A stretch of 64,000 nucleotides of DNA, from contig JAFZOI010000016.1 in NCBI GenBank assembly GCA_017550645.1, positions 186,001 through 250,000 of the forward strand, read 5' to 3'. The position numbers and the translations under genes were made by a program. A model generated the notes under the pieces. That model ran no database searches, was not told the DNA's origin, and saw nothing but the letters and a program-made list of their open reading frames with translations. The number at the start of each line of letters is the position of its first letter. The stretch's first letter is position 1. Positions 1 through 64,000 of this stretch are shown here, piece by piece. The DNA comes from Oscillospiraceae bacterium. Lineage in GTDB: Bacteria > Bacillota > Clostridia > Oscillospirales > Oscillospiraceae.

Positions 1-1
1 C

Positions 2-949
2 GCCGGCCAGTGGGGCACGGCCCTCTCGATGGCCTGCTCCTACTTCCAGCTCGACTGCAAGGTCTACATGGTCAAGGTCAGCTATGAGCAGAAGCCCTTC
101 CGCCGCGAGGTCATGCGCGTCTACGGCGCGTCCGTGACCCCGTCGCCCTCCGACACGACGAACGTCGGCCGAAAGATACTCGAGGCCCATCCCGGCACGA
201 CGGGCAGCCTCGGCTGCGCGATAAGCGAGGCCGTCGAGGTCGCGGTATCCAACCCCGGCTACAGATACGTTCTCGGCAGCGTGCTCAATCAGGTCCTCCT
301 GCATCAGAGCATCATCGGCCTCGAGACCGAGGCGGCGCTGAAGAAATACGACATCGTCCCCGACGTCATCATCGGCTGCGCAGGCGGCGGCTCCAACCTC
401 GGAGGCCTCATCGCCCCCTTCATGCGCGACAAGATACTCGGCAAGCTCAACGCGCGCATCATCGCCGTCGAGCCTGCCTCCTGCCCGAGCTTCACGCGCG
501 GGGTCTACGCCTACGACTTCTGCGATACCGGCATGGTCTGCCCGCTGGCGAAGATGTACACCCTCGGCAGCAACTTCATCCCCGCGCCGAACCACGCCGG
601 CGGCCTGCGCTACCACGGCATGAGCCCCGTCCTCTCCCAGCTCTACGACGACGGCCTCATGGAAGCCGTATCCGTCCCGCAGACGGAGGTCTTCAAGGCG
701 GCCGAGGCCTTCGCGAGGGTCGAGGGCATCCTCCCCGCGCCGGAGAGCTCCCATGCGATCAAGGTCGCCATGGACGAGGCCGCGAAGTGCCGCGAGACAG
801 GCGAAGCGAAGAACATCGTCTTCGGCCTCACCGGCACGGGCTACTTCGATCTGGTCGCCTACGAGAAGTTCCACAACGGCCTCATGGACGACTACATCCC
901 CACCGACGAGGAGCTTCAGGCCAGCTTCGATTCGCTTCCCAAGTTCTGA
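2..949 (+). CDS. trpB: Tryptophan synthase beta-like PLP enzyme (TrpB2 type), 5' partial
   Basis: The reading frame is open at the left edge and begins with the residues AGQWGTALSM, the conserved stretch that follows the PLP-lysine region in TrpB2-type beta subunits. The glycine-rich phosphate-binding loop (GCAGGGSNLGG) and a C-terminal GTGYFD motif are present. The family converts indole (or indole-glycerol-phosphate via TrpA) and serine to tryptophan. The catalytic lysine lies upstream of the window, so it cannot be checked. No trpA follows; the gene ends at a strong terminator. A stand-alone TrpB2 acting in indole salvage, or a TrpB-like enzyme for another amino acid, both remain possible. 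Confidence 0.88.
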   Translation, partial: AGQWGTALSMACSYFQLDCKVYMVKVSYEQKPFRREVMRVYGASVTPSPSDTTNVGRKILEAHPGTTGSLGCAISEAVEVAVSNPGYRYVLGSVLNQVLLHQSIIGLETEAALKKYDIVPDVIIGCAGGGSNLGGLIAPFMRDKILGKLNARIIAVEPASCPSFTRGVYAYDFCDTGMVCPLAKMYTLGSNFIPAPNHAGGLRYHGMSPVLSQLYDDGLMEAVSVPQTEVFKAAEAFARVEGILPAPESSHAIKVAMDEAAKCRETGEAKNIVFGLTGTGYFDLVAYEKFHNGLMDDYIPTDEELQASFDSLPKF

Positions 950-964
950 AATGCAAAGAAAAAG

Positions 965-999
965 CCGGGGGAACGGAAATCCGTTCCCCCGGTCTTTTT
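965..999. terminator. Intrinsic terminator between convergent genes
   Basis: A perfect 13-bp GC-rich stem (965-977 with 980-992) with a 2-nt gap is followed by a T tract from 993. It lies 15 bases after the TrpB-like stop and also just past the end of the convergent DUF1836 gene, so it may serve both strands. Confidence 0.85.
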
Positions 1000-1007
1000 G
1001 CGCTTTT

Positions 1008-1622
1008 TTACTTTTCCGGCCGTTTGGCCTCTATGTTGCCGACTTCCTCGAGGCTCTTTCCCTCCAGAAGGAGGAGCTTTTCCGCCAGCAGGCGTGAAAA
1101 GCCGCTGACTACGGCGGAGGTCGTTATGAGCTCGGCCGTGCTCGCCGTCGAGACCTCGGAGCCGCCCGAATGGTCGAGTATGCCGGCGGCGACTTCCCTG
1201 ACCTGCGCGATGAAATACTTGGCGGCGAGCCTGTGCCTGCGCACGTAGGACTCGTAAAATACGCGCAGCTCGTCCACGGAGAGGTCCACGGGGATCATCG
1301 TCTGCAGCGTCGGGATGCTGAGGCTGTGCTTGAGCGAGCAGATGATCAGCAGGTATGCGATGTGCACGCGGTAATACTTCTTCTTGACGGGCTCGGGCAT
1401 GACCTTCTTGCGGACGTAGTTGTTGATGGCCGCGGCGGTCAGGAACTGCTCCTCCTTGAGCTCGGGCGGGAGATAGTCGAGATAATATTTGAGCAGCGCG
1501 ATGACCTGCTCCATATAGAGCCCGATGTCCGGGATGTCCTCCCAGTCGGGGAGCTTATATTCGTCGAGGTACTTTTCCCAGCGCCTCAGCTTGCCCGCGA
1601 TGAGCGTCTTATCGAACGTCAC
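1008..1622 (-). CDS. DUF1836 family protein
   Basis: A 204-residue protein with the DUF1836 pattern: an N-terminal LPDWEDIPDIGLYMEQVI block, then an INNYV...PVKKKYYRVHIAYLL block resembling a winged-helix or MerR-like DNA-binding region. The family is common in Firmicutes and its function is not established; a regulator is plausible. The start is GTG at 1622 with an AGGAAG Shine-Dalgarno site 9 bases upstream. The predicted promoter lies so close that the leader is only about 17 bases. Confidence 0.8.
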   Translation of the reverse strand: MTFDKTLIAGKLRRWEKYLDEYKLPDWEDIPDIGLYMEQVIALLKYYLDYLPPELKEEQFLTAAAINNYVRKKVMPEPVKKKYYRVHIAYLLIICSLKHSLSIPTLQTMIPVDLSVDELRVFYESYVRRHRLAAKYFIAQVREVAAGILDHSGGSEVSTASTAELITTSAVVSGFSRLLAEKLLLLEGKSLEEVGNIEAKRPEK

Positions 1623-1645
1623 GGCGCATCACTTCCTTTTATTGA

Positions 1646-1674
1646 ATTATAGCCCCGCCGCGTCGCCCGCGCAA
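1646..1674 (-). promoter_or_regulatory. Promoter of the DUF1836 gene
   Basis: On the minus strand a TTGCGC -35 box (1669-1674) and a perfect TATAAT -10 box (1646-1651) are 17 bases apart, directly upstream of the DUF1836 ribosome-binding site. Confidence 0.6.
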
Positions 1675-1695
1675 GTATATCCGACAAATTTCCTG

Positions 1696-1743
1696 TTGAC
1701 ATGATCCGCTGCTTGTGGTAATCTAATCTCGTAGATTAGATTA
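1696..1743 (+). promoter_or_regulatory. Strong promoter with palindromic operator over the -10 box
   Basis: A perfect TTGACA (1696-1701) and TAATCT (1719-1724) are 17 bases apart. The -10 box forms the first bases of a perfect 11-bp inverted repeat with a 3-nt centre (1719-1729 and 1733-1743), placed where a bound repressor would block polymerase. It could drive the acyltransferase gene through a leader of about 160 bases. The regulator is unknown; the DUF1836 protein encoded next door is a candidate by position only. Confidence 0.6.
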
Positions 1744-1817
1744 AATGATCTATCTTGCAAGCTGACCTTGCATTTTTCGACAAGAAAGCCCCCCTCCGCG
1801 CTCACGCCGCGCGGGAG

Positions 1818-1846
1818 TTGCGGGCGGTACGGGAATGGTATATAAT
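1818..1846 (+). promoter_or_regulatory. Second promoter upstream of the plsC-like gene
   Basis: A weak -35 (TTGCGG, 1818-1823), a 17-base spacer and a perfect TATAAT (1841-1846). A small GCGCC/GGCGC hairpin follows near the expected transcript start, about 45 bases before the GTG start codon. Confidence 0.55.
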
Positions 1847-1892
1847 TACTAGTGCGCCATTCGGCGCAATCGTACCGGCGAGGTGAGCTGAC

Positions 1893-2627
1893 GTGATACG
1901 AACGGTCATATGGGTCTTTCTGGCGGCGCTGCTGCTGCTCGTGCTGTCCCCCGTCTTCTTCGTGCTGTGGCTTTTCAGGGACAGGAGCGAGGACGCGGGC
2001 CCGAACAAGGCCGCGGCGGCGGTGTTCGCGCCGCCCGTGCGCTTCATGGCTCGCGTGGCCGGAGCTAAGATAGCCGTCGAGGGGCGCGAGAACCTCCCCG
2101 AGGGCGGCGCGCTCTACGTCGGCAACCATCAGGGCTACTTCGACGCGCTCGTGGCGCTTTTATATCTCGGGCCGATGAAGTGCCTGTTGCTGAAGAAGTC
2201 CATAGCCAAGCTCCCGGTCGTGAACATCTGCGTCGACCTGCTCGCCTCCATTCCCATCGACCGCGAGAACCCGCGCGACAGCCTGCTCGGCATCCGCAAG
2301 GCCTCGGCGAAGCTCGCCGCGGGCCGCTCGGTCGTCATTTTCCCGGAGGGGACGCGCAGCCGCGGCCCCGAAATGGGCGAGTTCAAGCACGGCGCGTTCA
2401 AGGCCGCGCTGAAATCAAACTGCGTCATAGTTCCGTTCGCGATAGACGGATCGTATAAATGCTTCGAGGAGCGCGGGCGCCTTCGCCCCGCGACCGTGCG
2501 CGTATCCGTCCTCCCGCCCGTGCGGCCGGAGGAGTACGCGGGCATGCGCGCGCCGGAGCTCAGCGAAATGATAAAAGAGCGTATCCGCGGAGAGCTCGAC
2601 CGCATGAGGAGGTCTCCCGCCGGATAA
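1893..2627 (+). CDS. 1-acyl-sn-glycerol-3-phosphate acyltransferase (PlsC family)
   Basis: A 244-residue protein with one N-terminal membrane helix (about residues 3-27), the NHQGYFD (HX4D) catalytic motif, a PIDRE motif and the FPEGTRS substrate-phosphate motif. These define the PlsC/LPLAT family, which transfers an acyl chain to lysophosphatidate at the membrane. The start is GTG at 1893 with AGGTGA six bases upstream. The next gene, a DegV fatty-acid-binding protein, begins 17 bases after its stop, which fits a role in placing exogenous or recycled fatty acids into phospholipid. Acceptor specificity cannot be read from sequence. Confidence 0.87.
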   Translation: MIRTVIWVFLAALLLLVLSPVFFVLWLFRDRSEDAGPNKAAAAVFAPPVRFMARVAGAKIAVEGRENLPEGGALYVGNHQGYFDALVALLYLGPMKCLLLKKSIAKLPVVNICVDLLASIPIDRENPRDSLLGIRKASAKLAAGRSVVIFPEGTRSRGPEMGEFKHGAFKAALKSNCVIVPFAIDGSYKCFEERGRLRPATVRVSVLPPVRPEEYAGMRAPELSEMIKERIRGELDRMRRSPAG

Positions 2628-2644
2628 CGCCCGGAGGAGACCCC

Positions 2645-3511
2645 ATGAGAGACTATATCATCCTGACCGATTCCGGCTGCGACATAGACGAGGCCGAGCT
2701 CGCCGAATGGGGCGTACGCCGCCTCGACCTGACGTTCAAGAGCGTCGGCTCCGCCGAGGAGCACACAGACCGCGAGATCGGCGTCAAGGAATTCTACGAC
2801 AAGATGCGCGAGGGCGTCGTCTACCAGACCTCGGCCGCCAACCCCGACTACCTCGCGGAGGTCTTCGAGCGCGAGGTCGCGGCCGGGCGCGACGTGCTCT
2901 ATATCTGCTTCTCGTCGGGCCTGAGCGGGACGTTCGGCTCGGCGCAGATGGCCGCCGCGGAGGTCGAGGCGAAGCACCCCGGCAGCCGCGTCGTCGTCGT
3001 GGACTCGCTCTGCGCCTCGGCGGGGCACGGGCTGCTCGTCTGGCTCGCGAAGGAGCGCAGGGACGCGGGCGCGGCGCTTGACGAGCTCGCGGCGTACGTG
3101 ACCGAGACCGTCCCGCGCGTCTGCCACTGGTTCACGGTCGACGATCTCGTCTACCTCAAGCGGGGCGGGCGCGTGAGCGCGGCGGCGTGCTTCGCGGCGA
3201 CGGTGCTCGGCATCAAGCCGGTCCTGCACGTCGACGACGAGGGGCACCTCATCAGCATGTCGAAGGTGCGCGGGCGTCGGCTCGCGCTCAAGGCGATGGC
3301 GGACAAATACGTCAAGACGGCGCTCGACCCGTCGGGCGGGATATACTTCATCTCCCACGGCGACTGCCTCGAGGACGCGGAGCGGCTCGAGGGCATGCTC
3401 GCGGAGTCCTGCGGGCACAAGGCGGCGCACATATCGAACATCGGGCCGGTCATCGGCGCGCACAGCGGGCCGGGGACGCTGGCGCTGTTCTTCCTCGGCG
3501 AGCCGAGATAA
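2645..3511 (+). CDS. DegV family fatty-acid-binding protein
   Basis: A 288-residue DegV/FakB-type protein. It starts with the ILTDSGCDI motif and carries the SGLSGTFGSA loop that holds the fatty acid carboxylate in this family, a VDS motif and a HWFTVDDLVYLKRGGR segment. FakB proteins present a bound fatty acid to FakA for phosphorylation. The ATG at 2645 is chosen because GGAGGA sits 6 bases upstream; a longer open frame to 2459 lies inside the acyltransferase gene and is rejected. A second DegV protein and a FakA-type kinase occur at 59801-63712. Confidence 0.87.
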   Translation: MRDYIILTDSGCDIDEAELAEWGVRRLDLTFKSVGSAEEHTDREIGVKEFYDKMREGVVYQTSAANPDYLAEVFEREVAAGRDVLYICFSSGLSGTFGSAQMAAAEVEAKHPGSRVVVVDSLCASAGHGLLVWLAKERRDAGAALDELAAYVTETVPRVCHWFTVDDLVYLKRGGRVSAAACFAATVLGIKPVLHVDDEGHLISMSKVRGRRLALKAMADKYVKTALDPSGGIYFISHGDCLEDAERLEGMLAESCGHKAAHISNIGPVIGAHSGPGTLALFFLGEPR

Positions 3512-3572
3512 CAAAACGATAAGGTCTTCTTTTCATATCCTCCTTCACTTTTGCAAAACTCTTCCGTACGGG

Positions 3573-3611
3573 CAAAGGCACGGCATAGGTCGTGCCTTTG
3601 TTCGTTTTTTT
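3573..3611 (+). terminator. Intrinsic terminator after the degV gene
   Basis: A 10-bp stem (3573-3582 with 3591-3600) is followed closely by seven T residues (3605-3611). It ends the plsC-degV unit. Confidence 0.75.
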
Positions 3612-3615
3612 GCGC

Positions 3616-3645
3616 AAAAAAGGCTTCCCCCCGAGGGGGGAAGCC
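3616..3645 (-). terminator. Terminator-like hairpin facing the minus strand
   Basis: An 11-bp stem (3622-3632 with 3635-3645) is followed on the minus strand by six T residues (3621-3616). No minus-strand gene lies within several kilobases upstream of it, so it may block antisense transcription or only look like a terminator. Confidence 0.45.
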
Positions 3646-3674
3646 ATTGGGGACGGGGGCGCGCTTTCTAAATG

Positions 3675-3703
3675 TTGCCTTTTGGCGAAGGGCGGTGTAT
3701 AAT
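3675..3703 (+). promoter_or_regulatory. Promoter of the SLH/ECF cluster
   Basis: TTGCCT (3675-3680), a 17-base spacer and a perfect TATAAT (3698-3703) precede a leader of about 45 bases that ends in GGGAGG, 7 bases before the ATG at 3757. The rest of 3512-3756 holds only the two hairpins listed here; I saw no riboswitch-like architecture. Confidence 0.7.
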
Positions 3704-3756
3704 ATTCTATTATATTATGCTCATTATGCGCTTCGCGCTTTTTCGGGAGGTCAAAT

Positions 3757-5385
3757 ATGAAAAAACGCCTCGTCGCCATCATGCTGGCTCTCGCGCTCAT
3801 GCTCGGGCTCGCCTCCGCCGCCTCCGCGGCCACGGCTTCGCCGGGCAGCTCCAAGGTCAGCGGCTCGGCCGCGTATATGTACGGCCGCATCTCCGCACCG
3901 AGCTACGGCAGCGAATGGGCCATACTCGGCATAGCGCGAAGCGGATACTCCGTTCCCGATAAGTATTATCAGGATTACTACGCCGCCGTCGAGCAGTACG
4001 TAAAGGACAAAAAGGGCGTTCTCAGCACAAATAAATATACCGATTATTCCCGCACCGTGATAGCCCTCGCCGCCATCGGCAAGGATGCGACCAACGTCGG
4101 CGGGTATGACCTCGTCGCCCCGCTCGCGGACTATGAGAAAGTCCTGGGCACGGGGCTCAACGGTCCCATATGGGCTCTTATAGCGCTCAATTCGCGCGGC
4201 TATTCCATGCCGACCGCGCCCGCCGGCAAGACCCAGGCCACCAAGCAGATGTACGTCGACCGCATCGTCAACTCCCAGCTCGACGACGGCGGCTGGAACC
4301 TCAACTCCACGCCGACCTCCAAATCGGGCAGCGCCGACGCGGATATCACCGGCATGGCCCTGCAGGCGCTTGCGAAGTATCAGTCGCAGACCGCCGTCAA
4401 AAACGCGGTCGACAAGGCTCTCGACTGTCTGAGCAAGATGCAGAACGACGACGGCACCTTCCAAAGCTTCTACGTCTCCTCGACATGCGAATCCACGGCC
4501 CAGATCGTCGTCGGGCTGTGCGAATGCGGCGTCTCGCTGACGGACTCCCGCTTCGTCAAGAACGGCAAGTCCGCCCTCGACGGGCTGATGAGCTACCGCA
4601 ATTCCAACGGCAGCTTCCTCCACTCCCGCGAGGAATCCGGCGACAACGCCGTGTCCTCCGAGCAGGGGCTCTACGCTCTCGTCGCCGCCCAGCGCGCCGC
4701 GAGCGGGAAAAACAGCCTTTACAGCATGGGCGACGCCATAACGGTCAGCACGCCTGCCCCGCAGGCCTACGGTCTGCCCGGCAAGGACCCGGCGGTCCAG
4801 CAAGTCCCCGTCACGGCGGCGGGCAAGACCTTCCCGGACATCTCCGGGCATAAGAACAAGGCCGCCATCGAGGCCCTCGCCGCGCGCGGGATAATAAACG
4901 GCGGCGACGGCGGGCTCTTCCGCCCCGACAACACGATGACGCGCGCCGAATTCGCGGCTATCACGGTCCGCGCGCTCGGCATGGCGGCGTCTTCGAGCGC
5001 GAATTTCACAGACGTGCCGTCCTCGCAGTGGTACGCGGGCTGGATAGGCACCGCCACCTCCTACGGCATCGTCAACGGCTACGGCGACGGCAATTTCGGC
5101 CCGAACGACACCATTTCCCGCGAGCAGGCCGCCGCCATGGTCGCGCGCGCGGCCAAGCTCTGCGGCATGAACACGGACTATTCCGACGCCGCCGCGAGGG
5201 ACGTGCTCGCGCAGTTCGGCGATTATACGAGCGTCTCCGGCTGGGCGCGCGGCTCGCTCGCGTTCTGCTACGATCAGGGGATACTCGACGCATCGGCCAA
5301 GAACATCCAGCCGCAGGCTCTCATAAAGCGCTGCGAGATAGCGCAGATGCTCTATAACATGCTCAACAAGGCCAAGCTGCTCTGA
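3757..5385 (+). CDS. Exported prenyltransferase/squalene-cyclase-fold protein with SLH repeats
   Basis: A 542-residue exoprotein. A signal peptide (about residues 1-25, ending ASAA) leads into a region of about 300 residues with alpha/alpha-barrel repeats typical of the terpene-cyclase/prenyltransferase fold (SQLDDGGWN, KMQNDDGTF, NSNGSF). Two clear surface-layer homology domains follow (TFPDISGHKNKAAIEALAARGIINGG and FTDVPSSQWYAGWIGTATSYGIVNG, both partial citations), and a third degenerate one may end the protein. SLH domains anchor proteins to pyruvylated wall polymers. The same barrel fold forms the N-terminal half of intrinsic factor and transcobalamin. With the DUF4430 protein and ECF transporter downstream, a surface ligand-capture role is likely. 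Confidence 0.83.
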   Translation: MKKRLVAIMLALALMLGLASAASAATASPGSSKVSGSAAYMYGRISAPSYGSEWAILGIARSGYSVPDKYYQDYYAAVEQYVKDKKGVLSTNKYTDYSRTVIALAAIGKDATNVGGYDLVAPLADYEKVLGTGLNGPIWALIALNSRGYSMPTAPAGKTQATKQMYVDRIVNSQLDDGGWNLNSTPTSKSGSADADITGMALQALAKYQSQTAVKNAVDKALDCLSKMQNDDGTFQSFYVSSTCESTAQIVVGLCECGVSLTDSRFVKNGKSALDGLMSYRNSNGSFLHSREESGDNAVSSEQGLYALVAAQRAASGKNSLYSMGDAITVSTPAPQAYGLPGKDPAVQQVPVTAAGKTFPDISGHKNKAAIEALAARGIINGGDGGLFRPDNTMTRAEFAAITVRALGMAASSSANFTDVPSSQWYAGWIGTATSYGIVNGYGDGNFGPNDTISREQAAAMVARAAKLCGMNTDYSDAAARDVLAQFGDYTSVSGWARGSLAFCYDQGILDASAKNIQPQALIKRCEIAQMLYNMLNKAKLL

Positions 5386-5464
5386 TAAGAACGGGCTCCA
5401 GGTGACGCGCGAAGGGCGCGACGCCCTCACCGCGCCGTAAGATACTGAAAACGAGGTCGCTGCC

Positions 5465-6244
5465 ATGTGGTGGAAAAAGAATAAATGGAAGGTCATCATC
5501 CCGGTCCTTGCCGTGATCGTGCTCGGCGCCGCGTTCTGGTTCGGTGGCAACGCGCCCGGCCTGCAGGGCTGGCGGACGACCGCGCCCTCCCCGACCGCGG
5601 AGGGCCGCCCCGACGCGCTCAACGAGGCCCTTTCCGCCGATGAGAAGATCGCCCTCGCGGCCGAGCTCGCCGGCGAAAGCGGACAGGTCGCGCAGGGCGA
5701 CGCCGCCTATTCCGCCCAGCACGGCATGGAGATAGACCCCGAGACCGGCAAGGACAAGTACGGGACCGACCCCGTCCCCGAGGGGATGCCCCTGCCCGTC
5801 GACCCGCAGGACGCGGAGATATCCGACGTCGAGCACAAGTGCACGATATCCATCTCCTGCGCCGCCATAAACGACAATATCGGCTGGCTCGACCCGGAGA
5901 AGGTCGAGCTCGTGCCGGAGGACGGGTGGATACTCCGCCCGGTCGAAGTCACGTTCTACGAGGGCGAGAGCGTCTTCAATATCCTCGCCCGCACCTGCAA
6001 GCAGAACGGGATACACATGGAATTTCAGAATACGCCGATGTACAACAGCGCCTACATCGAGGGCATAAACAACCTCTATGAGTTCGACTGCGGCAACCTC
6101 TCCGGCTGGATGTACAAGGTCAACGGCTGGTTCCCCAACTACGGCTGCTCGCGCTACGGGCTCAAGGAGGGCGACGTCGTCGAGTGGGTCTATACCTGCA
6201 ACCTCGGCGTCGACGTCGGCGGATATTACGTCATGGGAGGCTGA
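5465..6244 (+). CDS. Membrane-anchored DUF4430 (transcobalamin C-terminal-like) protein
   Basis: A 259-residue protein with a short basic N-terminus, one membrane anchor (about residues 10-27) and a disordered acidic linker. The C-terminal half carries DUF4430 signatures: FYEGESVFNILARTCKQNGI, then GNLSGWMYKVNGWFPNYGC and a final DVVEWVYT. In vertebrate cobalamin carriers this domain forms the C-terminal half of the ligand pocket. Here it follows a separate barrel protein and is followed 2 bases later by EcfT. GAGGT lies 7 bases before the ATG. It probably delivers ligand to the transporter at the outer membrane face; the ligand is unproven. Confidence 0.82.
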   Translation: MWWKKNKWKVIIPVLAVIVLGAAFWFGGNAPGLQGWRTTAPSPTAEGRPDALNEALSADEKIALAAELAGESGQVAQGDAAYSAQHGMEIDPETGKDKYGTDPVPEGMPLPVDPQDAEISDVEHKCTISISCAAINDNIGWLDPEKVELVPEDGWILRPVEVTFYEGESVFNILARTCKQNGIHMEFQNTPMYNSAYIEGINNLYEFDCGNLSGWMYKVNGWFPNYGCSRYGLKEGDVVEWVYTCNLGVDVGGYYVMGG

Positions 6245-6246
6245 GC

Positions 6247-7143
6247 ATGGCGTCGCGCGACACGTTCTCAAGCTGCCACCCGGTCGTGAACTTCCTGTTC
6301 TTCGGGCTGGTCCTCATATTCACGATGTTCTTCATCCACCCCGCCGCGCAGCTCGTCGGGCTCGCGGCGGCGGTCACGTATAACATCTACCTCAACGGCC
6401 GCAAGGGCGTTCGCTTCAGCCTGCTCTACATGCTGCCGATAGCGATCCTCGCCGCCCTGATAAACCCCGCATTCACCCATGAGGGCGCTACGATACTCGC
6501 CTATCTCCCCTCCGGCAACCCCCTGACGCTCGAGAGCATTCTTTTCGGCGTATCCGCCGCGGTCATGCTCATAAGCGTCATTTTCTGGTTTTCCTGCTAT
6601 AACGCCGTCATGACCTCGGACAAGTTCGTCTATCTCTTCGGGCGCGTCATCCCCGCGCTGAGCCTCGTGCTGAGCATGACGCTCCGCTTCATCCCGAGGT
6701 TCAAGGCGCAGCTCAAGACCGTCAGCGAGGCGCAGCGCTGCGTCGGGCGCGACGTGTCCGACGGCTCGGTCATAAGGCGCATCAGAAACGCCGTCACGAT
6801 ACTCTCGATCATGATAACTTGGTCGCTCGAAAACGCCATCGAGACGGCCGACAGCATGCGCGGGCGCGGCTACGGACTGCCCGGGCGCACCGCCTTCTCC
6901 ATATACCGCTTCGACGACCGCGACCGCTTCGCGCTCATCTGGCTCATCTTCTGCGGGGCCTGCACGGTCTTCGCGTGGATAGCGGGCGGCTTCTACTGGC
7001 GCTACTACCCGACCGTCAAGGGCGCCGACTTCTCTCCGGCGGTCATTTTCTTCCATCTGGTATACCTCGCGCTCTGCTTCACCCCCGTCGTCATGAACGT
7101 ATACGCGGACGTCCGCTGGAAAAAGATCGCGGGCGGGCGCTGA
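6247..7143 (+). CDS. ecfT: ECF transporter transmembrane subunit EcfT
   Basis: A 298-residue integral membrane protein with about six hydrophobic segments. The conserved cytoplasmic coupling helix holds the MRGRGYG motif, equivalent to the Ala-Arg-Gly motif EcfT uses to contact the ATPases. EcfT couples ATP hydrolysis to toppling of an S component. The ATG at 6247 has GGGAGG 6 bases upstream. The gene sits between the DUF4430 gene and the TIM-barrel and EcfA genes in one tight operon, so it probably serves this system rather than acting as a shared module. Confidence 0.88.
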   Translation: MASRDTFSSCHPVVNFLFFGLVLIFTMFFIHPAAQLVGLAAAVTYNIYLNGRKGVRFSLLYMLPIAILAALINPAFTHEGATILAYLPSGNPLTLESILFGVSAAVMLISVIFWFSCYNAVMTSDKFVYLFGRVIPALSLVLSMTLRFIPRFKAQLKTVSEAQRCVGRDVSDGSVIRRIRNAVTILSIMITWSLENAIETADSMRGRGYGLPGRTAFSIYRFDDRDRFALIWLIFCGACTVFAWIAGGFYWRYYPTVKGADFSPAVIFFHLVYLALCFTPVVMNVYADVRWKKIAGGR

Positions 7144-7172
7144 GCGCGCGAACACGGCAAAGGAGACCCGAC

Positions 7173-8156
7173 ATGATACAAAGCATCAATTTCCCCGTCG
7201 CGCAGAGCTGCATCGCCCCCTACGGGGACTGGGACAAGCTCGAAAAGCGCATCAGGGCCCTCGGGCTCGACGGCGTCGAGGCCATATGGGACCCCGACGA
7301 GATCGACGACCGCTTCCCCGCCCGGCTCATGACGGGCTGCCACATGCTCTTTTATCCCGACTGGCTCGACTTTTACAGGCAGGACGTGGCCGCGCTCATG
7401 CGCAAGTTCGGCTCGTGGGACATGGTCGAGACGGTATACCGCGGGCGCGACACGGCGCAGTTCGTGGAGCAATTCCGCTTCGACCTCGATCGTGCGGTGA
7501 GCCTCGGGGCGAAGTATCTCGTCTTCCACGTCTCGGACGTCTCGCTCGAGGAGGCGTACACCTACCGCTGGCTGCACGACGACTACGCGGTCCTCGACGG
7601 CGCGATAGAGATCATAAACGATCTTCTCAAGGGCGTCGAGCCGACGTTTGACTTCCTCGTGGAAAACCAGTGGTGGCCCGGCTTCACGTTCACCGACCCC
7701 GCCAAGACGGAATACCTCCTCAGCCGCATAAACTTCCCGCGCGTCGGGATAATGCTCGACACGGGGCACCTCATGAACTCCGACACGTCCATCCGCTCGC
7801 AGGCCGACGGCGTCGAGTACGTCCTGCGGCGCTACCGCGAGCACGGCGAGCTCGGAAAGGCCGTCCTCGGCATGCACTTTCATCAGAGCGTCAGCGGCGC
7901 CTACGTCCGCCGCAATACCGGCGCGGTGCCGGAGGACTTCCCGACGGACTACTTCGCCGCCTTTTTCCGCACCTATCCGCATATAGAGAGCATAGACCGG
8001 CACCGCCCGTGGACCATACCCGCCTGCGCGAGGATAGTCGACGAGGTCGCGCCGAAATATCTCACGCATGAACTCAGCGTCTCCCCCAAGCGCCCCCAGC
8101 TCGCCGCGACGAAGCGGCAGATGACCGCCATCAGGAAAGGGCTTGCGCTCATTTGA
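7173..8156 (+). CDS. Xylose-isomerase-like TIM barrel protein
   Basis: A 327-residue protein of the AP-endonuclease-2/sugar isomerase-like TIM-barrel superfamily. Likely metal ligands are in VENQWW, MLDTGH, GMHFHQS and the C-terminal THELS. Members include isomerases, epimerases and endonucleases, so no reaction can be assigned. The ATG at 7173 has AAAGGAGA upstream. It lies inside the ECF operon, and its stop overlaps the TTG start of the next gene (ATTTGA), which suggests translational coupling and an intracellular role on the imported ligand. Confidence 0.72.
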   Translation: MIQSINFPVAQSCIAPYGDWDKLEKRIRALGLDGVEAIWDPDEIDDRFPARLMTGCHMLFYPDWLDFYRQDVAALMRKFGSWDMVETVYRGRDTAQFVEQFRFDLDRAVSLGAKYLVFHVSDVSLEEAYTYRWLHDDYAVLDGAIEIINDLLKGVEPTFDFLVENQWWPGFTFTDPAKTEYLLSRINFPRVGIMLDTGHLMNSDTSIRSQADGVEYVLRRYREHGELGKAVLGMHFHQSVSGAYVRRNTGAVPEDFPTDYFAAFFRTYPHIESIDRHRPWTIPACARIVDEVAPKYLTHELSVSPKRPQLAATKRQMTAIRKGLALI

Positions 8157-10795
8157 ACGATATCCTGCTGAAAACCGAACGGCTCACCTTCGCCTATCCC
8201 GAGCACGACGCGCCCGCGCTTAAGGACGTCTCGCTCGAGCTGCGGCGGGGGGAATTCGTCGTGCTCTGCGGCCCCTCCGGCTGCGGGAAGACGACGCTGC
8301 TGCGCCAGTTCAAGAGCGATCTCGCCCCGCACGGGACGAGGTCCGGCGAGATATGCTTCGACGGCGCTCCGATCTCGGAGCTCGACCGCCGCGCGCAGAG
8401 CTCGCGCATCGGCTTCGTCCAGCAGAGCCCGGAAAACCAGATCGTCACGGACAAGGTCTGGCACGAGCTCGCCTTCGGGCTCGAGAGCCTGGGGTGCGAC
8501 ACGCCGACGATACGCCGCCGCGTGGCGGAGATGGCCTCGTTTTTCGGCATACAGACGTGGTTTTACAAAAACGTCACGGAGCTCTCCGGCGGGCAGAAGC
8601 AGCTATTAAACCTCGCCTCCATCATGGTCATGCAGCCGGAGCTCCTCATACTCGACGAGCCGACGAGCCAGCTCGACCCCATCGCCGCGGGGGAATTTCT
8701 CGCGACGATAGGCAAGATAAACCGCGAGCTCGGCACGACGATACTGCTGACCGAGCACAGGCTCGAGGAGACTTTCCCGCTCGCGACGCGCGTCCTCGTC
8801 ATGGACGGCGGGGCCGTCATCGGGCAGGGCACGCCGCAGGAGGTCGGCCTCGCGCTGCGCGAGAGCGGACACGCCATGTTCGCCGCCATGCCGACGGCGA
8901 TGCGCGTCTGGGCCGCCGTCCCGAACGGGGCGGAATGCCCCGTCACCGTCCGCGAGGGGCGCGACTGGCTCGCCGCCTACTCCGCCGAAAAGCCTCTGCT
9001 GCCGCTCCGCGCCGAGCCCTCCTTCCCATGCGGGAAGGAGACGGTCGTCTCGGCCGAGGGGCTCTGGTTCAAATACGAAAAAGACCTGCCCGACGTCGTC
9101 AAGGGGCTCGATCTGACCGTCAAAAAGGGCGAATTTCTCGCCCTGCTCGGCGGCAACGGGACGGGCAAGACGACGACGCTCAAGCTTCTGGCCGGCCTGC
9201 TCAAGCCCTACCGCGGCTCCGTCAGCATCGAAGGCAGGGTCGGCATGCTGCCGCAGAACCCGCAGACGCTCTTCGTCAAGAAGACAGTCCGCGAGGACCT
9301 CTTCGAGCTGCTCGAAAAGCGCGACGAGCTGCGCGAGCAGAAGGCCGCGCGCGCCGCGGCGCTCTGCCGCCTCGAAGGTCTGCTCGACAGGCACCCATAC
9401 GATCTCTCCGGCGGCGAGCAGCAGCGCGCCGCCCTCGCCAAGATACTCCTGCTCGACCCGGACGTCCTGCTCATGGACGAGCCCACGAAGGGGCTCGACG
9501 CGGAGTTCAAGGCCGTCTTCGCACAGATACTCGAGACGCTGCTCTCGCGCGGCGTGACCGTCGTCATGGTCAGCCACGACGTCGAGTTCTGCGCCGCCCA
9601 CGCGCACCGCTGCGCCCTTTTCTTCGACGGCGACGTCGTCACGGAGGGCGCGCCCCGCGCCTTCTTCTCCGGCAACAGCTTCTATACGACCTCGGCAAAC
9701 CGCATGGCGCGCGAACTTCTGCCCGGCGCCGTCACGGCCGAGGACGTCATCGTCTCCTGCGGGGGCGAGCTCCCGCCCGCGGCAGAGCTCCCGGAGGACC
9801 CCGGCAGGCTGCCGCCCCCTCCCGAGGAGAGCCCCGCCGCGAAGCCGAAAAAGCTCCCGTGGTGGCGCATACTGATCGCCGTTCTCTCCGGGGCGGGCGC
9901 GCTCGCGCTCTTTATCCAGGTGCTCGGCGTGACCGACCTCAGCACGCTCGTCGGGCAGGGCGGCATCAGCGTCCTCGCGGGGAGCCAGCTCCTGCGCTAC
10001 GGTCTGCTCATACTCTGCCTTCTCGTCTTCGCCTTCGCCGTGACGCGGCGCTCGGCGCGAAAGGACTACCTCGTGCAGACCACGCGCGAAAAGAGAAAGC
10101 TCTCGAAGCGGACGATCCTCGCGGCGGCGCTCATCATCCTGCTCATTCCCGTGACGCTGTTCGTCGGCGAAGTATATCTCTCCGGGCGCAAATACTATTT
10201 CATTTCCCTGCTGGTGCTCATCGAGTGCATGGCGCCGTTCTTCCTCATATTCGAGGGGCGCAAGCCGCAGCCGCGCGAGCTCGTAATTATCGCCGTGCTC
10301 TGCGCGATAGGCGTCGCGGGGCGTATCGCATTTTTCATGCTGCCGTCCTTCAAGCCCGTCCTCGCGATAGTCATCATCGCGGGCGTCGCCTTCGGCGGCG
10401 AGACGGGCTTTCTCGTCGGCGCGGTTACGATGCTCGTGTCGAACATGGTCTTTTCGCAGGGGCCGTGGACGCCGTGGCAGATGTTCGCGGCCGGCATAAT
10501 CGGCTTTCTCGCGGGGGTGCTGTTCCGCAAGGGGCTGCTGCGGCGCAGCCGGCTGCCGCTGTGCATCTTCGGGGCGCTCGCCGCCATCGTCATCTACGGC
10601 GGGATAATGAACCCCGCCGCGGCGATAACGTGGGTGCACGAGATAAACTGGAAGATACTCGTGACGTACTATATAACGGGCTTCCCCGTCGACTGCGTGC
10701 ACGCCGCGGCGACGTGGATATTCCTCTGGTTCGCGGCCGAGCCCTTCCTTGAAAAACTCGACCGCATAAAAGTCAAATACGGGCTTGTGAGCTGA
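8153..10795 (+). CDS. Fused ECF ATPases EcfA-EcfA' with C-terminal S-component-like membrane domain
   Basis: One 880-residue polypeptide holds a whole ECF energizing unit. ABC domain 1 has Walker A GPSGCGKT (residues 40-47), LSGGQKQ (about 144) and ILDEPTSQLD. ABC domain 2 has GGNGTGKTT (about 332), LSGGEQQR (about 417) and LMDEPTKGLD. A proline-rich cytoplasmic linker (about 520-570) precedes roughly eight hydrophobic segments. These include FGGETGFLVG and QGPWTPWQM, typical of ECF S components. It starts at TTG 8153, inside the previous stop. Fusion of both ATPases to the substrate-binding subunit implies a dedicated transporter. A terminator follows at 10800. Confidence 0.85.
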   Translation: MNDILLKTERLTFAYPEHDAPALKDVSLELRRGEFVVLCGPSGCGKTTLLRQFKSDLAPHGTRSGEICFDGAPISELDRRAQSSRIGFVQQSPENQIVTDKVWHELAFGLESLGCDTPTIRRRVAEMASFFGIQTWFYKNVTELSGGQKQLLNLASIMVMQPELLILDEPTSQLDPIAAGEFLATIGKINRELGTTILLTEHRLEETFPLATRVLVMDGGAVIGQGTPQEVGLALRESGHAMFAAMPTAMRVWAAVPNGAECPVTVREGRDWLAAYSAEKPLLPLRAEPSFPCGKETVVSAEGLWFKYEKDLPDVVKGLDLTVKKGEFLALLGGNGTGKTTTLKLLAGLLKPYRGSVSIEGRVGMLPQNPQTLFVKKTVREDLFELLEKRDELREQKAARAAALCRLEGLLDRHPYDLSGGEQQRAALAKILLLDPDVLLMDEPTKGLDAEFKAVFAQILETLLSRGVTVVMVSHDVEFCAAHAHRCALFFDGDVVTEGAPRAFFSGNSFYTTSANRMARELLPGAVTAEDVIVSCGGELPPAAELPEDPGRLPPPPEESPAAKPKKLPWWRILIAVLSGAGALALFIQVLGVTDLSTLVGQGGISVLAGSQLLRYGLLILCLLVFAFAVTRRSARKDYLVQTTREKRKLSKRTILAAALIILLIPVTLFVGEVYLSGRKYYFISLLVLIECMAPFFLIFEGRKPQPRELVIIAVLCAIGVAGRIAFFMLPSFKPVLAIVIIAGVAFGGETGFLVGAVTMLVSNMVFSQGPWTPWQMFAAGIIGFLAGVLFRKGLLRRSRLPLCIFGALAAIVIYGGIMNPAAAITWVHEINWKILVTYYITGFPVDCVHAAATWIFLWFAAEPFLEKLDRIKVKYGLVS

Positions 10796-10799
10796 AGCA

Positions 10800-10833
10800 A
10801 AGACGGTGGGCCGCGTTGCCCGCCGTCTTTTTT
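10800..10833 (+). terminator. Intrinsic terminator of the ECF operon
   Basis: A 12-bp stem with one G-T pair (10800-10811 with 10818-10829) runs into six T residues (10828-10833). Confidence 0.85.
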
Positions 10834-10845
10834 GCGCGAAAAGGC

Positions 10846-10888
10846 TTGACAAGTCTATACGACTATTGTAGTATGATGATACTACAAT
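10846..10888 (+). promoter_or_regulatory. BlaI-type promoter and operator
   Basis: A perfect TTGACA (10846-10851) is followed after 17 bases by TAGTAT (10869-10874). A perfect 10-bp inverted repeat, ATTGTAGTAT (10865-10874) and ATACTACAAT (10879-10888), overlaps the -10 region. The TACTACA/TGTAGTA half-sites match the BlaI/MecI operator style (TACA/TGTA core), so autorepression by the adjacent BlaI protein is expected. Confidence 0.85.
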
Positions 10889-10909
10889 GGTAGTATGGGA
10901 GGCTGCGAT

Positions 10910-11269
10910 ATGGAAAAGAAGCTTCAGGATTCCGAGCTCAAGGTCATGAACGTCATCTGGCGCGAGGGGTCGCCGACGGCGAAGCACATCGCCGAGGTGC
11001 TCGGCGCGGAGACGGGCTGGAACGTCAACACGACCTACACGCTCATCAAGCGGTGCATCGAAAAAGGCGCCGTCGAGCGCGTTGAGCCGAACTTCGTCTG
11101 CCGCGCCCTCGTCAGCAAGGAGGACGTGCAGCGCGCGGAGGCGGAGACGCTCATCGACAAGCTCTTCGACGGCTCTGCGGACAAGCTTTTCGCCGCCCTG
11201 CTCGGCAGCGAACGCCTCTCCCCGGAGGAGATCGCGCGCCTGCGCAGCATGATAGACGGCGCGGAATGA
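10910..11269 (+). CDS. BlaI/MecI/CopY family transcriptional repressor
   Basis: A 119-residue winged-helix repressor with the family pattern LQDSELKVMNVIW...TAKHIAEVLG...NVNTTYTLIKRCIEKGAVER, followed by a C-terminal dimerization and cleavage region. The start at 10910 is preferred over the in-frame ATG at 10895 because GGGAGG lies between them, 7 bases before 10910. It is followed 10 bases later by an M56 sensor protease, the usual partner that cleaves BlaI on induction. No beta-lactamase or transpeptidase gene is nearby, so the regulated target is unknown. Confidence 0.9.
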   Translation: MEKKLQDSELKVMNVIWREGSPTAKHIAEVLGAETGWNVNTTYTLIKRCIEKGAVERVEPNFVCRALVSKEDVQRAEAETLIDKLFDGSADKLFAALLGSERLSPEEIARLRSMIDGAE

Positions 11270-11279
11270 GGAGGACGCC

Positions 11280-14200
11280 ATGCTTTTTCTGCAAATGACG
11301 CTCACGGGCGCGGCGCTCATCTGCGTCGTCGCCGTAATACGCCTCGCCGCGGGGCGGGCGCTCCCGAGGAGGGCCTTCGTCCTGCTCTGGGGGATAGTCG
11401 TCCTGCGGCTGCTGATCCCGTTCCCCTCTCTGCTCGGCTTTGAGCTGCCGCAGAGAGCGGAGGCGGCGAGCGAGCCCTCCTACTCCGCGGCCGTGACGGT
11501 CGAGCCCGCGCCGACGGCGGCGTCGGTCGGGATAACGGAGCCGCAGACGGGGATAATAGACCATACCGGACCCCGTACCGACGAGACCGCCGCGCCGATC
11601 GCTCAGCCCGCAGAGACGGCCGCTGTCGTCATTCCGGCCGGGACGGCGCCTGACGCCGTTACGGAGACAATCGAGACTGTGCCGAGCTCCGATCCCGCCG
11701 CAGAGCCCGCGCGCGAGCCCGTCCCGCTCGCGGCTGTGCTGAGATACGTTTGGCTCGCGGGTGCCGTCATAGCGGCGGCCGTCGCGATAGCTCTCTACGC
11801 CAAGGGATACCGCCGCTTCGCGCGTGCCGTCCCCGACGTGAGCGAGGTCGCGCAGGCGTGGCTGGCCGAGCACCCGCTAAGGCGTAGTCTCTCCCTGCGC
11901 CGCCTCGAAGGGGCCGCCTCGCCGCTGACCTACGGCGTGTTCCGCCCGGTCATAATCGTCCCGGCGGACTTCGACCTCACGGTCGGCGCGGCGAAGCTCG
12001 CGCTGGAGCACGAATACGTCCACGCGCGCCGCTTCGACCCCGCGTTCAAGCTCATACTGACGGCGGCGCTCGCCGTGCACTGGTTTGATCCAGCCGTGTG
12101 GCTGATGTACTTTCTCGCCTCGCGCGACGTCGAGCTCGCCTGCGACGAGGCCGTCCTGCGCTCTCTCGGAACGGACGGACGCGCCGACTACGCGCGCGCT
12201 CTGCTTTCGATGGAGGAACGCCGCGGCCCGACGCCCGCGCTCCGCGTGAGCTTCGGGAGCAATCAGACGAAGGAGCGGATAAACGCCATCATGAGATTCA
12301 AAAAACGCTCCGCGCTCGCAATAGTCCTCGCGGCCGCGCTGACGCTCGGGCTCGCCGCCTGCGCCGTCACGGGGCCGAGGACGGCGCCGGAGCTCTCGCC
12401 GGAGGTCGAGAAGGCCGTCGCCGCCACGGTCGAGGCGCGATGCATCGGCACTCACGCGGAGGGCGAATTCTCCGCCGCGGACATACGCCCGCTCGCCGTT
12501 GAGACGAAGGGCGGCAGAACGACCGTCTACGCGGTCGCGCTCTGGGAGGCGTTCTCGCGCGAGGACGGCGAGATAAAGGTCGTCTCCGGGGCGCACTTCC
12601 CCTGCGCCGTGACTGTCGAGAAAAACGAAAACGGGCAATACCGCTGCGTCGACTTCCGGCAGCCGGGCGATGGGAGCAAGTACGCGGAGGATGTAAAAAA
12701 GATCTTCCCGCGCAGCGTCCGCGCCGACGCGGCGGACGTGTCTAAATTCTCCGACGAGCAGCACGCCGCGCTCATGGAAAAGGCCGAGGCGTGGTTCGCC
12801 TCCTCCGAGGGGCGGAAGGCCAAGCTCTATATAACCGACGACGCCTGCATCTTCCCGCTTAAGTGGGGCATGACGCGCGCCGAGGCCGAGCTCGCCCTCG
12901 ACGGCTACGAGCTCGAAGATTCGCTGCACGGCGTCATGTTCGAGGGCGAGCTGTACGGCTGCTCTGTCAATGTCGCTCTGAAATTCGAATGGCTCACGGA
13001 CGGCAACTGTGCCGTGTCCGTGCCGGAGGACGCGGGGTACGTGCTCGTCGGGATAGACGTGCTCACGAGCGACAGGGCGGCCTTCGCCAAGAACGTGACC
13101 GGCGCCGTGGGGCAGCCCGTGACGTATCGGGTCGTCTATTATGAGGAGCCCGGCGAGGTCGGCGTCAAGGAGGGCGACGAACTCCCGGAGGAAAACCGCT
13201 ATTGGCGCTCGGACGCCACGGTGCTCGATCTCTTCTCGCTCGAGGAGCGCGGCAAGGTCGATTTCGCGACCCCGCTCGCGCGCGTGAGGTATGAGGATAC
13301 CCGCGTCTGGGTCGTCTCTCAGGGCGTCACGCAGGACGGCGGCGCGGCATTCAGCTTCAACGGGCGCCTGCTCGCGGCGCGCGCCGTGCTCGACCGCCCC
13401 GCCGGCGGTGAGACAGGCGACGTATTCGTCGAGTTCGACGGGTACAGGCTGCGCGTCCCCGAGAGGTTTTACGATCTGCTCGTCATACAGACCGCAGACG
13501 AGACTCTCACGCTCAATCGCGAGAGTGAGGACGGCGCGGAGACGCACACCTACACGATAACCGATATTACGCGCGGAGCGCTCTTCAGAGTCTCCGAGAA
13601 GGCCTCCGTCGAGTCCGGTCAGCGTCAGCATCCCGGCGAGGATCACGGCGATGGTTGGCTCTTTACGATAGCGCGCCGCCCGGCCTCCGATATCGAGGAG
13701 CTTCGGCGCGCGCAGAGCATAGGCGGAGCGGACATCTTCGCGACGGACGCGGAGGGGTACCTCTACGTGTTCTTCACGCCGACCGACGTGCGCCTGACCC
13801 GCGACGGCGGCATCCTCATGTACGATCGGGAATACGACTGGCTCGAGCTAAACGACTGGGGCTACGCCTCCGTCCGCAGCGCGTTCATCGCGGACAACGG
13901 CCTTACGCCCTTCTCGGCGCTCCCGCCGATGGCGGAAAAACGCGACTATGCCATGGAGGACACCTTTGTCATCTCCCGCGACGGGGAGGACTTCGTCCTC
14001 TCGAGCGCGGGGCTCGACGCGACGACGATGGACGTCTACGCGGCCTACGGCGTCGGGCTCAGCTCCGAATATCCCGCGGTGGAGGTGTATTCCGATGGCG
14101 CGCTCCCGCCCATAGGCGGGGATATCCGCTTCGGGACGAGCTACGCCGAGGCGTATGAGCGCATCTGCGGCGCGCCCTGCGACAGGGCTCCCGGCGCTCT

Positions 14201-14636
14201 GCTCGGGACCGGGTACTGCAACTCCTATGCCGGCGCGCTCTGCAATATACAGCTGCAGATAGACGCCGAGGAACGGGTCTATTTAATCGGCATCTACTTC
14301 GCTGAGGGCGGCGACGACGCGGCGACATGGTTCGAGCTCTACCGGAAGTTCACGGAGCTCTTCGGCGAGCCGATGACGGCTTGGGCCGAGGGAGGAGCAC
14401 GGCAGGCGAGCAGCACGAATTACACCGACTATTTCTCGACGCCCGACGAGCTGCGCGCTCTGCTCGAGGAGGGTCGCTACGATCCCGGCATCGCGTGGGG
14501 CGACGAGCAGAAGGCCGTCGTTGTCAGGATGAACCGCCTCGGTCAGGGGCGCAGACAGCTCTGCGTCCAAATGACGTGGTACACCGATCCGGCCCCGATG
14601 TACGGGTCCACGACGACGGTCGTGACCGGCGGCTGA
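11280..14636 (+). CDS. M56 (BlaR1-like) sensor metalloprotease with very large C-terminal region
   Basis: A 1118-residue membrane protein. N-terminal helices flank a Pro/Thr/Ala-rich extracytoplasmic stretch (about residues 60-145). The zinc protease motif HEYVH is at residues 244-248, with a downstream ELACDEAV glutamate region as in M56 peptidases. A further membrane helix near residue 345-360 leads to about 750 extracellular residues. The first part resembles the domain common in Clostridial M56 proteins. Two later segments (FPLKWGMTRAEAELAL and IRFGTSYAEAYERI) look like repeats of a small lipoprotein-type fold. I see no penicillin-binding SxxK/SxN/KTG set, so the signal is probably not a beta-lactam. 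Confidence 0.82.
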   Translation: MLFLQMTLTGAALICVVAVIRLAAGRALPRRAFVLLWGIVVLRLLIPFPSLLGFELPQRAEAASEPSYSAAVTVEPAPTAASVGITEPQTGIIDHTGPRTDETAAPIAQPAETAAVVIPAGTAPDAVTETIETVPSSDPAAEPAREPVPLAAVLRYVWLAGAVIAAAVAIALYAKGYRRFARAVPDVSEVAQAWLAEHPLRRSLSLRRLEGAASPLTYGVFRPVIIVPADFDLTVGAAKLALEHEYVHARRFDPAFKLILTAALAVHWFDPAVWLMYFLASRDVELACDEAVLRSLGTDGRADYARALLSMEERRGPTPALRVSFGSNQTKERINAIMRFKKRSALAIVLAAALTLGLAACAVTGPRTAPELSPEVEKAVAATVEARCIGTHAEGEFSAADIRPLAVETKGGRTTVYAVALWEAFSREDGEIKVVSGAHFPCAVTVEKNENGQYRCVDFRQPGDGSKYAEDVKKIFPRSVRADAADVSKFSDEQHAALMEKAEAWFASSEGRKAKLYITDDACIFPLKWGMTRAEAELALDGYELEDSLHGVMFEGELYGCSVNVALKFEWLTDGNCAVSVPEDAGYVLVGIDVLTSDRAAFAKNVTGAVGQPVTYRVVYYEEPGEVGVKEGDELPEENRYWRSDATVLDLFSLEERGKVDFATPLARVRYEDTRVWVVSQGVTQDGGAAFSFNGRLLAARAVLDRPAGGETGDVFVEFDGYRLRVPERFYDLLVIQTADETLTLNRESEDGAETHTYTITDITRGALFRVSEKASVESGQRQHPGEDHGDGWLFTIARRPASDIEELRRAQSIGGADIFATDAEGYLYVFFTPTDVRLTRDGGILMYDREYDWLELNDWGYASVRSAFIADNGLTPFSALPPMAEKRDYAMEDTFVISRDGEDFVLSSAGLDATTMDVYAAYGVGLSSEYPAVEVYSDGALPPIGGDIRFGTSYAEAYERICGAPCDRAPGALLGTGYCNSYAGALCNIQLQIDAEERVYLIGIYFAEGGDDAATWFELYRKFTELFGEPMTAWAEGGARQASSTNYTDYFSTPDELRALLEEGRYDPGIAWGDEQKAVVVRMNRLGQGRRQLCVQMTWYTDPAPMYGSTTTVVTGG

Positions 14637-14645
14637 TACGCGCGC

Positions 14646-14685
14646 AAAAAAGCCTGAGAGCATATCGCTCTCAGGCTTTTTCTTT
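14646..14685. terminator. Bidirectional terminator between convergent genes
   Basis: An 11-bp perfect stem (14651-14661 with 14667-14677) is flanked by A5 upstream and T-rich sequence downstream. It can end both the M56 gene and the convergent phosphoesterase gene. Confidence 0.85.
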
Positions 14686-14692
14686 TTATCTC

Positions 14693-15514
14693 TTATCCGA
14701 CGACCTTGAAGATGTCTACGGCGCCTGCCATGCCCTGCGAACCGATTATCTGCGGCTTGCCGGGGGCGTACTCGACGACGTGGTAGCTGTGGACGTGGCC
14801 GCAGAGGATGCCCTTTATGGCGTCATTGTTGACGCAGAGGTCCATGAACTCGCGGGCGTTCTCGTCCTCGGTGGTCTCGTCGAAATAGAAGTAGGATATG
14901 AGCTTGCTCATCTCCTCCTTGCAGTACGGCGTCGAGAACGGGACGTGGCACATCAGCACGATGGGAACGCCCTCGTCGCAGAGCGCCCTGAGCGCGTCGA
15001 GGTCCTCGCGGGTGACGGTCTTGTTCCTGTCGTCGACGGCGACGATGCGGAAGCCCTCGAAATCGAGTGTATGCACGCCGGCCTCCCAGCAGCCCTCGCA
15101 GCTCGGGTCCTCGTGGTTGCCGGGGACGACGAGATACTTGCCGGAATACTCCGCGAGCTTCTTGGCGAAGTACTTAGCCCCCGCGGGGTGCATATAGTCG
15201 AGATTGTCGCCGGTCAGCAGCAGCGCCTCGGGCTTCATCTCCTCGGCGAGCGCCATCTGCTTGTCGAGCGCCTCGACGTTGAGGATCGTCTGCGGCTCGC
15301 CGTAGGGCTCGCCCGCCTCGGTCGCGAACTTTCCCTTGTACTTTCTCCAGAGCTCGATCTGATAATTGACCTTGTCGATATCCTCCTGCGTGCTCGTCTC
15401 GTCGATGACCTCGATGTGCGTGTCGGATATGTGCATGAAGACGTGCTCGCCCTTGACGCCGGGGATGCGGAGCGTGTTTTCCTTAAACCAGAAGAAGGGA
15501 TCGTCTTTTATCAT
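14693..15514 (-). CDS. Calcineurin-like metallophosphoesterase
   Basis: A 273-residue protein with the complete metallophosphoesterase motif set: ISDTH, LLTGDN, PGNHED, MCHVPF and CGHVHSYH. These bind two metal ions and hydrolyse phosphomono- or diesters; the substrate is unknown. There is no signal peptide, so it is cytoplasmic. ATG 15514 has GAGGTG 6 bases upstream; the GTG at 15523 lies within that Shine-Dalgarno site. The first 92 bases of the coding end plus flanking DNA are repeated at 16990-17093. Confidence 0.86.
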   Translation of the reverse strand: MIKDDPFFWFKENTLRIPGVKGEHVFMHISDTHIEVIDETSTQEDIDKVNYQIELWRKYKGKFATEAGEPYGEPQTILNVEALDKQMALAEEMKPEALLLTGDNLDYMHPAGAKYFAKKLAEYSGKYLVVPGNHEDPSCEGCWEAGVHTLDFEGFRIVAVDDRNKTVTREDLDALRALCDEGVPIVLMCHVPFSTPYCKEEMSKLISYFYFDETTEDENAREFMDLCVNNDAIKGILCGHVHSYHVVEYAPGKPQIIGSQGMAGAVDIFKVVG

Positions 15515-15522
15515 CGTTTTCA
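15419..15522. repeat. Direct repeat copy 1 (phosphoesterase 5' end)
   Basis: This 104-base block matches 16990-17093 with 2 mismatches; 15431-15522 and 17002-17093 (92 bases) are identical. The promoter-region words GATTATAT and CGTCAAGCG also recur beyond the block. The repeats flank the kinase-fusion gene. Confidence 0.93.
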
Positions 15523-15540
15523 CCTCTTGCTTTTTCCTTG

Positions 15541-15570
15541 ATTATATTTCAAGCCTGTCAGGCTCGTCAA
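15541..15570 (-). promoter_or_regulatory. Phosphoesterase promoter with palindromic spacer
   Basis: On the minus strand TTGACG (15565-15570) and TATAAT (15541-15546) are 18 bases apart. The spacer holds a perfect 6-bp inverted repeat around one base (AGCCTGTCAGGCT, 15552-15564), a possible operator. The duplicated copy near 17119-17143 keeps both boxes, but with only 13 bases between them and no palindrome. Confidence 0.6.
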
Positions 15571-15574
15571 GCGG

Positions 15575-16954
15575 TCATTCTCCGAATGAGAGCGGATGCG
15601 TGCCGCGCACCTCGCACCAGCGTTTGAGCGCCTCCGTGATGACCGCGACGCTCTCCTCAGTGCCGAGCATGCCGCTGTCCACGCCGAGGTGGTAATACTC
15701 CTGCCTGCCGTATTCGCGGCCTGTGAAGCGCTTATAGCGGCTCGCGCGGGCGCGGTCGGTGTTCTCCGTCTCGCGCCGCGCCTCCTCAGCGTCGACGCCG
15801 TACATGGCCATGACGCGCTTTATGCGAGCGTCGGGGCGGGCGTGGATGAAGATGCGGAAGCAGTTCGGGTCGTCATAGAGCACATAGTCGGCGCAGCGGC
15901 CGAGTATGACGCAGCTCTCGCCTGAGGCGGCTATCTCGCGGATGACGGCCGCCTGCGCGACGAAGAGCTCTTCATCCGGCGACAGCGCGCCGTTCGTCAT
16001 GTCGTACGCCGCGTTCATGAAATCGCGGACGACGGCGCGCTCCATGCGGCTCTCGAGCTCCTCGACCTTGCCCATGGGCAGCCCGCTCCGCTCGGAGGCG
16101 AGCTCGTCGATGCGCCTGTCATAAAAAGCGATGCCGAGCTTCTTTGCGAGCAGCTCCCCGATCTCGCGGCCGCCGGAGCCGAATTCGCGGCCGATGGTGA
16201 CGATGACCTTGGGCCTGCCGGAGGAGTCCGTAAGGTAGCCTCCCGCGGCGGCCAGCGCGCGGTCGACCTTGCTCTCGCGCCCGACGAAGCGCAGGAGCGG
16301 CTTGAGGAAGGGCTTTTGCAGCTGCTTCATGACGAAGCCGACGAGCAGCGCGCAGATGACCGTTCCCTCGCGAATGCCGACGAGGCGGCGGAAGTAAATG
16401 AGCGAGACGGCCGCGGAAACGACTACCATAGAACAGTCGAAGATCGTCTTTGCCGAGCCGACGGAAAGTCCCGTCCGCTTCGCTATGGCGAGGCTCATGC
16501 CCTCGCCCGGAGTCGGGAGGATATCTGGCGTCAGATAGAGCATTACGCCCGCTGCGACCAACGGGATGCTGCAGAGAAGACAGCCCATGCGCGCCGCGTA
16601 AGCTCCCGGCGCGGGCAGAAAGGCGAGCATCATGCCCGCGAGGTTCACAAGCTGGCCGAAAAGGAGCGAGGCGGGAAGCTGCAGCAGCATCGAGAGCCTG
16701 AAATCCCGGCGAAGTATCAAAAGCTCGGCAAGGATATAAAGGCAGTAGACCGCCGTCGTGCAGTTTCCGAGTGTCACGAAGGACGGCGCGCCGGAATCAA
16801 GCCCTATGTTATAGAGCACGTTGGCAAGCGAGCCGACGGGACTCACGCCGAGGCCGGACTTTGCAGAGAATACCACGCCCATGGCCATCAGATAGAGGCC
16901 TATGAGGTATACTGCGATACGCTTTATCCATAAAAGCGGCTTTTTGCCTTGCAT
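15575..16954 (-). CDS. YczE/YitT-like membrane protein fused to a cytidylate kinase-like domain
   Basis: A 459-residue fusion. Residues about 1-225 form five or six membrane helices of the YczE/YyaS type (GLGVSPVGSLANVLYNIG, TPGEGMSLAIAKRTG). Residues about 245-455 form a cytidylate-kinase-like P-loop domain (VTIGREFGSGGREIGELLAK, then YDRRIDELA and VILGRCADYVL). Kinase domains of this family are often of unknown specificity. The start has AAGGAGAG close upstream. The gene lies between the intact phosphoesterase gene and a duplicated fragment of its 5' end, so it probably arrived with, or caused, that rearrangement. Confidence 0.82.
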   Translation of the reverse strand: MQGKKPLLWIKRIAVYLIGLYLMAMGVVFSAKSGLGVSPVGSLANVLYNIGLDSGAPSFVTLGNCTTAVYCLYILAELLILRRDFRLSMLLQLPASLLFGQLVNLAGMMLAFLPAPGAYAARMGCLLCSIPLVAAGVMLYLTPDILPTPGEGMSLAIAKRTGLSVGSAKTIFDCSMVVVSAAVSLIYFRRLVGIREGTVICALLVGFVMKQLQKPFLKPLLRFVGRESKVDRALAAAGGYLTDSSGRPKVIVTIGREFGSGGREIGELLAKKLGIAFYDRRIDELASERSGLPMGKVEELESRMERAVVRDFMNAAYDMTNGALSPDEELFVAQAAVIREIAASGESCVILGRCADYVLYDDPNCFRIFIHARPDARIKRVMAMYGVDAEEARRETENTDRARASRYKRFTGREYGRQEYYHLGVDSGMLGTEESVAVITEALKRWCEVRGTHPLSFGE

Positions 16955-16965
16955 GTTCTCTCCTT

Positions 16966-17094
16966 TTAGGGCGCTTCAGGTATCCCCGCCGTGTCGGAGA
17001 CGTGCATGAAGACGTGCTCGCCCTTGACGCCGGGGATGCGGAGCGTGTTTTCCTTAAACCAGAAGAAGGGATCGTCTTTTATCATCGTTTTCAT
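16966..17094 (-). pseudogene. Truncated duplicate of the metallophosphoesterase 5' end
   Basis: A 42-codon frame begins like the phosphoesterase (MKTMIKDDPFFWFKENTLRI), continues through HVFMHVSDT, and then runs into unrelated residues and a TAA stop just before the Shine-Dalgarno site of the kinase-fusion gene. The DNA of 16990-17093 is 98% identical to 15419-15522. The metal-binding motifs after the first Asp are missing, so it cannot be active. It has its own GGAAGG ribosome site, but its promoter remnant has a 13-base spacer and is probably dead. Confidence 0.88.
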
Positions 17095-17152
17095 CCTTCC
17101 CGTTTCGTTTATGCGAAGATTATATCCCGCGGCACCCCGTCAAGCGCGGGCG

Positions 17153-18160
17153 TCAGACCGTCATCTCGCCGCGCAGATCGCGCTCCATCTCGAGCTTGAT
17201 GAGCTCCTTGTCTAGCCCGCGGCTGAAGAGATAGTAGAGCTTGGCGACGGCGGCCTCCGTCGTCATGTCGAAGCCGTTGACGGCGCCGGCGCGCTTGAGC
17301 GCGCTCGAGGTCTCGTAAGCGCCGAGCGACACAGTCCCCTGCGGGCACTGGGAGCAGACCGTCAGCACGGCGCCGCCCTCGAACGCCCGGCGGATTATGG
17401 GCAGAAGGGCCTGCCCGTCGCCGGGGATGTTGCCCGCGCCGAACGTCTCGATGACGACGCCGCGGAGCTTTTCCGTCATGATGGACTCGAAAAGCGAGAA
17501 CTGGATGCCCGGGAAGACCTTGATTACGCCTATCGGGACGTTCTCCAGCGTCTGCAGGCGGAGCTTCCCCTCCGGCTTAGGCAGAAGAGCCGAGGCGTCG
17601 AAGCGGATGGAGATGCCCGCCTGAGCGAGCGCGGGGTAATTCGGGGAGATGAACGCTATCAGCCCGTCGGCGGAGAATTTCGTCGCGCGGTTGCCGCGCA
17701 GGAGGCTCCCCCCGAAATAGAGGCAGACCTCGTGCACGCGGTCGTCGGCCGCGATGAGCAGCGAGGATATGATATTGTCGGAGGCGTCGCTGCGCAGCTC
17801 GCAGAGCGGTATCTGCGAGCCCGTCAGCACGACGGGCTTGGAGAGGTTTTCGAGCATGAACGAGAGCGCCGAGGCCGTGTAGGCCATGGTGTCCGTCCCG
17901 TGCAGGACGACGAAGCCGTCGAAGCTGTCGTACTCCTCGGCGACGACGCGGGCTATCCTGTTCCAGTCCGCGACGGTCATGTTCGACGAATCGAGCAGCG
18001 GCGAAGTTTCGCGCAGCTCCCAGTCGGGCATGCCCTCGGCGCGAAGCTGCGGCAGGGCCTCGAGCGCGGAGGAGAAGTAGCCTGCGCGCGGGGCGTAGCC
18101 GTTTTCCGTGCGGACCATGCCTATGGTCCCGCCGGTATAGATCATGAGTATCTTCTTCAA
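17153..18160 (-). CDS. ansA: L-asparaginase, type I (AnsA family)
   Basis: A 335-residue cytoplasmic-type asparaginase. The first catalytic threonine is in IYTGGTIGM near the N-terminus, and the second catalytic Thr-Asp pair is in LHGTDTMAYTASALSFML; a conserved lysine-containing RATKFSADG stretch follows. The enzyme converts asparagine to aspartate and ammonia. The TTG at 18160 is the supported start: a perfect AAGGAGG lies 7 bases upstream, and no signal peptide results. The upstream gene stops 13 bases before it, suggesting a shared transcript. Confidence 0.9.
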   Translation of the reverse strand: MKKILMIYTGGTIGMVRTENGYAPRAGYFSSALEALPQLRAEGMPDWELRETSPLLDSSNMTVADWNRIARVVAEEYDSFDGFVVLHGTDTMAYTASALSFMLENLSKPVVLTGSQIPLCELRSDASDNIISSLLIAADDRVHEVCLYFGGSLLRGNRATKFSADGLIAFISPNYPALAQAGISIRFDASALLPKPEGKLRLQTLENVPIGVIKVFPGIQFSLFESIMTEKLRGVVIETFGAGNIPGDGQALLPIIRRAFEGGAVLTVCSQCPQGTVSLGAYETSSALKRAGAVNGFDMTTEAAVAKLYYLFSRGLDKELIKLEMERDLRGEMTV

Positions 18161-18173
18161 TTTCGCGCCTCCT

Positions 18174-18830
18174 TCAGTCTTCGCCCGGCCAGAGGAAAAG
18201 GCCGGCGGAGGAAACGAGCGCGCGGAGCGCATCCGGCGCCTCGCCGCCCCGGCAGCAGACGCTCGTCCACGTGTCGCCCGCGTCGAGCTCTATCATGAGC
18301 TTCGCTCCCGGGAAGACCGCGCGCATAAAGCCCGCGCCGCCCCCGGCAAGCTCCGTCACGCGGCGCACGAAGCCCTCCGGCTCCGGGTCGCGCTCCCACG
18401 TCTCGCCCCGGTCGAACGTCACGAACATCGGATGATAGCAGTTGAAGCGGAGCATGACCTCCGCGTGGCGGCGGTAGATGTCCGCGAGGCGCTCCTGCGC
18501 GCAGAAATACTTTTCCACGGCGAAGTACTGCCCCTCCGCGTCCTTGGAGACGCGCTCGGGCAGGATATCCGCGACGAAGTAGGGCGCCTCCAGCAGCTCC
18601 TCGACGAGCGCCTCGAGCTCCCCGGGCGCGACCTCGGCGGGACCCGGCATCATGTCTATCTTCGCGATCTGCGACAGGAAGAGGAACACCCCGCGCACGC
18701 GGACGCCCTCCTCCTCGACGCCGAACGTCTCGAGCCCCCAGCCGGCGGAGAAGACCTCCGCGCGCCCGACGAAGGACGTCCCGTCCTCCATCGTGACCCT
18801 GACTCTTTTTCCGTCGTATTTTGAAAGCAC
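18174..18830 (-). CDS. Hypothetical protein with N-terminal Sm-like motif
   Basis: A 218-residue protein I cannot assign to a family. Its first 60 residues (LSKYDGKRVRVTMEDGTSFV..., ending QIAKIDM) have the spacing of an Sm/LSm-like beta barrel: a K-x-V-x-V-x-x-x-D-G strand pair followed by a glycine turn. The rest is acidic, with conserved-looking W, F and C residues. GTG 18830 has AAGGAG 8 bases upstream, and the start lies 3 bases from the stop of the upstream flavoprotein gene, implying coupled translation. Confidence 0.6.
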   Translation of the reverse strand: MLSKYDGKRVRVTMEDGTSFVGRAEVFSAGWGLETFGVEEEGVRVRGVFLFLSQIAKIDMMPGPAEVAPGELEALVEELLEAPYFVADILPERVSKDAEGQYFAVEKYFCAQERLADIYRRHAEVMLRFNCYHPMFVTFDRGETWERDPEPEGFVRRVTELAGGGAGFMRAVFPGAKLMIELDAGDTWTSVCCRGGEAPDALRALVSSAGLFLWPGED

Positions 18831-18832
18831 GT

Positions 18833-19390
18833 TCAAAGCTCCTTCCCGCACGCCGAGGCCATCGCCTCGCGCAGGATGCCCTCCGCGTCCGCGCCGTCCA
18901 GATCGAGTCCGACCGCCCGGACGAGCCGAACGTCGCCAATTCCGTAAAAGCCCTGCGCGAGCGCCTTTACGTAGCCGAAACCGAATTCATCCGGCACGTA
19001 GTTACCGCCGGCCGTCGTGACATAGACGAGGCTTTTGGCCCTGCAGAGGCCCTGCGGCACGCCCTCCGGGGTATAGCGGAAGGTCACGCCGGGGACGTTT
19101 ATCTGCTCGAAATACTGCTTGAGGACAGCCGGAAACGACAGGTCCCAGTAAGGCGCGGCGACGACTATCCCGTCCGCCTCGGCAAACTGCCGCGCCATTT
19201 TGAACGCGGGGTCGCCGAGCTCGCCGCGCGCGAGAAGCTCGTCTCTGCGGCGCAGGAAAGCCTCGTCGGCGGAGGGAAAACCGATCTCCGCGAGCCGCAG
19301 CTCCGTATATTCTCGGCCTGCAAGCACGCTCTCTGCCAGCCGTCTCGTCCTCGAATCGCGCCTTACGCAGGCGTTGATGAATAACAGCAT
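18833..19390 (-). CDS. Flavodoxin-like NAD(P)H-dependent oxidoreductase
   Basis: A 185-residue protein of the flavodoxin-fold quinone/azo-reductase family: an N-terminal beta strand with FINACVRRDSRTRRLAE (phosphate loop), then ADGIVVAAPYWDLSFPAVLKQ and a late YVTTAGG motif around the isoalloxazine site. It likely binds FMN and reduces quinones or azo compounds using NAD(P)H. ATG 19390 is chosen because GGGAG lies 9-13 bases upstream and overlaps the alternative GTG at 19399. Confidence 0.78.
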   Translation of the reverse strand: MLLFINACVRRDSRTRRLAESVLAGREYTELRLAEIGFPSADEAFLRRRDELLARGELGDPAFKMARQFAEADGIVVAAPYWDLSFPAVLKQYFEQINVPGVTFRYTPEGVPQGLCRAKSLVYVTTAGGNYVPDEFGFGYVKALAQGFYGIGDVRLVRAVGLDLDGADAEGILREAMASACGKEL

Positions 19391-19409
19391 GCCGGTCACT
19401 CCCGTTTTG

Positions 19410-19871
19410 TTATCTCCCGCACACGAAGCGCGGGCCCTCCCCGCCGAAGGTCCCCGTCGGGACGAAGCCCGAGCGGGCGAGCACCCTCTGCGAGGCGGCG
19501 TTGGAGGGTTCCGTCTCGGCCTCGACGCGCCTCACGCCCTCCTGCGAGAGCGCCCATTCCGTCAGCGCGCGGACGGCCTCGGTCATGTACCCGCGGCCGC
19601 AAAAGCCCTCGCGCAGGCCATAGCCTATCTCGACGGCCCCGTCGACGGCGGGCCCCTTGAAGCAGAGGTCGCCCGCCACTTCGCCGGGCGCGTCCTTGGG
19701 CTCAGCGTACCACGCGGCGTACCAGAGGCGGTCTTCCGGCTCGGCCTCGCAGCCGCGGAGCATCTCGCCATAGGCCTTTCTGAGCTCCGGGTCGGCTGCG
19801 GTCTCGGCGAGCCGCCGCAGCTCGGCATCGTCTACGGGATATATCCGAAGCCGCGCGCTTTCTACTCTCAT
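19410..19871 (-). CDS. GNAT family N-acetyltransferase (RimJ/RimL-like)
   Basis: A 153-residue GNAT enzyme. The acetyl-CoA-binding region has the GYGLREGFCGRGYMTEAVRAL pattern (motif A), and NAASQRVLARSGF is the usual C-terminal motif B. These match the RimJ/RimL branch, which acetylates protein N-termini or small amines. Its ATG overlaps the stop of the NUDIX gene by four bases (ATGA), so the two are probably translated together. Confidence 0.82.
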   Translation of the reverse strand: MRVESARLRIYPVDDAELRRLAETAADPELRKAYGEMLRGCEAEPEDRLWYAAWYAEPKDAPGEVAGDLCFKGPAVDGAVEIGYGLREGFCGRGYMTEAVRALTEWALSQEGVRRVEAETEPSNAASQRVLARSGFVPTGTFGGEGPRFVCGR

Positions 19872-20389
19872 TCCTCCGTCTCCGGGAAGAGGGCGCAGAG
19901 GGCGGTATACTCCCGGCGGTAGAGGATGCGGCGCAGCTCACTGATATCGTCGCCCTCGAACTGCGAGAAGTTTTTTTTCGCCTCCGCGACGGGTATCCAG
20001 CGCGGCTCCATGCCCGCCTTCGCCTCGCGCTCGGTCAGGTTGCGGTCGTGCGTGCCGGTCACCTTGCCGAAGAAATAGAGCGTCGTGAAGCCCCAGCGCT
20101 TATACTTTTCCTCGATGCGCAGCGCGCAGGGCGAGGGCTCGATGACGTAGCCCGTCTCCTCGATGACCTCGCGGATGCAGCAGTCGCTCTCGTCCTCGCC
20201 GGGCTCGAGCCCGCCGCCGGGTATCATCCATAGGCCGGACGAGGTCTCGTAGCTCAGAAGCAGCTTCCCGTCGCGCAGGACTATACCGCGGCAGGACGTG
20301 CGCGTCCTCTCGCTCACTCCCTCGTAGTCGGCCCCGATCATCTCGATGGTCTTCACGCCGCCATCGGCGCAGGTCTTATCTTCAGTCAT
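19868..20389 (-). CDS. NUDIX hydrolase
   Basis: A 173-residue protein with a complete Nudix box (GGGLEPGEDESDCCIREVIEETGY, partial citation; metal-binding REVIEE). The family cleaves nucleoside diphosphates linked to another group, such as ADP-ribose, oxidised dNTPs or cap-like compounds; this substrate is unknown. ATG 20389 has GGAG 9 bases upstream; an alternative GTG lies two codons earlier. It overlaps the P-loop kinase gene upstream by 8 bases and the GNAT gene downstream by 4. Confidence 0.85.
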   Translation of the reverse strand: MTEDKTCADGGVKTIEMIGADYEGVSERTRTSCRGIVLRDGKLLLSYETSSGLWMIPGGGLEPGEDESDCCIREVIEETGYVIEPSPCALRIEEKYKRWGFTTLYFFGKVTGTHDRNLTEREAKAGMEPRWIPVAEAKKNFSQFEGDDISELRRILYRREYTALCALFPETEE

Positions 20390-20846
20390 TTTCACCGTCT
20401 CCCTTTCCGGGTCGTTTGAGTTCTTCTATCTCTTGGCAGAGCGCGGCCGCGTCGCCGCGCACGCCGTCGAAGCGGAAGTCGTACTCTCCGCCGTCAAACG
20501 AGCCGTGTCTCGTTTCGAGCATCTTCTCGACCGGCGCGGGCAGGTTCCCGCGCATGCGCGCCCTGAAGCGCTCCTTTATCGTATCTAGATCCGCGCTCAC
20601 GAGAATGCGCACGGCACCCTCGGGCAGCAGAGCGAGATGCTCCCGCTCGGATATGACGTATATGACGTTGCCGCCCGTTACTGCGGCGGCGAGCTTCGCC
20701 CTAAAGAGCGAGGCGGCCTCGCTCTCGGACTTGGCCATGCGCAGATAGTCCTTGCCGGTTACTATCTCACCGCCGAGGCGGCTTCTTATATGCTCTGCGA
20801 GCGTCGATTTGCCCGCGCAGTTTTCTCCTATTACCGCGATCACCAT
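20382..20846 (-). CDS. P-loop nucleotide kinase-like protein
   Basis: A 154-residue P-loop protein with Walker A GENCAGKST directly at the N-terminus, matching small shikimate/adenylate-kinase-like ATPases. A Walker B-like strand (GAVRILVSADLDT) follows. The C-terminal RHGSFDGGEYDFRFDG stretch is not one I recognise. The substrate is unknown. It sits in a run of overlapping minus-strand genes between a GNAT gene (7-base overlap) and the NUDIX gene. Confidence 0.68.
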   Translation of the reverse strand: MVIAVIGENCAGKSTLAEHIRSRLGGEIVTGKDYLRMAKSESEAASLFRAKLAAAVTGGNVIYVISEREHLALLPEGAVRILVSADLDTIKERFRARMRGNLPAPVEKMLETRHGSFDGGEYDFRFDGVRGDAAALCQEIEELKRPGKGDGEND

Positions 20847-21337
20847 CGTTTTGCGTCCTTTCGCTCAAGCGCGTAGAGCTTGAAGCCGTCCTCCTCGCCG
20901 AGATACTTGAATCCGAGCTTTTCGAGGACGTGCCGGCTGCGCGCATTCTTTATGATTGAGTCCGCGACGACGCGCTCGGCCCCGAGCACGTCGAATGCGT
21001 AGTCGACGGCGAGCTGCTCGGCGCGGGTGCCATAGCCCCTGTTTTTGACGGCGTCGTTTTGCATATGTATGCTCAGCTCGCATTCCTTCGTCTCGGGGCT
21101 GAAGTGCCGGAGCCCGACTTCGCCGATGACGGCGCCGCCGAGCATGACGGCGAAGGCGACGCTCCCCTCCTCGGCCTCGCGCCTGTCGAACAGCGCGTCG
21201 ACCTTCGCGGGGTCGTACGCGAGGTCCCTGTTCTTTTCATAGAGCTCCATGTCGGCGAAGATGTCCGGATCGAGCGTGAAAGCGCGGTACATCTCGTGCA
21301 TGCGTTCCCTCGTCATGGGAAGAAGCTCAACGTCCAT
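20840..21337 (-). CDS. GNAT family N-acetyltransferase
   Basis: A 165-residue GNAT protein with the acetyl-CoA motif KNRGYGTRAEQLAVDYAF and the motif B sequence ARSRHVLEKLGFKYLGEE. It resembles RimJ/RimL or spermidine acetyltransferase-type enzymes. GGAGG lies upstream of the ATG. The target cannot be inferred; four separate intact GNAT genes occur on this strand in the window. Confidence 0.82.
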   Translation of the reverse strand: MDVELLPMTRERMHEMYRAFTLDPDIFADMELYEKNRDLAYDPAKVDALFDRREAEEGSVAFAVMLGGAVIGEVGLRHFSPETKECELSIHMQNDAVKNRGYGTRAEQLAVDYAFDVLGAERVVADSIIKNARSRHVLEKLGFKYLGEEDGFKLYALERKDAKRW

Positions 21338-21375
21338 ATTTATATTCCTCCGAAAACTGCTTTTCGCCGCGCGTT

Positions 21376-22077
21376 TCAGGCGTTTTCCGGCGCGGCGCCT
21401 TCTCCGAGAAAGTCCAGCACGGCGCGGTTGAACTCCCCGGGATTTCTTCGCGCGATGAAATGGTCGCCCGGGACGAAGACGAGCCTGCTGTCCGGAATAT
21501 GGGCGGCTATGCGCCGCGTCTCCGACTCCTTGATGAGGTCCTTCGTCCCCGCGATGACCAGCGTCCTCGCGCTGATTTTTTCAAGCTCCTCGGGCCGCAC
21601 GTTCGGGTCGTTCACCATCAGGCCGAGCAGCTCCGCGTGCGCTCTCGCCTTCTCGCTTTTGCGGGCGGAGAGCTTCGCTATCCGGTAGCCCAGCTCGATG
21701 GGGAGCTGCGTTGAGAGCTTCACGCCCGACGGCGAGAGGTTCGCGCCGTTGAGGATGAGGCGGTCGACGCGCTCCGGGTGCGCGATGGCGAATACCATCG
21801 CGATATTCCCGCCGTCGGAAAAGCCGAGCAGATGCGCTCTCTCTATCCCCTGCCCGTCCATAAAGCCGAGCAGGTCCTCGGCGAACTGCCGTATCGTGAA
21901 GGGCGCGCTTCCGCGCGGGGTAAGGCCGTGCCCTCTGGTGTCGAGCGCGTATACATGATAACGCCCGGCGAAAACGTCGATCTGCTTTTTGAAATAGCCG
22001 CAGTCCTCGCCGTTTCCGTGGAGCAGTATGAGCGGCTCGCCCCGCCCCTTTTCCGTGAAATGATGGTTGATATCCAT
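21376..22077 (-). CDS. Alpha/beta hydrolase
   Basis: A 233-residue alpha/beta hydrolase. It has the oxyanion motif LLHGNG, the nucleophile elbow GFSDGG with serine, an acid in GTKDLI and a late GDHFIARRNPGEF histidine. This is the fold of esterases, haloperoxidases and C-C hydrolases; the substrate is unknown. There is no signal peptide. It lies 10 bases downstream of the acyltransferase-3 gene and may share its transcript. Confidence 0.82.
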   Translation of the reverse strand: MDINHHFTEKGRGEPLILLHGNGEDCGYFKKQIDVFAGRYHVYALDTRGHGLTPRGSAPFTIRQFAEDLLGFMDGQGIERAHLLGFSDGGNIAMVFAIAHPERVDRLILNGANLSPSGVKLSTQLPIELGYRIAKLSARKSEKARAHAELLGLMVNDPNVRPEELEKISARTLVIAGTKDLIKESETRRIAAHIPDSRLVFVPGDHFIARRNPGEFNRAVLDFLGEGAAPENA

Positions 22078-22087
22078 GTCGTCTCTC

Positions 22088-23152
22088 TCAGCGGCGGCGC
22101 AGGCCGCAGGCCAAATATGACAGGACCGGGATGCGGCTGAGTATCCACGCGATAAGAAGAGACGCGGCGTATACGGCGACGGTCTCGAGCAATACCGACG
22201 TGAGCGAGACGGCGGATACGAACCTCGCCGCTATCAGCAGGAGGATATGGTGCATCAGGTATACGGGGAAGGTCAGCGGCGCTATGGCGTGCGCGGGCTT
22301 TCTCACGGCGGCCGCCTCGACCGCGGGGGACTGCTTTATGAGCAGGAACACGCACGAGGCGAGCAGCACTTCAAATCCGGCGCTCTGCGTCTGGAAGGAA
22401 TCGACGTACTCCCCCGCCGCCGAGGAGCGTATGACCGTCCCGGCGATAATGACGGCGCAGACCGCGACCGCCGCCGCCCAGAGCGCGGGGCGCGGGAAGC
22501 GTATCTCCGTCTTTCCGAGAAACCACCCCAGGATAAAGCAGGCCAGATGGCCGCCGAAAACGTCGATATGGTTCAGAACGTCGAAGCCGAGATACTTCCC
22601 CGCGAACGCGGGAAAGAGTATCCGCAGGACGGAGATCAGCTTGATGAGGACGATAAGCGCCAAAATGAGCCGCTCGCCCTGCCGCCCCAGCCTCCTGAGC
22701 CCGGCGCAGAGCAGGGGCGATATGAGGTACATCGCGGCCAGAGCGTACATGAACCAGAGGGATACGTTGACTGGCCCGCGCACGGCGGAGGCGAGCATTT
22801 TCAGGAAACAGACGGGCGAAAAGGCGCGCTCGGACACCATGTTCCACAAGATGCTTACCACGCTCCAGAACGCAAGCGGGACTATGAGCCGCGGCAGACG
22901 TTCCTTAAGCAGCACTTTTACGTCGCCCGTTCTCTCGCTGTCCGTCAGAAGAAAGCCCGACACCATGAAAAACAGCGGTACCGCGCAGAAGGCGACGCTG
23001 CTGAGCCCCGCGAGGACGAACCAGCCCGTATGCCCGGCAACGTCCGTGCGCAGTCCTCCCGCCGCCGTATGCATGAATACGACGAAGACAGACGCGACGA
23101 CTCTTATCACGTCGATATAGGAGATGTGTTTTTTTGCGGGATCACTTTTCAT
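22088..23152 (-). CDS. Acyltransferase 3 family membrane protein
   Basis: A 354-residue protein with about ten membrane helices. The N-terminal signature YIDVIRVVASVFVVFMHTAAGG contains the R and H residues typical of acyltransferase-3 (OafA/WecH) proteins, which O-acetylate or O-acylate sugars on surface glycans or antibiotics. The next helix carries PLFFMVSGFLL, also characteristic. No glycan cluster surrounds it, so the acceptor is unknown. Confidence 0.86.
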   Translation of the reverse strand: MKSDPAKKHISYIDVIRVVASVFVVFMHTAAGGLRTDVAGHTGWFVLAGLSSVAFCAVPLFFMVSGFLLTDSERTGDVKVLLKERLPRLIVPLAFWSVVSILWNMVSERAFSPVCFLKMLASAVRGPVNVSLWFMYALAAMYLISPLLCAGLRRLGRQGERLILALIVLIKLISVLRILFPAFAGKYLGFDVLNHIDVFGGHLACFILGWFLGKTEIRFPRPALWAAAVAVCAVIIAGTVIRSSAAGEYVDSFQTQSAGFEVLLASCVFLLIKQSPAVEAAAVRKPAHAIAPLTFPVYLMHHILLLIAARFVSAVSLTSVLLETVAVYAASLLIAWILSRIPVLSYLACGLRRR

Positions 23153-23184
23153 GCGTTCACGCTTCCCTGTCCGGCGGAGCGGCG

Positions 23185-23206
23185 CCGGTCTTTTCCGGCC
23201 TGCCCG
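23185..23206. repeat. Possible member of the short intergenic hairpin repeat
   Basis: CCGGTCTTTTCCGGCCTGCCCG lies in the spacer before the acyltransferase-3 gene's upstream neighbour ends. It resembles the recurring GGGACGGTYTTTCCCCGG-type element described at 29996, but is a weaker match. Confidence 0.35.
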
Positions 23207-23215
23207 CCCTTTTTA

Positions 23216-25228
23216 TCAATATCTGCCTATATCGCGCGCGGCGTAGTAGGCGTTTCTCGTAGCGGTCCAGATGTCGTTCGGCACGACGCAGTCGCCGACG
23301 GCGATGAATTCCGGCGCGCTGTCGCGCAGGGCGACGGCCTCGGCCGTGAGGGCCCTCTGCCCGACGGCGTAGACGACGGTGTCGGCTTCGTAGAGGTGCG
23401 TTCCGCTGAGCGCGTCGGGGTAAATCTTCGGCATGTCGAAGACGGTCTTCTCGCTCGGGGTCGTTCCTATATACTCGCATAGGAGCCCCTTGTCCGTTAT
23501 CTCGAGCGCCTTCGTGCCGGTCGTGGCGTGTATGCCGTACTTTTTGAGCTGTCCGTGGATGGCGAGGGCGTGGAGGTTGTTCCCGCCGGCGTTCAGGTCC
23601 GGGAGCATCTCGACGACGGTGCACTTCCTGCCGAGCATGGAGAGGAATATCGCGAGCTCCATGCCGACGAGGCCGCCGCCCATGATGACGACGTTCTGCC
23701 CCGCCTTCTCGGGGTGGTAGTAGAGCTCCTCCGCGCCGAAGACGTTCGGCCCGTCTATGCCGGGAACGTTCGGCTTGACCGGTCGCGCGCCGAGCGCGGC
23801 GATGATGACGTCGGGCGCTATCTCGCTCGCGAGCTCCGGCGTGACCTCGGTGTTGAGGCGGACTTCTATTTTGCCGTTTTTCTCTATGAGGTGCTTTTGG
23901 AGCTCTATATAGTTATCGAGGTTTTTCTTGAACGGGACGAGCTTCTCGCAGCGCAGAGCGCCGCCGAGAGCGTCCGACTTCTCGCAGAGGACGACCTCGT
24001 GGCCCCGCTCGGAGGCCTCGAGCGCCGCCTGCATGCCGCCTATGCCGCCGCCTGCGACGAGCACCTTTTTCTTCACCTTCGGGAGCGCGATCTCGTTGTT
24101 GGTCAGCTCGTATTCATGGCCTATCTCGGGGTTTATCGCGCAGTTGATGACGGAGGCGTGCATATGGTGCGAGAAGCAGAAGAGGCAGCGCATGCACCTG
24201 CGCACCTCGTCCTCGCGCCCGGCCGCGAGCTTTATGGGGATATCCGGATCGCAGATGAGCCCGCGCGCGAGCTCGACGACGTCGGCCTGCCCGGAGGCGA
24301 TTATCTCCTCGAGCTGGTCGGGGTCCGAGAGCGCGCCGACCGTCGCGATGGGCGTGGTCTTGATGTGCTTTTTTATCTCGGCGGCGTACTTGACGTTGCA
24401 CCCGTCGGCGAGGAACATGCTCGGATGGGTGACCGTGAAGACCTCGGGGACCTCGTGCGAGCCGGTCGAGACGTGGATGAGGTCGGCGTGCCCCTCGAGC
24501 CGGCGGGCGATGTCGATGCCGTACTCTATATCATACCCGCCGGGATAGACCTCGTCGCCGACGATGCGGATCTCGACCGGGTACTTGGCCCCGCAGTACT
24601 TATGTATGCGGTCTATTATGGCGTTGGCGAGGCGGGCGCGGTTTTCGATGCTGCCGCCCCATCTGTCGTTTCTGTTATTCTCCTTCGAGAGGAACTGCGT
24701 TATGAGCCAGCCGTGGCCGCCGTGGATGGTGACCATGTTGAAGCCGCAGCTTTTGCAGTAGAGCGCGGCCTTCGCGTGCTGCTCGATGACCTCTTCAATT
24801 TTCGCCTCGTCCATCATCTTTATGGGCGTGCCGCTAGGCGTGACGCCCTCGACGGGGCCGTAGAGGTCGAAGCCGAGCGAGTGCGAGTAATTCGACTGCG
24901 TGCCCGCGTCCAGCAGCTCCATCGACGCGACCGCGCCGTGGCGGGTTATCGACTGGGCGAGGTCGGCGAGGGGCTGGCGGTACTTCGTGTCCCAGACGTC
25001 TATCTGCGAGCTGCGGGCGCGTCCGCCCTCGTTCGGGCAACCGTCGCCGATGCAGACCATGGCCGCGCCGCCGATGGCCTTTCTCTCATAGTAGCCGACC
25101 GTGTAGCGCTGCGGCTCTATGGCGAGCCCGGTCGGGGCGTTGAATATCCTGTTCCTGAATAGCTGGCCCCCTATCATGATGGGCGACAGCAGATGCGAAT
25201 ACTTTCTCATTTCCCGCTCGGCGCTCAC
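23216..25228 (-). CDS. Old Yellow Enzyme-type FMN/FAD/Fe-S oxidoreductase (enoate reductase/BaiCD-like)
   Basis: A 670-residue multidomain flavoenzyme. An N-terminal FMN-binding TIM barrel (PIMIGGQLFRNRIF, the HGGHGWLITQFLS active-site loop, NRNDRWGGSIENRARL) is followed by a cysteine cluster near residue 335-355 and two Rossmann domains (VLVAGGGIGGMQAAL for FAD, VVIMGGGLVGMELAI for NAD(P)H). This is the 2-enoate reductase/2,4-dienoyl-CoA reductase/BaiCD architecture, reducing activated C=C bonds. Its cysteines read CMRCLFC, then CAINP: a CX2CX2C start instead of the usual CX2CX3C. GTG 25228 has AAGGAGG 7 bases upstream. Confidence 0.87.
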   Translation of the reverse strand: MSAEREMRKYSHLLSPIMIGGQLFRNRIFNAPTGLAIEPQRYTVGYYERKAIGGAAMVCIGDGCPNEGGRARSSQIDVWDTKYRQPLADLAQSITRHGAVASMELLDAGTQSNYSHSLGFDLYGPVEGVTPSGTPIKMMDEAKIEEVIEQHAKAALYCKSCGFNMVTIHGGHGWLITQFLSKENNRNDRWGGSIENRARLANAIIDRIHKYCGAKYPVEIRIVGDEVYPGGYDIEYGIDIARRLEGHADLIHVSTGSHEVPEVFTVTHPSMFLADGCNVKYAAEIKKHIKTTPIATVGALSDPDQLEEIIASGQADVVELARGLICDPDIPIKLAAGREDEVRRCMRCLFCFSHHMHASVINCAINPEIGHEYELTNNEIALPKVKKKVLVAGGGIGGMQAALEASERGHEVVLCEKSDALGGALRCEKLVPFKKNLDNYIELQKHLIEKNGKIEVRLNTEVTPELASEIAPDVIIAALGARPVKPNVPGIDGPNVFGAEELYYHPEKAGQNVVIMGGGLVGMELAIFLSMLGRKCTVVEMLPDLNAGGNNLHALAIHGQLKKYGIHATTGTKALEITDKGLLCEYIGTTPSEKTVFDMPKIYPDALSGTHLYEADTVVYAVGQRALTAEAVALRDSAPEFIAVGDCVVPNDIWTATRNAYYAARDIGRY

Positions 25229-25254
25229 GCACCTTCCTCCTTCGTTTTTTATCG

Positions 25255-25740
25255 TCAAAGCTCCTTGACGTAAAGCCGGTCGACGCCGCCGGCGTAGCTT
25301 ACGATGTCTTTAAGATAGCGGTAGCCGTATTTTTCATAGAGCCCGGCGTGCTCCGAGGGGATGTACGTCCTCCCGAAGCCGAGCCCGCGAGCATAGCCGT
25401 TAGCGAAGTCTATGAGCAGCCCGCTGATGCGGCGGCCACGGAAGGGCTCCGCGACGAAGACCGTCGAGACCCACGGGAATATCTCCGGCAGCGGGTAGTA
25501 GTCCGTCTTCATTATCGTCGCCATGCCGATGATCTCCCCGTTCGCGAGCGCGGCGAAGGGAGTTTCCCAGTCCTCGAAGGCCCAGTCGGCTATGAGGGCG
25601 CGGACGTGCTCTCTGACCTCGAGCCACGAAAAACCCTCGACGAAGGCGAGCAGCTCCCGCGAGAGCTCCGAGCCCTTTTCGACCCGGCGTATCTCTATCG
25701 TCTTATTCGGGGACGGTCCTTCGTCCTTATCAGTTCTCAT
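25255..25740 (-). CDS. GNAT family N-acetyltransferase
   Basis: A 161-residue GNAT protein with a clear acetyl-CoA-binding block (WVSTVFVAEPFRGRRISGLL) and a C-terminal GLYEKYGYRYL motif typical of the fold. AAAGGA precedes the ATG. It lies 26 bases upstream of the Old Yellow Enzyme gene. The substrate is unknown. Confidence 0.8.
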   Translation of the reverse strand: MRTDKDEGPSPNKTIEIRRVEKGSELSRELLAFVEGFSWLEVREHVRALIADWAFEDWETPFAALANGEIIGMATIMKTDYYPLPEIFPWVSTVFVAEPFRGRRISGLLIDFANGYARGLGFGRTYIPSEHAGLYEKYGYRYLKDIVSYAGGVDRLYVKEL

Positions 25741-25761
25741 CGTCGTTTCCTTTTTGTATGT

Positions 25762-25986
25762 CTAAAGCTTTTTCCTGAAGCAAATGATCCTGTTGGCCTC
25801 CTCGAAGCCCATGGCCAGATGGAAGCGCAGGCTCTCCGCGTTATCGAGCTCGCAGTCGCCCGCGTATTTTATGAAGCAGGCCGCGTCCGCGCTCTCTGCG
25901 AGAGAGCGGAACTCCTCCTCCGGCTCCGCGGGGGCGTCGTGCGGCCAGAGCCGCGCCGCCAGCGAGGCGAGCTCGCCCGCGTCTTA
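25762..25986 (-). pseudogene. Decayed AAC(6')-like GNAT acetyltransferase remnant
   Basis: One minus-strand frame of about 74 codons has no start codon; an in-frame TAA lies directly before it. It reads LASLAARLWPHD (the N-terminal pattern of AAC(6')-type acetyltransferases), then ACFIKY, and jumps straight to AGDCELDNAESLRFHLAMGF and RIICFRKKL, the family's C-terminus. The 70-80 residues holding the acetyl-CoA-binding motif are missing without loss of frame. So it is N-terminally truncated and internally deleted, and cannot be active. Confidence 0.72.
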
Positions 25987-26021
25987 TTTTCCCGCTCTTT
26001 TTATCACGTCGCGTTTCTCCT

Positions 26022-26819
26022 TCATTTCTTCCGGCAGACGTATAAAAGATGGTCCGACGCGCCGAGCAGCTCGCGCTTTTCCGCGAAGTGCAGATACCAC
26101 GCGGCAAACGCCTCGAAATCCTCGTCGGGGATATTGAAATCCGGCCGCTTTTCGAGCGGCTCGAGCAGGCCGTCCGTCCCGGCGGTCGCGAGCCGTTCGA
26201 CGGGCCTATCGGAAAACAGCTCCTCGAACTCGGTCACGTCGTAGCCTGTGAACAGCTGTTCCTTGAAGTGCCTGACCTTATAGTCGTCGGAAAAGTTTTC
26301 ACGCTGTCCGAGAGCCCAGTTCCCGTAAAAATAGTTCGCGTACATGATCGCGAAAACGGAGAGGAACGCGAAAAAGAGGGTCCCGCCCCGCTTCGTGACG
26401 CGGATCGCCTCGTCAATCGCGCGGTCAATTTCCGCGGGCTCGTAGAGATGATACATGGGGCCGAGGACGAGGGTCGCGTCAAACGTACCGTCGGCGAAGG
26501 CCGACAGGTCCGTCGCGTCGCCCTGATACGCTTTGATGTTAGAAAGCCCCTTCGCGTTCTCTCGCAGCACGGCGAGGTTGCTCTCCACCAGCTCCACGGC
26601 GGTCACGTCCATGCCCTCTCTCGCGAGAGCTATGGAGTATCTGCCCGTCCCCGCTCCGATCTCCAGCACCTTCGAGTCGCGGGTCGTATGGCGGCGGATA
26701 TAGCTCATGGTCGTGAGATATTCCAGCTGTCCGTGCCTGCTCCCGCCGAGGCGTCCGTCCTCGTCCGCCCGGTCGTAGAAGCCGCTCACGATCTCTTCTC
26801 TGGTCTGCCCGCCGTTCAT
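26022..26819 (-). CDS. Class I SAM-dependent methyltransferase
   Basis: A 265-residue methyltransferase with motif I VLEIGAGTGRYSIALA, the acidic motif II VTAVELVE, and LVLGPMYHLY followed by IDEAIRVTKRGGTLFFAF. The start is ATG 26819 (MNGGQTREE); the frame open further upstream belongs to another frame of the neighbouring gene. It is paralogous to the gene at 29197: both share GQ(L/V)EYLTTM, the motif I region and the GPMYHLY block. The methyl acceptor is unknown. Confidence 0.83.
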   Translation of the reverse strand: MNGGQTREEIVSGFYDRADEDGRLGGSRHGQLEYLTTMSYIRRHTTRDSKVLEIGAGTGRYSIALAREGMDVTAVELVESNLAVLRENAKGLSNIKAYQGDATDLSAFADGTFDATLVLGPMYHLYEPAEIDRAIDEAIRVTKRGGTLFFAFLSVFAIMYANYFYGNWALGQRENFSDDYKVRHFKEQLFTGYDVTEFEELFSDRPVERLATAGTDGLLEPLEKRPDFNIPDEDFEAFAAWYLHFAEKRELLGASDHLLYVCRKK

Positions 26820-27136
26820 GCTCCGTCCCCCCGGCTCTGCGCGGCGAGGCGGCTCTTGAGCAGCGGTATCGCTTCCTCGATCCACCACAGATTGTCGACG
26901 CCGCCGGAGCTCATCCCTCCGTGCGCGAACTGTTTGATTATGGCGTAATCGCCGTATTCGTCGGTCATGGGCTTGCCCGCGAGCGAAAGATATTCGCTTT
27001 TTATCCACTCCTCCAGCTCGTCGGGCGAAACTATATCCATATCCTCCGCAAGGGTCTTGAGGTGATCCCAGAAATACGGGTCGCCCCTGAAGCCCCATTG
27101 CCCGGGTCTGTCTTCAAATATCGCGGAAAGCTTCAT
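26816..27136 (-). CDS. Conserved-looking small protein of unknown function
   Basis: A 106-residue acidic protein rich in W, D and E (GQWGFRGDPYFWDHLKTLAE), with no signal peptide or known catalytic motif. The ATG has AGGAGG upstream, and the stop overlaps the methyltransferase start by four bases (ATGA), so the two are almost certainly co-translated. I do not recognise the family. Confidence 0.62.
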   Translation of the reverse strand: MKLSAIFEDRPGQWGFRGDPYFWDHLKTLAEDMDIVSPDELEEWIKSEYLSLAGKPMTDEYGDYAIIKQFAHGGMSSGGVDNLWWIEEAIPLLKSRLAAQSRGDGA

Positions 27137-27190
27137 TTTTCTGTGCCTCCTCGGCTCCCGATCCGTCGACCGGGCTGACTGTTCCTTCTT

Positions 27191-27209
27191 CGGGGAAAGC
27201 CGTCCCCGG
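27191..27209. repeat. Short intergenic hairpin repeat
   Basis: A CGGGGA/TCCCCG stem with a short loop, in the spacer between the lipoprotein gene's stop and the small gene upstream of the methyltransferase. It matches the recurring element described at 29996. Confidence 0.5.
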
Positions 27210-27226
27210 TCAATATCCTTCTTCCG

Positions 27227-28273
27227 TCAAGCGGCGGGATAGTTCTCCATTATATGGTCGCGCCACGCTTTGTACGCCATATGGAAATCCATGCCGAACG
27301 CCTCGTCGAACGTCTTTTTGCCGAAGCAGAACATGCTGACCGCCTCGAAGCCGCATCCGTCGTCCAGCCATGCGAGGAAGGACGCCGCCGAGAACGCCGT
27401 GAGCATCGTGTCGCCCGGCTCCGGGTACATCTTGCGCGAGAAGTCAGGCTCGGCGGTGACCGGCCAGCTCTCGCAGAGGCTGCCCCAGTGCGTCAGGCCC
27501 TTGTCAAAGCCGAACCGCGCGCAGGCGTCGTAGAAAGTGCGCATGTCCGCATAGGTAAAGTTCTCCGGGTCTATCCCTCCGGCGACGCACTGCGAATAGT
27601 AAGGGAGCTCCGGTGTCATGAGCCACTCGTCCGCGGCCTCGGTGTAGGGATTCAGGCACGTGCCGACGTACCACGCGTAGCCGAGCTGCTCCCAGCCGTT
27701 CGCGACGCCGTCCATCAGGGCGAGCAGATACTCGAACTCCCTGTGCGTCCCGAGCTCGTTATAGCGGATGGTGAGCCGGTCTTCCTCGATCTGATACCCG
27801 TACGGGTTGTCTATTCTGACCACGAGCGGGAGCTCCGCGAGCTCCGACGGATACGCCTCGCCCGCGTTTTCGCGCAGATAGTCGCGCACGAAGGCGAGCC
27901 CCGCCTCCGTCCGGTATACGAGACCGGGGAGCTCCGACTCGTCCTCGAGGCCCTGCAGGCGCAGCATGTCGAGATATACGTGGAGCTCGAAGCCGTCGCC
28001 GTAGACCTCCAGCACGCGCGCGTTTTTTATCTCGTCCGGGAGCGAAAGCGCCGCGTAGTCGGCAGCTCCCGTCACGCGGACGGTCTGCGTCTTGGCGTCG
28101 TATTCGACCATCGGCTCGGGGGAAGGTTCTGGCGTCGGCTCGGGCGTCGGCTCGGCGGCAGACTCGGCCGGGGGCGCCTCTTCGACGGAGGCGGGCTCAG
28201 GGGCGGAGCCGCATCCGGCCAAAACGCACAGCAGCATACAGGCGGCCGACAATACCGCGATCACTCGTTTCAA
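27227..28273 (-). CDS. Lipoprotein of unknown function
   Basis: A 348-residue protein with a lipoprotein signal (CMLLCVLAGC, lipobox LAGC, Cys at about residue 21), then a Pro/Glu-rich tether (repeated EPTPEP) and a globular domain I do not recognise. The tether suggests it extends from the outer membrane face into the wall. The start is TTG 28273 with AAAGGAG 7 bases upstream. It is followed by its own short spacer and lies next to an L,D-transpeptidase-like lipoprotein gene; a cell-wall role is only a guess from position. Confidence 0.68.
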   Translation of the reverse strand: MKRVIAVLSAACMLLCVLAGCGSAPEPASVEEAPPAESAAEPTPEPTPEPSPEPMVEYDAKTQTVRVTGAADYAALSLPDEIKNARVLEVYGDGFELHVYLDMLRLQGLEDESELPGLVYRTEAGLAFVRDYLRENAGEAYPSELAELPLVVRIDNPYGYQIEEDRLTIRYNELGTHREFEYLLALMDGVANGWEQLGYAWYVGTCLNPYTEAADEWLMTPELPYYSQCVAGGIDPENFTYADMRTFYDACARFGFDKGLTHWGSLCESWPVTAEPDFSRKMYPEPGDTMLTAFSAASFLAWLDDGCGFEAVSMFCFGKKTFDEAFGMDFHMAYKAWRDHIMENYPAA

Positions 28274-28336
28274 GAAAACACTCCTTTCGCGCTCCTGCGA
28301 TAAAACCTTGTCATCGTCATTCCCGTCACACGGAGA

Positions 28337-28352
28337 GGCGGAAAAGCCGTCC
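28337..28352. repeat. Short intergenic hairpin repeat
   Basis: On the minus strand GGACGGCTTTTCCGCC begins at the stop codon of the L,D-transpeptidase-like gene. It is nearly the same word as the element at 27191-27209. Confidence 0.45.
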
Positions 28353-29119
28353 TATCTCTCCTGCGGCCATGTGCTGTCCGGCCAGGGTTCGCCGCCGGAA
28401 AGGGCCTCGTAAGTATCGATCACGACAGCCGTATCGCCAGTGACCTTCTGCATGACGAAGCGCATGTGATCTTCGGGGATGGAAACGCAGCCGCCGGTAA
28501 ACGGCTTTGCCGGAGCGAGACAGTGCAGGAATATAGCCGAGCCCAGTCCCGGCGTGCCCTCTTCGTTATAGCTGATGTTGAGGCAGTATTGATAGTGATA
28601 GGGATAATCGACGATGTGCTCCGAGTCGCCGCTTTCCAGATCGAGCCCCGGCAGCTCCTTGAGGCTGACGAGCTTGTTGTATTGATAGCCCTCGCGCGGA
28701 TCGCCGGACCAATACGTGTCGCCGTCGACCTTTACGTAAGGGATCGCGCAGCCCGGATCGTCGGCTATGCCGAAGGCGCGGTTAAAATGAAATACGCCGG
28801 TCGGAGTTTTGGCGTCGCCCTCTCTCGTCTTGCCCAGGCCGTTTTTGCCGATAAAGCCGGGAGATGTCATGATCATATGCCAGCTCCCGTCGCTCTGCTT
28901 GACGTGCAGGGATATCCACGCGTCGGTGGCGTCCTCGCTGAACGCGGCGACGATGAGCATCTGATCCGCGTCCCGGGCGGCGTCGAGCTTCCCGACCCAG
29001 TCGGGCGAAGCCACGTCTATCCCTTTGTAGCCGCTCTGAGGCTCGGCGACCTTGCCGCATCCGGCCAGAGCCGAGGCAAGCATCAGCAGGCACACGACGG
29101 CGAGCAGTATCTTTTTCAT
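28352..29119 (-). CDS. Lipoprotein with L,D-transpeptidase (YkuD-type) domain
   Basis: A 255-residue lipoprotein (lipobox ALAGC at about residues 17-21). Its C-terminal half has the L,D-transpeptidase catalytic pattern: FLHCLAPAKPFTGGCVSIP, that is H...GC(V/I)S with catalytic Cys. Upstream it has the GDAKTPTGVFHF motif of the same fold. Such enzymes make 3-3 peptidoglycan cross-links or attach proteins to the wall, outside the membrane. An AGGAGG-type site lies before the ATG. Confidence 0.82.
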   Translation of the reverse strand: MKKILLAVVCLLMLASALAGCGKVAEPQSGYKGIDVASPDWVGKLDAARDADQMLIVAAFSEDATDAWISLHVKQSDGSWHMIMTSPGFIGKNGLGKTREGDAKTPTGVFHFNRAFGIADDPGCAIPYVKVDGDTYWSGDPREGYQYNKLVSLKELPGLDLESGDSEHIVDYPYHYQYCLNISYNEEGTPGLGSAIFLHCLAPAKPFTGGCVSIPEDHMRFVMQKVTGDTAVVIDTYEALSGGEPWPDSTWPQER

Positions 29120-29156
29120 TATTCTTCCTCCTGTCTATGCAGATCGGAACGCATAT

Positions 29157-29176
29157 CCGGGGACGATCCTCCCCGG
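29157..29176. repeat. Short intergenic hairpin repeat
   Basis: A perfect 7-bp inverted repeat (CCGGGGA / TCCCCGG) in the spacer between the L,D-transpeptidase-like gene and the methyltransferase gene. It aligns with the element at 45158-45176 (GGGACCGGTTCTTCCCCGG). Confidence 0.55.
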
Positions 29177-29196
29177 CCGCTCCGGGCATTTATACG

Positions 29197-29979
29197 TCAC
29201 TCTTTCCGGAGTATGTCCAGCGTATGGTGTGAGGCCCCGATAAGGTCCTGCCGCTCGCAGGTCGCGAAGTGAAAATCCATCCACTTGGCGAACGTCTCGT
29301 CGTCCATGGCGTCGATATGCTCGCGCATGTAATTGGTCGCTCCGTCCGTCGCGACGAGCTTAACTCTCCTGACGGGCACCGCCGCGTCGAGCTCCGCTAT
29401 CTCCTCCGTGCGCACGAGTTCGAAGACCTCCTTCGGGTCGCTGACGCAGTGCCAGTCGGGCGTCAGCAGCCCGAGGTCCATCACTTCGCGCAGATTGTTC
29501 ATCCCGAACACATACTGGATGACGGTCGGCTCGTTCATGCAGTAGGCGACCAGGATATGCCCGCCCGGTCTCGTCACGCGCGCCGCCTCGGAGAGCGCCC
29601 GCAGCTTGTCCTCCTTCGTATAGAGGTGATACATCGGGCCGAGCAGCATCGTGAGGTCAAAAGACCCGTCGGGAAAGGCGGCGAGGTCCAGAGCGTTCCC
29701 CTGCATCGCCGCTATCGGTTCCGTGCCGTCCAGCTTCGAGCGCAGTATCTCCAGATTGTGCTCGACGAGCTCGACCGCCGTCACGCGCAGGCCGCGCTTA
29801 GCCAGCGTCACGCTGTAGCGCCCCGTGCCGGCTCCGACTTCGAGAACGGCGGGGTCGGGAACGCCCGCAAGGCACTCCTCTATGTACCTCATCGTGGTCA
29901 GGTATTCCACCTGCCCGTGACGTGAAAGGAGGCGCCCCTCCTCGTTATATGCATTGTAGTATTCTTCAAGATAGTTCAT
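29197..29979 (-). CDS. Class I SAM-dependent methyltransferase
   Basis: A 260-residue methyltransferase with motif I VLEVGAGTGRYSVTLAKRG, motif II VTAVELVEHN, and the shared LLGPMYHLY and ARVTRPGGHILVAY segments. It is a clear paralogue of the product of 26022-26819, differing mainly in the C-terminal substrate region, so the two probably modify different but related acceptors. GGAGAAG lies before the ATG. Confidence 0.83.
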   Translation of the reverse strand: MNYLEEYYNAYNEEGRLLSRHGQVEYLTTMRYIEECLAGVPDPAVLEVGAGTGRYSVTLAKRGLRVTAVELVEHNLEILRSKLDGTEPIAAMQGNALDLAAFPDGSFDLTMLLGPMYHLYTKEDKLRALSEAARVTRPGGHILVAYCMNEPTVIQYVFGMNNLREVMDLGLLTPDWHCVSDPKEVFELVRTEEIAELDAAVPVRRVKLVATDGATNYMREHIDAMDDETFAKWMDFHFATCERQDLIGASHHTLDILRKE

Positions 29980-29995
29980 TGTCTCTTCTCCGGAA

Positions 29996-30019
29996 GTCTG
30001 CCCGCGGAAAGACCGTTTC
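29996..30019. repeat. Short intergenic repeat (reference copy)
   Basis: Read on the minus strand this is GAAACGGTCTTTCCGCGGGCAGAC (partial citation). Positions 47395-47417, read on the plus strand, give nearly the same word (GGGACGGTTTTTCCC then GGGCAGAC). Weaker relatives occur at 27191, 28337, 29157, 45158, 45985 and 48251. Most form a small hairpin of GGGA/TCCC type. They lie between accessory genes on the minus strand. Confidence 0.55.
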
Positions 30020-30030
30020 GGTGGGTCAGG

Positions 30031-31197
30031 CTATCTCGACGCGGAGTCGCGCGTCAAAGACGCGACGACTTCGCAGTGCTTCGTGTGCGGGAACATGTCG
30101 ACCGGCTGGATGCGGCGGACGCGGTAGCCCGAGCCGGTAAAAAGGGCGAGGTCGCGGGCGAGCGTTTCGGGCTCGCAGGAGACGTAGACGATCCTCTCCG
30201 GCGCCGCCTTGACGGCCGAGCGGATGAAGCGCGCGCTGCTCCCGGCGCGGGGCGGGTCCATGACGAGCGCGTCGAGCTTTTCGCCCCGCTCCGCCATGGC
30301 CTCCATGAAGGCCGTCGCGTCGCCCCTGTAAAACTCGGCGTTGTCGGCGCCGTTCATGCGGGCGTTAAGCTTCGCGTCGCGGACGGCGTCGGAATTCAGT
30401 TCGACGCCGATGACGCGCCCTGCCGAGTCGGAGGCGGCGATGCCTATCGTCCCCGTCCCGCAGTAGGCGTCGAGCAGGGTCTCGCTGCCTTTCAGGTCGA
30501 GAAAGTCGAGCGCGGTCCGGTACAGCGTCCCCGTCATGGCGGGATTTACCTGATAAAACGAGTTCGGCGAGATGCGGAAGGTCTTCCCGAGGAGCGTATC
30601 GACGATGCTGCCCGCGCCGTAAAGCGCCTCGTTCTCTCGTCCGAGCGTCAGCGGGAGCGGATCGGCGCAGACGTTGTGCACGACGGTCGTTATCCCCGGC
30701 ATGCGGCGCAGAAGATTCTCCACGAAGGCGTTTTTCGAGGGGAGCTGCCGCGTCTGCGTGACGACGACGACCATGAGCTCGCCCGAATAGAGCCCGCGGC
30801 GAACGAGCACGTGGCGCACGTCCCCCGTCCGGCCGTCCCACGGCCTTATGCGGAGCTCCCGCAGCGTATCGCGCACGTGCGCGACGGCCCCGGAGCAGAC
30901 TTCGTCCTCTATCATGCAGCCCTCGACCGGGACGACGCGCCCCGAGCCCGACTGATATACGCCGGATACGAGGCCCGCGCGCGTCTTTGCGAAGCCGGCC
31001 TGAACCTTGCAGCGGTAGTGATAGGGCTCCTCCATGCCGATGATGCGGCCGACGTGCCCGAAGCGGCCGAGGAGCGCGACGCAGCGCCCCTGCTTATAGC
31101 GGAGCTGCTCGGGGTAGGTCAGGTTCTGGAGCTGGCAGCCGCCGCATTTTTTGAACACGGGGCAACCGTTGCCCCGGAGCTCCGGATCGTATGGCAT
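30031..31197 (-). CDS. 23S rRNA (uracil-C5)-methyltransferase, RlmD/TrmA family, no TRAM domain
   Basis: A 388-residue RlmD-family enzyme that methylates C5 of a uracil in rRNA or tRNA. The N-terminal Fe-S cysteines read CPVFKKCGGC with a fourth Cys further on. The SAM domain has LLDAYCGTGTIGI, the catalytic region VMDPPRAGSS, YVSCEPETLARD (nucleophile Cys) and a C-terminal HCEVVASL glutamate. The N-terminal TRAM domain found in the paralogue at 48984 is absent. AAGGAG lies 7 bases before the ATG, inside DNA bordering the inverted-repeat element at 31214. Confidence 0.85.
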   Translation of the reverse strand: MPYDPELRGNGCPVFKKCGGCQLQNLTYPEQLRYKQGRCVALLGRFGHVGRIIGMEEPYHYRCKVQAGFAKTRAGLVSGVYQSGSGRVVPVEGCMIEDEVCSGAVAHVRDTLRELRIRPWDGRTGDVRHVLVRRGLYSGELMVVVVTQTRQLPSKNAFVENLLRRMPGITTVVHNVCADPLPLTLGRENEALYGAGSIVDTLLGKTFRISPNSFYQVNPAMTGTLYRTALDFLDLKGSETLLDAYCGTGTIGIAASDSAGRVIGVELNSDAVRDAKLNARMNGADNAEFYRGDATAFMEAMAERGEKLDALVMDPPRAGSSARFIRSAVKAAPERIVYVSCEPETLARDLALFTGSGYRVRRIQPVDMFPHTKHCEVVASLTRDSASR

Positions 31198-31213
31198 GGT
31201 CTACTCCTTCAGC

Positions 31214-31374
31214 GTAACCGCTGATAAAATCGAAGTGCGCAGATCGTCGAGCGGATTTTTCGTCCGGCGAAGACGAAAAATCGCAGGAATACTTTGTGTA
31301 TTTCAAGATTTTGAGGCAAAGCCGGGCGGGAAATAAGCCGACAAGATGTGTGCGGCGATTTGATCAGCGGTTAC
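31214..31374. mobile_element. MITE-like element with terminal inverted repeats
   Basis: A 161-bp segment bounded by 19-bp inverted repeats (31214-31232 and 31356-31374, 18 of 19 matching, core GTAACCGCTGAT). Inside is a perfect 11-bp hairpin (31254-31264 with 31272-31282). It encodes no transposase. Its right part forms the last ~23 codons and stop of the glycosylase gene at 31303; its left edge lies about 15 bases from the rlmD-type start. No second copy is visible in this window, so mobility is inferred from structure only. Confidence 0.5.
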
Positions 31375-31854
31375 CAGTACGCGATAGCTCTCGACGAGCT
31401 TATCGAAGCTCACGGCGCAGTTGGCCGGCGAGGTCGATGGCAGGCGCACGGACTCAATGCCCGTGCGCGGGAGATTGAACTTGCGGTAGTATTTGTCCGC
31501 GGCGGCGCCGGTCGTGAATATGCGATCTATCTTCGTGCGCCCGAGGAGCCACGGGATGTCCGACGGGACGGGGTTTTTGATAGACGTGTCGCTCGCGCCG
31601 AGAATGTCGCACTCGACGAGCGAATCCCAGAGCGCGATCCCGTTTGAGAGCGCGAGCGCGCGCTTTTCCTCGATCGTGCGCGGCTCCGGCGCGCCGAATA
31701 CCGCCGCGAGGACCCGCCAGAAGCGGTTTTGCGGGTGGCCGTAGTAAAAGGCCTGCTCGCGCGACTTCGGCGACGGCATCGAGCCGAGTATGAGCGTCCG
31801 GCTCTCCGCGTCCCAGAGCGGCGGGAAGCCGTGGGTCACGTGGGTATACTCCAT
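31303..31854 (-). CDS. DNA-deoxyinosine glycosylase (UDG superfamily, family 6-like)
   Basis: A 183-residue glycosylase with the signature ILGSMPSPKSREQAFYYGHPQNRFW (partial citation) and the C-terminal LPSTSPAN motif of hypoxanthine-DNA glycosylases. These remove deaminated bases from DNA. GAGGAGA precedes the ATG. The last ~23 residues (VTADQIAAHIL...) are encoded inside the inverted-repeat element at 31214-31374 and look foreign to the fold, so the native C-terminus was probably replaced on insertion. An AlkD-like repair gene lies one base upstream. Confidence 0.82.
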   Translation of the reverse strand: MEYTHVTHGFPPLWDAESRTLILGSMPSPKSREQAFYYGHPQNRFWRVLAAVFGAPEPRTIEEKRALALSNGIALWDSLVECDILGASDTSIKNPVPSDIPWLLGRTKIDRIFTTGAAADKYYRKFNLPRTGIESVRLPSTSPANCAVSFDKLVESYRVLVTADQIAAHILSAYFPPGFASKS

Positions 31855-31855
31855 C

Positions 31856-32530
31856 TTATCTCCTCAGGCCGCGAAGGAGCTCCTTGCGCCCGGCGGGAAC
31901 GCGGAAGCTCTCGCAGGTCTTGCTTATGGTCTTGTTGTGCGTCCATTTATCCAGCCGCCCGCCCTCAATGTAGGGCAGAGCCGCGTCCCACTGCTTGGCA
32001 AGCGCCGTCGCGAAAAACCACGCGACCATCATGCGGACGTAATATTCCTCCGAGCGGACGGCGGCGGGGATCTCAAGAAGCTCCGGGGAAAAGTCCGAGT
32101 CGAGGAAAAAGCGCATGAGCATGCCTATGCCGAAGCGGCAGGTATAGACTTTCTCCGACGCCGCCCAGCGGCGGATATCCCGGAGCAGCGCGGGCCTGTC
32201 CTCAGCCAGCGCGCGCGGCGCGAGCGTGTCGCAGACGGCCCAGTTGTCGACGTAGGGCAGGAAGCGCTCCGTCTCAATGATACACTCTTCGCGGCCGCGC
32301 AGACCCGTGACGAGCAGGCCGTGGAGCATGTTCTCATCGTAGTATTCGTGCGGCAGCTCCGCGAGGAAGGCCGCGGCCTCCGGCGAGCCCGCGAGCTCCT
32401 TTGCGAGCTTGCGAAGCTCCGGGACGCGCACGCCGATAAAGGCTTCCGGCGCGACGCCGGGCGTGAGCTTGGCCTGAAACGCGGCGTAATCCCCGTCGCG
32501 CAGGGCGAAAAGCCGCTCCCTTACCGTCAT
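31856..32530 (-). CDS. DNA alkylation repair protein (AlkD family)
   Basis: A 224-residue HEAT-like-repeat protein matching the AlkD/AlkC DNA glycosylase fold: IGVRVPELRKLAKEL near the N-terminus, then VDNWAVCDTL and KWTHNKTISKTCES. AlkD removes bulky or positively charged alkylated bases. Its stop is one base from the deoxyinosine glycosylase start, giving a two-gene base-repair unit. Its start overlaps the upstream membrane-protein stop by four bases. Confidence 0.8.
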   Translation of the reverse strand: MTVRERLFALRDGDYAAFQAKLTPGVAPEAFIGVRVPELRKLAKELAGSPEAAAFLAELPHEYYDENMLHGLLVTGLRGREECIIETERFLPYVDNWAVCDTLAPRALAEDRPALLRDIRRWAASEKVYTCRFGIGMLMRFFLDSDFSPELLEIPAAVRSEEYYVRMMVAWFFATALAKQWDAALPYIEGGRLDKWTHNKTISKTCESFRVPAGRKELLRGLRR

Positions 32531-33195
32531 TCCCGCGCCGCCCTTCTCTCGGACGCCTTCGCGCGGGCCTTGCCGAGCGCGCGCAGGGCGACGCTTATGC
32601 CGAAGGCGAGGCCGCCGATAATGAGCACGACGGGGACGAGCATCTTCGTCCCGAGGGCAAAGAAATAATACCAGTCGCGCGAGCGGTCGACAGTCCCGTC
32701 CGGCGCGGCGGTCAGCATGATGGGGACTATGTAATAAATCGCGTAAAGGCCGACGGGGATGAGCGAGAGGATATTCGCGCGAAAGCGCAGGTGCCGCGCG
32801 TCCTCGAAGAAGATGAACGCGAGCGCGCCGAGGACGGGGATAAGGAAATGGAAGCAGAAGTTATAGCGCCGGAAAAGCGAAAAGTACCCCGTCGGCACGA
32901 GCGGCGAGAGAAAGAGCGCCACGACGAGAAAGGTCAGCATGACGGACGCCGCCGAGACGAGCAGCAGCGCCGTCAGCCACAGGGGCGACTTTTTCCTGGC
33001 GCGCAGGACGGCCGCAATGACGGCGGCGACGCCCATGAGGATATTGGAATCGACCGTAAAATACCTGAGCGCGCGGGCCCCGCGCGAGCCGAGCGGGCCC
33101 TCTATCCCCGCCATCATCCAGACAGAATTGGCCACGACGAGGGCGGCGATCAGGATATAAAACCAGAACGCGAAAACGTCTTTTTTCGTCTTCAT
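32527..33195 (-). CDS. Multi-spanning membrane protein (Pr6Pr-like)
   Basis: A 222-residue protein with about six membrane helices, beginning MKTKKDVFAFWFYIL and containing RYFTVDSNILMGV and RRYNFCFHFLIP. This spacing matches small bacterial six-helix membrane proteins annotated as Pr6Pr; the function is unknown. ATG 33195 has GGAG 7 bases upstream, so the longer open frame is not used. A GC hairpin (CCCCC/GGGGG) lies between it and the DUF5131 gene. Confidence 0.65.
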   Translation of the reverse strand: MKTKKDVFAFWFYILIAALVVANSVWMMAGIEGPLGSRGARALRYFTVDSNILMGVAAVIAAVLRARKKSPLWLTALLLVSAASVMLTFLVVALFLSPLVPTGYFSLFRRYNFCFHFLIPVLGALAFIFFEDARHLRFRANILSLIPVGLYAIYYIVPIMLTAAPDGTVDRSRDWYYFFALGTKMLVPVVLIIGGLAFGISVALRALGKARAKASERRAARE

Positions 33196-33230
33196 ATTCT
33201 CACTCCGAAGCCCCCGCCGGGGGCGTTTTC

Positions 33231-34007
33231 TCAAAGAGGCAGCTCGAGCTGCTCGGCGGTCGGCTCCGGCGGGCGCTTTCTCCGCTCTCCGGGGCCGGGT
33301 ATGTCTATGCCCGCCTTCTTCGCCTGCACGTGCTGAAGGCGGCGCGGGATCTTATAGAGCTTTCCGCCGCGCACAAAGCGCGCGCCGGTCTGATGGAAGC
33401 TGAAAGGGACTCCCCGCTCGGCGCAGGCGTCCCGCAGGGCGAGCACCCACTCGAAGTCGCAGGGCCGCGCGTCCTTTCCCGACTCGCCGCCCGCGCAGAC
33501 CTCCTCCACGCAGCCGAGCCACGGGGAGACGTCTATGTGTCCGAGCAGCGGCTCGGCGACGATGAGCCTGCGCTTTATCGGGAGCTCCGCGAAGACGGGC
33601 AGGCGGCGCTCCGCCATCTCCTGATTTTCGACCGTGCAGCCGACGACGACGTTATCGTACCCGTCGCCCCAGTCGGGCGGGAGGCAGCTTCCTATTCGCT
33701 CGATGCGCTTTGTGAAAAAGCAGAAGGTGCAGTCCGAGCGCTCGCGCATCATCTTCCAGCAGTCGGGCCGCCAGTCGTCAGCGTCCGCGAGCAGAAAGTC
33801 GGACGTGAAGCACGTATAGACCCAGCTCCCGAGGGGGAGCTTCCAGCCGCCGGAGCGGTCGCGCCGGAGGGGCAGGTCGAAGGCGGCGGTCTTCCGGCAT
33901 TTCGAGGCGGTCCCGCCGAAGGCCTCGTCGCGGCGGTATACGTAGCAGTGCGCGCAGCCGGGGCTTATCTTCGTGCAACCGTGCCACGGGTTCCAGCCGT
34001 CGTACAT
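33231..34007 (-). CDS. DUF5131 (phage Gp37/Gp68-type) family protein
   Basis: A 258-residue protein starting WNPWHGCTKISPGCAHCYVYRRD, with CX6CX2C spacing as in DUF5131 proteins, which resemble radical-SAM enzymes. Other family blocks are TSDFLLADAD, FFTKRIERI and VGCTVENQEMA. Members occur in phages and bacteria; the activity is not established. GGAGGA precedes the ATG, and its own promoter lies just upstream. Confidence 0.8.
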   Translation of the reverse strand: MYDGWNPWHGCTKISPGCAHCYVYRRDEAFGGTASKCRKTAAFDLPLRRDRSGGWKLPLGSWVYTCFTSDFLLADADDWRPDCWKMMRERSDCTFCFFTKRIERIGSCLPPDWGDGYDNVVVGCTVENQEMAERRLPVFAELPIKRRLIVAEPLLGHIDVSPWLGCVEEVCAGGESGKDARPCDFEWVLALRDACAERGVPFSFHQTGARFVRGGKLYKIPRRLQHVQAKKAGIDIPGPGERRKRPPEPTAEQLELPL

Positions 34008-34041
34008 GCGCCGCTCCTCCTAACTATAACTTAATTATAAT

Positions 34042-34070
34042 ATTATATATCTGTATGCGCCCGCGGGCAA
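34042..34070 (-). promoter_or_regulatory. Promoter of the DUF5131 gene
   Basis: On the minus strand TTGCCC (34065-34070), a 17-base spacer and a perfect TATAAT (34042-34047) in an AT-rich patch. It lies right after the terminator of the molybdenum operon. Confidence 0.65.
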
Positions 34071-34071
34071 G

Positions 34072-34107
34072 AAAAAAAAGAACGGCCGGGCAGATACCCG
34101 GCCGTTC
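34072..34107 (-). terminator. Terminator of the molybdenum-cofactor operon
   Basis: A perfect 11-bp stem (34080-34090 with 34097-34107), followed on the minus strand by eight T residues (34079-34072). It lies 12 bases after the last gene of the operon. Confidence 0.88.
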
Positions 34108-34119
34108 GCTGTATCGTTT

Positions 34120-35004
34120 TCAGGCGTAAATTTCCCGCTCGGAGACGCATTCGCTCTTTATCTTACCGACGAGGCTCTCCAGCGCCGCGACGACGTGCGG
34201 GCGGATGTCCCCGCCGATGAGGACGTACATGATGTCGTCGCCGACGGAAAGGCGGCCGCGGTTTAGCCAGACGCGGACGTACTTTATCCCGTCAAGGTCG
34301 TACGTCTCGCGGATGGCGGCCTCGACCTTCTCCGCGTCGTAGGAAAACTCCATGCCCGCTACGGGCGGAAGATCCGTCCTGCCGCCGCGCGCCTGCTCTC
34401 TCGGAGTGAGGCGCACGACGCCGTTATGGATGAGATACATGCCTACCTCGCGCGAGGCCATCTCGCGCTTTGCTTCGCGAAGCCACGCGTCGGCGGAGGG
34501 CGGAGTGTCGCCCTGCGAGGCGCATTCGGCCGAGCCCGCCGAGGCGAGCATCTTGAGCCCGTGGTCGAGCGCGGGAAGGACGGCCTGCAGGTTCTCCCTC
34601 GCGGCCTTCTCGCTGCCGGGGAGGTTCACGATGAGCGTTCCGCCCCTGATGCCCGCGGCGGCTCTCGAGAGGCAGCCGCGCGGAGTTATCTTCATGCTCT
34701 CGGCGCGCATCAGCTCGGGGATGCCGCGCGTCTCGCGCTCGACGACGGCGAGCGTCGCCTCCGGGGTCACGTCCCGCGGGGAAAAGCCCGTCCCGCCCGT
34801 CGTGACGGCGAGCGATATCTTTTCGTCGGCGCATCTTATCAGCTCGGCCTTTATCATGTCGAGCTCGTCGGGCACGACGGACGCGCTCACGACCTCGTAG
34901 CCCGCATTTTCGAGCATGTCGCGGACGGCGGGGCCGCTCGTATCGACGCGCTCGCCGGCGTAGCCCTTGTCGCTGACGGTTATGACTGCTGCGGTGTAGC
35001 TCAT
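34120..35004 (-). CDS. MogA/MoaB-type molybdopterin adenylyltransferase fused to a MoaE-like domain
   Basis: A 294-residue fusion. Residues about 1-165 are a MogA/MoaB domain (AAVITVSDKGYAGERVDTSG, TTGGTGFSPRDVTPEAT, VNLPGSEKA), which adenylates molybdopterin. Residues about 185-294 resemble a shortened MoaE, the large subunit of molybdopterin synthase: EVGMYLIHNGVVRLTPREQA at its start and LNRGRLSVGDDIMYVLIGGD, followed by a lysine-rich helix. Start 35004 overlaps the moaC stop (ATGA). No moaD was seen in the window, so whether the MoaE part is catalytic is uncertain. Confidence 0.8.
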   Translation of the reverse strand: MSYTAAVITVSDKGYAGERVDTSGPAVRDMLENAGYEVVSASVVPDELDMIKAELIRCADEKISLAVTTGGTGFSPRDVTPEATLAVVERETRGIPELMRAESMKITPRGCLSRAAAGIRGGTLIVNLPGSEKAARENLQAVLPALDHGLKMLASAGSAECASQGDTPPSADAWLREAKREMASREVGMYLIHNGVVRLTPREQARGGRTDLPPVAGMEFSYDAEKVEAAIRETYDLDGIKYVRVWLNRGRLSVGDDIMYVLIGGDIRPHVVAALESLVGKIKSECVSEREIYA

Positions 35005-35498
35005 GCCTCTTCCTCCCTGTGGAAATCTCCGTGCGCGCCGCCCGTCTTTTCGAGCAGGCGCAGGTCCGTTATGACCATGTCCTTCTGGACGGCCTTGCAC
35101 ATGTCGTAGACCGTCAGCGCGGCGGTCGCGGCGGCGGTCAGCGCCTCCATCTCGACGCCCGTCCTGCCCGTGCAGGAGACGGTCGCCTTGATTTCGACCG
35201 AGAGCTTCTCCTCGTCGAGGCTGAGATCGAGGTCTATCCCGCCGAGGGCGATGGGGTGGCACATGGGGATGACGTCCGGCGTGCGCTTGGCGCCCATGAC
35301 GCCCGCGACCTGCGCGACGGTCAGCACGTCGCCCTTTTTCATGCCGCCGGACTTGATGAGCCCGAACGTCTCGCGGCTCACGAACACGGAGACGGCGGCG
35401 GTCGCCCTGCGCTCGGTGACGTCCTTGTCGCCGACGTTGACCATCTTCGCGCGCCCCTGCGCGTTAAAATGCGTGAAATCCTCCTGATTTTTGACCAT
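35001..35498 (-). CDS. moaC: Cyclic pyranopterin monophosphate synthase MoaC
   Basis: A 165-residue MoaC with the hallmark motifs MVNVGDKDVTERRATA, PMCHPIALGGIDLDL, VSCTGRTGVEMEALTA and DMCKAVQKDM (catalytic Lys region). It converts the MoaA product to cyclic pyranopterin monophosphate in the cytoplasm. Its stop overlaps the downstream mogA-moaE start and it lies 22 bases downstream of moaA. Confidence 0.95.
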   Translation of the reverse strand: MVKNQEDFTHFNAQGRAKMVNVGDKDVTERRATAAVSVFVSRETFGLIKSGGMKKGDVLTVAQVAGVMGAKRTPDVIPMCHPIALGGIDLDLSLDEEKLSVEIKATVSCTGRTGVEMEALTAAATAALTVYDMCKAVQKDMVITDLRLLEKTGGAHGDFHREEEA

Positions 35499-35520
35499 GG
35501 GGGACCCTCCTTACGGCGGC

Positions 35521-36474
35521 TCAGCCGCCTATCCTGTTCATGTTTCGCGCGGCGCCGCTGCGCTCGGAATACGAGAGCTCGTCGTGCCGCTCGGGCTTGC
35601 TCATGACGGCCTCGCGCATCTTCGCGGCCATCTCGTCCCTCGTCAGGCCCTTGATGCATATCTCCGCGGGAGAGTGCAGGCAGGGCTTTATCATGCCGTC
35701 GGCGGTCAGGCGGATGCGGTTGCACCGCGCGCAAAAATGCGAGCTCACCGGCGTTATGAGGCCGAGCCGCCCCTTCGCTCCGGGCAGCCGGAAGAGCCGC
35801 GCGACGCCGTCCGGCTCGCTTTCGGGGACGGCCTCGGGCAGCTTTTCGAGGACGGTATCTGCCTTTATATACGCGGAGGGAGAAAAGTCCCCGCCGTCGT
35901 ACATGGGCATGAGCTCTATAAACCGCACGTCGACCCCGAGCGTCCTCGTGAGCTCGGCGATGGGGCGTATCTCGTCGTCGTTGAACCCGCCTATGAGGAC
36001 GGCGTTGAGCTTTATGCGCTCGAAGCCCGCCGCGAGCGCGGCGTCTATGCCCGCGAGCGCGTCGGCGAGCGTCCCGCGCCGCGTCATATAGGCGTATTTT
36101 TCGGGGTCTAAAGTGTCGACGCTGATGTTCACGCGGCTGACCCCCGCCTCGCGCAGGGGCTTTGCGAGCTCCGGCAGGAGCGTCGCGTTCGTAGTAAGGC
36201 ACACCTCGCGTATGCCCTCGACGGCCGCCGCGCGGCGGCATATGGAGAGGACGTTTTTCTTGACGAGCGGCTCCCCTCCCGTCACGCGGAGCTTCGTTAT
36301 CCCGAGCGAGGCCGCGGCCTCGACGGCGGAGATCATCTCGTCCTCGGTCAGCATCTCGTCGTGCGCGCGCTTGCACACGCCCTCGTCGGGCATGCAGTAG
36401 CGGCAGCGGAGATTGCATCTGTCCGTTATCGAGAGCCGCAGATAGGTTATTTCGCGTCCGAATCCGTCTTTCAT
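35521..36474 (-). CDS. moaA: GTP 3',8-cyclase MoaA (radical SAM)
   Basis: A 317-residue radical SAM enzyme with the cluster motif ITDRCNLRCRYCMP (CX3CX2C) and the C-terminal Fe-S site CARCNRIRLTADGMIKPCL (CX2CX13C type), both characteristic of MoaA. The final residues are NRIGG; MoaA needs its C-terminal GG tail, and it is present. It performs the first step of molybdopterin synthesis from GTP. It starts one base from the stop of the upstream MoeA-like gene. Confidence 0.95.
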   Translation of the reverse strand: MKDGFGREITYLRLSITDRCNLRCRYCMPDEGVCKRAHDEMLTEDEMISAVEAAASLGITKLRVTGGEPLVKKNVLSICRRAAAVEGIREVCLTTNATLLPELAKPLREAGVSRVNISVDTLDPEKYAYMTRRGTLADALAGIDAALAAGFERIKLNAVLIGGFNDDEIRPIAELTRTLGVDVRFIELMPMYDGGDFSPSAYIKADTVLEKLPEAVPESEPDGVARLFRLPGAKGRLGLITPVSSHFCARCNRIRLTADGMIKPCLHSPAEICIKGLTRDEMAAKMREAVMSKPERHDELSYSERSGAARNMNRIGG

Positions 36475-36475
36475 A

Positions 36476-37492
36476 TCAATACCGCCCGAAGGTGCAGTTC
36501 GGGAAATGACATTCCTTGCACATCTGGCACAGGCCGCCGTCCCCGAGCTTTACGAGATCGGCCTTCGTCAGTCTGTCGCCCGCGAATATCTGCGGCAGCA
36601 GCACGTCGAACATCGTGGTCGGCAGGCTTATCGCCGCGCCAGGCACGCCGAGTATGGGGATATCGCCGAGGTAGGCTACGAGCGTCATGTTGCCCGGCTG
36701 AGACGGCACGCCGTGGGAGACGATCTCGGCGCCGAGGGCGCGTATGGCGGTCGGAGTGAGGTCGTCCGGGTCGACGGACATGCCGCCCGTGAAGATGAGA
36801 AAGTCCGCCCCGCCCTCAAGCATGCGGCGGGCGGCGCCCTCTATCATGGCAAGGTCGTCGTCGCATATGGCGACCTCGACTATCTCGGAGGGATAATGCG
36901 CGAGCTTGGCGCGCACGACGGGCTCGAACTTGTCCTTGATGCGGCCGGAATATATCTCCGAGCCGGTTATGACGACGCCGGCCTTTCTGAACCCGTAGGG
37001 GCGCAGGTCGAGGAGCTTTCTCTCGGCGCAGAGCTTTTCGGCCCTTATTATCTGCTCCTCCTTCGTCACGAGGGGGACGATGCGCATCGAGGCCAGGCGC
37101 ATGCCGGGCTCGACGGGATAGTGGTCGGGTATGGTCGAGATGGTAATGTCCCCGATGGAGTTAATTTCCCGCAGGAGCTCCGTGTCGACGCGGAACATGC
37201 CGCGCGCGTCGGCCTTGAGGAGCACCTTGCCCTCGGACGGGCCCTCGTAGTGCGCGCCGGGGACGGGAGCCATGGCGGCCATGCGCAGAGCGCAGTCCTC
37301 CTCGTGCAGTTCGCCCGCGTTCTCCTCCCAGATAAAGACCGTCCTCTTGCCGATGTCGAGGAGCTTGGGGACGTCCTCCTCCGTTATGACGTGGCCGCGC
37401 CTGAAGGCCGCGCCCTTAAAGCCGTCGCGCATGGCGGTTATGTCGTGGCAGAGGGTCATGCCTATCGCCTTTTCGACTTCGATCTTTTTCAT
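36476..37492 (-). CDS. MoeA-like molybdopterin-binding protein with C-terminal Cys cluster
   Basis: A 338-residue MoaB/MoeA-superfamily protein. The N-terminal part (EVEKAIGMTLCHDITAM, FRRGHVITEEDV) resembles MoeA domains. The molybdopterin-binding region has VVITGSEIYSGRIKDKF, DFLIFTGGMSVDPDDLTPTA and LGVPGAAISLPTTMFDV. The last 20 residues hold four cysteines (CQMCKECHFPNC), which could bind metal. This matches the separate molybdopterin-binding proteins found beside true MoeA in Clostridia. Start 37492 overlaps the moeA stop by four bases. Confidence 0.82.
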   Translation of the reverse strand: MKKIEVEKAIGMTLCHDITAMRDGFKGAAFRRGHVITEEDVPKLLDIGKRTVFIWEENAGELHEEDCALRMAAMAPVPGAHYEGPSEGKVLLKADARGMFRVDTELLREINSIGDITISTIPDHYPVEPGMRLASMRIVPLVTKEEQIIRAEKLCAERKLLDLRPYGFRKAGVVITGSEIYSGRIKDKFEPVVRAKLAHYPSEIVEVAICDDDLAMIEGAARRMLEGGADFLIFTGGMSVDPDDLTPTAIRALGAEIVSHGVPSQPGNMTLVAYLGDIPILGVPGAAISLPTTMFDVLLPQIFAGDRLTKADLVKLGDGGLCQMCKECHFPNCTFGRY

Positions 37493-38703
37493 ATCAGCAT
37501 TCCTTTCAGTTTCGTTCCCGCGGGCAGCTTTCCGCTCCCGGCGGGAATGACGGCCATCGCGTCGCAGCCTATGGTGCTGCTGAGCACGGCGTTTCCCTGC
37601 TCGTGGGGGAAGACTATCCTCGCCGTCCCGCCCGAGAGGTCGAGCCTGCCGCGCAGTACGCGCGTCACGGGGCTGGGCTTGGTAAACGCTTCCGCGAGCT
37701 CGAAGATCAGTTCCTCCGGCTCGAAGCGGCTTCTTCCGCAGAGCTTCAGGAGCGCGGGGCGCGCTATGAGGTGGAAATTCGTGAGCGAGGCGGCGGGGTT
37801 GCCGGAGAGCGCGCAGATGAGCTTGCCCTGCGCGGCGCCGTAGGCGCAGGCCATGCCGGGCTTTATCTCGCAGCCGGAAAAGAGCATCTCCGCGCCGGCC
37901 TCTTCCATGGCGGCGGGGGTCAGGTCGTAGTCCCCGACGGAGACGCCGCCCGTCGTCACGACGGCGTCGCACTCGGAAAGCGCCCTTTCGAGCGCCGCCC
38001 TTATGGCGGGGATATTATCGCCCGCTATGCCGTAAGGAACGGGCTCGCAGCCGAGCGCGAGCAGAGCGCCCGAGAACGTATAGCGGTTGGAGTCGGTTAT
38101 GAGGCCGGGCGCGGGCCCGGAGCCGACGGGGACGAGCTCGCTCCCCGTCGAAAGAAGGCCGACGCGCGGCCTTTTGAAGACCTCGACGGAGGCCTTGTTC
38201 TGCGCGGCGAGAGTCCCGAGCAGGCCCGGGTCTATGACCGAGCCCTTCGCGGCGAGCAGGGCGCCCTTCCTGACGTCCTCGCCCGCGCGGACGACGTTCT
38301 CGCCCGGGCGGACGGGCTCGAAGAGCGTCACGCTCTCGGCGGTAAACTCCGTTTTTTCGAACATGACGACCGCGTCCGCGCCTTCGGGCATGGGCGCGCC
38401 GGTCAGTATCTTCGCGGCCTCGCCGGGCGCGAGCGCGCGGGAGGGGACGCTCCCGGCGGGTATCTCCTCGACGACGCGCAGCGTCGCGGGCTTTTCGCGC
38501 GAGGCCCCGGTCAGGTCGGCCGAGCGGACGGCGTAGCCGTCGTAGGGCGAGCGGTCGAAGGCGGGCACGTCGAACGCTGAGACGAGGTCCTCCGCGAGGA
38601 CGCGGCCCCAGCAGTCTTCCAACGGGACCGTCTCCGTCCCGACCGGGCGGACCGCCCCGCAGGCGAGGACGCGGGCCTCGGTATATGAAACGGTGTTTGC
38701 CAT
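37489..38703 (-). CDS. moeA: Molybdopterin molybdenumtransferase MoeA
   Basis: A 404-residue MoeA with all domains: N-terminal LEDCWGRVLAEDLVS, FDRSPYDGYAVRSAD, KILTGAPMPEGADAVV, the molybdopterin-binding ITDSNRYTF, TTGGVSVGDYD and LSGNPAASLTNFHL, and a C-terminal beta domain. It inserts molybdate into adenylated molybdopterin. It lies 4 bases downstream of modC, which joins cofactor synthesis and molybdate uptake in one transcript. Confidence 0.93.
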   Translation of the reverse strand: MANTVSYTEARVLACGAVRPVGTETVPLEDCWGRVLAEDLVSAFDVPAFDRSPYDGYAVRSADLTGASREKPATLRVVEEIPAGSVPSRALAPGEAAKILTGAPMPEGADAVVMFEKTEFTAESVTLFEPVRPGENVVRAGEDVRKGALLAAKGSVIDPGLLGTLAAQNKASVEVFKRPRVGLLSTGSELVPVGSGPAPGLITDSNRYTFSGALLALGCEPVPYGIAGDNIPAIRAALERALSECDAVVTTGGVSVGDYDLTPAAMEEAGAEMLFSGCEIKPGMACAYGAAQGKLICALSGNPAASLTNFHLIARPALLKLCGRSRFEPEELIFELAEAFTKPSPVTRVLRGRLDLSGGTARIVFPHEQGNAVLSSTIGCDAMAVIPAGSGKLPAGTKLKGMLI

Positions 38704-38707
38704 GAGT

Positions 38708-39748
38708 CTACTCCTTAAGCGTGATGATAGCTTCCTCGGGCAGCCGCACGAGGACCTTTTCGGCCCTGACCGCGGCCCAAGTCTCCTTGGGTAGCTCCAT
38801 GCCGATAAGCCCCGTCGCCCCCTCGGAGGGGCGGAGCATCACCGTCACGGAAAACGGGTTTTCTATCTCCTCGGCGACGGCGCAGAGGACGGCGTTCGTC
38901 TCGTTTTCGTCTTTGCAGGGGACGACGTCGTGCATCCTTATGCCTATGTGCGTCAGGCCCGCGGGCTCGCCGGAGACGTCGAGGGTCAGCCCCCAGTCCT
39001 CGGCGAAGACGCGCCCGTCTTCAAGGACGCGGGCGGGGGCGACGTTCTTGCAGCCGGTCAGCCTCGCGCCGCTCACGGTCACGGGATCGGCGAAGACCGC
39101 GTGCTTTTCCCCCATCGTCTCAATGCGGCCGTCTTTCATGACGGCTATGTGCGAGGCGATGCGGAAGGCCTCGTCCCTGTCGTGAGATACGAGAAGGACG
39201 GTCTTTCCGAAGCTCTCGATGACCTCGCGGACCTGCTGCTCGAGGCTGAAGCGCAGATGCGCGTCGAGCGCGGAAAACGGCTCGTCGAGCAGCAGCGCCT
39301 CCGGGTCGTTTACGAGGATGCGCGCGAGAGCGACGCGCTGCTGCTGGCCGCCGGAGAGCTGGGCTGGCTTTTTCTTCTCCGTGCCCTCGAGATGCATCAT
39401 TTTTATCATTTCCGCGACCCTCGCGGGGCGCTCGCTTTTCTCGCGCACGCCGCAGGCCACGTTCTGCTCGACGGTCATGTTCGGAAACAGCGCGTACTGC
39501 TGGAAGAGGTACCCCACGCGGCGCTTTTGCGGCGGGAGGTCAATGCGCTTATCCGAATCGAAGAGCACGCGCCCGTCGAGGACTATCCGGCCCCGGTCGG
39601 GCCGCTCTATGCCGGCTATGCATTTGAGCGTCATGCTTTTCCCGCAGCCGGACGCGCCGAGCAGCGCGAGCACGTCGCGGCCGGCCTCGAAGCTGACGTC
39701 CAGCCGGAAAGCGCCGAGCTTTTTTTCTATATCGACGAAAAGAGCCAT
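38708..39748 (-). CDS. modC: Molybdate ABC transporter ATP-binding protein ModC
   Basis: A 346-residue ABC ATPase with Walker A LLGASGCGKS, signature LSGGQQQR, Walker B ALLLDEPFSALD and a switch His in VSHDRDEAF. A C-terminal TOBE/MOP-like region (from about residue 235, ARLTGCKNVAPA onward) follows, as in ModC and other anion importers. It pairs with ModB encoded one base upstream on the transcript. Confidence 0.9.
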   Translation of the reverse strand: MALFVDIEKKLGAFRLDVSFEAGRDVLALLGASGCGKSMTLKCIAGIERPDRGRIVLDGRVLFDSDKRIDLPPQKRRVGYLFQQYALFPNMTVEQNVACGVREKSERPARVAEMIKMMHLEGTEKKKPAQLSGGQQQRVALARILVNDPEALLLDEPFSALDAHLRFSLEQQVREVIESFGKTVLLVSHDRDEAFRIASHIAVMKDGRIETMGEKHAVFADPVTVSGARLTGCKNVAPARVLEDGRVFAEDWGLTLDVSGEPAGLTHIGIRMHDVVPCKDENETNAVLCAVAEEIENPFSVTVMLRPSEGATGLIGMELPKETWAAVRAEKVLVRLPEEAIITLKE

Positions 39749-39749
39749 A

Positions 39750-40421
39750 TCATGCGCTCCTTTCCCTTTTTTGCTTCTTTTCGAGCATGTTGACCGCGAG
39801 CAGGACGACGGCGGAGATGGCCAGATTGACCAGCACCCACCTGAAAGCGAGCGCGTCGTCGTTCGTGCGCCAGAGCTGGTAGACGGTCGTCGAGATCGTC
39901 GCGGTCCGGCCGGGGGTGTACCCGGCTATCATGCTGGTCGCGCCGTATTCGCCCAGCGCGCGGGCGAAGGCGAGCACCGTCCCCGCAAGTATGCCCTGAC
40001 GGCAGGCGGGCATGCGGATGCGCCAGAAGATGAAGGTGTTGCTCAGGCCGAGCGTGCGCCCGGAATAGGCGAGCGTCTCGTCGAAAGCTTCAAACGCGCC
40101 GCGCGACGTCCTGTACATGAGGGGGAAGATGACGACGGCCGTCGCGAAGATGGCCGACCACCACGTCATCGTCATTTTGACGCCGAAGGCGCTCAGAAAG
40201 AACGAGCCGACCGGGCGGCGCGGCCCGAGAAGGCACAGCAGAAGATAGCCCACGACCGTGGGCGGGAGCACCAGCGGTATCGTCAAAATGACGTCGAGGA
40301 CGCCCTTGACGAGGCGCGGCGCCTTGGAGATATAGTACGCGGCGAATATGCCGAGGAAAAACACTATGACGGCGCTTATCCCGGCGATGCGCAGCGAATT
40401 GAGAAGCGGGAACCAGTCCAT
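39750..40421 (-). CDS. modB: Molybdate ABC transporter permease ModB
   Basis: A 223-residue permease with about five or six membrane helices and the EAA coupling loop EYGATSMIAGYTPG preceded by VLAFARALG. IPLVLPPTVVGYLLL is a strong ModB signature. It lies between modA and modC in the expected order. Confidence 0.92.
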   Translation of the reverse strand: MDWFPLLNSLRIAGISAVIVFFLGIFAAYYISKAPRLVKGVLDVILTIPLVLPPTVVGYLLLCLLGPRRPVGSFFLSAFGVKMTMTWWSAIFATAVVIFPLMYRTSRGAFEAFDETLAYSGRTLGLSNTFIFWRIRMPACRQGILAGTVLAFARALGEYGATSMIAGYTPGRTATISTTVYQLWRTNDDALAFRWVLVNLAISAVVLLAVNMLEKKQKRERSA

Positions 40422-40445
40422 ATCGTCACCTGTCGCGGTCAGGAT

Positions 40446-40475
40446 GGGGCGGGCGGTGTGATGCCCGTCCGCCCC
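40446..40475 (-). other. Intercistronic stem-loop between modA and modB
   Basis: An 11-bp GC stem with one G-T pair (40446-40456 with 40465-40475) and an 8-nt loop, with no T tract. It probably stabilises the upstream modA transcript end, so that binding protein outnumbers permease. Confidence 0.55.
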
Positions 40476-40491
40476 CCTCCGGTCTTATCTG

Positions 40492-41328
40492 TCAGGAAAG
40501 CGGGCTGAAGCCCACGGACTCGAATACGGCGCTCGCCTCGGCGCCCTTGAGGTAGTCGAGGAAGGCCCTCGCGGCGGCCTCGTTCTTCGTCGTCTTGAGG
40601 ACGGCGGCGGGATAGATGACCTGTCCGCACATATCCTTCGTCGCCGTGTCGACGACGGTCAGCTTCGCGGAGAAGGCGTCGGTCGCGTAGATTATGCCGC
40701 AGGCGACGGCGGCCTCGGAGACCTGCGTCGTGACCTCCTTGACGTTGGAGCCGTAGGTGATGACGCCAGCGGCGGCGAGCTCCTCCTCGTTCAGCTCATA
40801 GTAGGCGAGGATCTTCTGCGTGTACTGCCCGACGGGGACGTCGGAATTGCCCATGGCGAGAAGGATCGAGCCGTCCTTGAGGCCGGCGACGAGGTCGTCA
40901 TAGGAATTTATGCCGGCGGGGTTGCCCTCGGGAACGGCGAGCGCGACCTTGTTCTCCAGCAGGTTGACCCTCGTCCCCTGCAGGACGAAGTCGAGCCCGT
41001 CGGGGTTGCCGCCCTCGGCGTCCTTGGAGGCGTCGAGCGCGTTCATCTGCTTGGGAGCGGCGGAGATGAACACGTCGCAGTCGGCGCCCTCGGCGATCTG
41101 GGTCTTGAGCGTGCCGGAGGAGTCGAAGTTGAAGACCAGCGTCACGTCCGGCGCGACGGCCTTGTACTTCTCGGCGATCTCGCTTAGCGTCTCGGTCATG
41201 GAAGCGGCGGCGAAGACGATCAGCTCGACGGGCTGCCCCGCCTGCTCCTCCTGCTTTTTCTGCGCGCAGCCCGCGAACAGGCAGAGCGTCAGGCACGCGA
41301 GCAGAACGAATGCGATGGTTTTTTTCAC
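40492..41328 (-). CDS. modA: Molybdate-binding lipoprotein ModA
   Basis: A 278-residue lipoprotein (lipobox LFAGC, Cys at about residue 21) of the ModA family: LIVFAAASMTETLSEIAEKY, FNFDSSGTLKTQIAEGADCDVFISA and GNSDVPVGQYTQKIL. It captures molybdate or tungstate outside the membrane. Start GTG 41328 has AGGAGG 6 bases upstream. It is preceded by a 200-base leader with a regulated terminator. Confidence 0.93.
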   Translation of the reverse strand: MKKTIAFVLLACLTLCLFAGCAQKKQEEQAGQPVELIVFAAASMTETLSEIAEKYKAVAPDVTLVFNFDSSGTLKTQIAEGADCDVFISAAPKQMNALDASKDAEGGNPDGLDFVLQGTRVNLLENKVALAVPEGNPAGINSYDDLVAGLKDGSILLAMGNSDVPVGQYTQKILAYYELNEEELAAAGVITYGSNVKEVTTQVSEAAVACGIIYATDAFSAKLTVVDTATKDMCGQVIYPAAVLKTTKNEAAARAFLDYLKGAEASAVFESVGFSPLS

Positions 41329-41344
41329 GGTATACCTCCTAAAT

Positions 41345-41370
41345 AAAAAATCCGTCTTCTTAAGACGGAT
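41345..41370 (-). terminator. Regulated terminator in the modA leader
   Basis: A perfect 9-bp stem with a 3-base loop (41350-41358 with 41362-41370), followed by six T residues (41350-41345). It lies 17 bases before the modA start codon, so readthrough is needed for expression. Confidence 0.85.
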
Positions 41371-41410
41371 AAAGAGGCGGCCGCGCGGCCATCACACCGT
41401 CGGCTTTCAT
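41360..41410 (-). CDS. Possible 16-residue leader peptide
   Basis: ATG at 41410 has an ideal AAAAGGAG site 6 bases upstream and opens a 16-codon frame (MKADGVMAARPPLYPS), whose TAA stop falls in the loop of the terminator. Ribosomes on it would cover the terminator's 5' arm. No regulatory codon run (for example repeated Cys or Arg) is obvious. It may be a real leader peptide or a chance frame within a riboswitch. Confidence 0.35.
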   Translation of the reverse strand: MKADGVMAARPPLYPS

Positions 41411-41534
41411 ATCCGTCTCCTTTTCAAAGAGGAAGGCCGCCCCGTTTTCAAAACGACCCTGAGCCGGGTATTCCCCGGACACGGTCCCGGCTCCATAGCT
41501 TCCGCCTTAGGAGAGGGGACTCGAAGACGCGACT

Positions 41535-41564
41535 ATTATATAAAAAGGCGGCGGCCTTTGTCAA
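41535..41564 (-). promoter_or_regulatory. Promoter of modA and the molybdenum operon
   Basis: Perfect TTGACA (41559-41564) and TATAAT (41535-41540) on the minus strand, 18 bases apart, just past the stop of the upstream membrane-protein gene. Confidence 0.82.
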
Positions 41565-41576
41565 GCCGCAGCGCGG

Positions 41577-42065
41577 TCATTCAAGCGGAGCTTCCGCCAG
41601 CGCCTCTTTTCTGTGGCGCAGATGTATGCCTATGTGCCCGACGCCGAGGATAACGCCCGCCGCGAGCAGGAAGATATCCCCGCCGTATACGGCTATCATC
41701 AGCACGGCGGCGACCGGGAGCGTCGCCCCCGGGACGGGAACGCCGAGCAGGCTCCCGTAAAAATCGCGCATGGTGCGCCCGCTGCGGAAGTAGCGGAGCC
41801 AGAATATCTCGTATAGTATCATCAGCACGAGCGCGCCGCCGAGCCACGCGAGCCACGGCTCGACCCCGCGCGGGTCGTGGTTTTTGAAGATGAGCGCGAG
41901 GCAGCTCACGAGCACCTCCCCCGCCCGCTCGAGGATAAGCAGGGCGCGGGGCTCGTTTTTCGCGCAGCAGTCGTAGCCCTCGGGCTTCATCCTCGTCCAG
42001 AGCCCGTTCGGAACGAACAGCATTATGAGGAAGACGAGCCCGACCCACGAAAATCCGAAACGCAT
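41577..42065 (-). CDS. Small multi-spanning membrane protein
   Basis: A 162-residue protein with about four hydrophobic segments, beginning MRFGFSWVGLVFLIMLFVPNGLW and ending in an HLRHRKEA tail. I do not recognise the family beyond small bacterial membrane proteins of unknown role. It lies between the molybdenum operon promoter and a DUF436 gene. Confidence 0.62.
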   Translation of the reverse strand: MRFGFSWVGLVFLIMLFVPNGLWTRMKPEGYDCCAKNEPRALLILERAGEVLVSCLALIFKNHDPRGVEPWLAWLGGALVLMILYEIFWLRYFRSGRTMRDFYGSLLGVPVPGATLPVAAVLMIAVYGGDIFLLAAGVILGVGHIGIHLRHRKEALAEAPLE

Positions 42066-42080
42066 GCGCCGGCCTCCCCG

Positions 42081-42626
42081 TTATTTGAGGCTGTCGTCGT
42101 AGACGGCGCGGCTGCCGCCGATGAATTTCGGGCGCGTCCTAGCCGCGGCGAGGTGGGCCTCCCCTATCGCGGTCAGCTTAAGGCGCACCGGCACGGCGAC
42201 CTTTTTAAGATGCATGCCGATGAGGGTGTCGCCTATGTCCAGCCCCGCGTCGGCGCGTATCTCCTCAAGCACGACGGGGTCTGAAAAACGCCTGTACGCC
42301 GTCGTGGCGAAGGAGCCGCCCGCCTTCGGCTGCGGCACGGCGTTGACGGGCTCCGCGCCGGGGACGGCCTCGCGCTCGACGACGACGGCGCGGTTTAAGT
42401 GCTCGCAGCACTGCGCGGCGAGATAGACCCCCCGCTCCGCGAGCGCGGCGGTAATGCCCTCGTAGACGGCCTCGGCGGCCTCGATGCTCGAATTCGTGCC
42501 GATGCGCTCGCCCACTATCTCGGACGACGAGCACCCGACTATGAGTATCTGACCCTTTTTAAGCCCCGCCTTGTCGCAGAGCTCGGACGCGGCCTCATAG
42601 GCCTGCTTTTTCTCGTTTTCAAACAT
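42081..42626 (-). CDS. TIGR01440/DUF436 family protein
   Basis: A 181-residue protein with the family's sequence blocks: QILIVGCSSSEIVGERIGTNSS, AAQCCEHLNRAVVVE and DIGDTLIGMHLKKVAVPVR. The family is widespread in Firmicutes and its function is unknown. The start is ATG 42626 with GAAAGGA upstream. Confidence 0.85.
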   Translation of the reverse strand: MFENEKKQAYEAASELCDKAGLKKGQILIVGCSSSEIVGERIGTNSSIEAAEAVYEGITAALAERGVYLAAQCCEHLNRAVVVEREAVPGAEPVNAVPQPKAGGSFATTAYRRFSDPVVLEEIRADAGLDIGDTLIGMHLKKVAVPVRLKLTAIGEAHLAAARTRPKFIGGSRAVYDDSLK

Positions 42627-42662
42627 GTCCTTTCCCTCTTTTCCGTCCCCGCACACCGCGGG

Positions 42663-43037
42663 TCATTCTTTGATTCCGAAATAAATCCAGCGTCCGTCTA
42701 TATCCTCGATGACGAACTCCCGGTTGTGGTAGTCCGTCTTGTGGAGCCTTTGGACGATATTGACGCCCTTGGCCTCATATTCGTCCTGCAGCGCCTGCTG
42801 ATCGCGGACGATGACGTAGGCGTCGCCGCCGTAGCCGTAGAGAACGCGGTTGGGGACGACCTCGCGGCCGTCGGACTGCGTGAGGATGAACTCGACGCCG
42901 TCGCGGTAGAGGCAGATGTGCTTCTCCCGCGCGTCGAGATAGTCGACCCGGCGAAAGCCGAGCTTTTCAACGTAATACTCCGCCGTGCGGCGGATGTCCG
43001 GCGTCGGAAAGACGCAATGGCTCGCAAACAGCTCCAT
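42663..43037 (-). CDS. VOC (glyoxalase/bleomycin resistance) family protein
   Basis: A 124-residue single vicinal-oxygen-chelate domain pair: CVFPTPDIRRTAEYYVEKLGFR at the start and NREFVIEDIDGRWIYFG at the end, with the usual His/Glu metal positions partly kept. Substrate unknown. It lies just downstream of mnmA. Confidence 0.8.
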   Translation of the reverse strand: MELFASHCVFPTPDIRRTAEYYVEKLGFRRVDYLDAREKHICLYRDGVEFILTQSDGREVVPNRVLYGYGGDAYVIVRDQQALQDEYEAKGVNIVQRLHKTDYHNREFVIEDIDGRWIYFGIKE

Positions 43038-43051
43038 GTCCCCGCCTCCGC

Positions 43052-44122
43052 TCAGTCGTATATGACTTCCGTAATGAACCCGCCGCCGACGAGGCGGTCT
43101 TCGTCGTCGTAGAATACAGCCGACTGCCCCGGCGCGGCGGAGCGCACGGGCTCGTCGAACGTCACGCGGAACTTCCCGCCGCCGATGGCCTCGATCTCCG
43201 CAGGCTTCGCCGCGTGGCTGTAGCGCACGACGGCGCGGCAGCGGAGCTTTTCTCCGGGCTCCGGCACGCTCATGAAGTTCATATCCGCGCACTCGACGGC
43301 GCGGCAGCGGAGCTCCTCCGCCATGCCGAGCACGACCTCGTTTTTCTCCGCGTCTATTTTCTTGACGTAGGCCGGGCGGCCGAGCGCGACGCCGAGACCC
43401 CTGCGCTGCCCGACGGTGTAATTGACGATGCCCTTGTGGCGGCCGAGGACGTTCCCCGCGCCGTCGACGAAGTCGCCCTCCGGCGGGAGCGCGACGCCCT
43501 CGCGGGCGGCTATGAAATCGGCGTATCCGCCGTCGGGGACGAAGCATATCTCCTGCGAATCGGGCTTCGCGGCGACCTTTATCCCCGCCTTTTCCGCTAT
43601 GGCGCGGACTTCGCTCTTTGAGTACCCCCCGAGCGGCATGAGCGTCCGCGAGAGCTGCTCCTGCGAGAGCCGGTAGAGCATGTACGTCTGGTCCTTCTCG
43701 GCGTGGAGCGCCCGCCTGACCGTATACCGGCCGTTATCGAGGCGCACGACGGAGGCGTAGTGCCCCGTCGCGACGCAGTCGGCGCCGAGCACGTTCGCGT
43801 GGTAGAGGAGGCGCTCCCACTTTATCTCGCGGTTGCAGATCACGCAGGGATTCGGCGTCAGCCCGCGCAGATACGCGCCGACGAAGGGCTCTATGACCTT
43901 CTCGTCGAACTCGGAGACGCAGTTAAATACGTGGAACGGTATGTCGAGCGAGCGCGCCGTCTCGCGCGCGTCGTCTATCTCGCAGCAGCGCCCGTCGCCG
44001 CCGTCGGAAGCGACCCACGTGCGGAGCGTCACGCCGACGACGTCGTACCCCTCCTGCTTGAGGAGATACGCCGCGACGGCGCTGTCGACCCCGCCGGACA
44101 TGCCGACTATGACCTTCTTCAT
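43052..44122 (-). CDS. mnmA: tRNA-specific 2-thiouridylase MnmA
   Basis: A 356-residue MnmA with the PP-loop VIVGMSGGVDSAVAAYLL, the first catalytic cysteine in TPNPCVICNREIKW, the SQEICFVPD second cysteine and the KGIVNYTVGQRRGLGVALG motif. It installs the 2-thio group on U34 of tRNAs for Lys, Glu and Gln. Start ATG 44122 has GGAGGTGA upstream. Confidence 0.95.
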   Translation of the reverse strand: MKKVIVGMSGGVDSAVAAYLLKQEGYDVVGVTLRTWVASDGGDGRCCEIDDARETARSLDIPFHVFNCVSEFDEKVIEPFVGAYLRGLTPNPCVICNREIKWERLLYHANVLGADCVATGHYASVVRLDNGRYTVRRALHAEKDQTYMLYRLSQEQLSRTLMPLGGYSKSEVRAIAEKAGIKVAAKPDSQEICFVPDGGYADFIAAREGVALPPEGDFVDGAGNVLGRHKGIVNYTVGQRRGLGVALGRPAYVKKIDAEKNEVVLGMAEELRCRAVECADMNFMSVPEPGEKLRCRAVVRYSHAAKPAEIEAIGGGKFRVTFDEPVRSAAPGQSAVFYDDEDRLVGGGFITEVIYD

Positions 44123-44126
44123 GCTC

Positions 44127-44441
44127 TCACCTCCGCCGCTTCGGCTCGGGAAGCTCCGCCCACACGGCCTCGACGAGCTCCCGCAGGAACTCCCTGTCGT
44201 CGACGTTGTCGACGAGGAGCATCTCCTTCGCGCCATCGTAGGGGAGCTCGAGCGGCGCGTCGGGCATCATGGCGCGGGCCGACTTCGCCGGCTTGACGAG
44301 GAAGCGGTCGTCGTACACGCCGCCGACTATCTTGCCGCGGCAGTAGACGATATACTCGCCCACCATCGCGCGGTAAGACGCGCCGTCGACTCCGGCGAGC
44401 TGCTCCATTATGAAATCAAGATATTCCCTGCTCGACGCCAT
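44127..44441 (-). CDS. TfoX/Sxy N-terminal domain protein
   Basis: A 104-residue single-domain TfoX-type protein (YRAMVGEYIVYCRGKIVGGVYDDRFLVKP). In proteobacteria TfoX regulates competence, but stand-alone Firmicute homologues have no known role. It sits 4 bases upstream of mnmA. Confidence 0.78.
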   Translation of the reverse strand: MASSREYLDFIMEQLAGVDGASYRAMVGEYIVYCRGKIVGGVYDDRFLVKPAKSARAMMPDAPLELPYDGAKEMLLVDNVDDREFLRELVEAVWAELPEPKRRR

Positions 44442-44454
44442 GCTTATCTTCCTT

Positions 44455-44793
44455 TTAGTTCATTTCGACCAGGACCGCTTCTTCCGGGGAGAAATAGTCG
44501 TCCGTGCTGCTGCTGACTCCCGCGGCTTTATATGCCTGCTCGAAAGATATCTCTTTAATGTTGCTCAGATATACGAAGGTCGTGTCCACGGCTGCGTTCG
44601 GCATCCTGCCGCTTATCTCGAGGCGGTATTTGTACGCGCGGCCCTCGCACGTCCACGTCCCGTCCGTCATCTCGCAGTACGTCCTCATATTCCCCTCGAC
44701 CGTGTTCTTCACGGCGGCTTTCTTCGCGCATCCCGCAAAAGACGCGGCCAGCAGGACGCACAGCAGTATCGATACGATCCTTTTCACGTTCAT
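44455..44793 (-). CDS. Small lipoprotein of unknown function
   Basis: A 112-residue protein with a clear lipoprotein signal (LLAASFAGC, Cys at about 22) and a short domain with two further cysteines (TYCEMTDGTWTCEG) that could pair outside the cell. Family not recognised. Confidence 0.66.
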   Translation of the reverse strand: MNVKRIVSILLCVLLAASFAGCAKKAAVKNTVEGNMRTYCEMTDGTWTCEGRAYKYRLEISGRMPNAAVDTTFVYLSNIKEISFEQAYKAAGVSSSTDDYFSPEEAVLVEMN

Positions 44794-44799
44794 ATCTCC

Positions 44800-45135
44800 T
44801 CAGGTCCCGGGCTGTTTTTTTCCTTTGTCCGCAGCTTGTTCCTTTTTCCGTATGTCCGCCGTATCCCGGACGGCGCGCGGGAGCCAGTCTGCGTGCGCGT
44901 AGTCGAGGGGGATGACGAGTTCTTGTATTTTGTCCTCTTTGCCCGGCCGCTTTACGTCCGCTGGCAGATAGTCGAGCCCGACCTCGCGCAGGCTCATGAC
45001 GCCGTCGTGCAGCCAGCCGACCGCCTGCCCGTCGCAGTACAGGCACCAGCAGCCGAACATCTTTTTCACGCTCACGTTCAGGCCCTTCAGATTGTCGAGC
45101 CACTCGCGGACTATGCTCTCTTCTTCAAGCGCCAT
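44800..45135 (-). CDS. TfoX-like small protein
   Basis: A 111-residue protein whose VKKMFGCWCLYCDGQAVGWL stretch matches the core of TfoX N-terminal domains. The C-terminus is a charged lysine-rich tail. It is a second, divergent TfoX-like gene within 1 kb of the one at 44127. Confidence 0.68.
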   Translation of the reverse strand: MALEEESIVREWLDNLKGLNVSVKKMFGCWCLYCDGQAVGWLHDGVMSLREVGLDYLPADVKRPGKEDKIQELVIPLDYAHADWLPRAVRDTADIRKKEQAADKGKKQPGT

Positions 45136-45157
45136 ACCGCCGCTCCTTTCCCTCCTT

Positions 45158-45176
45158 GGGACCGGTTCTTCCCCGG
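45158..45176. repeat. Short intergenic hairpin repeat
   Basis: GGGACCGGTTCTTCCCCGG in the spacer between the GNAT gene stop and the TfoX-like gene. Closest relative is 29157-29176. Confidence 0.5.
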
Positions 45177-45186
45177 CTCTCCCCGT

Positions 45187-45591
45187 TCACTTTCTAATAA
45201 ACGCGACGCATCCGATCTCATCCGAAGCGGTGAAGCCGACGGAACGATAAAAGGCTTTCGTCTTCTCGGTATCGTCCGTCAGCAGCTGCATTTGATAAAC
45301 GCCCTTGTACTTTTCCATGACGGCTTTCAGCAGCCTTGTGCCGACGCCCCGACGCTGGTATTCCGGCAGGACGACGATATCTTGAATAAATACGATCGTC
45401 TGCCCGTCCCCGACCGCGCGGATGATCCCCACCGGCGCATCGGCGTCATATGCCCCGAACACGCAAAGCGAATCCGCATACGCCTTCGGGAGGATATCCG
45501 CGCGCTCCGTATAGTTCGTCCAGCCGACGCTTTGATACAGACCGATTATTTCTTCAAGTCGAAAGGCTCGATATTCTTTGATCTCGATCAT
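45187..45591 (-). CDS. GNAT family N-acetyltransferase
   Basis: A 134-residue GNAT protein with FIQDIVVLPEYQRRGVGTRLLKAVM (partial citation), the textbook Q/RxxGxG/A acetyl-CoA motif, and KAFYRSVGF at the C-terminus. Start ATG 45591 has GGAGAG 8 bases upstream; an alternative GTG is three codons earlier. Substrate unknown. Confidence 0.85.
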   Translation of the reverse strand: MIEIKEYRAFRLEEIIGLYQSVGWTNYTERADILPKAYADSLCVFGAYDADAPVGIIRAVGDGQTIVFIQDIVVLPEYQRRGVGTRLLKAVMEKYKGVYQMQLLTDDTEKTKAFYRSVGFTASDEIGCVAFIRK

Positions 45592-45596
45592 ATCGT

Positions 45597-45950
45597 TCAC
45601 TCTCCGTCTTGGGGGCGGGCCTTATTGTCCGATACGGAAGCCGTCTGTTCGCCGCCTTGTTTGCGTTTCTCGACGGCGCTGTGCAGCTTGGCGCTGTTGA
45701 GAAATGCGTACGCCGCGACTTCCGTTACCTCTTCCGTGTCGCCGCACCACATGAGGTCCAGAAAGTCCATGAACTCGAAAAAATCGTCCAGCGGAACGCA
45801 GCCGTTTTCTTTCACGGAATCATAAAAACCGTCGATAAAATCCTTCAAAACGGCTTTTTCCTCCCCGTCGAGGGAATAGTCTCCCGCCCGGAATCTTTCG
45901 GGCAGGCAGGCGCAGTCCATGAGCCGCCCGTACTCTTTGCTTAAACGCAT
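45597..45950 (-). CDS. Hypothetical acidic protein
   Basis: A 117-residue acidic protein (MRLSKEYGRLMDCACL..., DDFFEFMDFLDLMWCGD) with no recognised domain or signal peptide. GAGAAG lies before the ATG. It is flanked by a GNAT gene and a CDP-alcohol phosphatidyltransferase gene. Confidence 0.58.
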   Translation of the reverse strand: MRLSKEYGRLMDCACLPERFRAGDYSLDGEEKAVLKDFIDGFYDSVKENGCVPLDDFFEFMDFLDLMWCGDTEEVTEVAAYAFLNSAKLHSAVEKRKQGGEQTASVSDNKARPQDGE

Positions 45951-45967
45951 GCTTCGCTTCTCCAATT

Positions 45968-46507
45968 TCAGTTTTCGCCCGTTTGGGGCGGTCCTTTTTC
46001 CCCGGCCTGATCGCTCTTCCACGCTCCCGTTCTGATAAGGTGCCCCTCCTGTATCGCCGCGAACGTCGCGACGGCGGCGGCGACCGACCCGCTGTATCTG
46101 ATATCGACGAGCGTCAGCGTCAGCGGAAGGATGAAGAGCACCATGCCCGTCACCTTGTTCATGACCGTATGCAGGACGACTATCTCCCTGCGCATCACGC
46201 AGCCGGAGATCACGTTGACTGCCTTGATAAGGGCGATAACGATTATCCAGACGATGAGCCATACCGGCATGTGAACGGCCGGGATGAGTTTTATCAGGCA
46301 CGCGGCGACCAAAGCGAGGTCGGCCGCGGTATCGAGCTTCGAGCCGAACGCGCCGGCGGTCTTCGTTTTACGCGCGACCGCCCCGTCTATCATGTCGCTG
46401 ACTCCGGCGGCGACATACAGGGCATAGAACGCCGGCGAAAACGCGGGAAAGAACAGCAGAGCGATACTGCAGGCGATACGGACGCCGGTTATGATATTTG
46501 CCGTCAC
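45968..46507 (-). CDS. CDP-alcohol phosphatidyltransferase
   Basis: A 179-residue membrane enzyme with the complete catalytic motif DMIDGAVARKTKTAGAFGSKLDTAAD, that is DX2DGX2ARX8GX3DX3D (partial citation). It moves a phosphatidyl or other CMP-linked group onto an alcohol to make a phospholipid. The start is GTG 46507, overlapping the VOC gene stop. The hairpin repeat at 45985 falls inside its last codons. Confidence 0.87.
   Translation of the reverse strand: MTANIITGVRIACSIALLFFPAFSPAFYALYVAAGVSDMIDGAVARKTKTAGAFGSKLDTAADLALVAACLIKLIPAVHMPVWLIVWIIVIALIKAVNVISGCVMRREIVVLHTVMNKVTGMVLFILPLTLTLVDIRYSGSVAAAVATFAAIQEGHLIRTGAWKSDQAGEKGPPQTGEN
45985..46005. repeat. Short hairpin repeat inside a coding 3' end
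   Basis: GGGG...CCCC hairpin with the GGGGCGGTCCTTTTTCCCCGG word, forming the last codons of the phosphatidyltransferase gene. Related to the spacer repeats at 45158 and 47395. Confidence 0.45.
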
Positions 46508-46866
46508 GCGGGAGTTCCCACTTCGATCAAGTTGCCGTCCGGGTCGTAAAACCTAACGACCCGCTGCCCCCAGCTGTGCGTCATGAGGCGGTTGACATAC
46601 TCGACGTCGGGATACAGCTTTTCGAGCTTCTCCGCGAAGGCCTCTATATCCGCCTCTTCGAAATACAGCTCGGTACCGTTATTCCTCGGCAATACGCTTT
46701 TCCCGATGAACTTTTCCCAGTATCCGGCCTCCTGCAGATACAGGCCGCCCGTCAGCTCCATATTGCCGCCGTTGTCGCGGACAAGTTCAGATCCGAACAG
46801 CTCATGATAAAACTTCAAAGCCGCATTGCAGTCCTTCACGACCAGAAGCGTTCCTTTGTATTTCAT
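46504..46866 (-). CDS. VOC (glyoxalase/bleomycin resistance) family protein
   Basis: A 120-residue VOC protein (DCNAALKFYHELFGSELVRD; YFEEADIEAFAEKLE; RVVRFYDPDGNLIEVG). The final HSWGQ...PDGNLIEVG keeps the usual metal-binding His and Glu. It may be a lyase, isomerase or antibiotic-binding protein. Confidence 0.82.
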   Translation of the reverse strand: MKYKGTLLVVKDCNAALKFYHELFGSELVRDNGGNMELTGGLYLQEAGYWEKFIGKSVLPRNNGTELYFEEADIEAFAEKLEKLYPDVEYVNRLMTHSWGQRVVRFYDPDGNLIEVGTPA

Positions 46867-46908
46867 CTTGATCCTCTCCTTAAACGGAACGTATCGACGA
46901 ATGAGGAT

Positions 46909-47370
46909 TCAGCGATCCAGCCATTCTTTCAGCCGGGAAAAGACTTCTTCCCTGTCCCCGGCGGGTATCGCCCCGCTCTTACGGAGCGCGTAATGATGGC
47001 CGAACTCGCCGTCGGTATAGACGTTCCCGCCCAGCGCGACGGGCTTATCGTATCTCGGCCTTACGTGGATATGAAGATGGGGCTCGGGCGCCGGCTCTTT
47101 ATGGAAGCTGTTCATCAGGCAGCTCCAATTGCACAGCGTCGCTCCCAAAACGGCCTTCAGACACGCCTCCACTTTGCGGATCAGCTCGCGGAGCTCGTCC
47201 CATTCGCCGTCCGTCAGCTCGGACAACGAACCGCAATGCCGCTTCAAGACCAGTATGCAGCGCCCGATATAGTCCTGTTCGTCGGCAAGGAAAACAGACC
47301 AGTATCTGCTTTCGTACAGCTGAAATTGTCTGTCTTTTTCGGACAGGCTGCACCAATCGCAATTATCCAT
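46909..47370 (-). CDS. HIT family protein
   Basis: A 153-residue histidine-triad protein with PEPHLHIHVRPRYD, the HxHxH catalytic triad, and an N-terminal CDWC pair as in some HIT zinc sites. HIT enzymes hydrolyse or transfer nucleoside phosphates. ATG 47370 is preferred over the GTG three codons earlier. Confidence 0.85.
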   Translation of the reverse strand: MDNCDWCSLSEKDRQFQLYESRYWSVFLADEQDYIGRCILVLKRHCGSLSELTDGEWDELRELIRKVEACLKAVLGATLCNWSCLMNSFHKEPAPEPHLHIHVRPRYDKPVALGGNVYTDGEFGHHYALRKSGAIPAGDREEVFSRLKEWLDR

Positions 47371-47394
47371 TCTATTCACCCATAAACGTCATTT

Positions 47395-47417
47395 GGGACG
47401 GTTTTTCCCGGGCAGAC
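47395..47417. repeat. Short intergenic repeat
   Basis: GGGACGGTTTTTCCC followed by GGGCAGAC, closely matching 29996-30019 read on the other strand. A CAGAC/GTCTG pairing lies next to it. Confidence 0.55.
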
Positions 47418-47466
47418 CGGTATCAGTCTGTTTACAAGCCCGCTTGATTTGCGGCGGCCTGTCATT

Positions 47467-48216
47467 TTATTCGTTTTCTTTTTCGAGCGTTTCGAGGACG
47501 TCTGTCATTCCCCGCCACTCGCGGATATGCAGGAATTCAAACGGCGGCGCGTAATCAGCTATTATTTCTCTGCCAGGTCCGGGGATGGAGCCGTTATCGT
47601 ACCAGACGGGGAAAATGCCTGCGCCGTGCGGTCCTCCGACGTCTTTGCGCGGCTGGTCGCCGCAATACCATATCTCGCCGGGCGTCAGTCCGGACTTTCT
47701 GACCGCCGTATCGAAGAGGACCTTCGACGGCTTCCGGAACATATAGTCGGACGAAGTCATGACGAATTCGAATCTGTTGCGGGGCAGAAGTCTGTCGAGC
47801 CGCCGCTTTAATGCTTCGCCGGAGAACGTGAGGTTGCTGATGACCGCGCTTCTGATGCCCTTTGAGTTTATAAAGTCGAGCATCTCGGCGGCTCCCGGCA
47901 TGACGTCTCCGGGAGAAGCCCCGTCCCAGAATACGGTCTCCATCTCGAGCGGAGTCAGCGATAACTCGATCCCGAGCAGCTCATACAGTACCTTGTCGCG
48001 GGTTCGCGCCGACATCTCGATACCGAGCTCGCGAAGGGACATCCTTGTATCGTTAAAGATGATCTCAGCCTGTTTTCTTATTTCCTCGAGGGAATATCCG
48101 CCCGGATTTCTGGTGATATGCTCAAAAAGCGCGCGGTCGCCGCGCTCGGGGTCCCAGCCGGGTTCCCACAGGAGCGTGTGTCCGTAATCGAATATTATCA
48201 TTTTAGGGTATTTCAT
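47467..48216 (-). CDS. HAD superfamily hydrolase
   Basis: A 249-residue HAD protein: FDYGHTLLWEPG (motif I, nucleophile Asp present), SAVISNLTFS (motif II), RKPSKVLFD (motif III Lys) and WYCGDQPRKDV (motif IV). The usual second Asp of DxDGT is a Gly (DYGHT), so general acid-base catalysis may be altered. Start ATG 48216 has GAGGAAG upstream; a TTG five codons earlier is possible. Confidence 0.8.
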   Translation of the reverse strand: MKYPKMIIFDYGHTLLWEPGWDPERGDRALFEHITRNPGGYSLEEIRKQAEIIFNDTRMSLRELGIEMSARTRDKVLYELLGIELSLTPLEMETVFWDGASPGDVMPGAAEMLDFINSKGIRSAVISNLTFSGEALKRRLDRLLPRNRFEFVMTSSDYMFRKPSKVLFDTAVRKSGLTPGEIWYCGDQPRKDVGGPHGAGIFPVWYDNGSIPGPGREIIADYAPPFEFLHIREWRGMTDVLETLEKENE

Positions 48217-48429
48217 ATTTCGCTTCCTCAAGTCCCCATCTGTGTCATATGGGAACGGTTATTTCCGCGGCGCGATTCATTGTCGGATCAGTTTCACGAC
48301 TGATTCGACATGCCTTGGGACAATAGCGTGAATAAAAACTGTCATATCTAAGCTGTTGTCACGACCCTCGACGTCAGGAAAATGCCGTCGACCGGTTGCG
48401 TCAGGGCCCCTGGATAAATTGTATTGATT
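48217..48429. other. Intergenic spacer, AT-richer than surroundings
   Basis: 213 bases with no convincing frame. It holds a hairpin-repeat relative (GGGAACGGTTATTTCCGCGG, 48251-48270) and an ATCAGT/ACTGAT inverted repeat. I find no clear promoter. Confidence 0.5.
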
Positions 48430-48972
48430 CTATGAACCGGAGTTTATCAGATCACTCCTGCCCTCCGGACCCTCATGAAAAATGGACTCAAATATCCGCT
48501 CTGCGCATTCCTCAGCGGACATCGCGTGCGTGTCGACCGTCAGATCATAGCCGTCTTTCGGGAAGAGGTACGCATCGGATGCTTCCGCTGACCCCGGGCA
48601 GCGGTTTCCACGGGCTGCCTCCCGCGTCTTAAGGATTTCTCTCGGGCACGTCACTCGAATCAGCTTCATATTGCAGGCATGGAATGCGTCTGTCAGTTGA
48701 TCAAAGATGCGTTTGCTCGTGATCACATGGTCGATGATCACTCCGCCGCAGGAGCGTAACGCACGCGACGCCGCTTCTAAAAGCGCAGGGGAGATCTCGA
48801 ACACATCATCCTCATAGATCGCCTCGTGCGAAGACATGTTCAGATAGTCGTCGATCGAAACGATCTCATACAAATCGCCGCGCTTCTTCAGGATCAATTT
48901 CCGCAGGATGTGTGACAATGTTGATTTTCCGCTGCTGGAAGGACCATTAAGCAGAATAATAAACTGTTCCAT
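48430..48972 (-). CDS. Chloramphenicol phosphotransferase-like P-loop protein
   Basis: A 180-residue P-loop kinase with Walker A LLNGPSSSGKSTLSHIL, then SIDDYLNMS and GGVIIDHVI, matching the chloramphenicol 3-O-phosphotransferase-like family. Whether it acts on the drug or another small molecule is unknown. Its codons use fewer G/C third bases than its neighbours, suggesting later acquisition. Confidence 0.78.
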   Translation of the reverse strand: MEQFIILLNGPSSSGKSTLSHILRKLILKKRGDLYEIVSIDDYLNMSSHEAIYEDDVFEISPALLEAASRALRSCGGVIIDHVITSKRIFDQLTDAFHACNMKLIRVTCPREILKTREAARGNRCPGSAEASDAYLFPKDGYDLTVDTHAMSAEECAERIFESIFHEGPEGRSDLINSGS

Positions 48973-48983
48973 ATCATCTCACT

Positions 48984-50345
48984 CTATCCAACACCAATCA
49001 AACTTTTTTTCATCAATACCACCGTCTCCACATGGCTGGTCGCGGGGAACATGTCATAGCTCGCCGCCGCGGCGGCGGTATAGTCCGGAGCGAAGATGCG
49101 CAGGTCGCGCGCGAGGGTCGCGGGGTCGCAGGAGACGTAGACGACGCGCTCGGGCGACATGCGGATTATCTCCGCTATGACGGCGGGGTCGAGCCCGGCG
49201 CGCGGCGGGTCGACTACGATAACGTCGGGCTTCGTTCCCGCGTCGGCGAGCCTTTTCGAAGCCTCGGCCGCATCGGCGAGGATGAACTCCGCGTTCTCCA
49301 CGCCGTTAGTTCTCGCGTTGTCGCGCGCGTCGGCGACGGCGGAGGCGACGACCTCGGCGCCTATGACGCGCCCGCAGGAGCGCGCCGCGCAGAGGCCTAT
49401 CGTGCCCGTCCCGCAGTAGAGGTCGAGCAGGAGGCCGCGGCCGTCGAGGCCGCAGTATTCTATTGCCTTTGAGTAGAGCCTCTCGGTCTGGCGGCGGTTT
49501 ATCTGGAAAAATGACGTCGGCGAGAGCGAAAAGCGCAGGCCGAGCAGCGTATCCGTCAGCCGCTCCGCGCCCCGGAGCACGCGCTCGTCGCCGGAGAGGA
49601 CGGCGTTGCCGCGCGAGGAGTTTATATCCAGCACGACGGAGGCGAGCCCCGGCACGCCCTCGCGCAGGGCTTCGACGAGGGAGGCCGTCTCGCGCGGAGC
49701 GCGGGCGCAGACGACGCAGACGGCGGTCTCGCCGCCGGAAGACGTGCGCGTCATGAGGCGGCGCACGCAGCCCTTCCCCGTTTTCTCGTCGTATTCGGGG
49801 ACGCCCGTCCCGTCCATCCAGCCGCGCAGCGCGGCGGCTGCGGCGTTGGCCGCGTCGGTCTGCAAAAGGCAGCTATCTATGGGCAGGACGTCGTGGCTGC
49901 GGGCCCTGTAAAAGCCCGTTACGGCCTTTCCCGCGGCGCGGGAGACGGCGAAGACGGCCTTGTTGCGGTAGCCGAAGCGAGACTCCGACGGGACGACCTC
50001 GTCCACGCGCAGGCCGAGCCCGCCTATGCGCTCGAGCGCGGCGTTGACGCGCTCTTTTTTGATGCGGAGCTCCTCGGAGTAGTCGGCGTGGAGCAGGGCG
50101 CAGCCGCCGCAGCGCGGGAAATGAGGGCACGCCGGCGCGACGCGGTGGGGCGAGGGCTCGATTATCTCCTCGGCCTTCGCCCAGACGGCGGCGGATTTGA
50201 CGCGCATGATGTGCGCGAGGCACGTCTCGCCGGGGAGCGCGCCATTTACGAAGACGGCGCGTCCGTCTATATGGGCGACGCCCTCGCCTCCGCTCGCGGC
50301 TCCGTCTATATGCGCCGTGACGACGTCGTTTTTCTTAAGCTCCAT
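48984..50345 (-). CDS. rlmD: 23S rRNA (uracil-C5)-methyltransferase RlmD family, with TRAM domain
   Basis: A 453-residue RlmD/RumA-type enzyme. An N-terminal TRAM domain (about 1-60) is followed by the Fe-S motif ACPHFPRCGGC with a later Cys, then SAM motif LLLDLYCGTGTIGL, VVDPPRAGLD and YVSCDPATLARD (catalytic Cys) and a final SHVETVVLM glutamate. Start ATG 50345 has GGGAGGA upstream. It has its own promoter on the divergent side. Confidence 0.9.
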   Translation of the reverse strand: MELKKNDVVTAHIDGAASGGEGVAHIDGRAVFVNGALPGETCLAHIMRVKSAAVWAKAEEIIEPSPHRVAPACPHFPRCGGCALLHADYSEELRIKKERVNAALERIGGLGLRVDEVVPSESRFGYRNKAVFAVSRAAGKAVTGFYRARSHDVLPIDSCLLQTDAANAAAAALRGWMDGTGVPEYDEKTGKGCVRRLMTRTSSGGETAVCVVCARAPRETASLVEALREGVPGLASVVLDINSSRGNAVLSGDERVLRGAERLTDTLLGLRFSLSPTSFFQINRRQTERLYSKAIEYCGLDGRGLLLDLYCGTGTIGLCAARSCGRVIGAEVVASAVADARDNARTNGVENAEFILADAAEASKRLADAGTKPDVIVVDPPRAGLDPAVIAEIIRMSPERVVYVSCDPATLARDLRIFAPDYTAAAAASYDMFPATSHVETVVLMKKSLIGVG

Positions 50346-50376
50346 ATTCCGTCCTCCCGTGTTCGGGCTTTTATTG

Positions 50377-50405
50377 ATTTTATAACACGAGGGGCGGGTT
50401 TTCAA
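50377..50405 (-). promoter_or_regulatory. Promoter of rlmD
   Basis: Minus-strand TTGAAA (50400-50405) and TAAAAT (50377-50382) with a 17-base spacer; the start codon lies about 30 bases downstream. Confidence 0.6.
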
Positions 50406-50460
50406 GCCCGCGCGGGCCCGCGGGAACCGCCGAATTTCGCTTCTTTGAGGTAAATTGCTA

Positions 50461-50489
50461 TTGCAAATCGCTCCGTAATTTGTTAATAT
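50461..50489 (+). promoter_or_regulatory. Promoter of the zinc-ribbon gene
   Basis: TTGCAA (50461-50466), a 17-base spacer and TAATAT (50484-50489), divergent from the rlmD promoter. Confidence 0.6.
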
Positions 50490-50550
50490 ACTGTAAACAG
50501 CCATATAATCGGCGGGAGGCTCCCGCCAATCAAAAGAAAGGATGTCGAAT

Positions 50551-51003
50551 ATGTTTTGTGTAAAGTGCGGCGCCGAGATCGAAGACGGCACCCAGTTCTG
50601 CCCGAAGTGCGGCGCCACTCAGGAGCCCCCCGTCGCGGCCCCCGCCGAGCCCGTTTATAACGCCGCTCCCGCCGCGGCTCCCGCAGCCGAAGCCGGCAAG
50701 TCCAAGTCCATCGTCTCACTGGTCTGCGGCATAGCCTCCATAGTCCTCTCCGGATTCTTCTCCGCCAGATGGGTGGGCGTCGTCCTCGGCATCATCGGCC
50801 TCGTGGCCGCCATCGTCGGCCTGAGCATGACCAAGGCCGCCAGAGCCGAAATGGAAGCCGCCGGCATCGATCCCTCGACGGGCAAGATGGCTCAGGTCGG
50901 CAAGATCCTCTCGATCATCGGCCTCATCTGCGCTATAATCGCCATCATCGTCGCGATAATCCTCGCCATCGTCTACTGCAGCGTCAAGAAGTACCTCTAT
51001 TGA
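50551..51003 (+). CDS. Zinc-ribbon membrane protein (DUF4190-like)
   Basis: A 150-residue protein with an N-terminal double CxxC zinc ribbon (CVKCGAEIEDGTQFCPKCG), an Ala/Pro-rich linker and two or three membrane helices, a common Firmicute architecture of unknown function. ATG 50551 is chosen because GAAAGGA is well spaced from it, whereas the ATG at 50542 abuts that site. Confidence 0.8.
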   Translation: MFCVKCGAEIEDGTQFCPKCGATQEPPVAAPAEPVYNAAPAAAPAAEAGKSKSIVSLVCGIASIVLSGFFSARWVGVVLGIIGLVAAIVGLSMTKAARAEMEAAGIDPSTGKMAQVGKILSIIGLICAIIAIIVAIILAIVYCSVKKYLY

Positions 51004-51016
51004 TAAGACCCGTCAG

Positions 51017-51048
51017 GCGCCGGCCCGCAAGCGCGGGTCGGCGCTTTT
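51017..51048 (+). terminator. Weak terminator or hairpin before lgt
   Basis: A 12-bp stem with one G-T pair (51017-51028 with 51033-51044) followed by four T residues. It may let part of the transcript read into lgt. Confidence 0.6.
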
Positions 51049-51082
51049 CCCTGCCCTCGGGCAGCTTTGAAAGGTTGGCTTT

Positions 51083-51850
51083 ATGGAATACGTGACGATA
51101 TTCGGCCGCCCCTTTCCCATATACGGGCTCTGCGTCCTCGCGGGGATACTCCTCGCGGCGGCGACGATACTCGTCCGCGGCCGTAAAGAGGAGCGCGATC
51201 TTGATTTTCTGACGTTCCTCTGCGCCTGCGTCGGGCTCTACGTCGGGGCGAAGCTCCTCTATCTCATCACGATAGCCCCGCGGCTCATAGTGCGCCCCGA
51301 GCTCCTGCGCGACCCGGAGTTCGTCGAGTCCATCGTCTCGGGCGGCTTCGTATTCTACGGCGGGCTCATCGGCGCCGTCGCCGGCATAGCGATATACTGC
51401 CGCGCGATGAAGCGGCGCTTTCTCGCCGTGCTCGACACGCTCATCCCCTGCGCCGCGATAGGCCAGGCGGCGGGGCGCGTCGGATGCCATCTAGTCGGCT
51501 GCTGCTACGGCGTCCCGTATTCGGGGCCTCTTGCCGTCACGTATCCCGTCGGAGAGCACGCCTTCGGAGGCGTGCCGCTTTTCCCGGTGCAGCTTGCCGA
51601 ATCGGCTCTGCTCGTGGTAATATATATCGTGCTGATGCTGCTCGGGCGCAGGCGCGAGGGCTTCGCCTCGGGGCTCTACCTCGTCTGCTCGGCCGTCACG
51701 CGCTTTCTGCTCGAATTCGCGCGCGGCGACGCCGAGCGCGGGATATTCCTCGGGCTCGCGACCTCGCAGTGGATAGCTCTGCTGATACTGCTCCCGCTCG
51801 GCATATTTCTCATCGCGCGCTCGGCGCGCAGGAAAGGAAAAGAGATATGA
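51083..51850 (+). CDS. lgt: Prolipoprotein diacylglyceryl transferase
   Basis: A 255-residue membrane enzyme with about seven helices and Lgt signatures FVFYGGLIG and GRVGCHLVGCCYGVPY, the variant common in Firmicutes. It moves diacylglycerol onto the lipobox cysteine of prelipoproteins such as ModA here. Its stop overlaps the rmlA start (ATGA). Confidence 0.85.
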   Translation: MEYVTIFGRPFPIYGLCVLAGILLAAATILVRGRKEERDLDFLTFLCACVGLYVGAKLLYLITIAPRLIVRPELLRDPEFVESIVSGGFVFYGGLIGAVAGIAIYCRAMKRRFLAVLDTLIPCAAIGQAAGRVGCHLVGCCYGVPYSGPLAVTYPVGEHAFGGVPLFPVQLAESALLVVIYIVLMLLGRRREGFASGLYLVCSAVTRFLLEFARGDAERGIFLGLATSQWIALLILLPLGIFLIARSARRKGKEI

Positions 51851-52710
51851 AAGGCATCATCCTCGCGGCCGGAAAGGGCACGCGGCTCTACCCCATGACC
51901 AAGCCCGTCTGCAAGCCCCTTCTGCCGATTTACGACAAACCCATGATCTTCTACCCTCTATGCGTCCTTCAGCAGGCGGGCATAAGCGACGTCCTCATCA
52001 TCACGCCGCCCGGCGAGACGGAGCCCTTCGAGCGCCTTTTCGGCGACGGGTCGCATCTCGGCATGCGGATATGCTACCGCGAGCAGCCCGTGCAGCGCGG
52101 CATAGCCGACGCCTTTATAATCGGCGCGGACTTCATCGGCACGGACAGGGTCTGCCTCGTCCTCGGAGACAACGTGTTTTACGGCGAGGGGCTGGAGGCG
52201 AAGCTCGCCAAGGCCGCCGCGAACGAGGACGGAGCGACGATCTTCGGGTATTGGGTCGAGGATCCGCGCGCCTTCGGCGTAGTCGAGTTCGATGCGGACG
52301 GCAGGGCGATAAGCATTGAGGAAAAGCCCGCGGTCCCGCGCTCGAACTACATAGTCCCGGGCCTGTATTTCTATTCCTCCGACGTCGTCGGCATAGCGAA
52401 GACGCTGAGGCCCTCGGCGCGCGGCGAGCTCGAGATAACCGACGTCAACAGCGTCTATCTCGCGCAGGGCAGGCTCGGCGTCGTGACGCTCGGGAGCGAG
52501 TTCACGTGGCTCGACGCGGGGACGGAGGACAGCCTGCTCGACAGCGCGCGCACTATAGCGGAGTTCGAAAAGAAGACGGGGCGCTGCGTTGCCTGCGTCG
52601 AGGAGCAGAGCTATCGCAACGGCTGGATAGGCGCGCAAGAGCTCCGCGCGCTCGGGACCGAGCTGGAAAAAACGAAATACGGAAAATACATCCTCTCGCT
52701 TCTCGGCTGA
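51847..52710 (+). CDS. rmlA: Glucose-1-phosphate thymidylyltransferase RmlA
   Basis: A 287-residue nucleotidyltransferase with KGIILAAGKGTRLYPMT, KPLLPIYDKPMIFYPL, LVLGDNVFYG and TWLDAGTEDSLLDS. It makes dTDP-glucose for rhamnose-type sugars. The other rml genes are not in the window. Coupled to lgt by a four-base overlap. Confidence 0.92.
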   Translation: MKGIILAAGKGTRLYPMTKPVCKPLLPIYDKPMIFYPLCVLQQAGISDVLIITPPGETEPFERLFGDGSHLGMRICYREQPVQRGIADAFIIGADFIGTDRVCLVLGDNVFYGEGLEAKLAKAAANEDGATIFGYWVEDPRAFGVVEFDADGRAISIEEKPAVPRSNYIVPGLYFYSSDVVGIAKTLRPSARGELEITDVNSVYLAQGRLGVVTLGSEFTWLDAGTEDSLLDSARTIAEFEKKTGRCVACVEEQSYRNGWIGAQELRALGTELEKTKYGKYILSLLG

Positions 52711-52733
52711 AGCGGAGGCCCGACATATATCCC

Positions 52734-52768
52734 CCGCCCGCGGAATAAACTTCCGCGGGCGGTTTTTT
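52734..52768 (+). terminator. Terminator after rmlA
   Basis: A 12-bp stem (52734-52745 with 52751-52762) followed by six T residues. Confidence 0.85.
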
Positions 52769-52815
52769 CCGCCCTTTTTGCCGCATTTATGCTTCGCGCG
52801 GAGGGCGCGAAATTA

Positions 52816-52844
52816 TTGCACGCTTCGACAAAATGTGATATAAT
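52816..52844 (+). promoter_or_regulatory. Promoter of the acyl-activation operon
   Basis: TTGCAC (52816-52821), a 17-base spacer and a perfect TATAAT (52839-52844), about 35 bases before the first gene. No other promoter is evident until the window ends, so it may drive all eleven genes. Confidence 0.72.
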
Positions 52845-52886
52845 TTATTAAATCTATGCTTTGGCGGAAAAAACGGGACGGAACAC

Positions 52887-54800
52887 ATGAAAAACCCCAC
52901 GATCGCGGGCTTTTCCCGCATCAACGACTACGTAAAAGACAAGCTTCGCCGCTTCGAGAGCATGGAGCCCGGCTTCGCCTCGCTCTTCGAGCTCATGTTC
53001 TCCGAGAGGGACAACGTGCTCTATGAGGTCAGCGAGGGCTACAGGATAGTCCGCACGACCTACGGCGAGGCGCGCGAGGCCGCGATCGGGAAGTCGGCCG
53101 CGCTGTCCCGCATGCTCGCGGACGTCCCGCGCGGAGCCGTCGTCGGCATATATCTGGAAAACGGGCCGGAGTGGATAGAGACGCTCTGGGCCGTTCTGCG
53201 AAGCGGCTTCCGTCCGCTGCTGATGAACATGCGCCTCGACGACGAGACGCTGCGCGAGGCCCTGCGCGAGGCAGACGCCGCCGCGGTCATATCCGAGAGC
53301 CGCGAATTCGGCGTCCGCGCCATACACGGGCTCCCGCCCGAAGAGGCGGACGGCGGCGAGACAGAATTCGCCGAGGAGCTCCTCGTCATGAGCTCGGGCA
53401 CGAGCGGCGGGGTCAAGCTCTGCGCCTACGGCGCGGAGGAATTCCGCCTGCAGATCCGCGACAGTCTCGACATCATCCTCAAATGCAAGGCGATGAAAAA
53501 GCTCTGTAACGGGCAGATAAAGCATCTCGACTTTCTCCCGTTTTACCATATATTCGGCCTGACGGCGGTCTACGTCTGGTTCGGCTTCTTCGCGCGCACG
53601 TTCGTGCATCTAAACGACCTCGCGCCGCAGACGATAGTCAACACCATACGCCGCCACGAGGTCACGCACGTCTTCTCCGTCCCGCTCTTCTGGGAGAAGG
53701 TCCGCGAGCAGGCGCTGCGCGTCATCGACGAGCGCGGCAAGCGCGCTAAGTTCGACAGGGCGCTCGCCCTCTCGCTGAAGATAAGCGGAGTGCCGCTGCT
53801 CGGCCCGCTTTTCGCCAAGCTCGCCTTCCGCGAGGTGCGGGATAACCTCTTCGGGGAGAGCATAAGCTTTATGATAACGGGCGGGAGCGCGATCCCCGCG
53901 CGCGTTCTGGAGTTTTTTAACGGCATCGGCTACCGCCTCGCCAACGGCTACGGCATGACCGAGACGGGCATCACCTCCGTCGAGCTCTCGGACAGCGTCC
54001 GCGTGCGCTGCACGGGCTCCGTCGGGAGACCCATGAGCTCGATAACGTACTCGCGCGGGCCCGACGGCGGGCTCCGCGTCTCGGGGACGTCGACGGCCAA
54101 ATACATAATAGAGGGCGGCGCGCGCCGGGAGCGCGAAGCCGTTTTCGATACGCGCGATCTCGCCGAGGAAAAGGGCGGCCGCTGGTATATCCTCGGACGG
54201 CGCGACGACCTCGTCGTCTCCCCGGGCGGGGAAAACCTCAATCCCGAGATCATCGAGCAGAGATTCGACATAGACGGCCTCGACGGGGTCTGCCTCGTCG
54301 CGGACAGGCGCGGCGGGGAGAGCGTCCCCGTCCTGCTCGCGGGCATAGGCCGCGGCTGCTCGCCCGCTAAGGCGGAAAAGCTCGGCTCGGCCGTGCGCGG
54401 GCGCATAGGCGAGCTGGGGCTCGCCCCGGAGATAAAGAGCGTCGTCCTCGTAGCGGACCGGCTCATCGGCCCGGACGAATTCAAGCTCAACCGCAGAAGG
54501 CTCGCCGCCGCGCTCGAAAGCGGGTCTCTCCCCGTATTCGACCCCTCCGAACAGGTCGAGGCGCCCGACGATCCCCTCTGCGCGGAGATACTCGGGATGT
54601 TCGCCGCCGCGCTCGGAAGGGAGCCCGGCTCCGTCTCGTATACGGCCGATTTCTTCCTCGACCTCGGCGGGTCGAGCCTCGACTACTTCGCCATGATCGC
54701 CGCCCTGCGCGAGCGGTTCGGCATAGACTTCCCCACCGAGGCGGGCAGCAGCCTTGGCAGCGCCGAGGCGCTGTATGAGTACGTAAAGGCCAAGATATGA
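52887..54800 (+). CDS. Adenylate-forming enzyme (ANL superfamily) with C-terminal carrier domain
   Basis: A 637-residue protein. An ANL adenylation domain has the phosphate-binding loop VMSSGTSGGVK (usual Pro-Lys-Gly replaced by Gly-Val-Lys), NGYGMTETG and YILGRRDDLVVSPGGENL, with a C-terminal lysine in DEFKLNRRRL. A carrier domain from about residue 550 has the phosphopantetheine site LDLGGSSLDYF. It would activate an acyl chain as acyl-AMP and load it on its own carrier arm. It starts the tight lipid operon and its stop overlaps the next gene (ATGA). Substrate unknown. Confidence 0.83.
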   Translation: MKNPTIAGFSRINDYVKDKLRRFESMEPGFASLFELMFSERDNVLYEVSEGYRIVRTTYGEAREAAIGKSAALSRMLADVPRGAVVGIYLENGPEWIETLWAVLRSGFRPLLMNMRLDDETLREALREADAAAVISESREFGVRAIHGLPPEEADGGETEFAEELLVMSSGTSGGVKLCAYGAEEFRLQIRDSLDIILKCKAMKKLCNGQIKHLDFLPFYHIFGLTAVYVWFGFFARTFVHLNDLAPQTIVNTIRRHEVTHVFSVPLFWEKVREQALRVIDERGKRAKFDRALALSLKISGVPLLGPLFAKLAFREVRDNLFGESISFMITGGSAIPARVLEFFNGIGYRLANGYGMTETGITSVELSDSVRVRCTGSVGRPMSSITYSRGPDGGLRVSGTSTAKYIIEGGARREREAVFDTRDLAEEKGGRWYILGRRDDLVVSPGGENLNPEIIEQRFDIDGLDGVCLVADRRGGESVPVLLAGIGRGCSPAKAEKLGSAVRGRIGELGLAPEIKSVVLVADRLIGPDEFKLNRRRLAAALESGSLPVFDPSEQVEAPDDPLCAEILGMFAAALGREPGSVSYTADFFLDLGGSSLDYFAMIAALRERFGIDFPTEAGSSLGSAEALYEYVKAKI

Positions 54801-55447
54801 TCCGATTCTGGAACGCCTTTGTAAAAATATCGGGCTGGCCCGTCCAGCTCTTGTGCTTCCGCACGAAGGTGCATTACGCGGACCGCGCGAAGCAGGGCCG
54901 ACGCATCAGGGGGCCGGCGATGATCATATCCAATCACACCGCCGTCTACGACTACGTCGTCTGGCTCTTCGTCTTCTTTTCGAGGACGCTCCGCTTTCAG
55001 ATGGCCGAGCTCCTCTTCCGCAAGAAGCCGCTGGGCTCGCTGCTCCGCGGGCTCGGCGGGATATACGTCGACCGCGACGCGCGCAACATGGGCTTCATAG
55101 CCGAGTCCGAGCGCATCCTCGAAAAAGGCGGCGTCGTCGGCATATTCCCGGAGAGCAGGCTCCCCCGCCCCGGCGAGGAGCGTCCGCTCCCCTTCGCGCC
55201 GAGCGCGGCCTACCTCGCTCTCTCTTCGGGAGCGCCGGTCATCCCGGTATACACGGACGGAGCGTATTTCTCCCTGCGCCGCCGCGCGCACGTCATCATA
55301 GGCGCGCCGTTTTACGCCGCGGATATCGCGGGCGGGGACGGCGCGGAAAGGGAGCGCATCTCGCGCGCGGCGGAGGCCATGCGCGGGATAGTCAAGGAGT
55401 TGGGTCATGAGCTCGAAAGGCAAAAAGCCGCCTCTTCTCGCGGCTGA
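54797..55447 (+). CDS. PlsC-like acyltransferase
   Basis: A 216-residue LPLAT-fold protein with SNHTAVYDY (HX4D), IYVDRD and GIFPESRLPR in place of the usual FPEGTRS. No N-terminal membrane anchor is as long as in the gene at 1893. It overlaps the next acyltransferase gene by 41 bases. Likely acyl donor is acyl-ACP or acyl-phosphate made by its neighbours. Confidence 0.82.
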   Translation: MIRFWNAFVKISGWPVQLLCFRTKVHYADRAKQGRRIRGPAMIISNHTAVYDYVVWLFVFFSRTLRFQMAELLFRKKPLGSLLRGLGGIYVDRDARNMGFIAESERILEKGGVVGIFPESRLPRPGEERPLPFAPSAAYLALSSGAPVIPVYTDGAYFSLRRRAHVIIGAPFYAADIAGGDGAERERISRAAEAMRGIVKELGHELERQKAASSRG

Positions 55448-56060
55448 ATATTTCTTCTACGACTTCACAAAGCTGACGGCGGCCCTGCCCGGGCTCCTCT
55501 GGTTCCGCCCGAAGGTGCTCTACGCCTCCGAGGCGGCGAAAAAGAAGATAAAGGGCGGCGCGCTGCTCATATCCAACCATACGGCGGTCTTCGACCCTAT
55601 CTATCTCCAGATCGCCGTCTGGTACAGGCGGCACCGCTTCGTCTGCCTGAAGGAGTTCTTCGAGAGCAGGGGCGGCTGGTTTTTCAAGGCGTTCCTCTGC
55701 ATCCCGATAGACAGGGAGAATTTCAACATCTCCTCGTTTCGCGAGATAACTGAGCACCTGAGGCGCGGCGAGCTCGTCAGCATGTTCCCGGAGGGGCACA
55801 TAAACGAGGAGACGGAGGGCGTCGCCGCCTTCAAATCGGGCATGGTGCTCATGGCGATGAGAAGCGGCGTGCCGATAGTCCCCGTCTACGTGCGCAGGTG
55901 GGAGGGCTTCCCGCGAAGGCTGACGATGGCCGTCGGCGAGGCGATTGACATAGCCGCGCTCTGCGGCGGGCGGCCGACGATGTCGCGCATTGACGAGATA
56001 TCCGCGCTGCTGCACGAAAAGGAAGACGAGCTCCGCGAGCTCGCCGAAAAACGCAGATAA
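55407..56060 (+). CDS. PlsC-like acyltransferase
   Basis: A 217-residue LPLAT-fold protein with SNHTAVFDP (HX4D), CIPIDRENF and MFPEGHINEE. It is related to its upstream neighbour, sharing WFRPKV/FRTKV and the HX4D region, so the pair probably arose by duplication. ATG 55407 has AAGGAG 7 bases upstream inside the previous gene. Two such enzymes could acylate two positions of one backbone. Confidence 0.84.
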   Translation: MSSKGKKPPLLAAEYFFYDFTKLTAALPGLLWFRPKVLYASEAAKKKIKGGALLISNHTAVFDPIYLQIAVWYRRHRFVCLKEFFESRGGWFFKAFLCIPIDRENFNISSFREITEHLRRGELVSMFPEGHINEETEGVAAFKSGMVLMAMRSGVPIVPVYVRRWEGFPRRLTMAVGEAIDIAALCGGRPTMSRIDEISALLHEKEDELRELAEKRR

Positions 56061-56091
56061 CTCAATTTACTTACTTCCGGAGGAAAACAGC

Positions 56092-57594
56092 ATGAAGACA
56101 CAGTCTGCCGAGGTTTTCAGAAAGTACACGACGCCCGAGACTTTCGCGCGCATAAGGGAATTCGATTCCGTCGCCGCGATGTGGGCCGAGTGCGTAAAGC
56201 AGTACGCGGACGACGTCGCCATAGTCGACGAAGGAAAGGAATACACCTTCGCCGAGCTCGAGCGCGACGCCGCTCTGCTGCGCACGGCGATAGCCGCGGC
56301 CTCCGACGCGCCCCGCGTCGCGCTGCTGGCCGCAAACTCCTATGATTTCGTAAAGGCGTTTCTCGCCATAGCGACGCTCGGCCGCTGCGCGGTCATTCTC
56401 CCGCCGCAGCTCGACGCGCCGACCGTCTTCGGCTGCTGCATGAAATACGGCGCGGGCCTGCTTCTTTACCAGCCCGCTCTGGCTGAGCGCACAGCCGTCG
56501 CAGAGAGCAAGGTCGCGCTCCTTCCCGCCGACGCCGCGGGCGAGACGCCGACTCCCGCCGCCGAAGTCCCCGCTGAGGCCGCCTGCTGCGTCATGTTCAC
56601 CGGCGGCACGACCGGCCGCAGCAAGGGCGCGCTCCTGTCAAACGGGGCCGTCATGCAGGGCGTGGTCAACGGCTGCTACGGCTATGAGGACGTCTTCTCC
56701 CAGCGCTACATGCTCGTTCTCCCGCTGACGCACGTCTTCGGGCTGATCAGGAACCTGCTGACCTCGCTCTATACGGGAAGCGCGCTGTTTATATGCCGCA
56801 ATACCAAGGACATGTTCCGCGACATCGCGGCCTTCAGACCGACGATATTCGTCCTCGTCCCGGCGCTGGCCGAGATGGCGCTGACGCTCTCGCGCAAGTT
56901 CGGGCGCAACATGCTCGGGGAAGACATGAAGTATATAATCGCCGGCGCGGCCCCCGTCTCGCCCTATCTCGTCGCCGAGTACAAGAAGCTCGGCATCGAC
57001 CTCTTCCCCGGCTACGGGCTGACCGAATCGGCCAACCTCGTCTCCGGCAATCCGGAGAGCCTGACTAAGCCCGACTCCGTCGGCATCCCCTACCCCAATC
57101 AGGAGTTCAGGATCGAAAACGGCGAGCTCTGGCTCAAGGGCAAGAACATGATGGACGGCTACATCGGAGAGGACGAGGCCGACGTATACGAAGACGGCTG
57201 GTTCAAGACGGGCGATCTCGTGCGCCTCGACGACGAGGGCTTCCTCTACATCACCGGCCGCATCAAGGAGATCATCGTCCTGCCGAGCGGCGAGAACGTC
57301 TCCCCGGCGGAGGTCGAGGCGAAGTTCAACGAGCTGCCGTTCATCCAGGACAGCCAGGTATTCGAGGACGTAAACGAGCAGGGCGCGCATTTCCTCGCGC
57401 TGGAGGTCGTGCCTCGCGCGACCGAGCTCGCGGGCGTCGAAAAGGACAAGGTCGGCGCTTTCATCATGGCCGAGCTTGAAAAGGTCAATTCCGCTCTCCC
57501 GTCCTTCGAGCGCGTCAACCGGATAGTCATCCGCGACAGCGACTTCGAGAGGACGCCGAGCATGAAAATAGTGAGATACAAAAAATGCAACTGA
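56092..57594 (+). CDS. Acyl-CoA/acyl-ACP synthetase-like adenylating enzyme (ANL superfamily)
   Basis: A 500-residue ANL enzyme with VMFTGGTTGRSKGALLSNGA, PGYGLTESANLVSG, YEDGWFKTGDLVRLDDEGF and a final catalytic lysine in RTPSMKIVR. It lacks the carrier domain of the first ANL protein, but the free carrier gene starts 10 bases before its stop, suggesting acyl-ACP formation. GGAGGA precedes the ATG at 56092. Confidence 0.87.
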   Translation: MKTQSAEVFRKYTTPETFARIREFDSVAAMWAECVKQYADDVAIVDEGKEYTFAELERDAALLRTAIAAASDAPRVALLAANSYDFVKAFLAIATLGRCAVILPPQLDAPTVFGCCMKYGAGLLLYQPALAERTAVAESKVALLPADAAGETPTPAAEVPAEAACCVMFTGGTTGRSKGALLSNGAVMQGVVNGCYGYEDVFSQRYMLVLPLTHVFGLIRNLLTSLYTGSALFICRNTKDMFRDIAAFRPTIFVLVPALAEMALTLSRKFGRNMLGEDMKYIIAGAAPVSPYLVAEYKKLGIDLFPGYGLTESANLVSGNPESLTKPDSVGIPYPNQEFRIENGELWLKGKNMMDGYIGEDEADVYEDGWFKTGDLVRLDDEGFLYITGRIKEIIVLPSGENVSPAEVEAKFNELPFIQDSQVFEDVNEQGAHFLALEVVPRATELAGVEKDKVGAFIMAELEKVNSALPSFERVNRIVIRDSDFERTPSMKIVRYKKCN

Positions 57595-57842
57595 CAAGAG
57601 AAGACATCATCGAAGAGCTCAAGAGCATACTGCTCGCCGCCGACGACAAGAACGCGGACCTCGTCGAGACCTGCACGGAGGACTCCGTCCTCTCGACGGA
57701 CCTCGGCCTTTCCTCCGTCGCGATGCTCTACATGGTCATCGCCATAGAGGAGACGTTCGACGTGCGTTTCGACGACGTCGGCATGGACGATTTCAAGACC
57801 CTCGGCGACGTCGTGACCTTCATCGAGGAACACGCCGCATGA
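57585..57842 (+). CDS. Acyl carrier protein
   Basis: An 85-residue acidic carrier protein with the phosphopantetheine site DLGLSSVAML (Ser44). It overlaps the ANL gene upstream by 10 bases and the LRAT-PPTase gene downstream by 4, so the protein, its loading enzyme and its modifying enzyme are made together. Confidence 0.9.
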   Translation: MQLTREDIIEELKSILLAADDKNADLVETCTEDSVLSTDLGLSSVAMLYMVIAIEETFDVRFDDVGMDDFKTLGDVVTFIEEHAA

Positions 57843-58861
57843 AGTGGCTGCCCGGCGAGTGCCGCCCGGGCGACATGATCCGCGTCCGGCTCGGCTCTAT
57901 ATACCACTACGGCATATTCGTCACCGAGGACGAGGTCGTCCAGTTCGGCCCGCCGCCCGTCGGCGAGCGCGCGCCGGACGAGAAGATAGCCGTCTGCACG
58001 ACGGACATAGAGGGCTTCTGCCTCGGCAATATTGTCGAGGTCGCCGTCTTCGAGCGCAGGGAGCGCCGCTTCTCCCCGGAGGAGACGGTCGCGCGAGCCC
58101 GCGCGAGGCTCGGCGAGGGCGGATACAACCTCATCCACAATAACTGCGAGCACTTCGCCTACGAATGCGCGCTCGGGGTCTCCCGCAGCACGCAGGAGGA
58201 GGACGCGCGCAGGCGCTGGAATTCCCGCCCCATCCTCGATATTTACCTCGCGGCTATCCCCGAGAACGTCGAGGGGACGGTATCGAGCCCCGCCCGCGCG
58301 GCGGAGCTTGAAAAGACCCGCGATCCCTCGCTTCGCGCCCAGCGGCTGCTGGTCTGGCAGGTCCTCGAATACGCGATAAGGCGCTCTCTCGGCGTCGAGC
58401 CGGAGGACGCGAAGCTAAAGCGCGACAAGTTCGGCAAATGGAGCGGAAAGGGCGTATACGTCTCCCTCTCCCATACGCCGCGGGCCGTCGCCGCCGCCGT
58501 CTCGAACGGGCCGGTCGGGGTGGATATCGAATCCCCGCGCGAATGCCGCCGGCTCGAGGCCGTGACGGCGCGCATACTGACCCCCGCCGAGGCCGAGGGC
58601 TTCCCCTCCGGCGACGCGGAGGCCTTCCTCGAGATGTGGACGCGCAAGGAATGCGTCTATAAATGCCGCGGCGGAAAATACTTCGCCCCCGGCAAGATCG
58701 AGACCTCCGAGCACGAGATAAAGACCCTGCGCCTCGCCTCCCCTTCCGAGCTCATACTCAGCTTCTGCGGCGACAAGCTCGCCGCGGCGAGGCTCTTTGA
58801 ATACGACGGGCGCCTCGCGCGCCTCATCCCGCCCTCCGCTCAGAAGGAAGTCGAACGATGA
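57839..58861 (+). CDS. Fusion of an LRAT-type thiol acyltransferase and an Sfp-type phosphopantetheinyl transferase
   Basis: A 340-residue two-domain protein. Residues about 1-125 form an LRAT/NlpC-type domain: RPGDMIRVRLGSIYHYGIFV with catalytic His23, then VVQFG where a second His often sits (here Gln), and NNCEHF with Cys103. LRAT enzymes form an acyl-thioester on this Cys and pass the acyl group to an acceptor. Residues about 170-335 are a 4'-phosphopantetheinyl transferase: GVYVSLSHTP, VGVDIESP (about 226) and MWTRKECVYK (about 265). It probably activates the ACP beside it and handles the acyl chain. I know of no characterised protein with this fusion. Confidence 0.85.
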   Translation: MKWLPGECRPGDMIRVRLGSIYHYGIFVTEDEVVQFGPPPVGERAPDEKIAVCTTDIEGFCLGNIVEVAVFERRERRFSPEETVARARARLGEGGYNLIHNNCEHFAYECALGVSRSTQEEDARRRWNSRPILDIYLAAIPENVEGTVSSPARAAELEKTRDPSLRAQRLLVWQVLEYAIRRSLGVEPEDAKLKRDKFGKWSGKGVYVSLSHTPRAVAAAVSNGPVGVDIESPRECRRLEAVTARILTPAEAEGFPSGDAEAFLEMWTRKECVYKCRGGKYFAPGKIETSEHEIKTLRLASPSELILSFCGDKLAAARLFEYDGRLARLIPPSAQKEVER

Positions 58862-59808
58862 TATTCGTGTGGATAGCCGCCGCACTCGCGGCGCTCTACC
58901 TCATCTTCATAGTCGGCCCCGCGATCGTGGCCTTTTTCAAGGTCTTCGAGCGCAAGGACTGCCCTCCGCTGGACGAGATCGACCTCGCATCGACGTCGTA
59001 CGCGCCCTGCGCGGAGCTCCTTCTGGAGCGCTATGCCCGCATGAAGGCGGAGCCCTCGGAGGACGTCGTCCTGACCGCGCTCGACGGGACGGAGCTCCAC
59101 GCGATGCTCTATGCCCGCGGAAACGGGCGCCTCGCCGTCCTCGCGCACGGATACAGATCCGCCCCGCTCAATTCCTTCTGCACGCAGGCATCCGACCTCC
59201 TCGACGGCGGCTTCGACGTCCTGCTCATATGGCAGCGCGCCCACGGCCCGAGCGGCGGCGTGCGCTCCAGCCTCGGTATTTGGGAGAGCCGCGATCTGCT
59301 CTCCTGGCTCGATTGGGCGGACGAGAGATACGGCGAAGTCCTCGTATGCGGGGTATCTATGGGTAGCGCGGCCGCGGCCTACGCGAGCACGGAGTTCCCC
59401 GCCTCTGTCGGGGCGATGGTCCTCGACAGCGGCTTCATCTCGCCGCGGGCCCAGCTCATGTCCGACTGCGCCAAGCGGCATATTCCCGGGCGGCTCGTCG
59501 TCCCCATAATAGAGCTGATAGCCCGGATTTTCCTCGGCATAAGGCTCGACGAGCCGACGACGCGCTATCTCGCCCGGACGAAGACGCCCGCGCTTTTCAT
59601 TCACGGCGAGGCCGACCTCAGCGTCCCCTTCGAGTCGGGGAAGATCGCTTACGCCGTCTGCGCCTCGGAAAAGGACGCATATTTCCTCCCCGGCGCGGGG
59701 CACATCCTCTGCTATCCCGCCGGAGGCGAGGAAGCTAAGGCGAGGCTTTTTGGTTTCATCGACAAATACTTTCAGATAAACAACCTCAAAGGAGAAAGCC
59801 ATGAATAA
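58858..59808 (+). CDS. Alpha/beta hydrolase with N-terminal membrane helix
   Basis: A 316-residue membrane-anchored hydrolase. One N-terminal helix (about 2-24) precedes an alpha/beta fold with VLAHGYRSA, the nucleophile elbow GVSMGS, an acid in HGEADLSV and GAGHIL with the catalytic His. It may release acyl chains from lipids or act as a thioesterase for the neighbouring carriers. It overlaps both neighbours, by 4 and 8 bases. Confidence 0.83.
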   Translation: MIFVWIAAALAALYLIFIVGPAIVAFFKVFERKDCPPLDEIDLASTSYAPCAELLLERYARMKAEPSEDVVLTALDGTELHAMLYARGNGRLAVLAHGYRSAPLNSFCTQASDLLDGGFDVLLIWQRAHGPSGGVRSSLGIWESRDLLSWLDWADERYGEVLVCGVSMGSAAAAYASTEFPASVGAMVLDSGFISPRAQLMSDCAKRHIPGRLVVPIIELIARIFLGIRLDEPTTRYLARTKTPALFIHGEADLSVPFESGKIAYAVCASEKDAYFLPGAGHILCYPAGGEEAKARLFGFIDKYFQINNLKGESHE

Positions 59809-60739
59809 GTTTGCAATAGTCGCGGACTGCACGTGCGATCTGAGCGAGGAGCTCGAGGCCCGCCTCGGGGTGGACGTCCTCCCCGGGCACGTAGTCCTGC
59901 CCGGCAAAACGGAGATACCCTCCCCCCGCAGATGGGAGCGCTGGACGCGCGAGGAATTTTACGCCGACCTGAAGAAGGACCCATCCTCCTACGCGACCTC
60001 CCCTCCGAACGTCGCGGCGTTCGAGGCCGCTCTGGAAAAATACGTCTCCGAAGGGACGGGCGTTCTCGCGATGACCATCTCGAGCGGCATCAGCGGGACC
60101 TTCAGCTTTCTTACTCAGGCCAAAAAGAACGTCCTCGAGCGGCATCCCGACGCCGAGATAGAGTGCCTCGACTCGCTGCGCTTCGGCCCCGGCTTCGGCC
60201 TCATGGTCATGCACGCGAGCGAACTCCGCGCCGAGGGAAAGACCCTCGCCGAGGTCGCCGCCTATTTCGCCGAGAAGCGCAACTGCTACCATCAGGCCGG
60301 CTGGCTCGACGATCTCTCCTTCGTCGCCAAGCAGGGCCGCCTGTCGCATTCGAAGGCCTTTTTCGGCCAGCTCGCGGGAGTCAAGCCCATAGGCGAATTC
60401 GACTATAACGGCATGACGACCGTCCTCGGCAAGGCCAAGGGCGCCAAGCAGGCCTTCTCGGTCCTGCTCGACTATATCGAGGCGACCATAGTCGAGCCGG
60501 AAAAGCAGACGATAGTCATAGCCCAGACGAACCGCCCCGCCGCCGCGGAGCAGTATAAGAAGATGATCGAGGAGCGCTTTCATCCCCGCGAAGTGCTCAT
60601 AAACGACGTCTTCCCCGCCTGCGGGATCAACATAGGCCCCGGCCTCATGGCGGCCTACTACGTCGGAAAGCCGATCTCCGCCGACCTCTCGGAGGAGCGC
60701 GCGATAATCGAGAAAGCTATCGGACAAGGGGACAAATAA
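59801..60739 (+). CDS. DegV/FakB-type fatty-acid-binding protein
   Basis: A 312-residue DegV protein with IVADCTCDLSEEL, TISSGISGTFSFLTQ (carboxylate-binding loop), CLDSLRFGPGFG and LDDLSFVAKQGRLS. FakB proteins hold a fatty acid while FakA phosphorylates it. AAAGGAG precedes the ATG. The gene for the kinase, FakA-type, is two genes downstream. Confidence 0.9.
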   Translation: MNKFAIVADCTCDLSEELEARLGVDVLPGHVVLPGKTEIPSPRRWERWTREEFYADLKKDPSSYATSPPNVAAFEAALEKYVSEGTGVLAMTISSGISGTFSFLTQAKKNVLERHPDAEIECLDSLRFGPGFGLMVMHASELRAEGKTLAEVAAYFAEKRNCYHQAGWLDDLSFVAKQGRLSHSKAFFGQLAGVKPIGEFDYNGMTTVLGKAKGAKQAFSVLLDYIEATIVEPEKQTIVIAQTNRPAAAEQYKKMIEERFHPREVLINDVFPACGINIGPGLMAAYYVGKPISADLSEERAIIEKAIGQGDK

Positions 60740-60742
60740 GAA

Positions 60743-62086
60743 ATGAAAAAGTTAACGAAGAGATGGCAGCTGTTCCTCTACGCCGCCGCGGGCATGGGAA
60801 TAAACATGCTCAACCTGATGGTCGGATCCTACCTTTGCAGCGCGCTGCTCGTCGGCGGCTTCGGCAAGGAGGTCGTTCCCTATCAGACGTTCGCCCAGCG
60901 CGACCTCATAATCCCCGCGGTCTGGGCCGTCTTCGCGCTCGCCGCGAAGATAATAGACGGCATCATCGATATCCCGATGGCGTCGCTGACGGATAACCTG
61001 CGCTCGCGCTTCGGGCGCCGCCGCCCGGCGATACTCATCGGCCTCATCCTCGTCGTCGCGGCGTATCTGCTGTTTCTCGTCATCCCGACGAGGGGCGCGA
61101 CGCTCGGCAACACGATATACTACGGCATAGTCCTCTGCGTCTTCTATTCGTTCTATACGCTCACGATGGTCACCTATTACGCGACCTTCACCGAGATAGT
61201 CGAGACCGAGGAAAAGCGCAGGACGATATCCAACGTCAAGTCCGTCTTCGACATCATCTACTTCATCCTCGGCTACGTCGTCGTCAGGATGCTGCTCAAC
61301 GGCCTGAATATCCGCGTCGTCGCGCTCATAGTCCTGCCGCTCGCGCTGACGATGATCATCCCGCTCTTCATGATAAAGGAGCCCTCCTCGAAGAACATCG
61401 AGAAGACGAAGACAGTCGGGCTCTTCAAGTCCCTCGCCTGCACGTTCAAAAACCGCACCTTCATCATCTGGATGATCGTCTACGCCTTCATGACCTTCGG
61501 CGTCCAGCTCTTCCTGGGCGGCATCAACGAATACTTCTCCTTCGTCGGGATGAACATGATATTCGTCATGGTCGCGGCGTTCGCGCCGGTGCCGTTTACG
61601 CTCATCCTCTATAACAGACTCACGCGAAAGCACGGCTTCGGCTTTGCGTTCCGGTATACGTTGATAATCTATTCCGCCGGCATGCTGTGCATGTTCTTCG
61701 TCGGGCTCATGGGCGGAGGCGCCGCCAAGACCATCCTCTCCATAGTCACGGGCCTGCTGAGCTCCTTCGCGATAGGCGCCATCTTCTCCGTGGCATACTC
61801 CATCCCCTCCCAGCTCGCGGCCGAGGAGGAGGAGAATACGGGCGTGGCCAACTCCGCGATGTATTTCGCCGTGCAGGGCCTCTTCGCGGGCGTCGCCTCC
61901 GGCATCGCGACGGGCGTCGTGCTGACGGCGCTCAAGGGCTCCGAGACGCAAAATTCCGGCGCGATGAAATACATGACGCTCATCTCCGCCATCGGGACGC
62001 TCGTCGCCCTGATACTGACCTTCGCGCTGCCGAGGTCCCTCGTCGAGCTCGGCAGTCAGAATAAAGAAAAGGCAAAAAAAGATTAA
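60743..62086 (+). CDS. MFS transporter of the GPH/MFS_2 type
   Basis: A 447-residue protein with about twelve membrane helices. The DNLRSRFGRRRPAILIG loop after helix 2-3 and AAKIIDGIIDIPMASLTD just before it are hallmarks of the GPH cation-symporter/MFS_2 family. The family includes sugar importers and, in animals, the lysolipid carrier MFSD2A. In this operon a lipid, lysolipid or acylated substrate is plausible but unproven. Confidence 0.85.
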   Translation: MKKLTKRWQLFLYAAAGMGINMLNLMVGSYLCSALLVGGFGKEVVPYQTFAQRDLIIPAVWAVFALAAKIIDGIIDIPMASLTDNLRSRFGRRRPAILIGLILVVAAYLLFLVIPTRGATLGNTIYYGIVLCVFYSFYTLTMVTYYATFTEIVETEEKRRTISNVKSVFDIIYFILGYVVVRMLLNGLNIRVVALIVLPLALTMIIPLFMIKEPSSKNIEKTKTVGLFKSLACTFKNRTFIIWMIVYAFMTFGVQLFLGGINEYFSFVGMNMIFVMVAAFAPVPFTLILYNRLTRKHGFGFAFRYTLIIYSAGMLCMFFVGLMGGGAAKTILSIVTGLLSSFAIGAIFSVAYSIPSQLAAEEEENTGVANSAMYFAVQGLFAGVASGIATGVVLTALKGSETQNSGAMKYMTLISAIGTLVALILTFALPRSLVELGSQNKEKAKKD

Positions 62087-63712
62087 ATGAAGACCAAACG
62101 CCTCAACGGCACCCTATTTGAAAAAATGCTGCGAAACGGGCTGGCGAATCTGCGCTCCCGCGAGCAGGAGATAAACGACCTCAACGTCTTCCCCGTCGCC
62201 GACGGCGATACGGGCACGAACATGTGCCTGACCGTCGAGAATGCGATCGGCTCCGCGGCGGGAAAGCCCGAGCTCTGCTTCTACCTGAAGGACCTCTGCG
62301 AGGGGATGCTGCTCGGCGCGAGGGGCAATTCCGGCGTCATACTCTCCCAGTTTTTCAAGGGGGCGTATCTCGAGCTCCAGCGCTGCGCCGCCGCGACCCC
62401 GGGCGATCTGAGAAACGCGCTCATCCGCGCCTACAAGGTCGCCTACGCCTCCGTCGCCCGCCCCGCCGAGGGGACGATACTGACCGTCACACGCGAGGCG
62501 GCCGAGCACATACGCGCGCAGATAGACCGCTCGACGACGATAGAGACGCTGCTCTCGATGTATATCGCCGCGATGCGCCGCGTCCTCGCAGCGACGCCCG
62601 ACATGCTCCCCGTCCTCAAGGAGGCGGGCGTCGTCGACAGCGGCGCGCTCGGCTTCATCGTCCTGTGCGAGGGCATGCTCAAATATCTCTACGGCGAGAC
62701 GCTAGAGCTCGCCGAGCTTCCCGCGAAGCCCGCTCCGGCGGCTTCCGGCGAGGTGCTCTTCGACGAGAACAGCGCCTTCGAGGAGGGCTACTGCATGGAG
62801 TTCGTGCTCCAGCTCATGCGTTTGGGAGACTACGACCAGCATTTCCGCATCGAGAGCTTCACGGACGACCTGCGCGACCTCGGCGACTCTCTCGTCGCCG
62901 TGCTCGACGGAAAGCGCGTCAAGATACACATACATACGAAAAAGCCCGCGCGCATCATCTCGCTCGCGCAGGAATACGGCGAGTTTATAAGCTTCAAGCT
63001 CGAGAACATGCAGCTGCAGCACAACGAGCATCTGGCCAGAACTGCGAAAAAGCCGCTCGCGACCGTCGCTGTCGTCAGCGGCGAGGGAACGGCGAAGCTC
63101 TTTCGCGAGTTCGGCTGCGACTCCGTCATAGACGGCGGGGCGACGATGAACCCCTCCCCGCAGGAGTTCGTCAGCGCCTTTTCGGGCCTGAGCGCGGAGC
63201 TCATAGTCGTCCTTCCGGACAACAAGAACGTCATCCCCGCCGCCGAGCAGGCGGCGGAGCTAAGCGGCAGGCGCGTGGTCGTCCTGCCCTCGAAGAGCAT
63301 AGCCGAGGGCTACTGCGCCCTCGCCATGGACCTGCCCGACAATCCGGACGCGGAATACCGCGTCTCCCAGATGCGGCGCGGGCTCGACAGCGTCGTGACC
63401 GTCGCGCAGACGACGGCCTCGCGCGATTTCTCTTTCCACGACATAAGCTGCCGCAAGGGCGACGAGATCGCCCTCGCCGACGGGGAGCTCGTCTGCGTAT
63501 CCGGCGACAGTCTCGACGCGCTGCGGCGCGGCCTTGCCGCCGTCCCCGGCATGGACGAGCGCGAGACGTGCGTCGTATTCCGCGGCGAAGGCGCCTCCCC
63601 CGAGGACGGGGACGCCCTCGAGGCGGCTCTCGCGGAGGACTGGCCGATGCTCGACGTCACGGTCATCGACGGCGGGCAGAGCGTATACCGCTGGGTCCTC
63701 GGCGTATTTTAG
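62087..63712 (+). CDS. fakA: Fatty acid kinase FakA-type (DAK2-domain) protein
   Basis: A 541-residue FakA-like protein. The N-terminal DhaL/DAK2 domain has INDLNVFPVADGDTGTNM (metal-binding Asps), GMLLGARGNSGVILSQFFKG and SGALGFIVLCEGM. The middle and C-terminal FakA domains follow (EGYCMEFVLQL, HIHTKKP, LPSKSIAEGYCAL). FakA phosphorylates FakB-bound fatty acids to acyl-phosphate. Its ATG directly follows the transporter stop. Confidence 0.9.
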   Translation: MKTKRLNGTLFEKMLRNGLANLRSREQEINDLNVFPVADGDTGTNMCLTVENAIGSAAGKPELCFYLKDLCEGMLLGARGNSGVILSQFFKGAYLELQRCAAATPGDLRNALIRAYKVAYASVARPAEGTILTVTREAAEHIRAQIDRSTTIETLLSMYIAAMRRVLAATPDMLPVLKEAGVVDSGALGFIVLCEGMLKYLYGETLELAELPAKPAPAASGEVLFDENSAFEEGYCMEFVLQLMRLGDYDQHFRIESFTDDLRDLGDSLVAVLDGKRVKIHIHTKKPARIISLAQEYGEFISFKLENMQLQHNEHLARTAKKPLATVAVVSGEGTAKLFREFGCDSVIDGGATMNPSPQEFVSAFSGLSAELIVVLPDNKNVIPAAEQAAELSGRRVVVLPSKSIAEGYCALAMDLPDNPDAEYRVSQMRRGLDSVVTVAQTTASRDFSFHDISCRKGDEIALADGELVCVSGDSLDALRRGLAAVPGMDERETCVVFRGEGASPEDGDALEAALAEDWPMLDVTVIDGGQSVYRWVLGVF

Positions 63713-63720
63713 GAGGAAGC

Positions 63721-64000
63721 ATGATCTTCTGGATAATAGCCGGCGCGGTCTTCTTTCTCTTCCTCGCGCCGTCAATGGTCCTCGCGGCGGTGCTGTATAC
63801 GGCGCTGCTGGTGCGTACTAAGCCCGAAAAATGGGGCCGCGAGTGCTCTCTGCCCGAGGACGTGGAGTATAAGCGCATGTTCGACATCGGCATCGCTTGG
63901 AACGACGTATGGAAGTCCCGCTCGCGCGAGGTCTCGATAACGTCGGACGGGTTCCGTCTCGTCGGGGAGTATTTCGATTTCGGCGGAAGCTCCGCCGCGA
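63721..64000 (+). CDS. Probable membrane-anchored alpha/beta hydrolase, 3' partial
   Basis: An open frame of 93 codons running off the window. It begins with a hydrophobic N-terminal helix (MIFWIIAGAVFFLFLAPSMV) and continues LPEDVEYKRMFDIGIAWNDV and VSITSDGFRLVGEYFDF, the lead-in typical of membrane-anchored alpha/beta hydrolases. GGAGGA precedes the ATG by 3-8 bases. The nucleophile lies outside the window. Confidence 0.7.
   Translation, partial: MIFWIIAGAVFFLFLAPSMVLAAVLYTALLVRTKPEKWGRECSLPEDVEYKRMFDIGIAWNDVWKSRSREVSITSDGFRLVGEYFDFGGSSAA

Follow-up and report, generated by a model that had tools for sequence, protein, structure and literature searches.

A conserved eleven-gene operon of rumen and gut Clostridia with a possible role in capturing acyl chains and attaching them to a lipid

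Layout of the locus and features of its gene products

The window analysed, a stretch of 64,000 nucleotides, corresponds to bases 186001-250000 of contig 22 in a draft genome of 1.93 Mb that is 87.5% complete. From position 52887 it carries eleven genes on the + strand, here called A to K, nearly all of which overlap or sit a few bases apart, with spacings ranging from -41 (B/C) to +31 (C/D). The order, places and spacings claimed in the first-pass annotation were all found, and Pfam supported the family named for each gene. Upstream, the preceding nucleotidyltransferase gene ends in a + strand terminator (52734-52762, a 12-bp stem followed by T6). By eye, we located a probable + strand promoter at 52816-52844, composed of an extended -10 element, TGATATAAT (52836-52844), a weak -35 element, TTGCAC (52816-52821), and a 17-base spacer. 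The single strong promoter proposed earlier is thus upheld in part: an extended -10 and an upstream terminator flank the start, but the -35 is poor and the promoter was missed by a consensus scan.

Five of the genes belong to families that activate or carry acyl groups. Gene A (52887-54800) encodes an acyl-AMP-forming ANL ligase that also bears a carrier domain at its C-terminus (PF00501, 2e-33; PF00550, 2e-9), in which Lys533 and the carrier Ser597 are invariant across the operon set; gene D (56092-57594; PF00501, 4.6e-54) encodes a second ANL ligase, of the fatty-acyl type, with an invariant Lys492; and gene E (57585-57842; PF00550) encodes a stand-alone acyl carrier protein with an invariant Ser44 (84/84). 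Neither ANL protein was closest to Aas. As in the FakA/FakB system of Firmicutes, gene H (59801-60739; PF02645, 1e-55) specifies a DegV-family fatty-acid-binding protein of the FakB type and gene J (62087-63712) a FakA/YloV-type fatty acid kinase with the Dak2 and the FakA-like middle and C-terminal domains (PF02734, PF21645 and PF13684) and a TIGR03599 score of 488.8 bits against a cut-off of 396. Unlike that system, however, H and J form a second set inside an acyltransferase operon, and both fall below the strict NCBIfam equivalog cut-offs (J, 349.6 vs 975 bits for S. aureus-type FakA; H, 88.8 vs 350 bits for FakB1). These families suggest, as the first-pass annotation had proposed, two activation routes beside dedicated acyltransferases, one giving acyl-phosphate through FakA/FakB and the other an acyl thioester through ANL and carrier proteins. 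Two operon carriers, G406 (81% complete) and G241, gave no FakA match, which suggests that they may rely mainly on ANL activation.

The PlsC-type O-acyltransferases B (54797-55447; PF01553, 8e-18) and C (55407-56060; Pfam and NCBIfam) retain the HX4D motif across the set (H47-x4-D52 in B and H58-x4-D63 in C), and the best NCBIfam match of C, below the cut-off, was the PlsC part of PRK08633 (acyl-ACP--phospholipid O-acyltransferase). Gene F (57839-58861; Pfam) encodes an LRAT/PLAAT-type thiol acyltransferase fused to an Sfp-type phosphopantetheinyl transferase (PPTase). Its LRAT domain (PF04970, 63 bits against a cut-off of 24.3) shares the LRAT fold with the PLAAT/LRAT phospholipase A-acyltransferases, has its nearest solved relative among them (PLAAT3, a phospholipase A/acyltransferase, 2.4e-6) and keeps the catalytic His23 and Cys103 in 86 of 86 sequences. 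It differs from them in being fused to a PPTase or a PlsC, in lacking a C-terminal membrane helix and in the second active-site His of the animal members, which at position 35 is replaced by Gln (53), Ala (29), Glu or Ser. The PPTase of F was the only one found in the window genome, of which about 12% is missing, and the operon may hold the cell's only carrier-activating enzyme. No separate PPTase was found in G241 (97% complete) either.

The remaining enzymes share an alpha/beta-hydrolase fold. Protein G (58858-59808; Pfam), which has an N-terminal hydrophobic helix, keeps the triad Ser167-Asp253-His282 in 77 of 77 sequences. Gene K (Pfam) starts at 63721, leaves the window at 64000 and ends 665 bases past it (L005:1721-2665); it encodes a membrane-anchored protein whose model (pLDDT 94) shows an N-terminal helix and the fold of an esterase or monoglyceride lipase. 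The first-pass annotation called K a further hydrolase, and the family was right, but the nucleophile is Cys instead of Ser: the triad is Cys168-Asp257-His286, with a GxCxG elbow, in 64 of 64 sequences. Because a cysteine nucleophile sits in an alpha/beta-hydrolase fold, K is probably an acyltransferase more than a hydrolase.

An adenylating enzyme and a carrier protein that each stand alone, as D and E do, are also the make-up of gut fatty acid amide (FAA) clusters (OaaA/OaaACP/OaaC), which pair the two and use exogenous fatty acids (PMC13142362). Since the LRAT superfamily can form amides, the D-E-F part might make small secreted fatty acid amides (N-acyl amines), with LRAT replacing the condensation domain. 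We consider this improbable: the defining condensation domain had no Pfam match on any of the eleven proteins, on which ground we rejected an identity as an FAA cluster; the operon adds LRAT, PlsC and Fak genes, so that two PlsC proteins, FakAB and K would be left without a role; and D and E are absent from some operons that retain A, B, C and LRAT. A second identity, LnsA-type lipoprotein N-acylation, with Lgt 1 kb upstream (51083-51850), was also rejected, because the LRAT domain shares a polypeptide with a cytosolic PPTase and the upstream genes are not conserved.

Conservation of gene order in relatives

An LRAT alignment was scanned against the genomes of 84,980 species, which gave at least 476 relatives, and the best 80 loci were fetched. 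As these loci were chosen by the LRAT domain alone, their neighbouring genes constitute independent evidence. Loss of the gene order in relatives, named beforehand as the outcome that would count against the first-pass annotation, was looked for; instead, 79 of the 80 loci were collinear and the median gaps between genes ranged from -5 to 79 bases, indicating that the gene cluster is not due to chance and supporting the claim of one operon. Where presence could be assessed, the genes were nearly always there (A 67/67, B 71/71, C 75/75, D 76/79, E 78/79, G 76/77, H 75/76, J 69/69 and K 61/61), and the transporter gene I was the sole optional member (40/72). The 80 loci being the most similar ones, more distant carriers may be less uniform. 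All 80 lie in Clostridia-type genomes, most of them from rumen; the relatives found by name are Clostridia, hardly any of them cultured, with rumen and gut as the main sources.

A genome of the same genus has A to F at 82-94% identity until its contig ends, and G345, from another genus of the same family, has all eleven genes in the same order at 40-67% identity. Two other layouts occur in other families: A-MFS_2-B-C-D-E-F (L072 and L073), and A-B-C-E-LRAT followed by K, two FakB genes and FakA (L075 to L078 and L080). In L076, PlsX adjoins FakA, a further likeness to the FakA/FakB system, and L080 has PlsX at the equivalent place. The PPTase fusion is optional, LRAT standing alone in many operons, and other fusions are found in relatives: PlsC-LRAT (L084), PlsC-PlsC (L085) and a single ANL, PlsC and carrier protein (G459). 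Our literature search, which had most subscription journals outside its scope, found no paper pairing LRAT with a PPTase, none among the results listed pairing it with PlsC, and none on the eleven-gene set as a system; all the constituent families are known, and it is the combination that appears to be undescribed. A related cluster without LRAT (L181:6184-13098, in the genome of L145) contains ANL, PlsC, PlsC and a protein of 1155 aa with ANL, two PlsC and carrier parts.

Genes upstream of the operon are not conserved, none recurring in more than 6 of 50 loci. Downstream neighbours are often small zinc-ribbon membrane proteins (up to 29/51) and an alpha/beta hydrolase on the opposite strand (35/51). 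Genes of these kinds lie at L005:2667-3740, L005:3804-5078 and window positions 50542-51003.

Fatty acid synthesis and the transporter

FabF was absent from the window genome and from G345 (100% complete), where we found only fragments of 20-25 bits, and FabH was absent from both as well. These two genomes seem unable to build fatty acids, and with FabF and FabH missing, their acyl chains would have to come from outside. This agrees with the first-pass view that chains are handled and not built, as no ketosynthase was found in the operon or in the genome. FabF was present in 204 of the 394 genomes of the order and kept in 19 of the 50 named operon carriers; the operon is therefore not simply a substitute for lost fatty acid synthesis. 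Housekeeping copies also exist outside it: PlsX was present in 11 of 11 genomes tested, and the window genome has a second FakA besides J, three further DegV proteins, further PlsC genes and other ACPs, so that basic uptake would not require the operon, which would be an added pathway. On the + strand at window positions 1893-3511, a PlsC gene (1893-2627) directly precedes a DegV/FakB gene, a pair that probably belongs to the housekeeping route for exogenous fatty acids.

Rumen cellulolytic species classically need branched volatile acids, and many FabF-bearing carriers gave no FabH match. Both points would suit a role in which the ANL enzymes supply primers for chain building, by loading volatile fatty acids that are short or branched, in species with FabF and without FabH. 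We regard such a role as very improbable, as the window genome lacks FabF too, so that it cannot apply there, and as it leaves PlsC, LRAT and the transporter unexplained. At least two FabF-type matches and no FabH match were seen in the genomes of L105, L109, L110, L112, L122 and similar ones.

Gene I (60743-62086; Pfam and profile search) encodes an MFS_2 (GPH-family) transporter. MFSD2A is an animal sodium-dependent lysophosphatidylcholine symporter, and the related MelB is a sugar carrier. In a profile search with I, MFSD2A structures (E 2.8e-6) were the sole solved family below E 0.06, and MelB did not appear up to E 10, though MelB structures are in the structure library. By fold the two are harder to separate: Foldseek ranked MFSD2A first with MelB close behind, and the VIA-align scores were tied. 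Asp72 and Asp76 are invariant in I, and both helix-II aspartates of MFSD2A are kept, whereas overall identity is about 15% and the alignment shows no counterpart of the TM11 lysine of MFSD2A. Taken together, a lysolipid substrate is suggested for I. The MFS_2 proteins at L072:4645-6558 and L073:4590-6548 have a C-terminal extension of about 240 residues with no Pfam match.

MFS_2 was present in 26 of 30 assessable carriers lacking FabF vs 2 of 19 bearing it (table 26/2/17/4; Fisher p 1.2e-7, a raw value). On a tree built from four operon proteins, however, the link was not significant, since it rests on no more than 3 to 6 independent trait changes. We therefore rejected the transporter as a marker of lost fatty acid synthesis and treat the association as a hint only.

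A proposed route from captured chains to a lipid

From the computed gene content, gene order, conserved catalytic residues and missing FabF and FabH, we infer substrates, a direction of flow and a product. The reading we prefer, tentatively and with a probability of roughly 0.47, is that of a single operon by which pre-formed acyl chains or lysolipids are captured and joined to a lipid, like an LplT-Aas system joined to FakAB. As substrates it would use free fatty acids, to which, where gene I is present, the MFSD2A-like carrier probably adds imported lysophospholipids or similar lysolipids; acyl groups may be released by hydrolase G. FakB (H) would hand a fatty acid to FakA (J), giving acyl-phosphate. 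Alongside this, A and D, as ANL enzymes, would form acyl-AMP and from it a thioester on the carrier domain of A and on ACP E, the latter activated by the PPTase of F. The PlsC pair, B and C, could then use the carrier-bound acyl groups to acylate one or two hydroxyls on an acceptor of the lysolipid or glycerol type, and the LRAT of F and the Cys-type K, as thiol acyltransferases, might exchange or add an acyl group. The operon would in this way supplement the ordinary phospholipid pathway.

The nearest parallel is LplT-Aas of E. coli (fused in PRK08633), which carries out lysophospholipid uptake and re-acylation (PMC11416262). Like it, the operon would combine an MFS carrier, putatively for lipids, with an ANL acyl-ACP synthetase and a PlsC acting via holo-ACP, and C is nearest to the PRK08633 PlsC. 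In the operon, however, MFS_2, MFSD2A-like by profile where present, takes the place of LplT; ANL (A and D) and PlsC (B and C) are in separate genes, a protein with both, as in Aas, being found only in cluster L181; and a carrier domain, LRAT, PPTase, K, G and FakAB are added. Grouping of LRAT, ANL-carrier and PlsC in other layouts and PlsX beside FakA support capture and re-attachment, and the fusions (LRAT-PPTase, PlsC-LRAT, PlsC-PlsC and ANL-PlsC-carrier) appear to tie its steps together. Against it, two thiol acyltransferases and a private PPTase exceed the needs of known salvage systems, and nearly half of the operons have no transporter gene.

Alternatively, the operon might make a dedicated, undescribed membrane lipid, with two PlsC and two thiol acyltransferases decorating a head group, some of the bonds perhaps being amides, and FakAB and ANL only supplying chains. 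Retention of the operon in FabF-bearing species and beside housekeeping salvage enzymes, the private ACP and PPTase, the fusions and the Cys nucleophile of K all fit such a product, as does N-acylation elsewhere in the LRAT superfamily, to which the N-acylating PLAAT enzymes belong; lipoprotein N-acylation by a superfamily member is reported for S. aureus (PMC7387801). The survey of collinear loci, however, found no conserved head-group, glycosyl or amino-acid-unit gene, and an MFSD2A-like transporter suits import better, so we rate this alternative as possible, at lower odds than capture and re-attachment. With similar reserve, we consider that carrier-bound pre-formed chains may be placed by the two PlsC and the two cysteine acyltransferases (PLAAT-like F and Cys-type K) on an acceptor yet to be named, giving a new lipid class, with lysolipid import by the MFSD2A-like carrier; such an assembly pathway would be widespread in rumen and gut Clostridia. 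Should the operon make a new lipid, many species, perhaps hundreds, would contain it.

Little work has addressed membrane building in those rumen and gut Clostridia that seemingly lack fatty acid synthesis, although such species meet much dietary and host lipid; the operon names every candidate step and so opens the question to gene-by-gene tests. Downstream of the operon, at L005:5372-8760 and L005:15459-17909, we observed, from translations only, two proteins resembling glycyl radical enzymes, one of which is accompanied by an activating enzyme.
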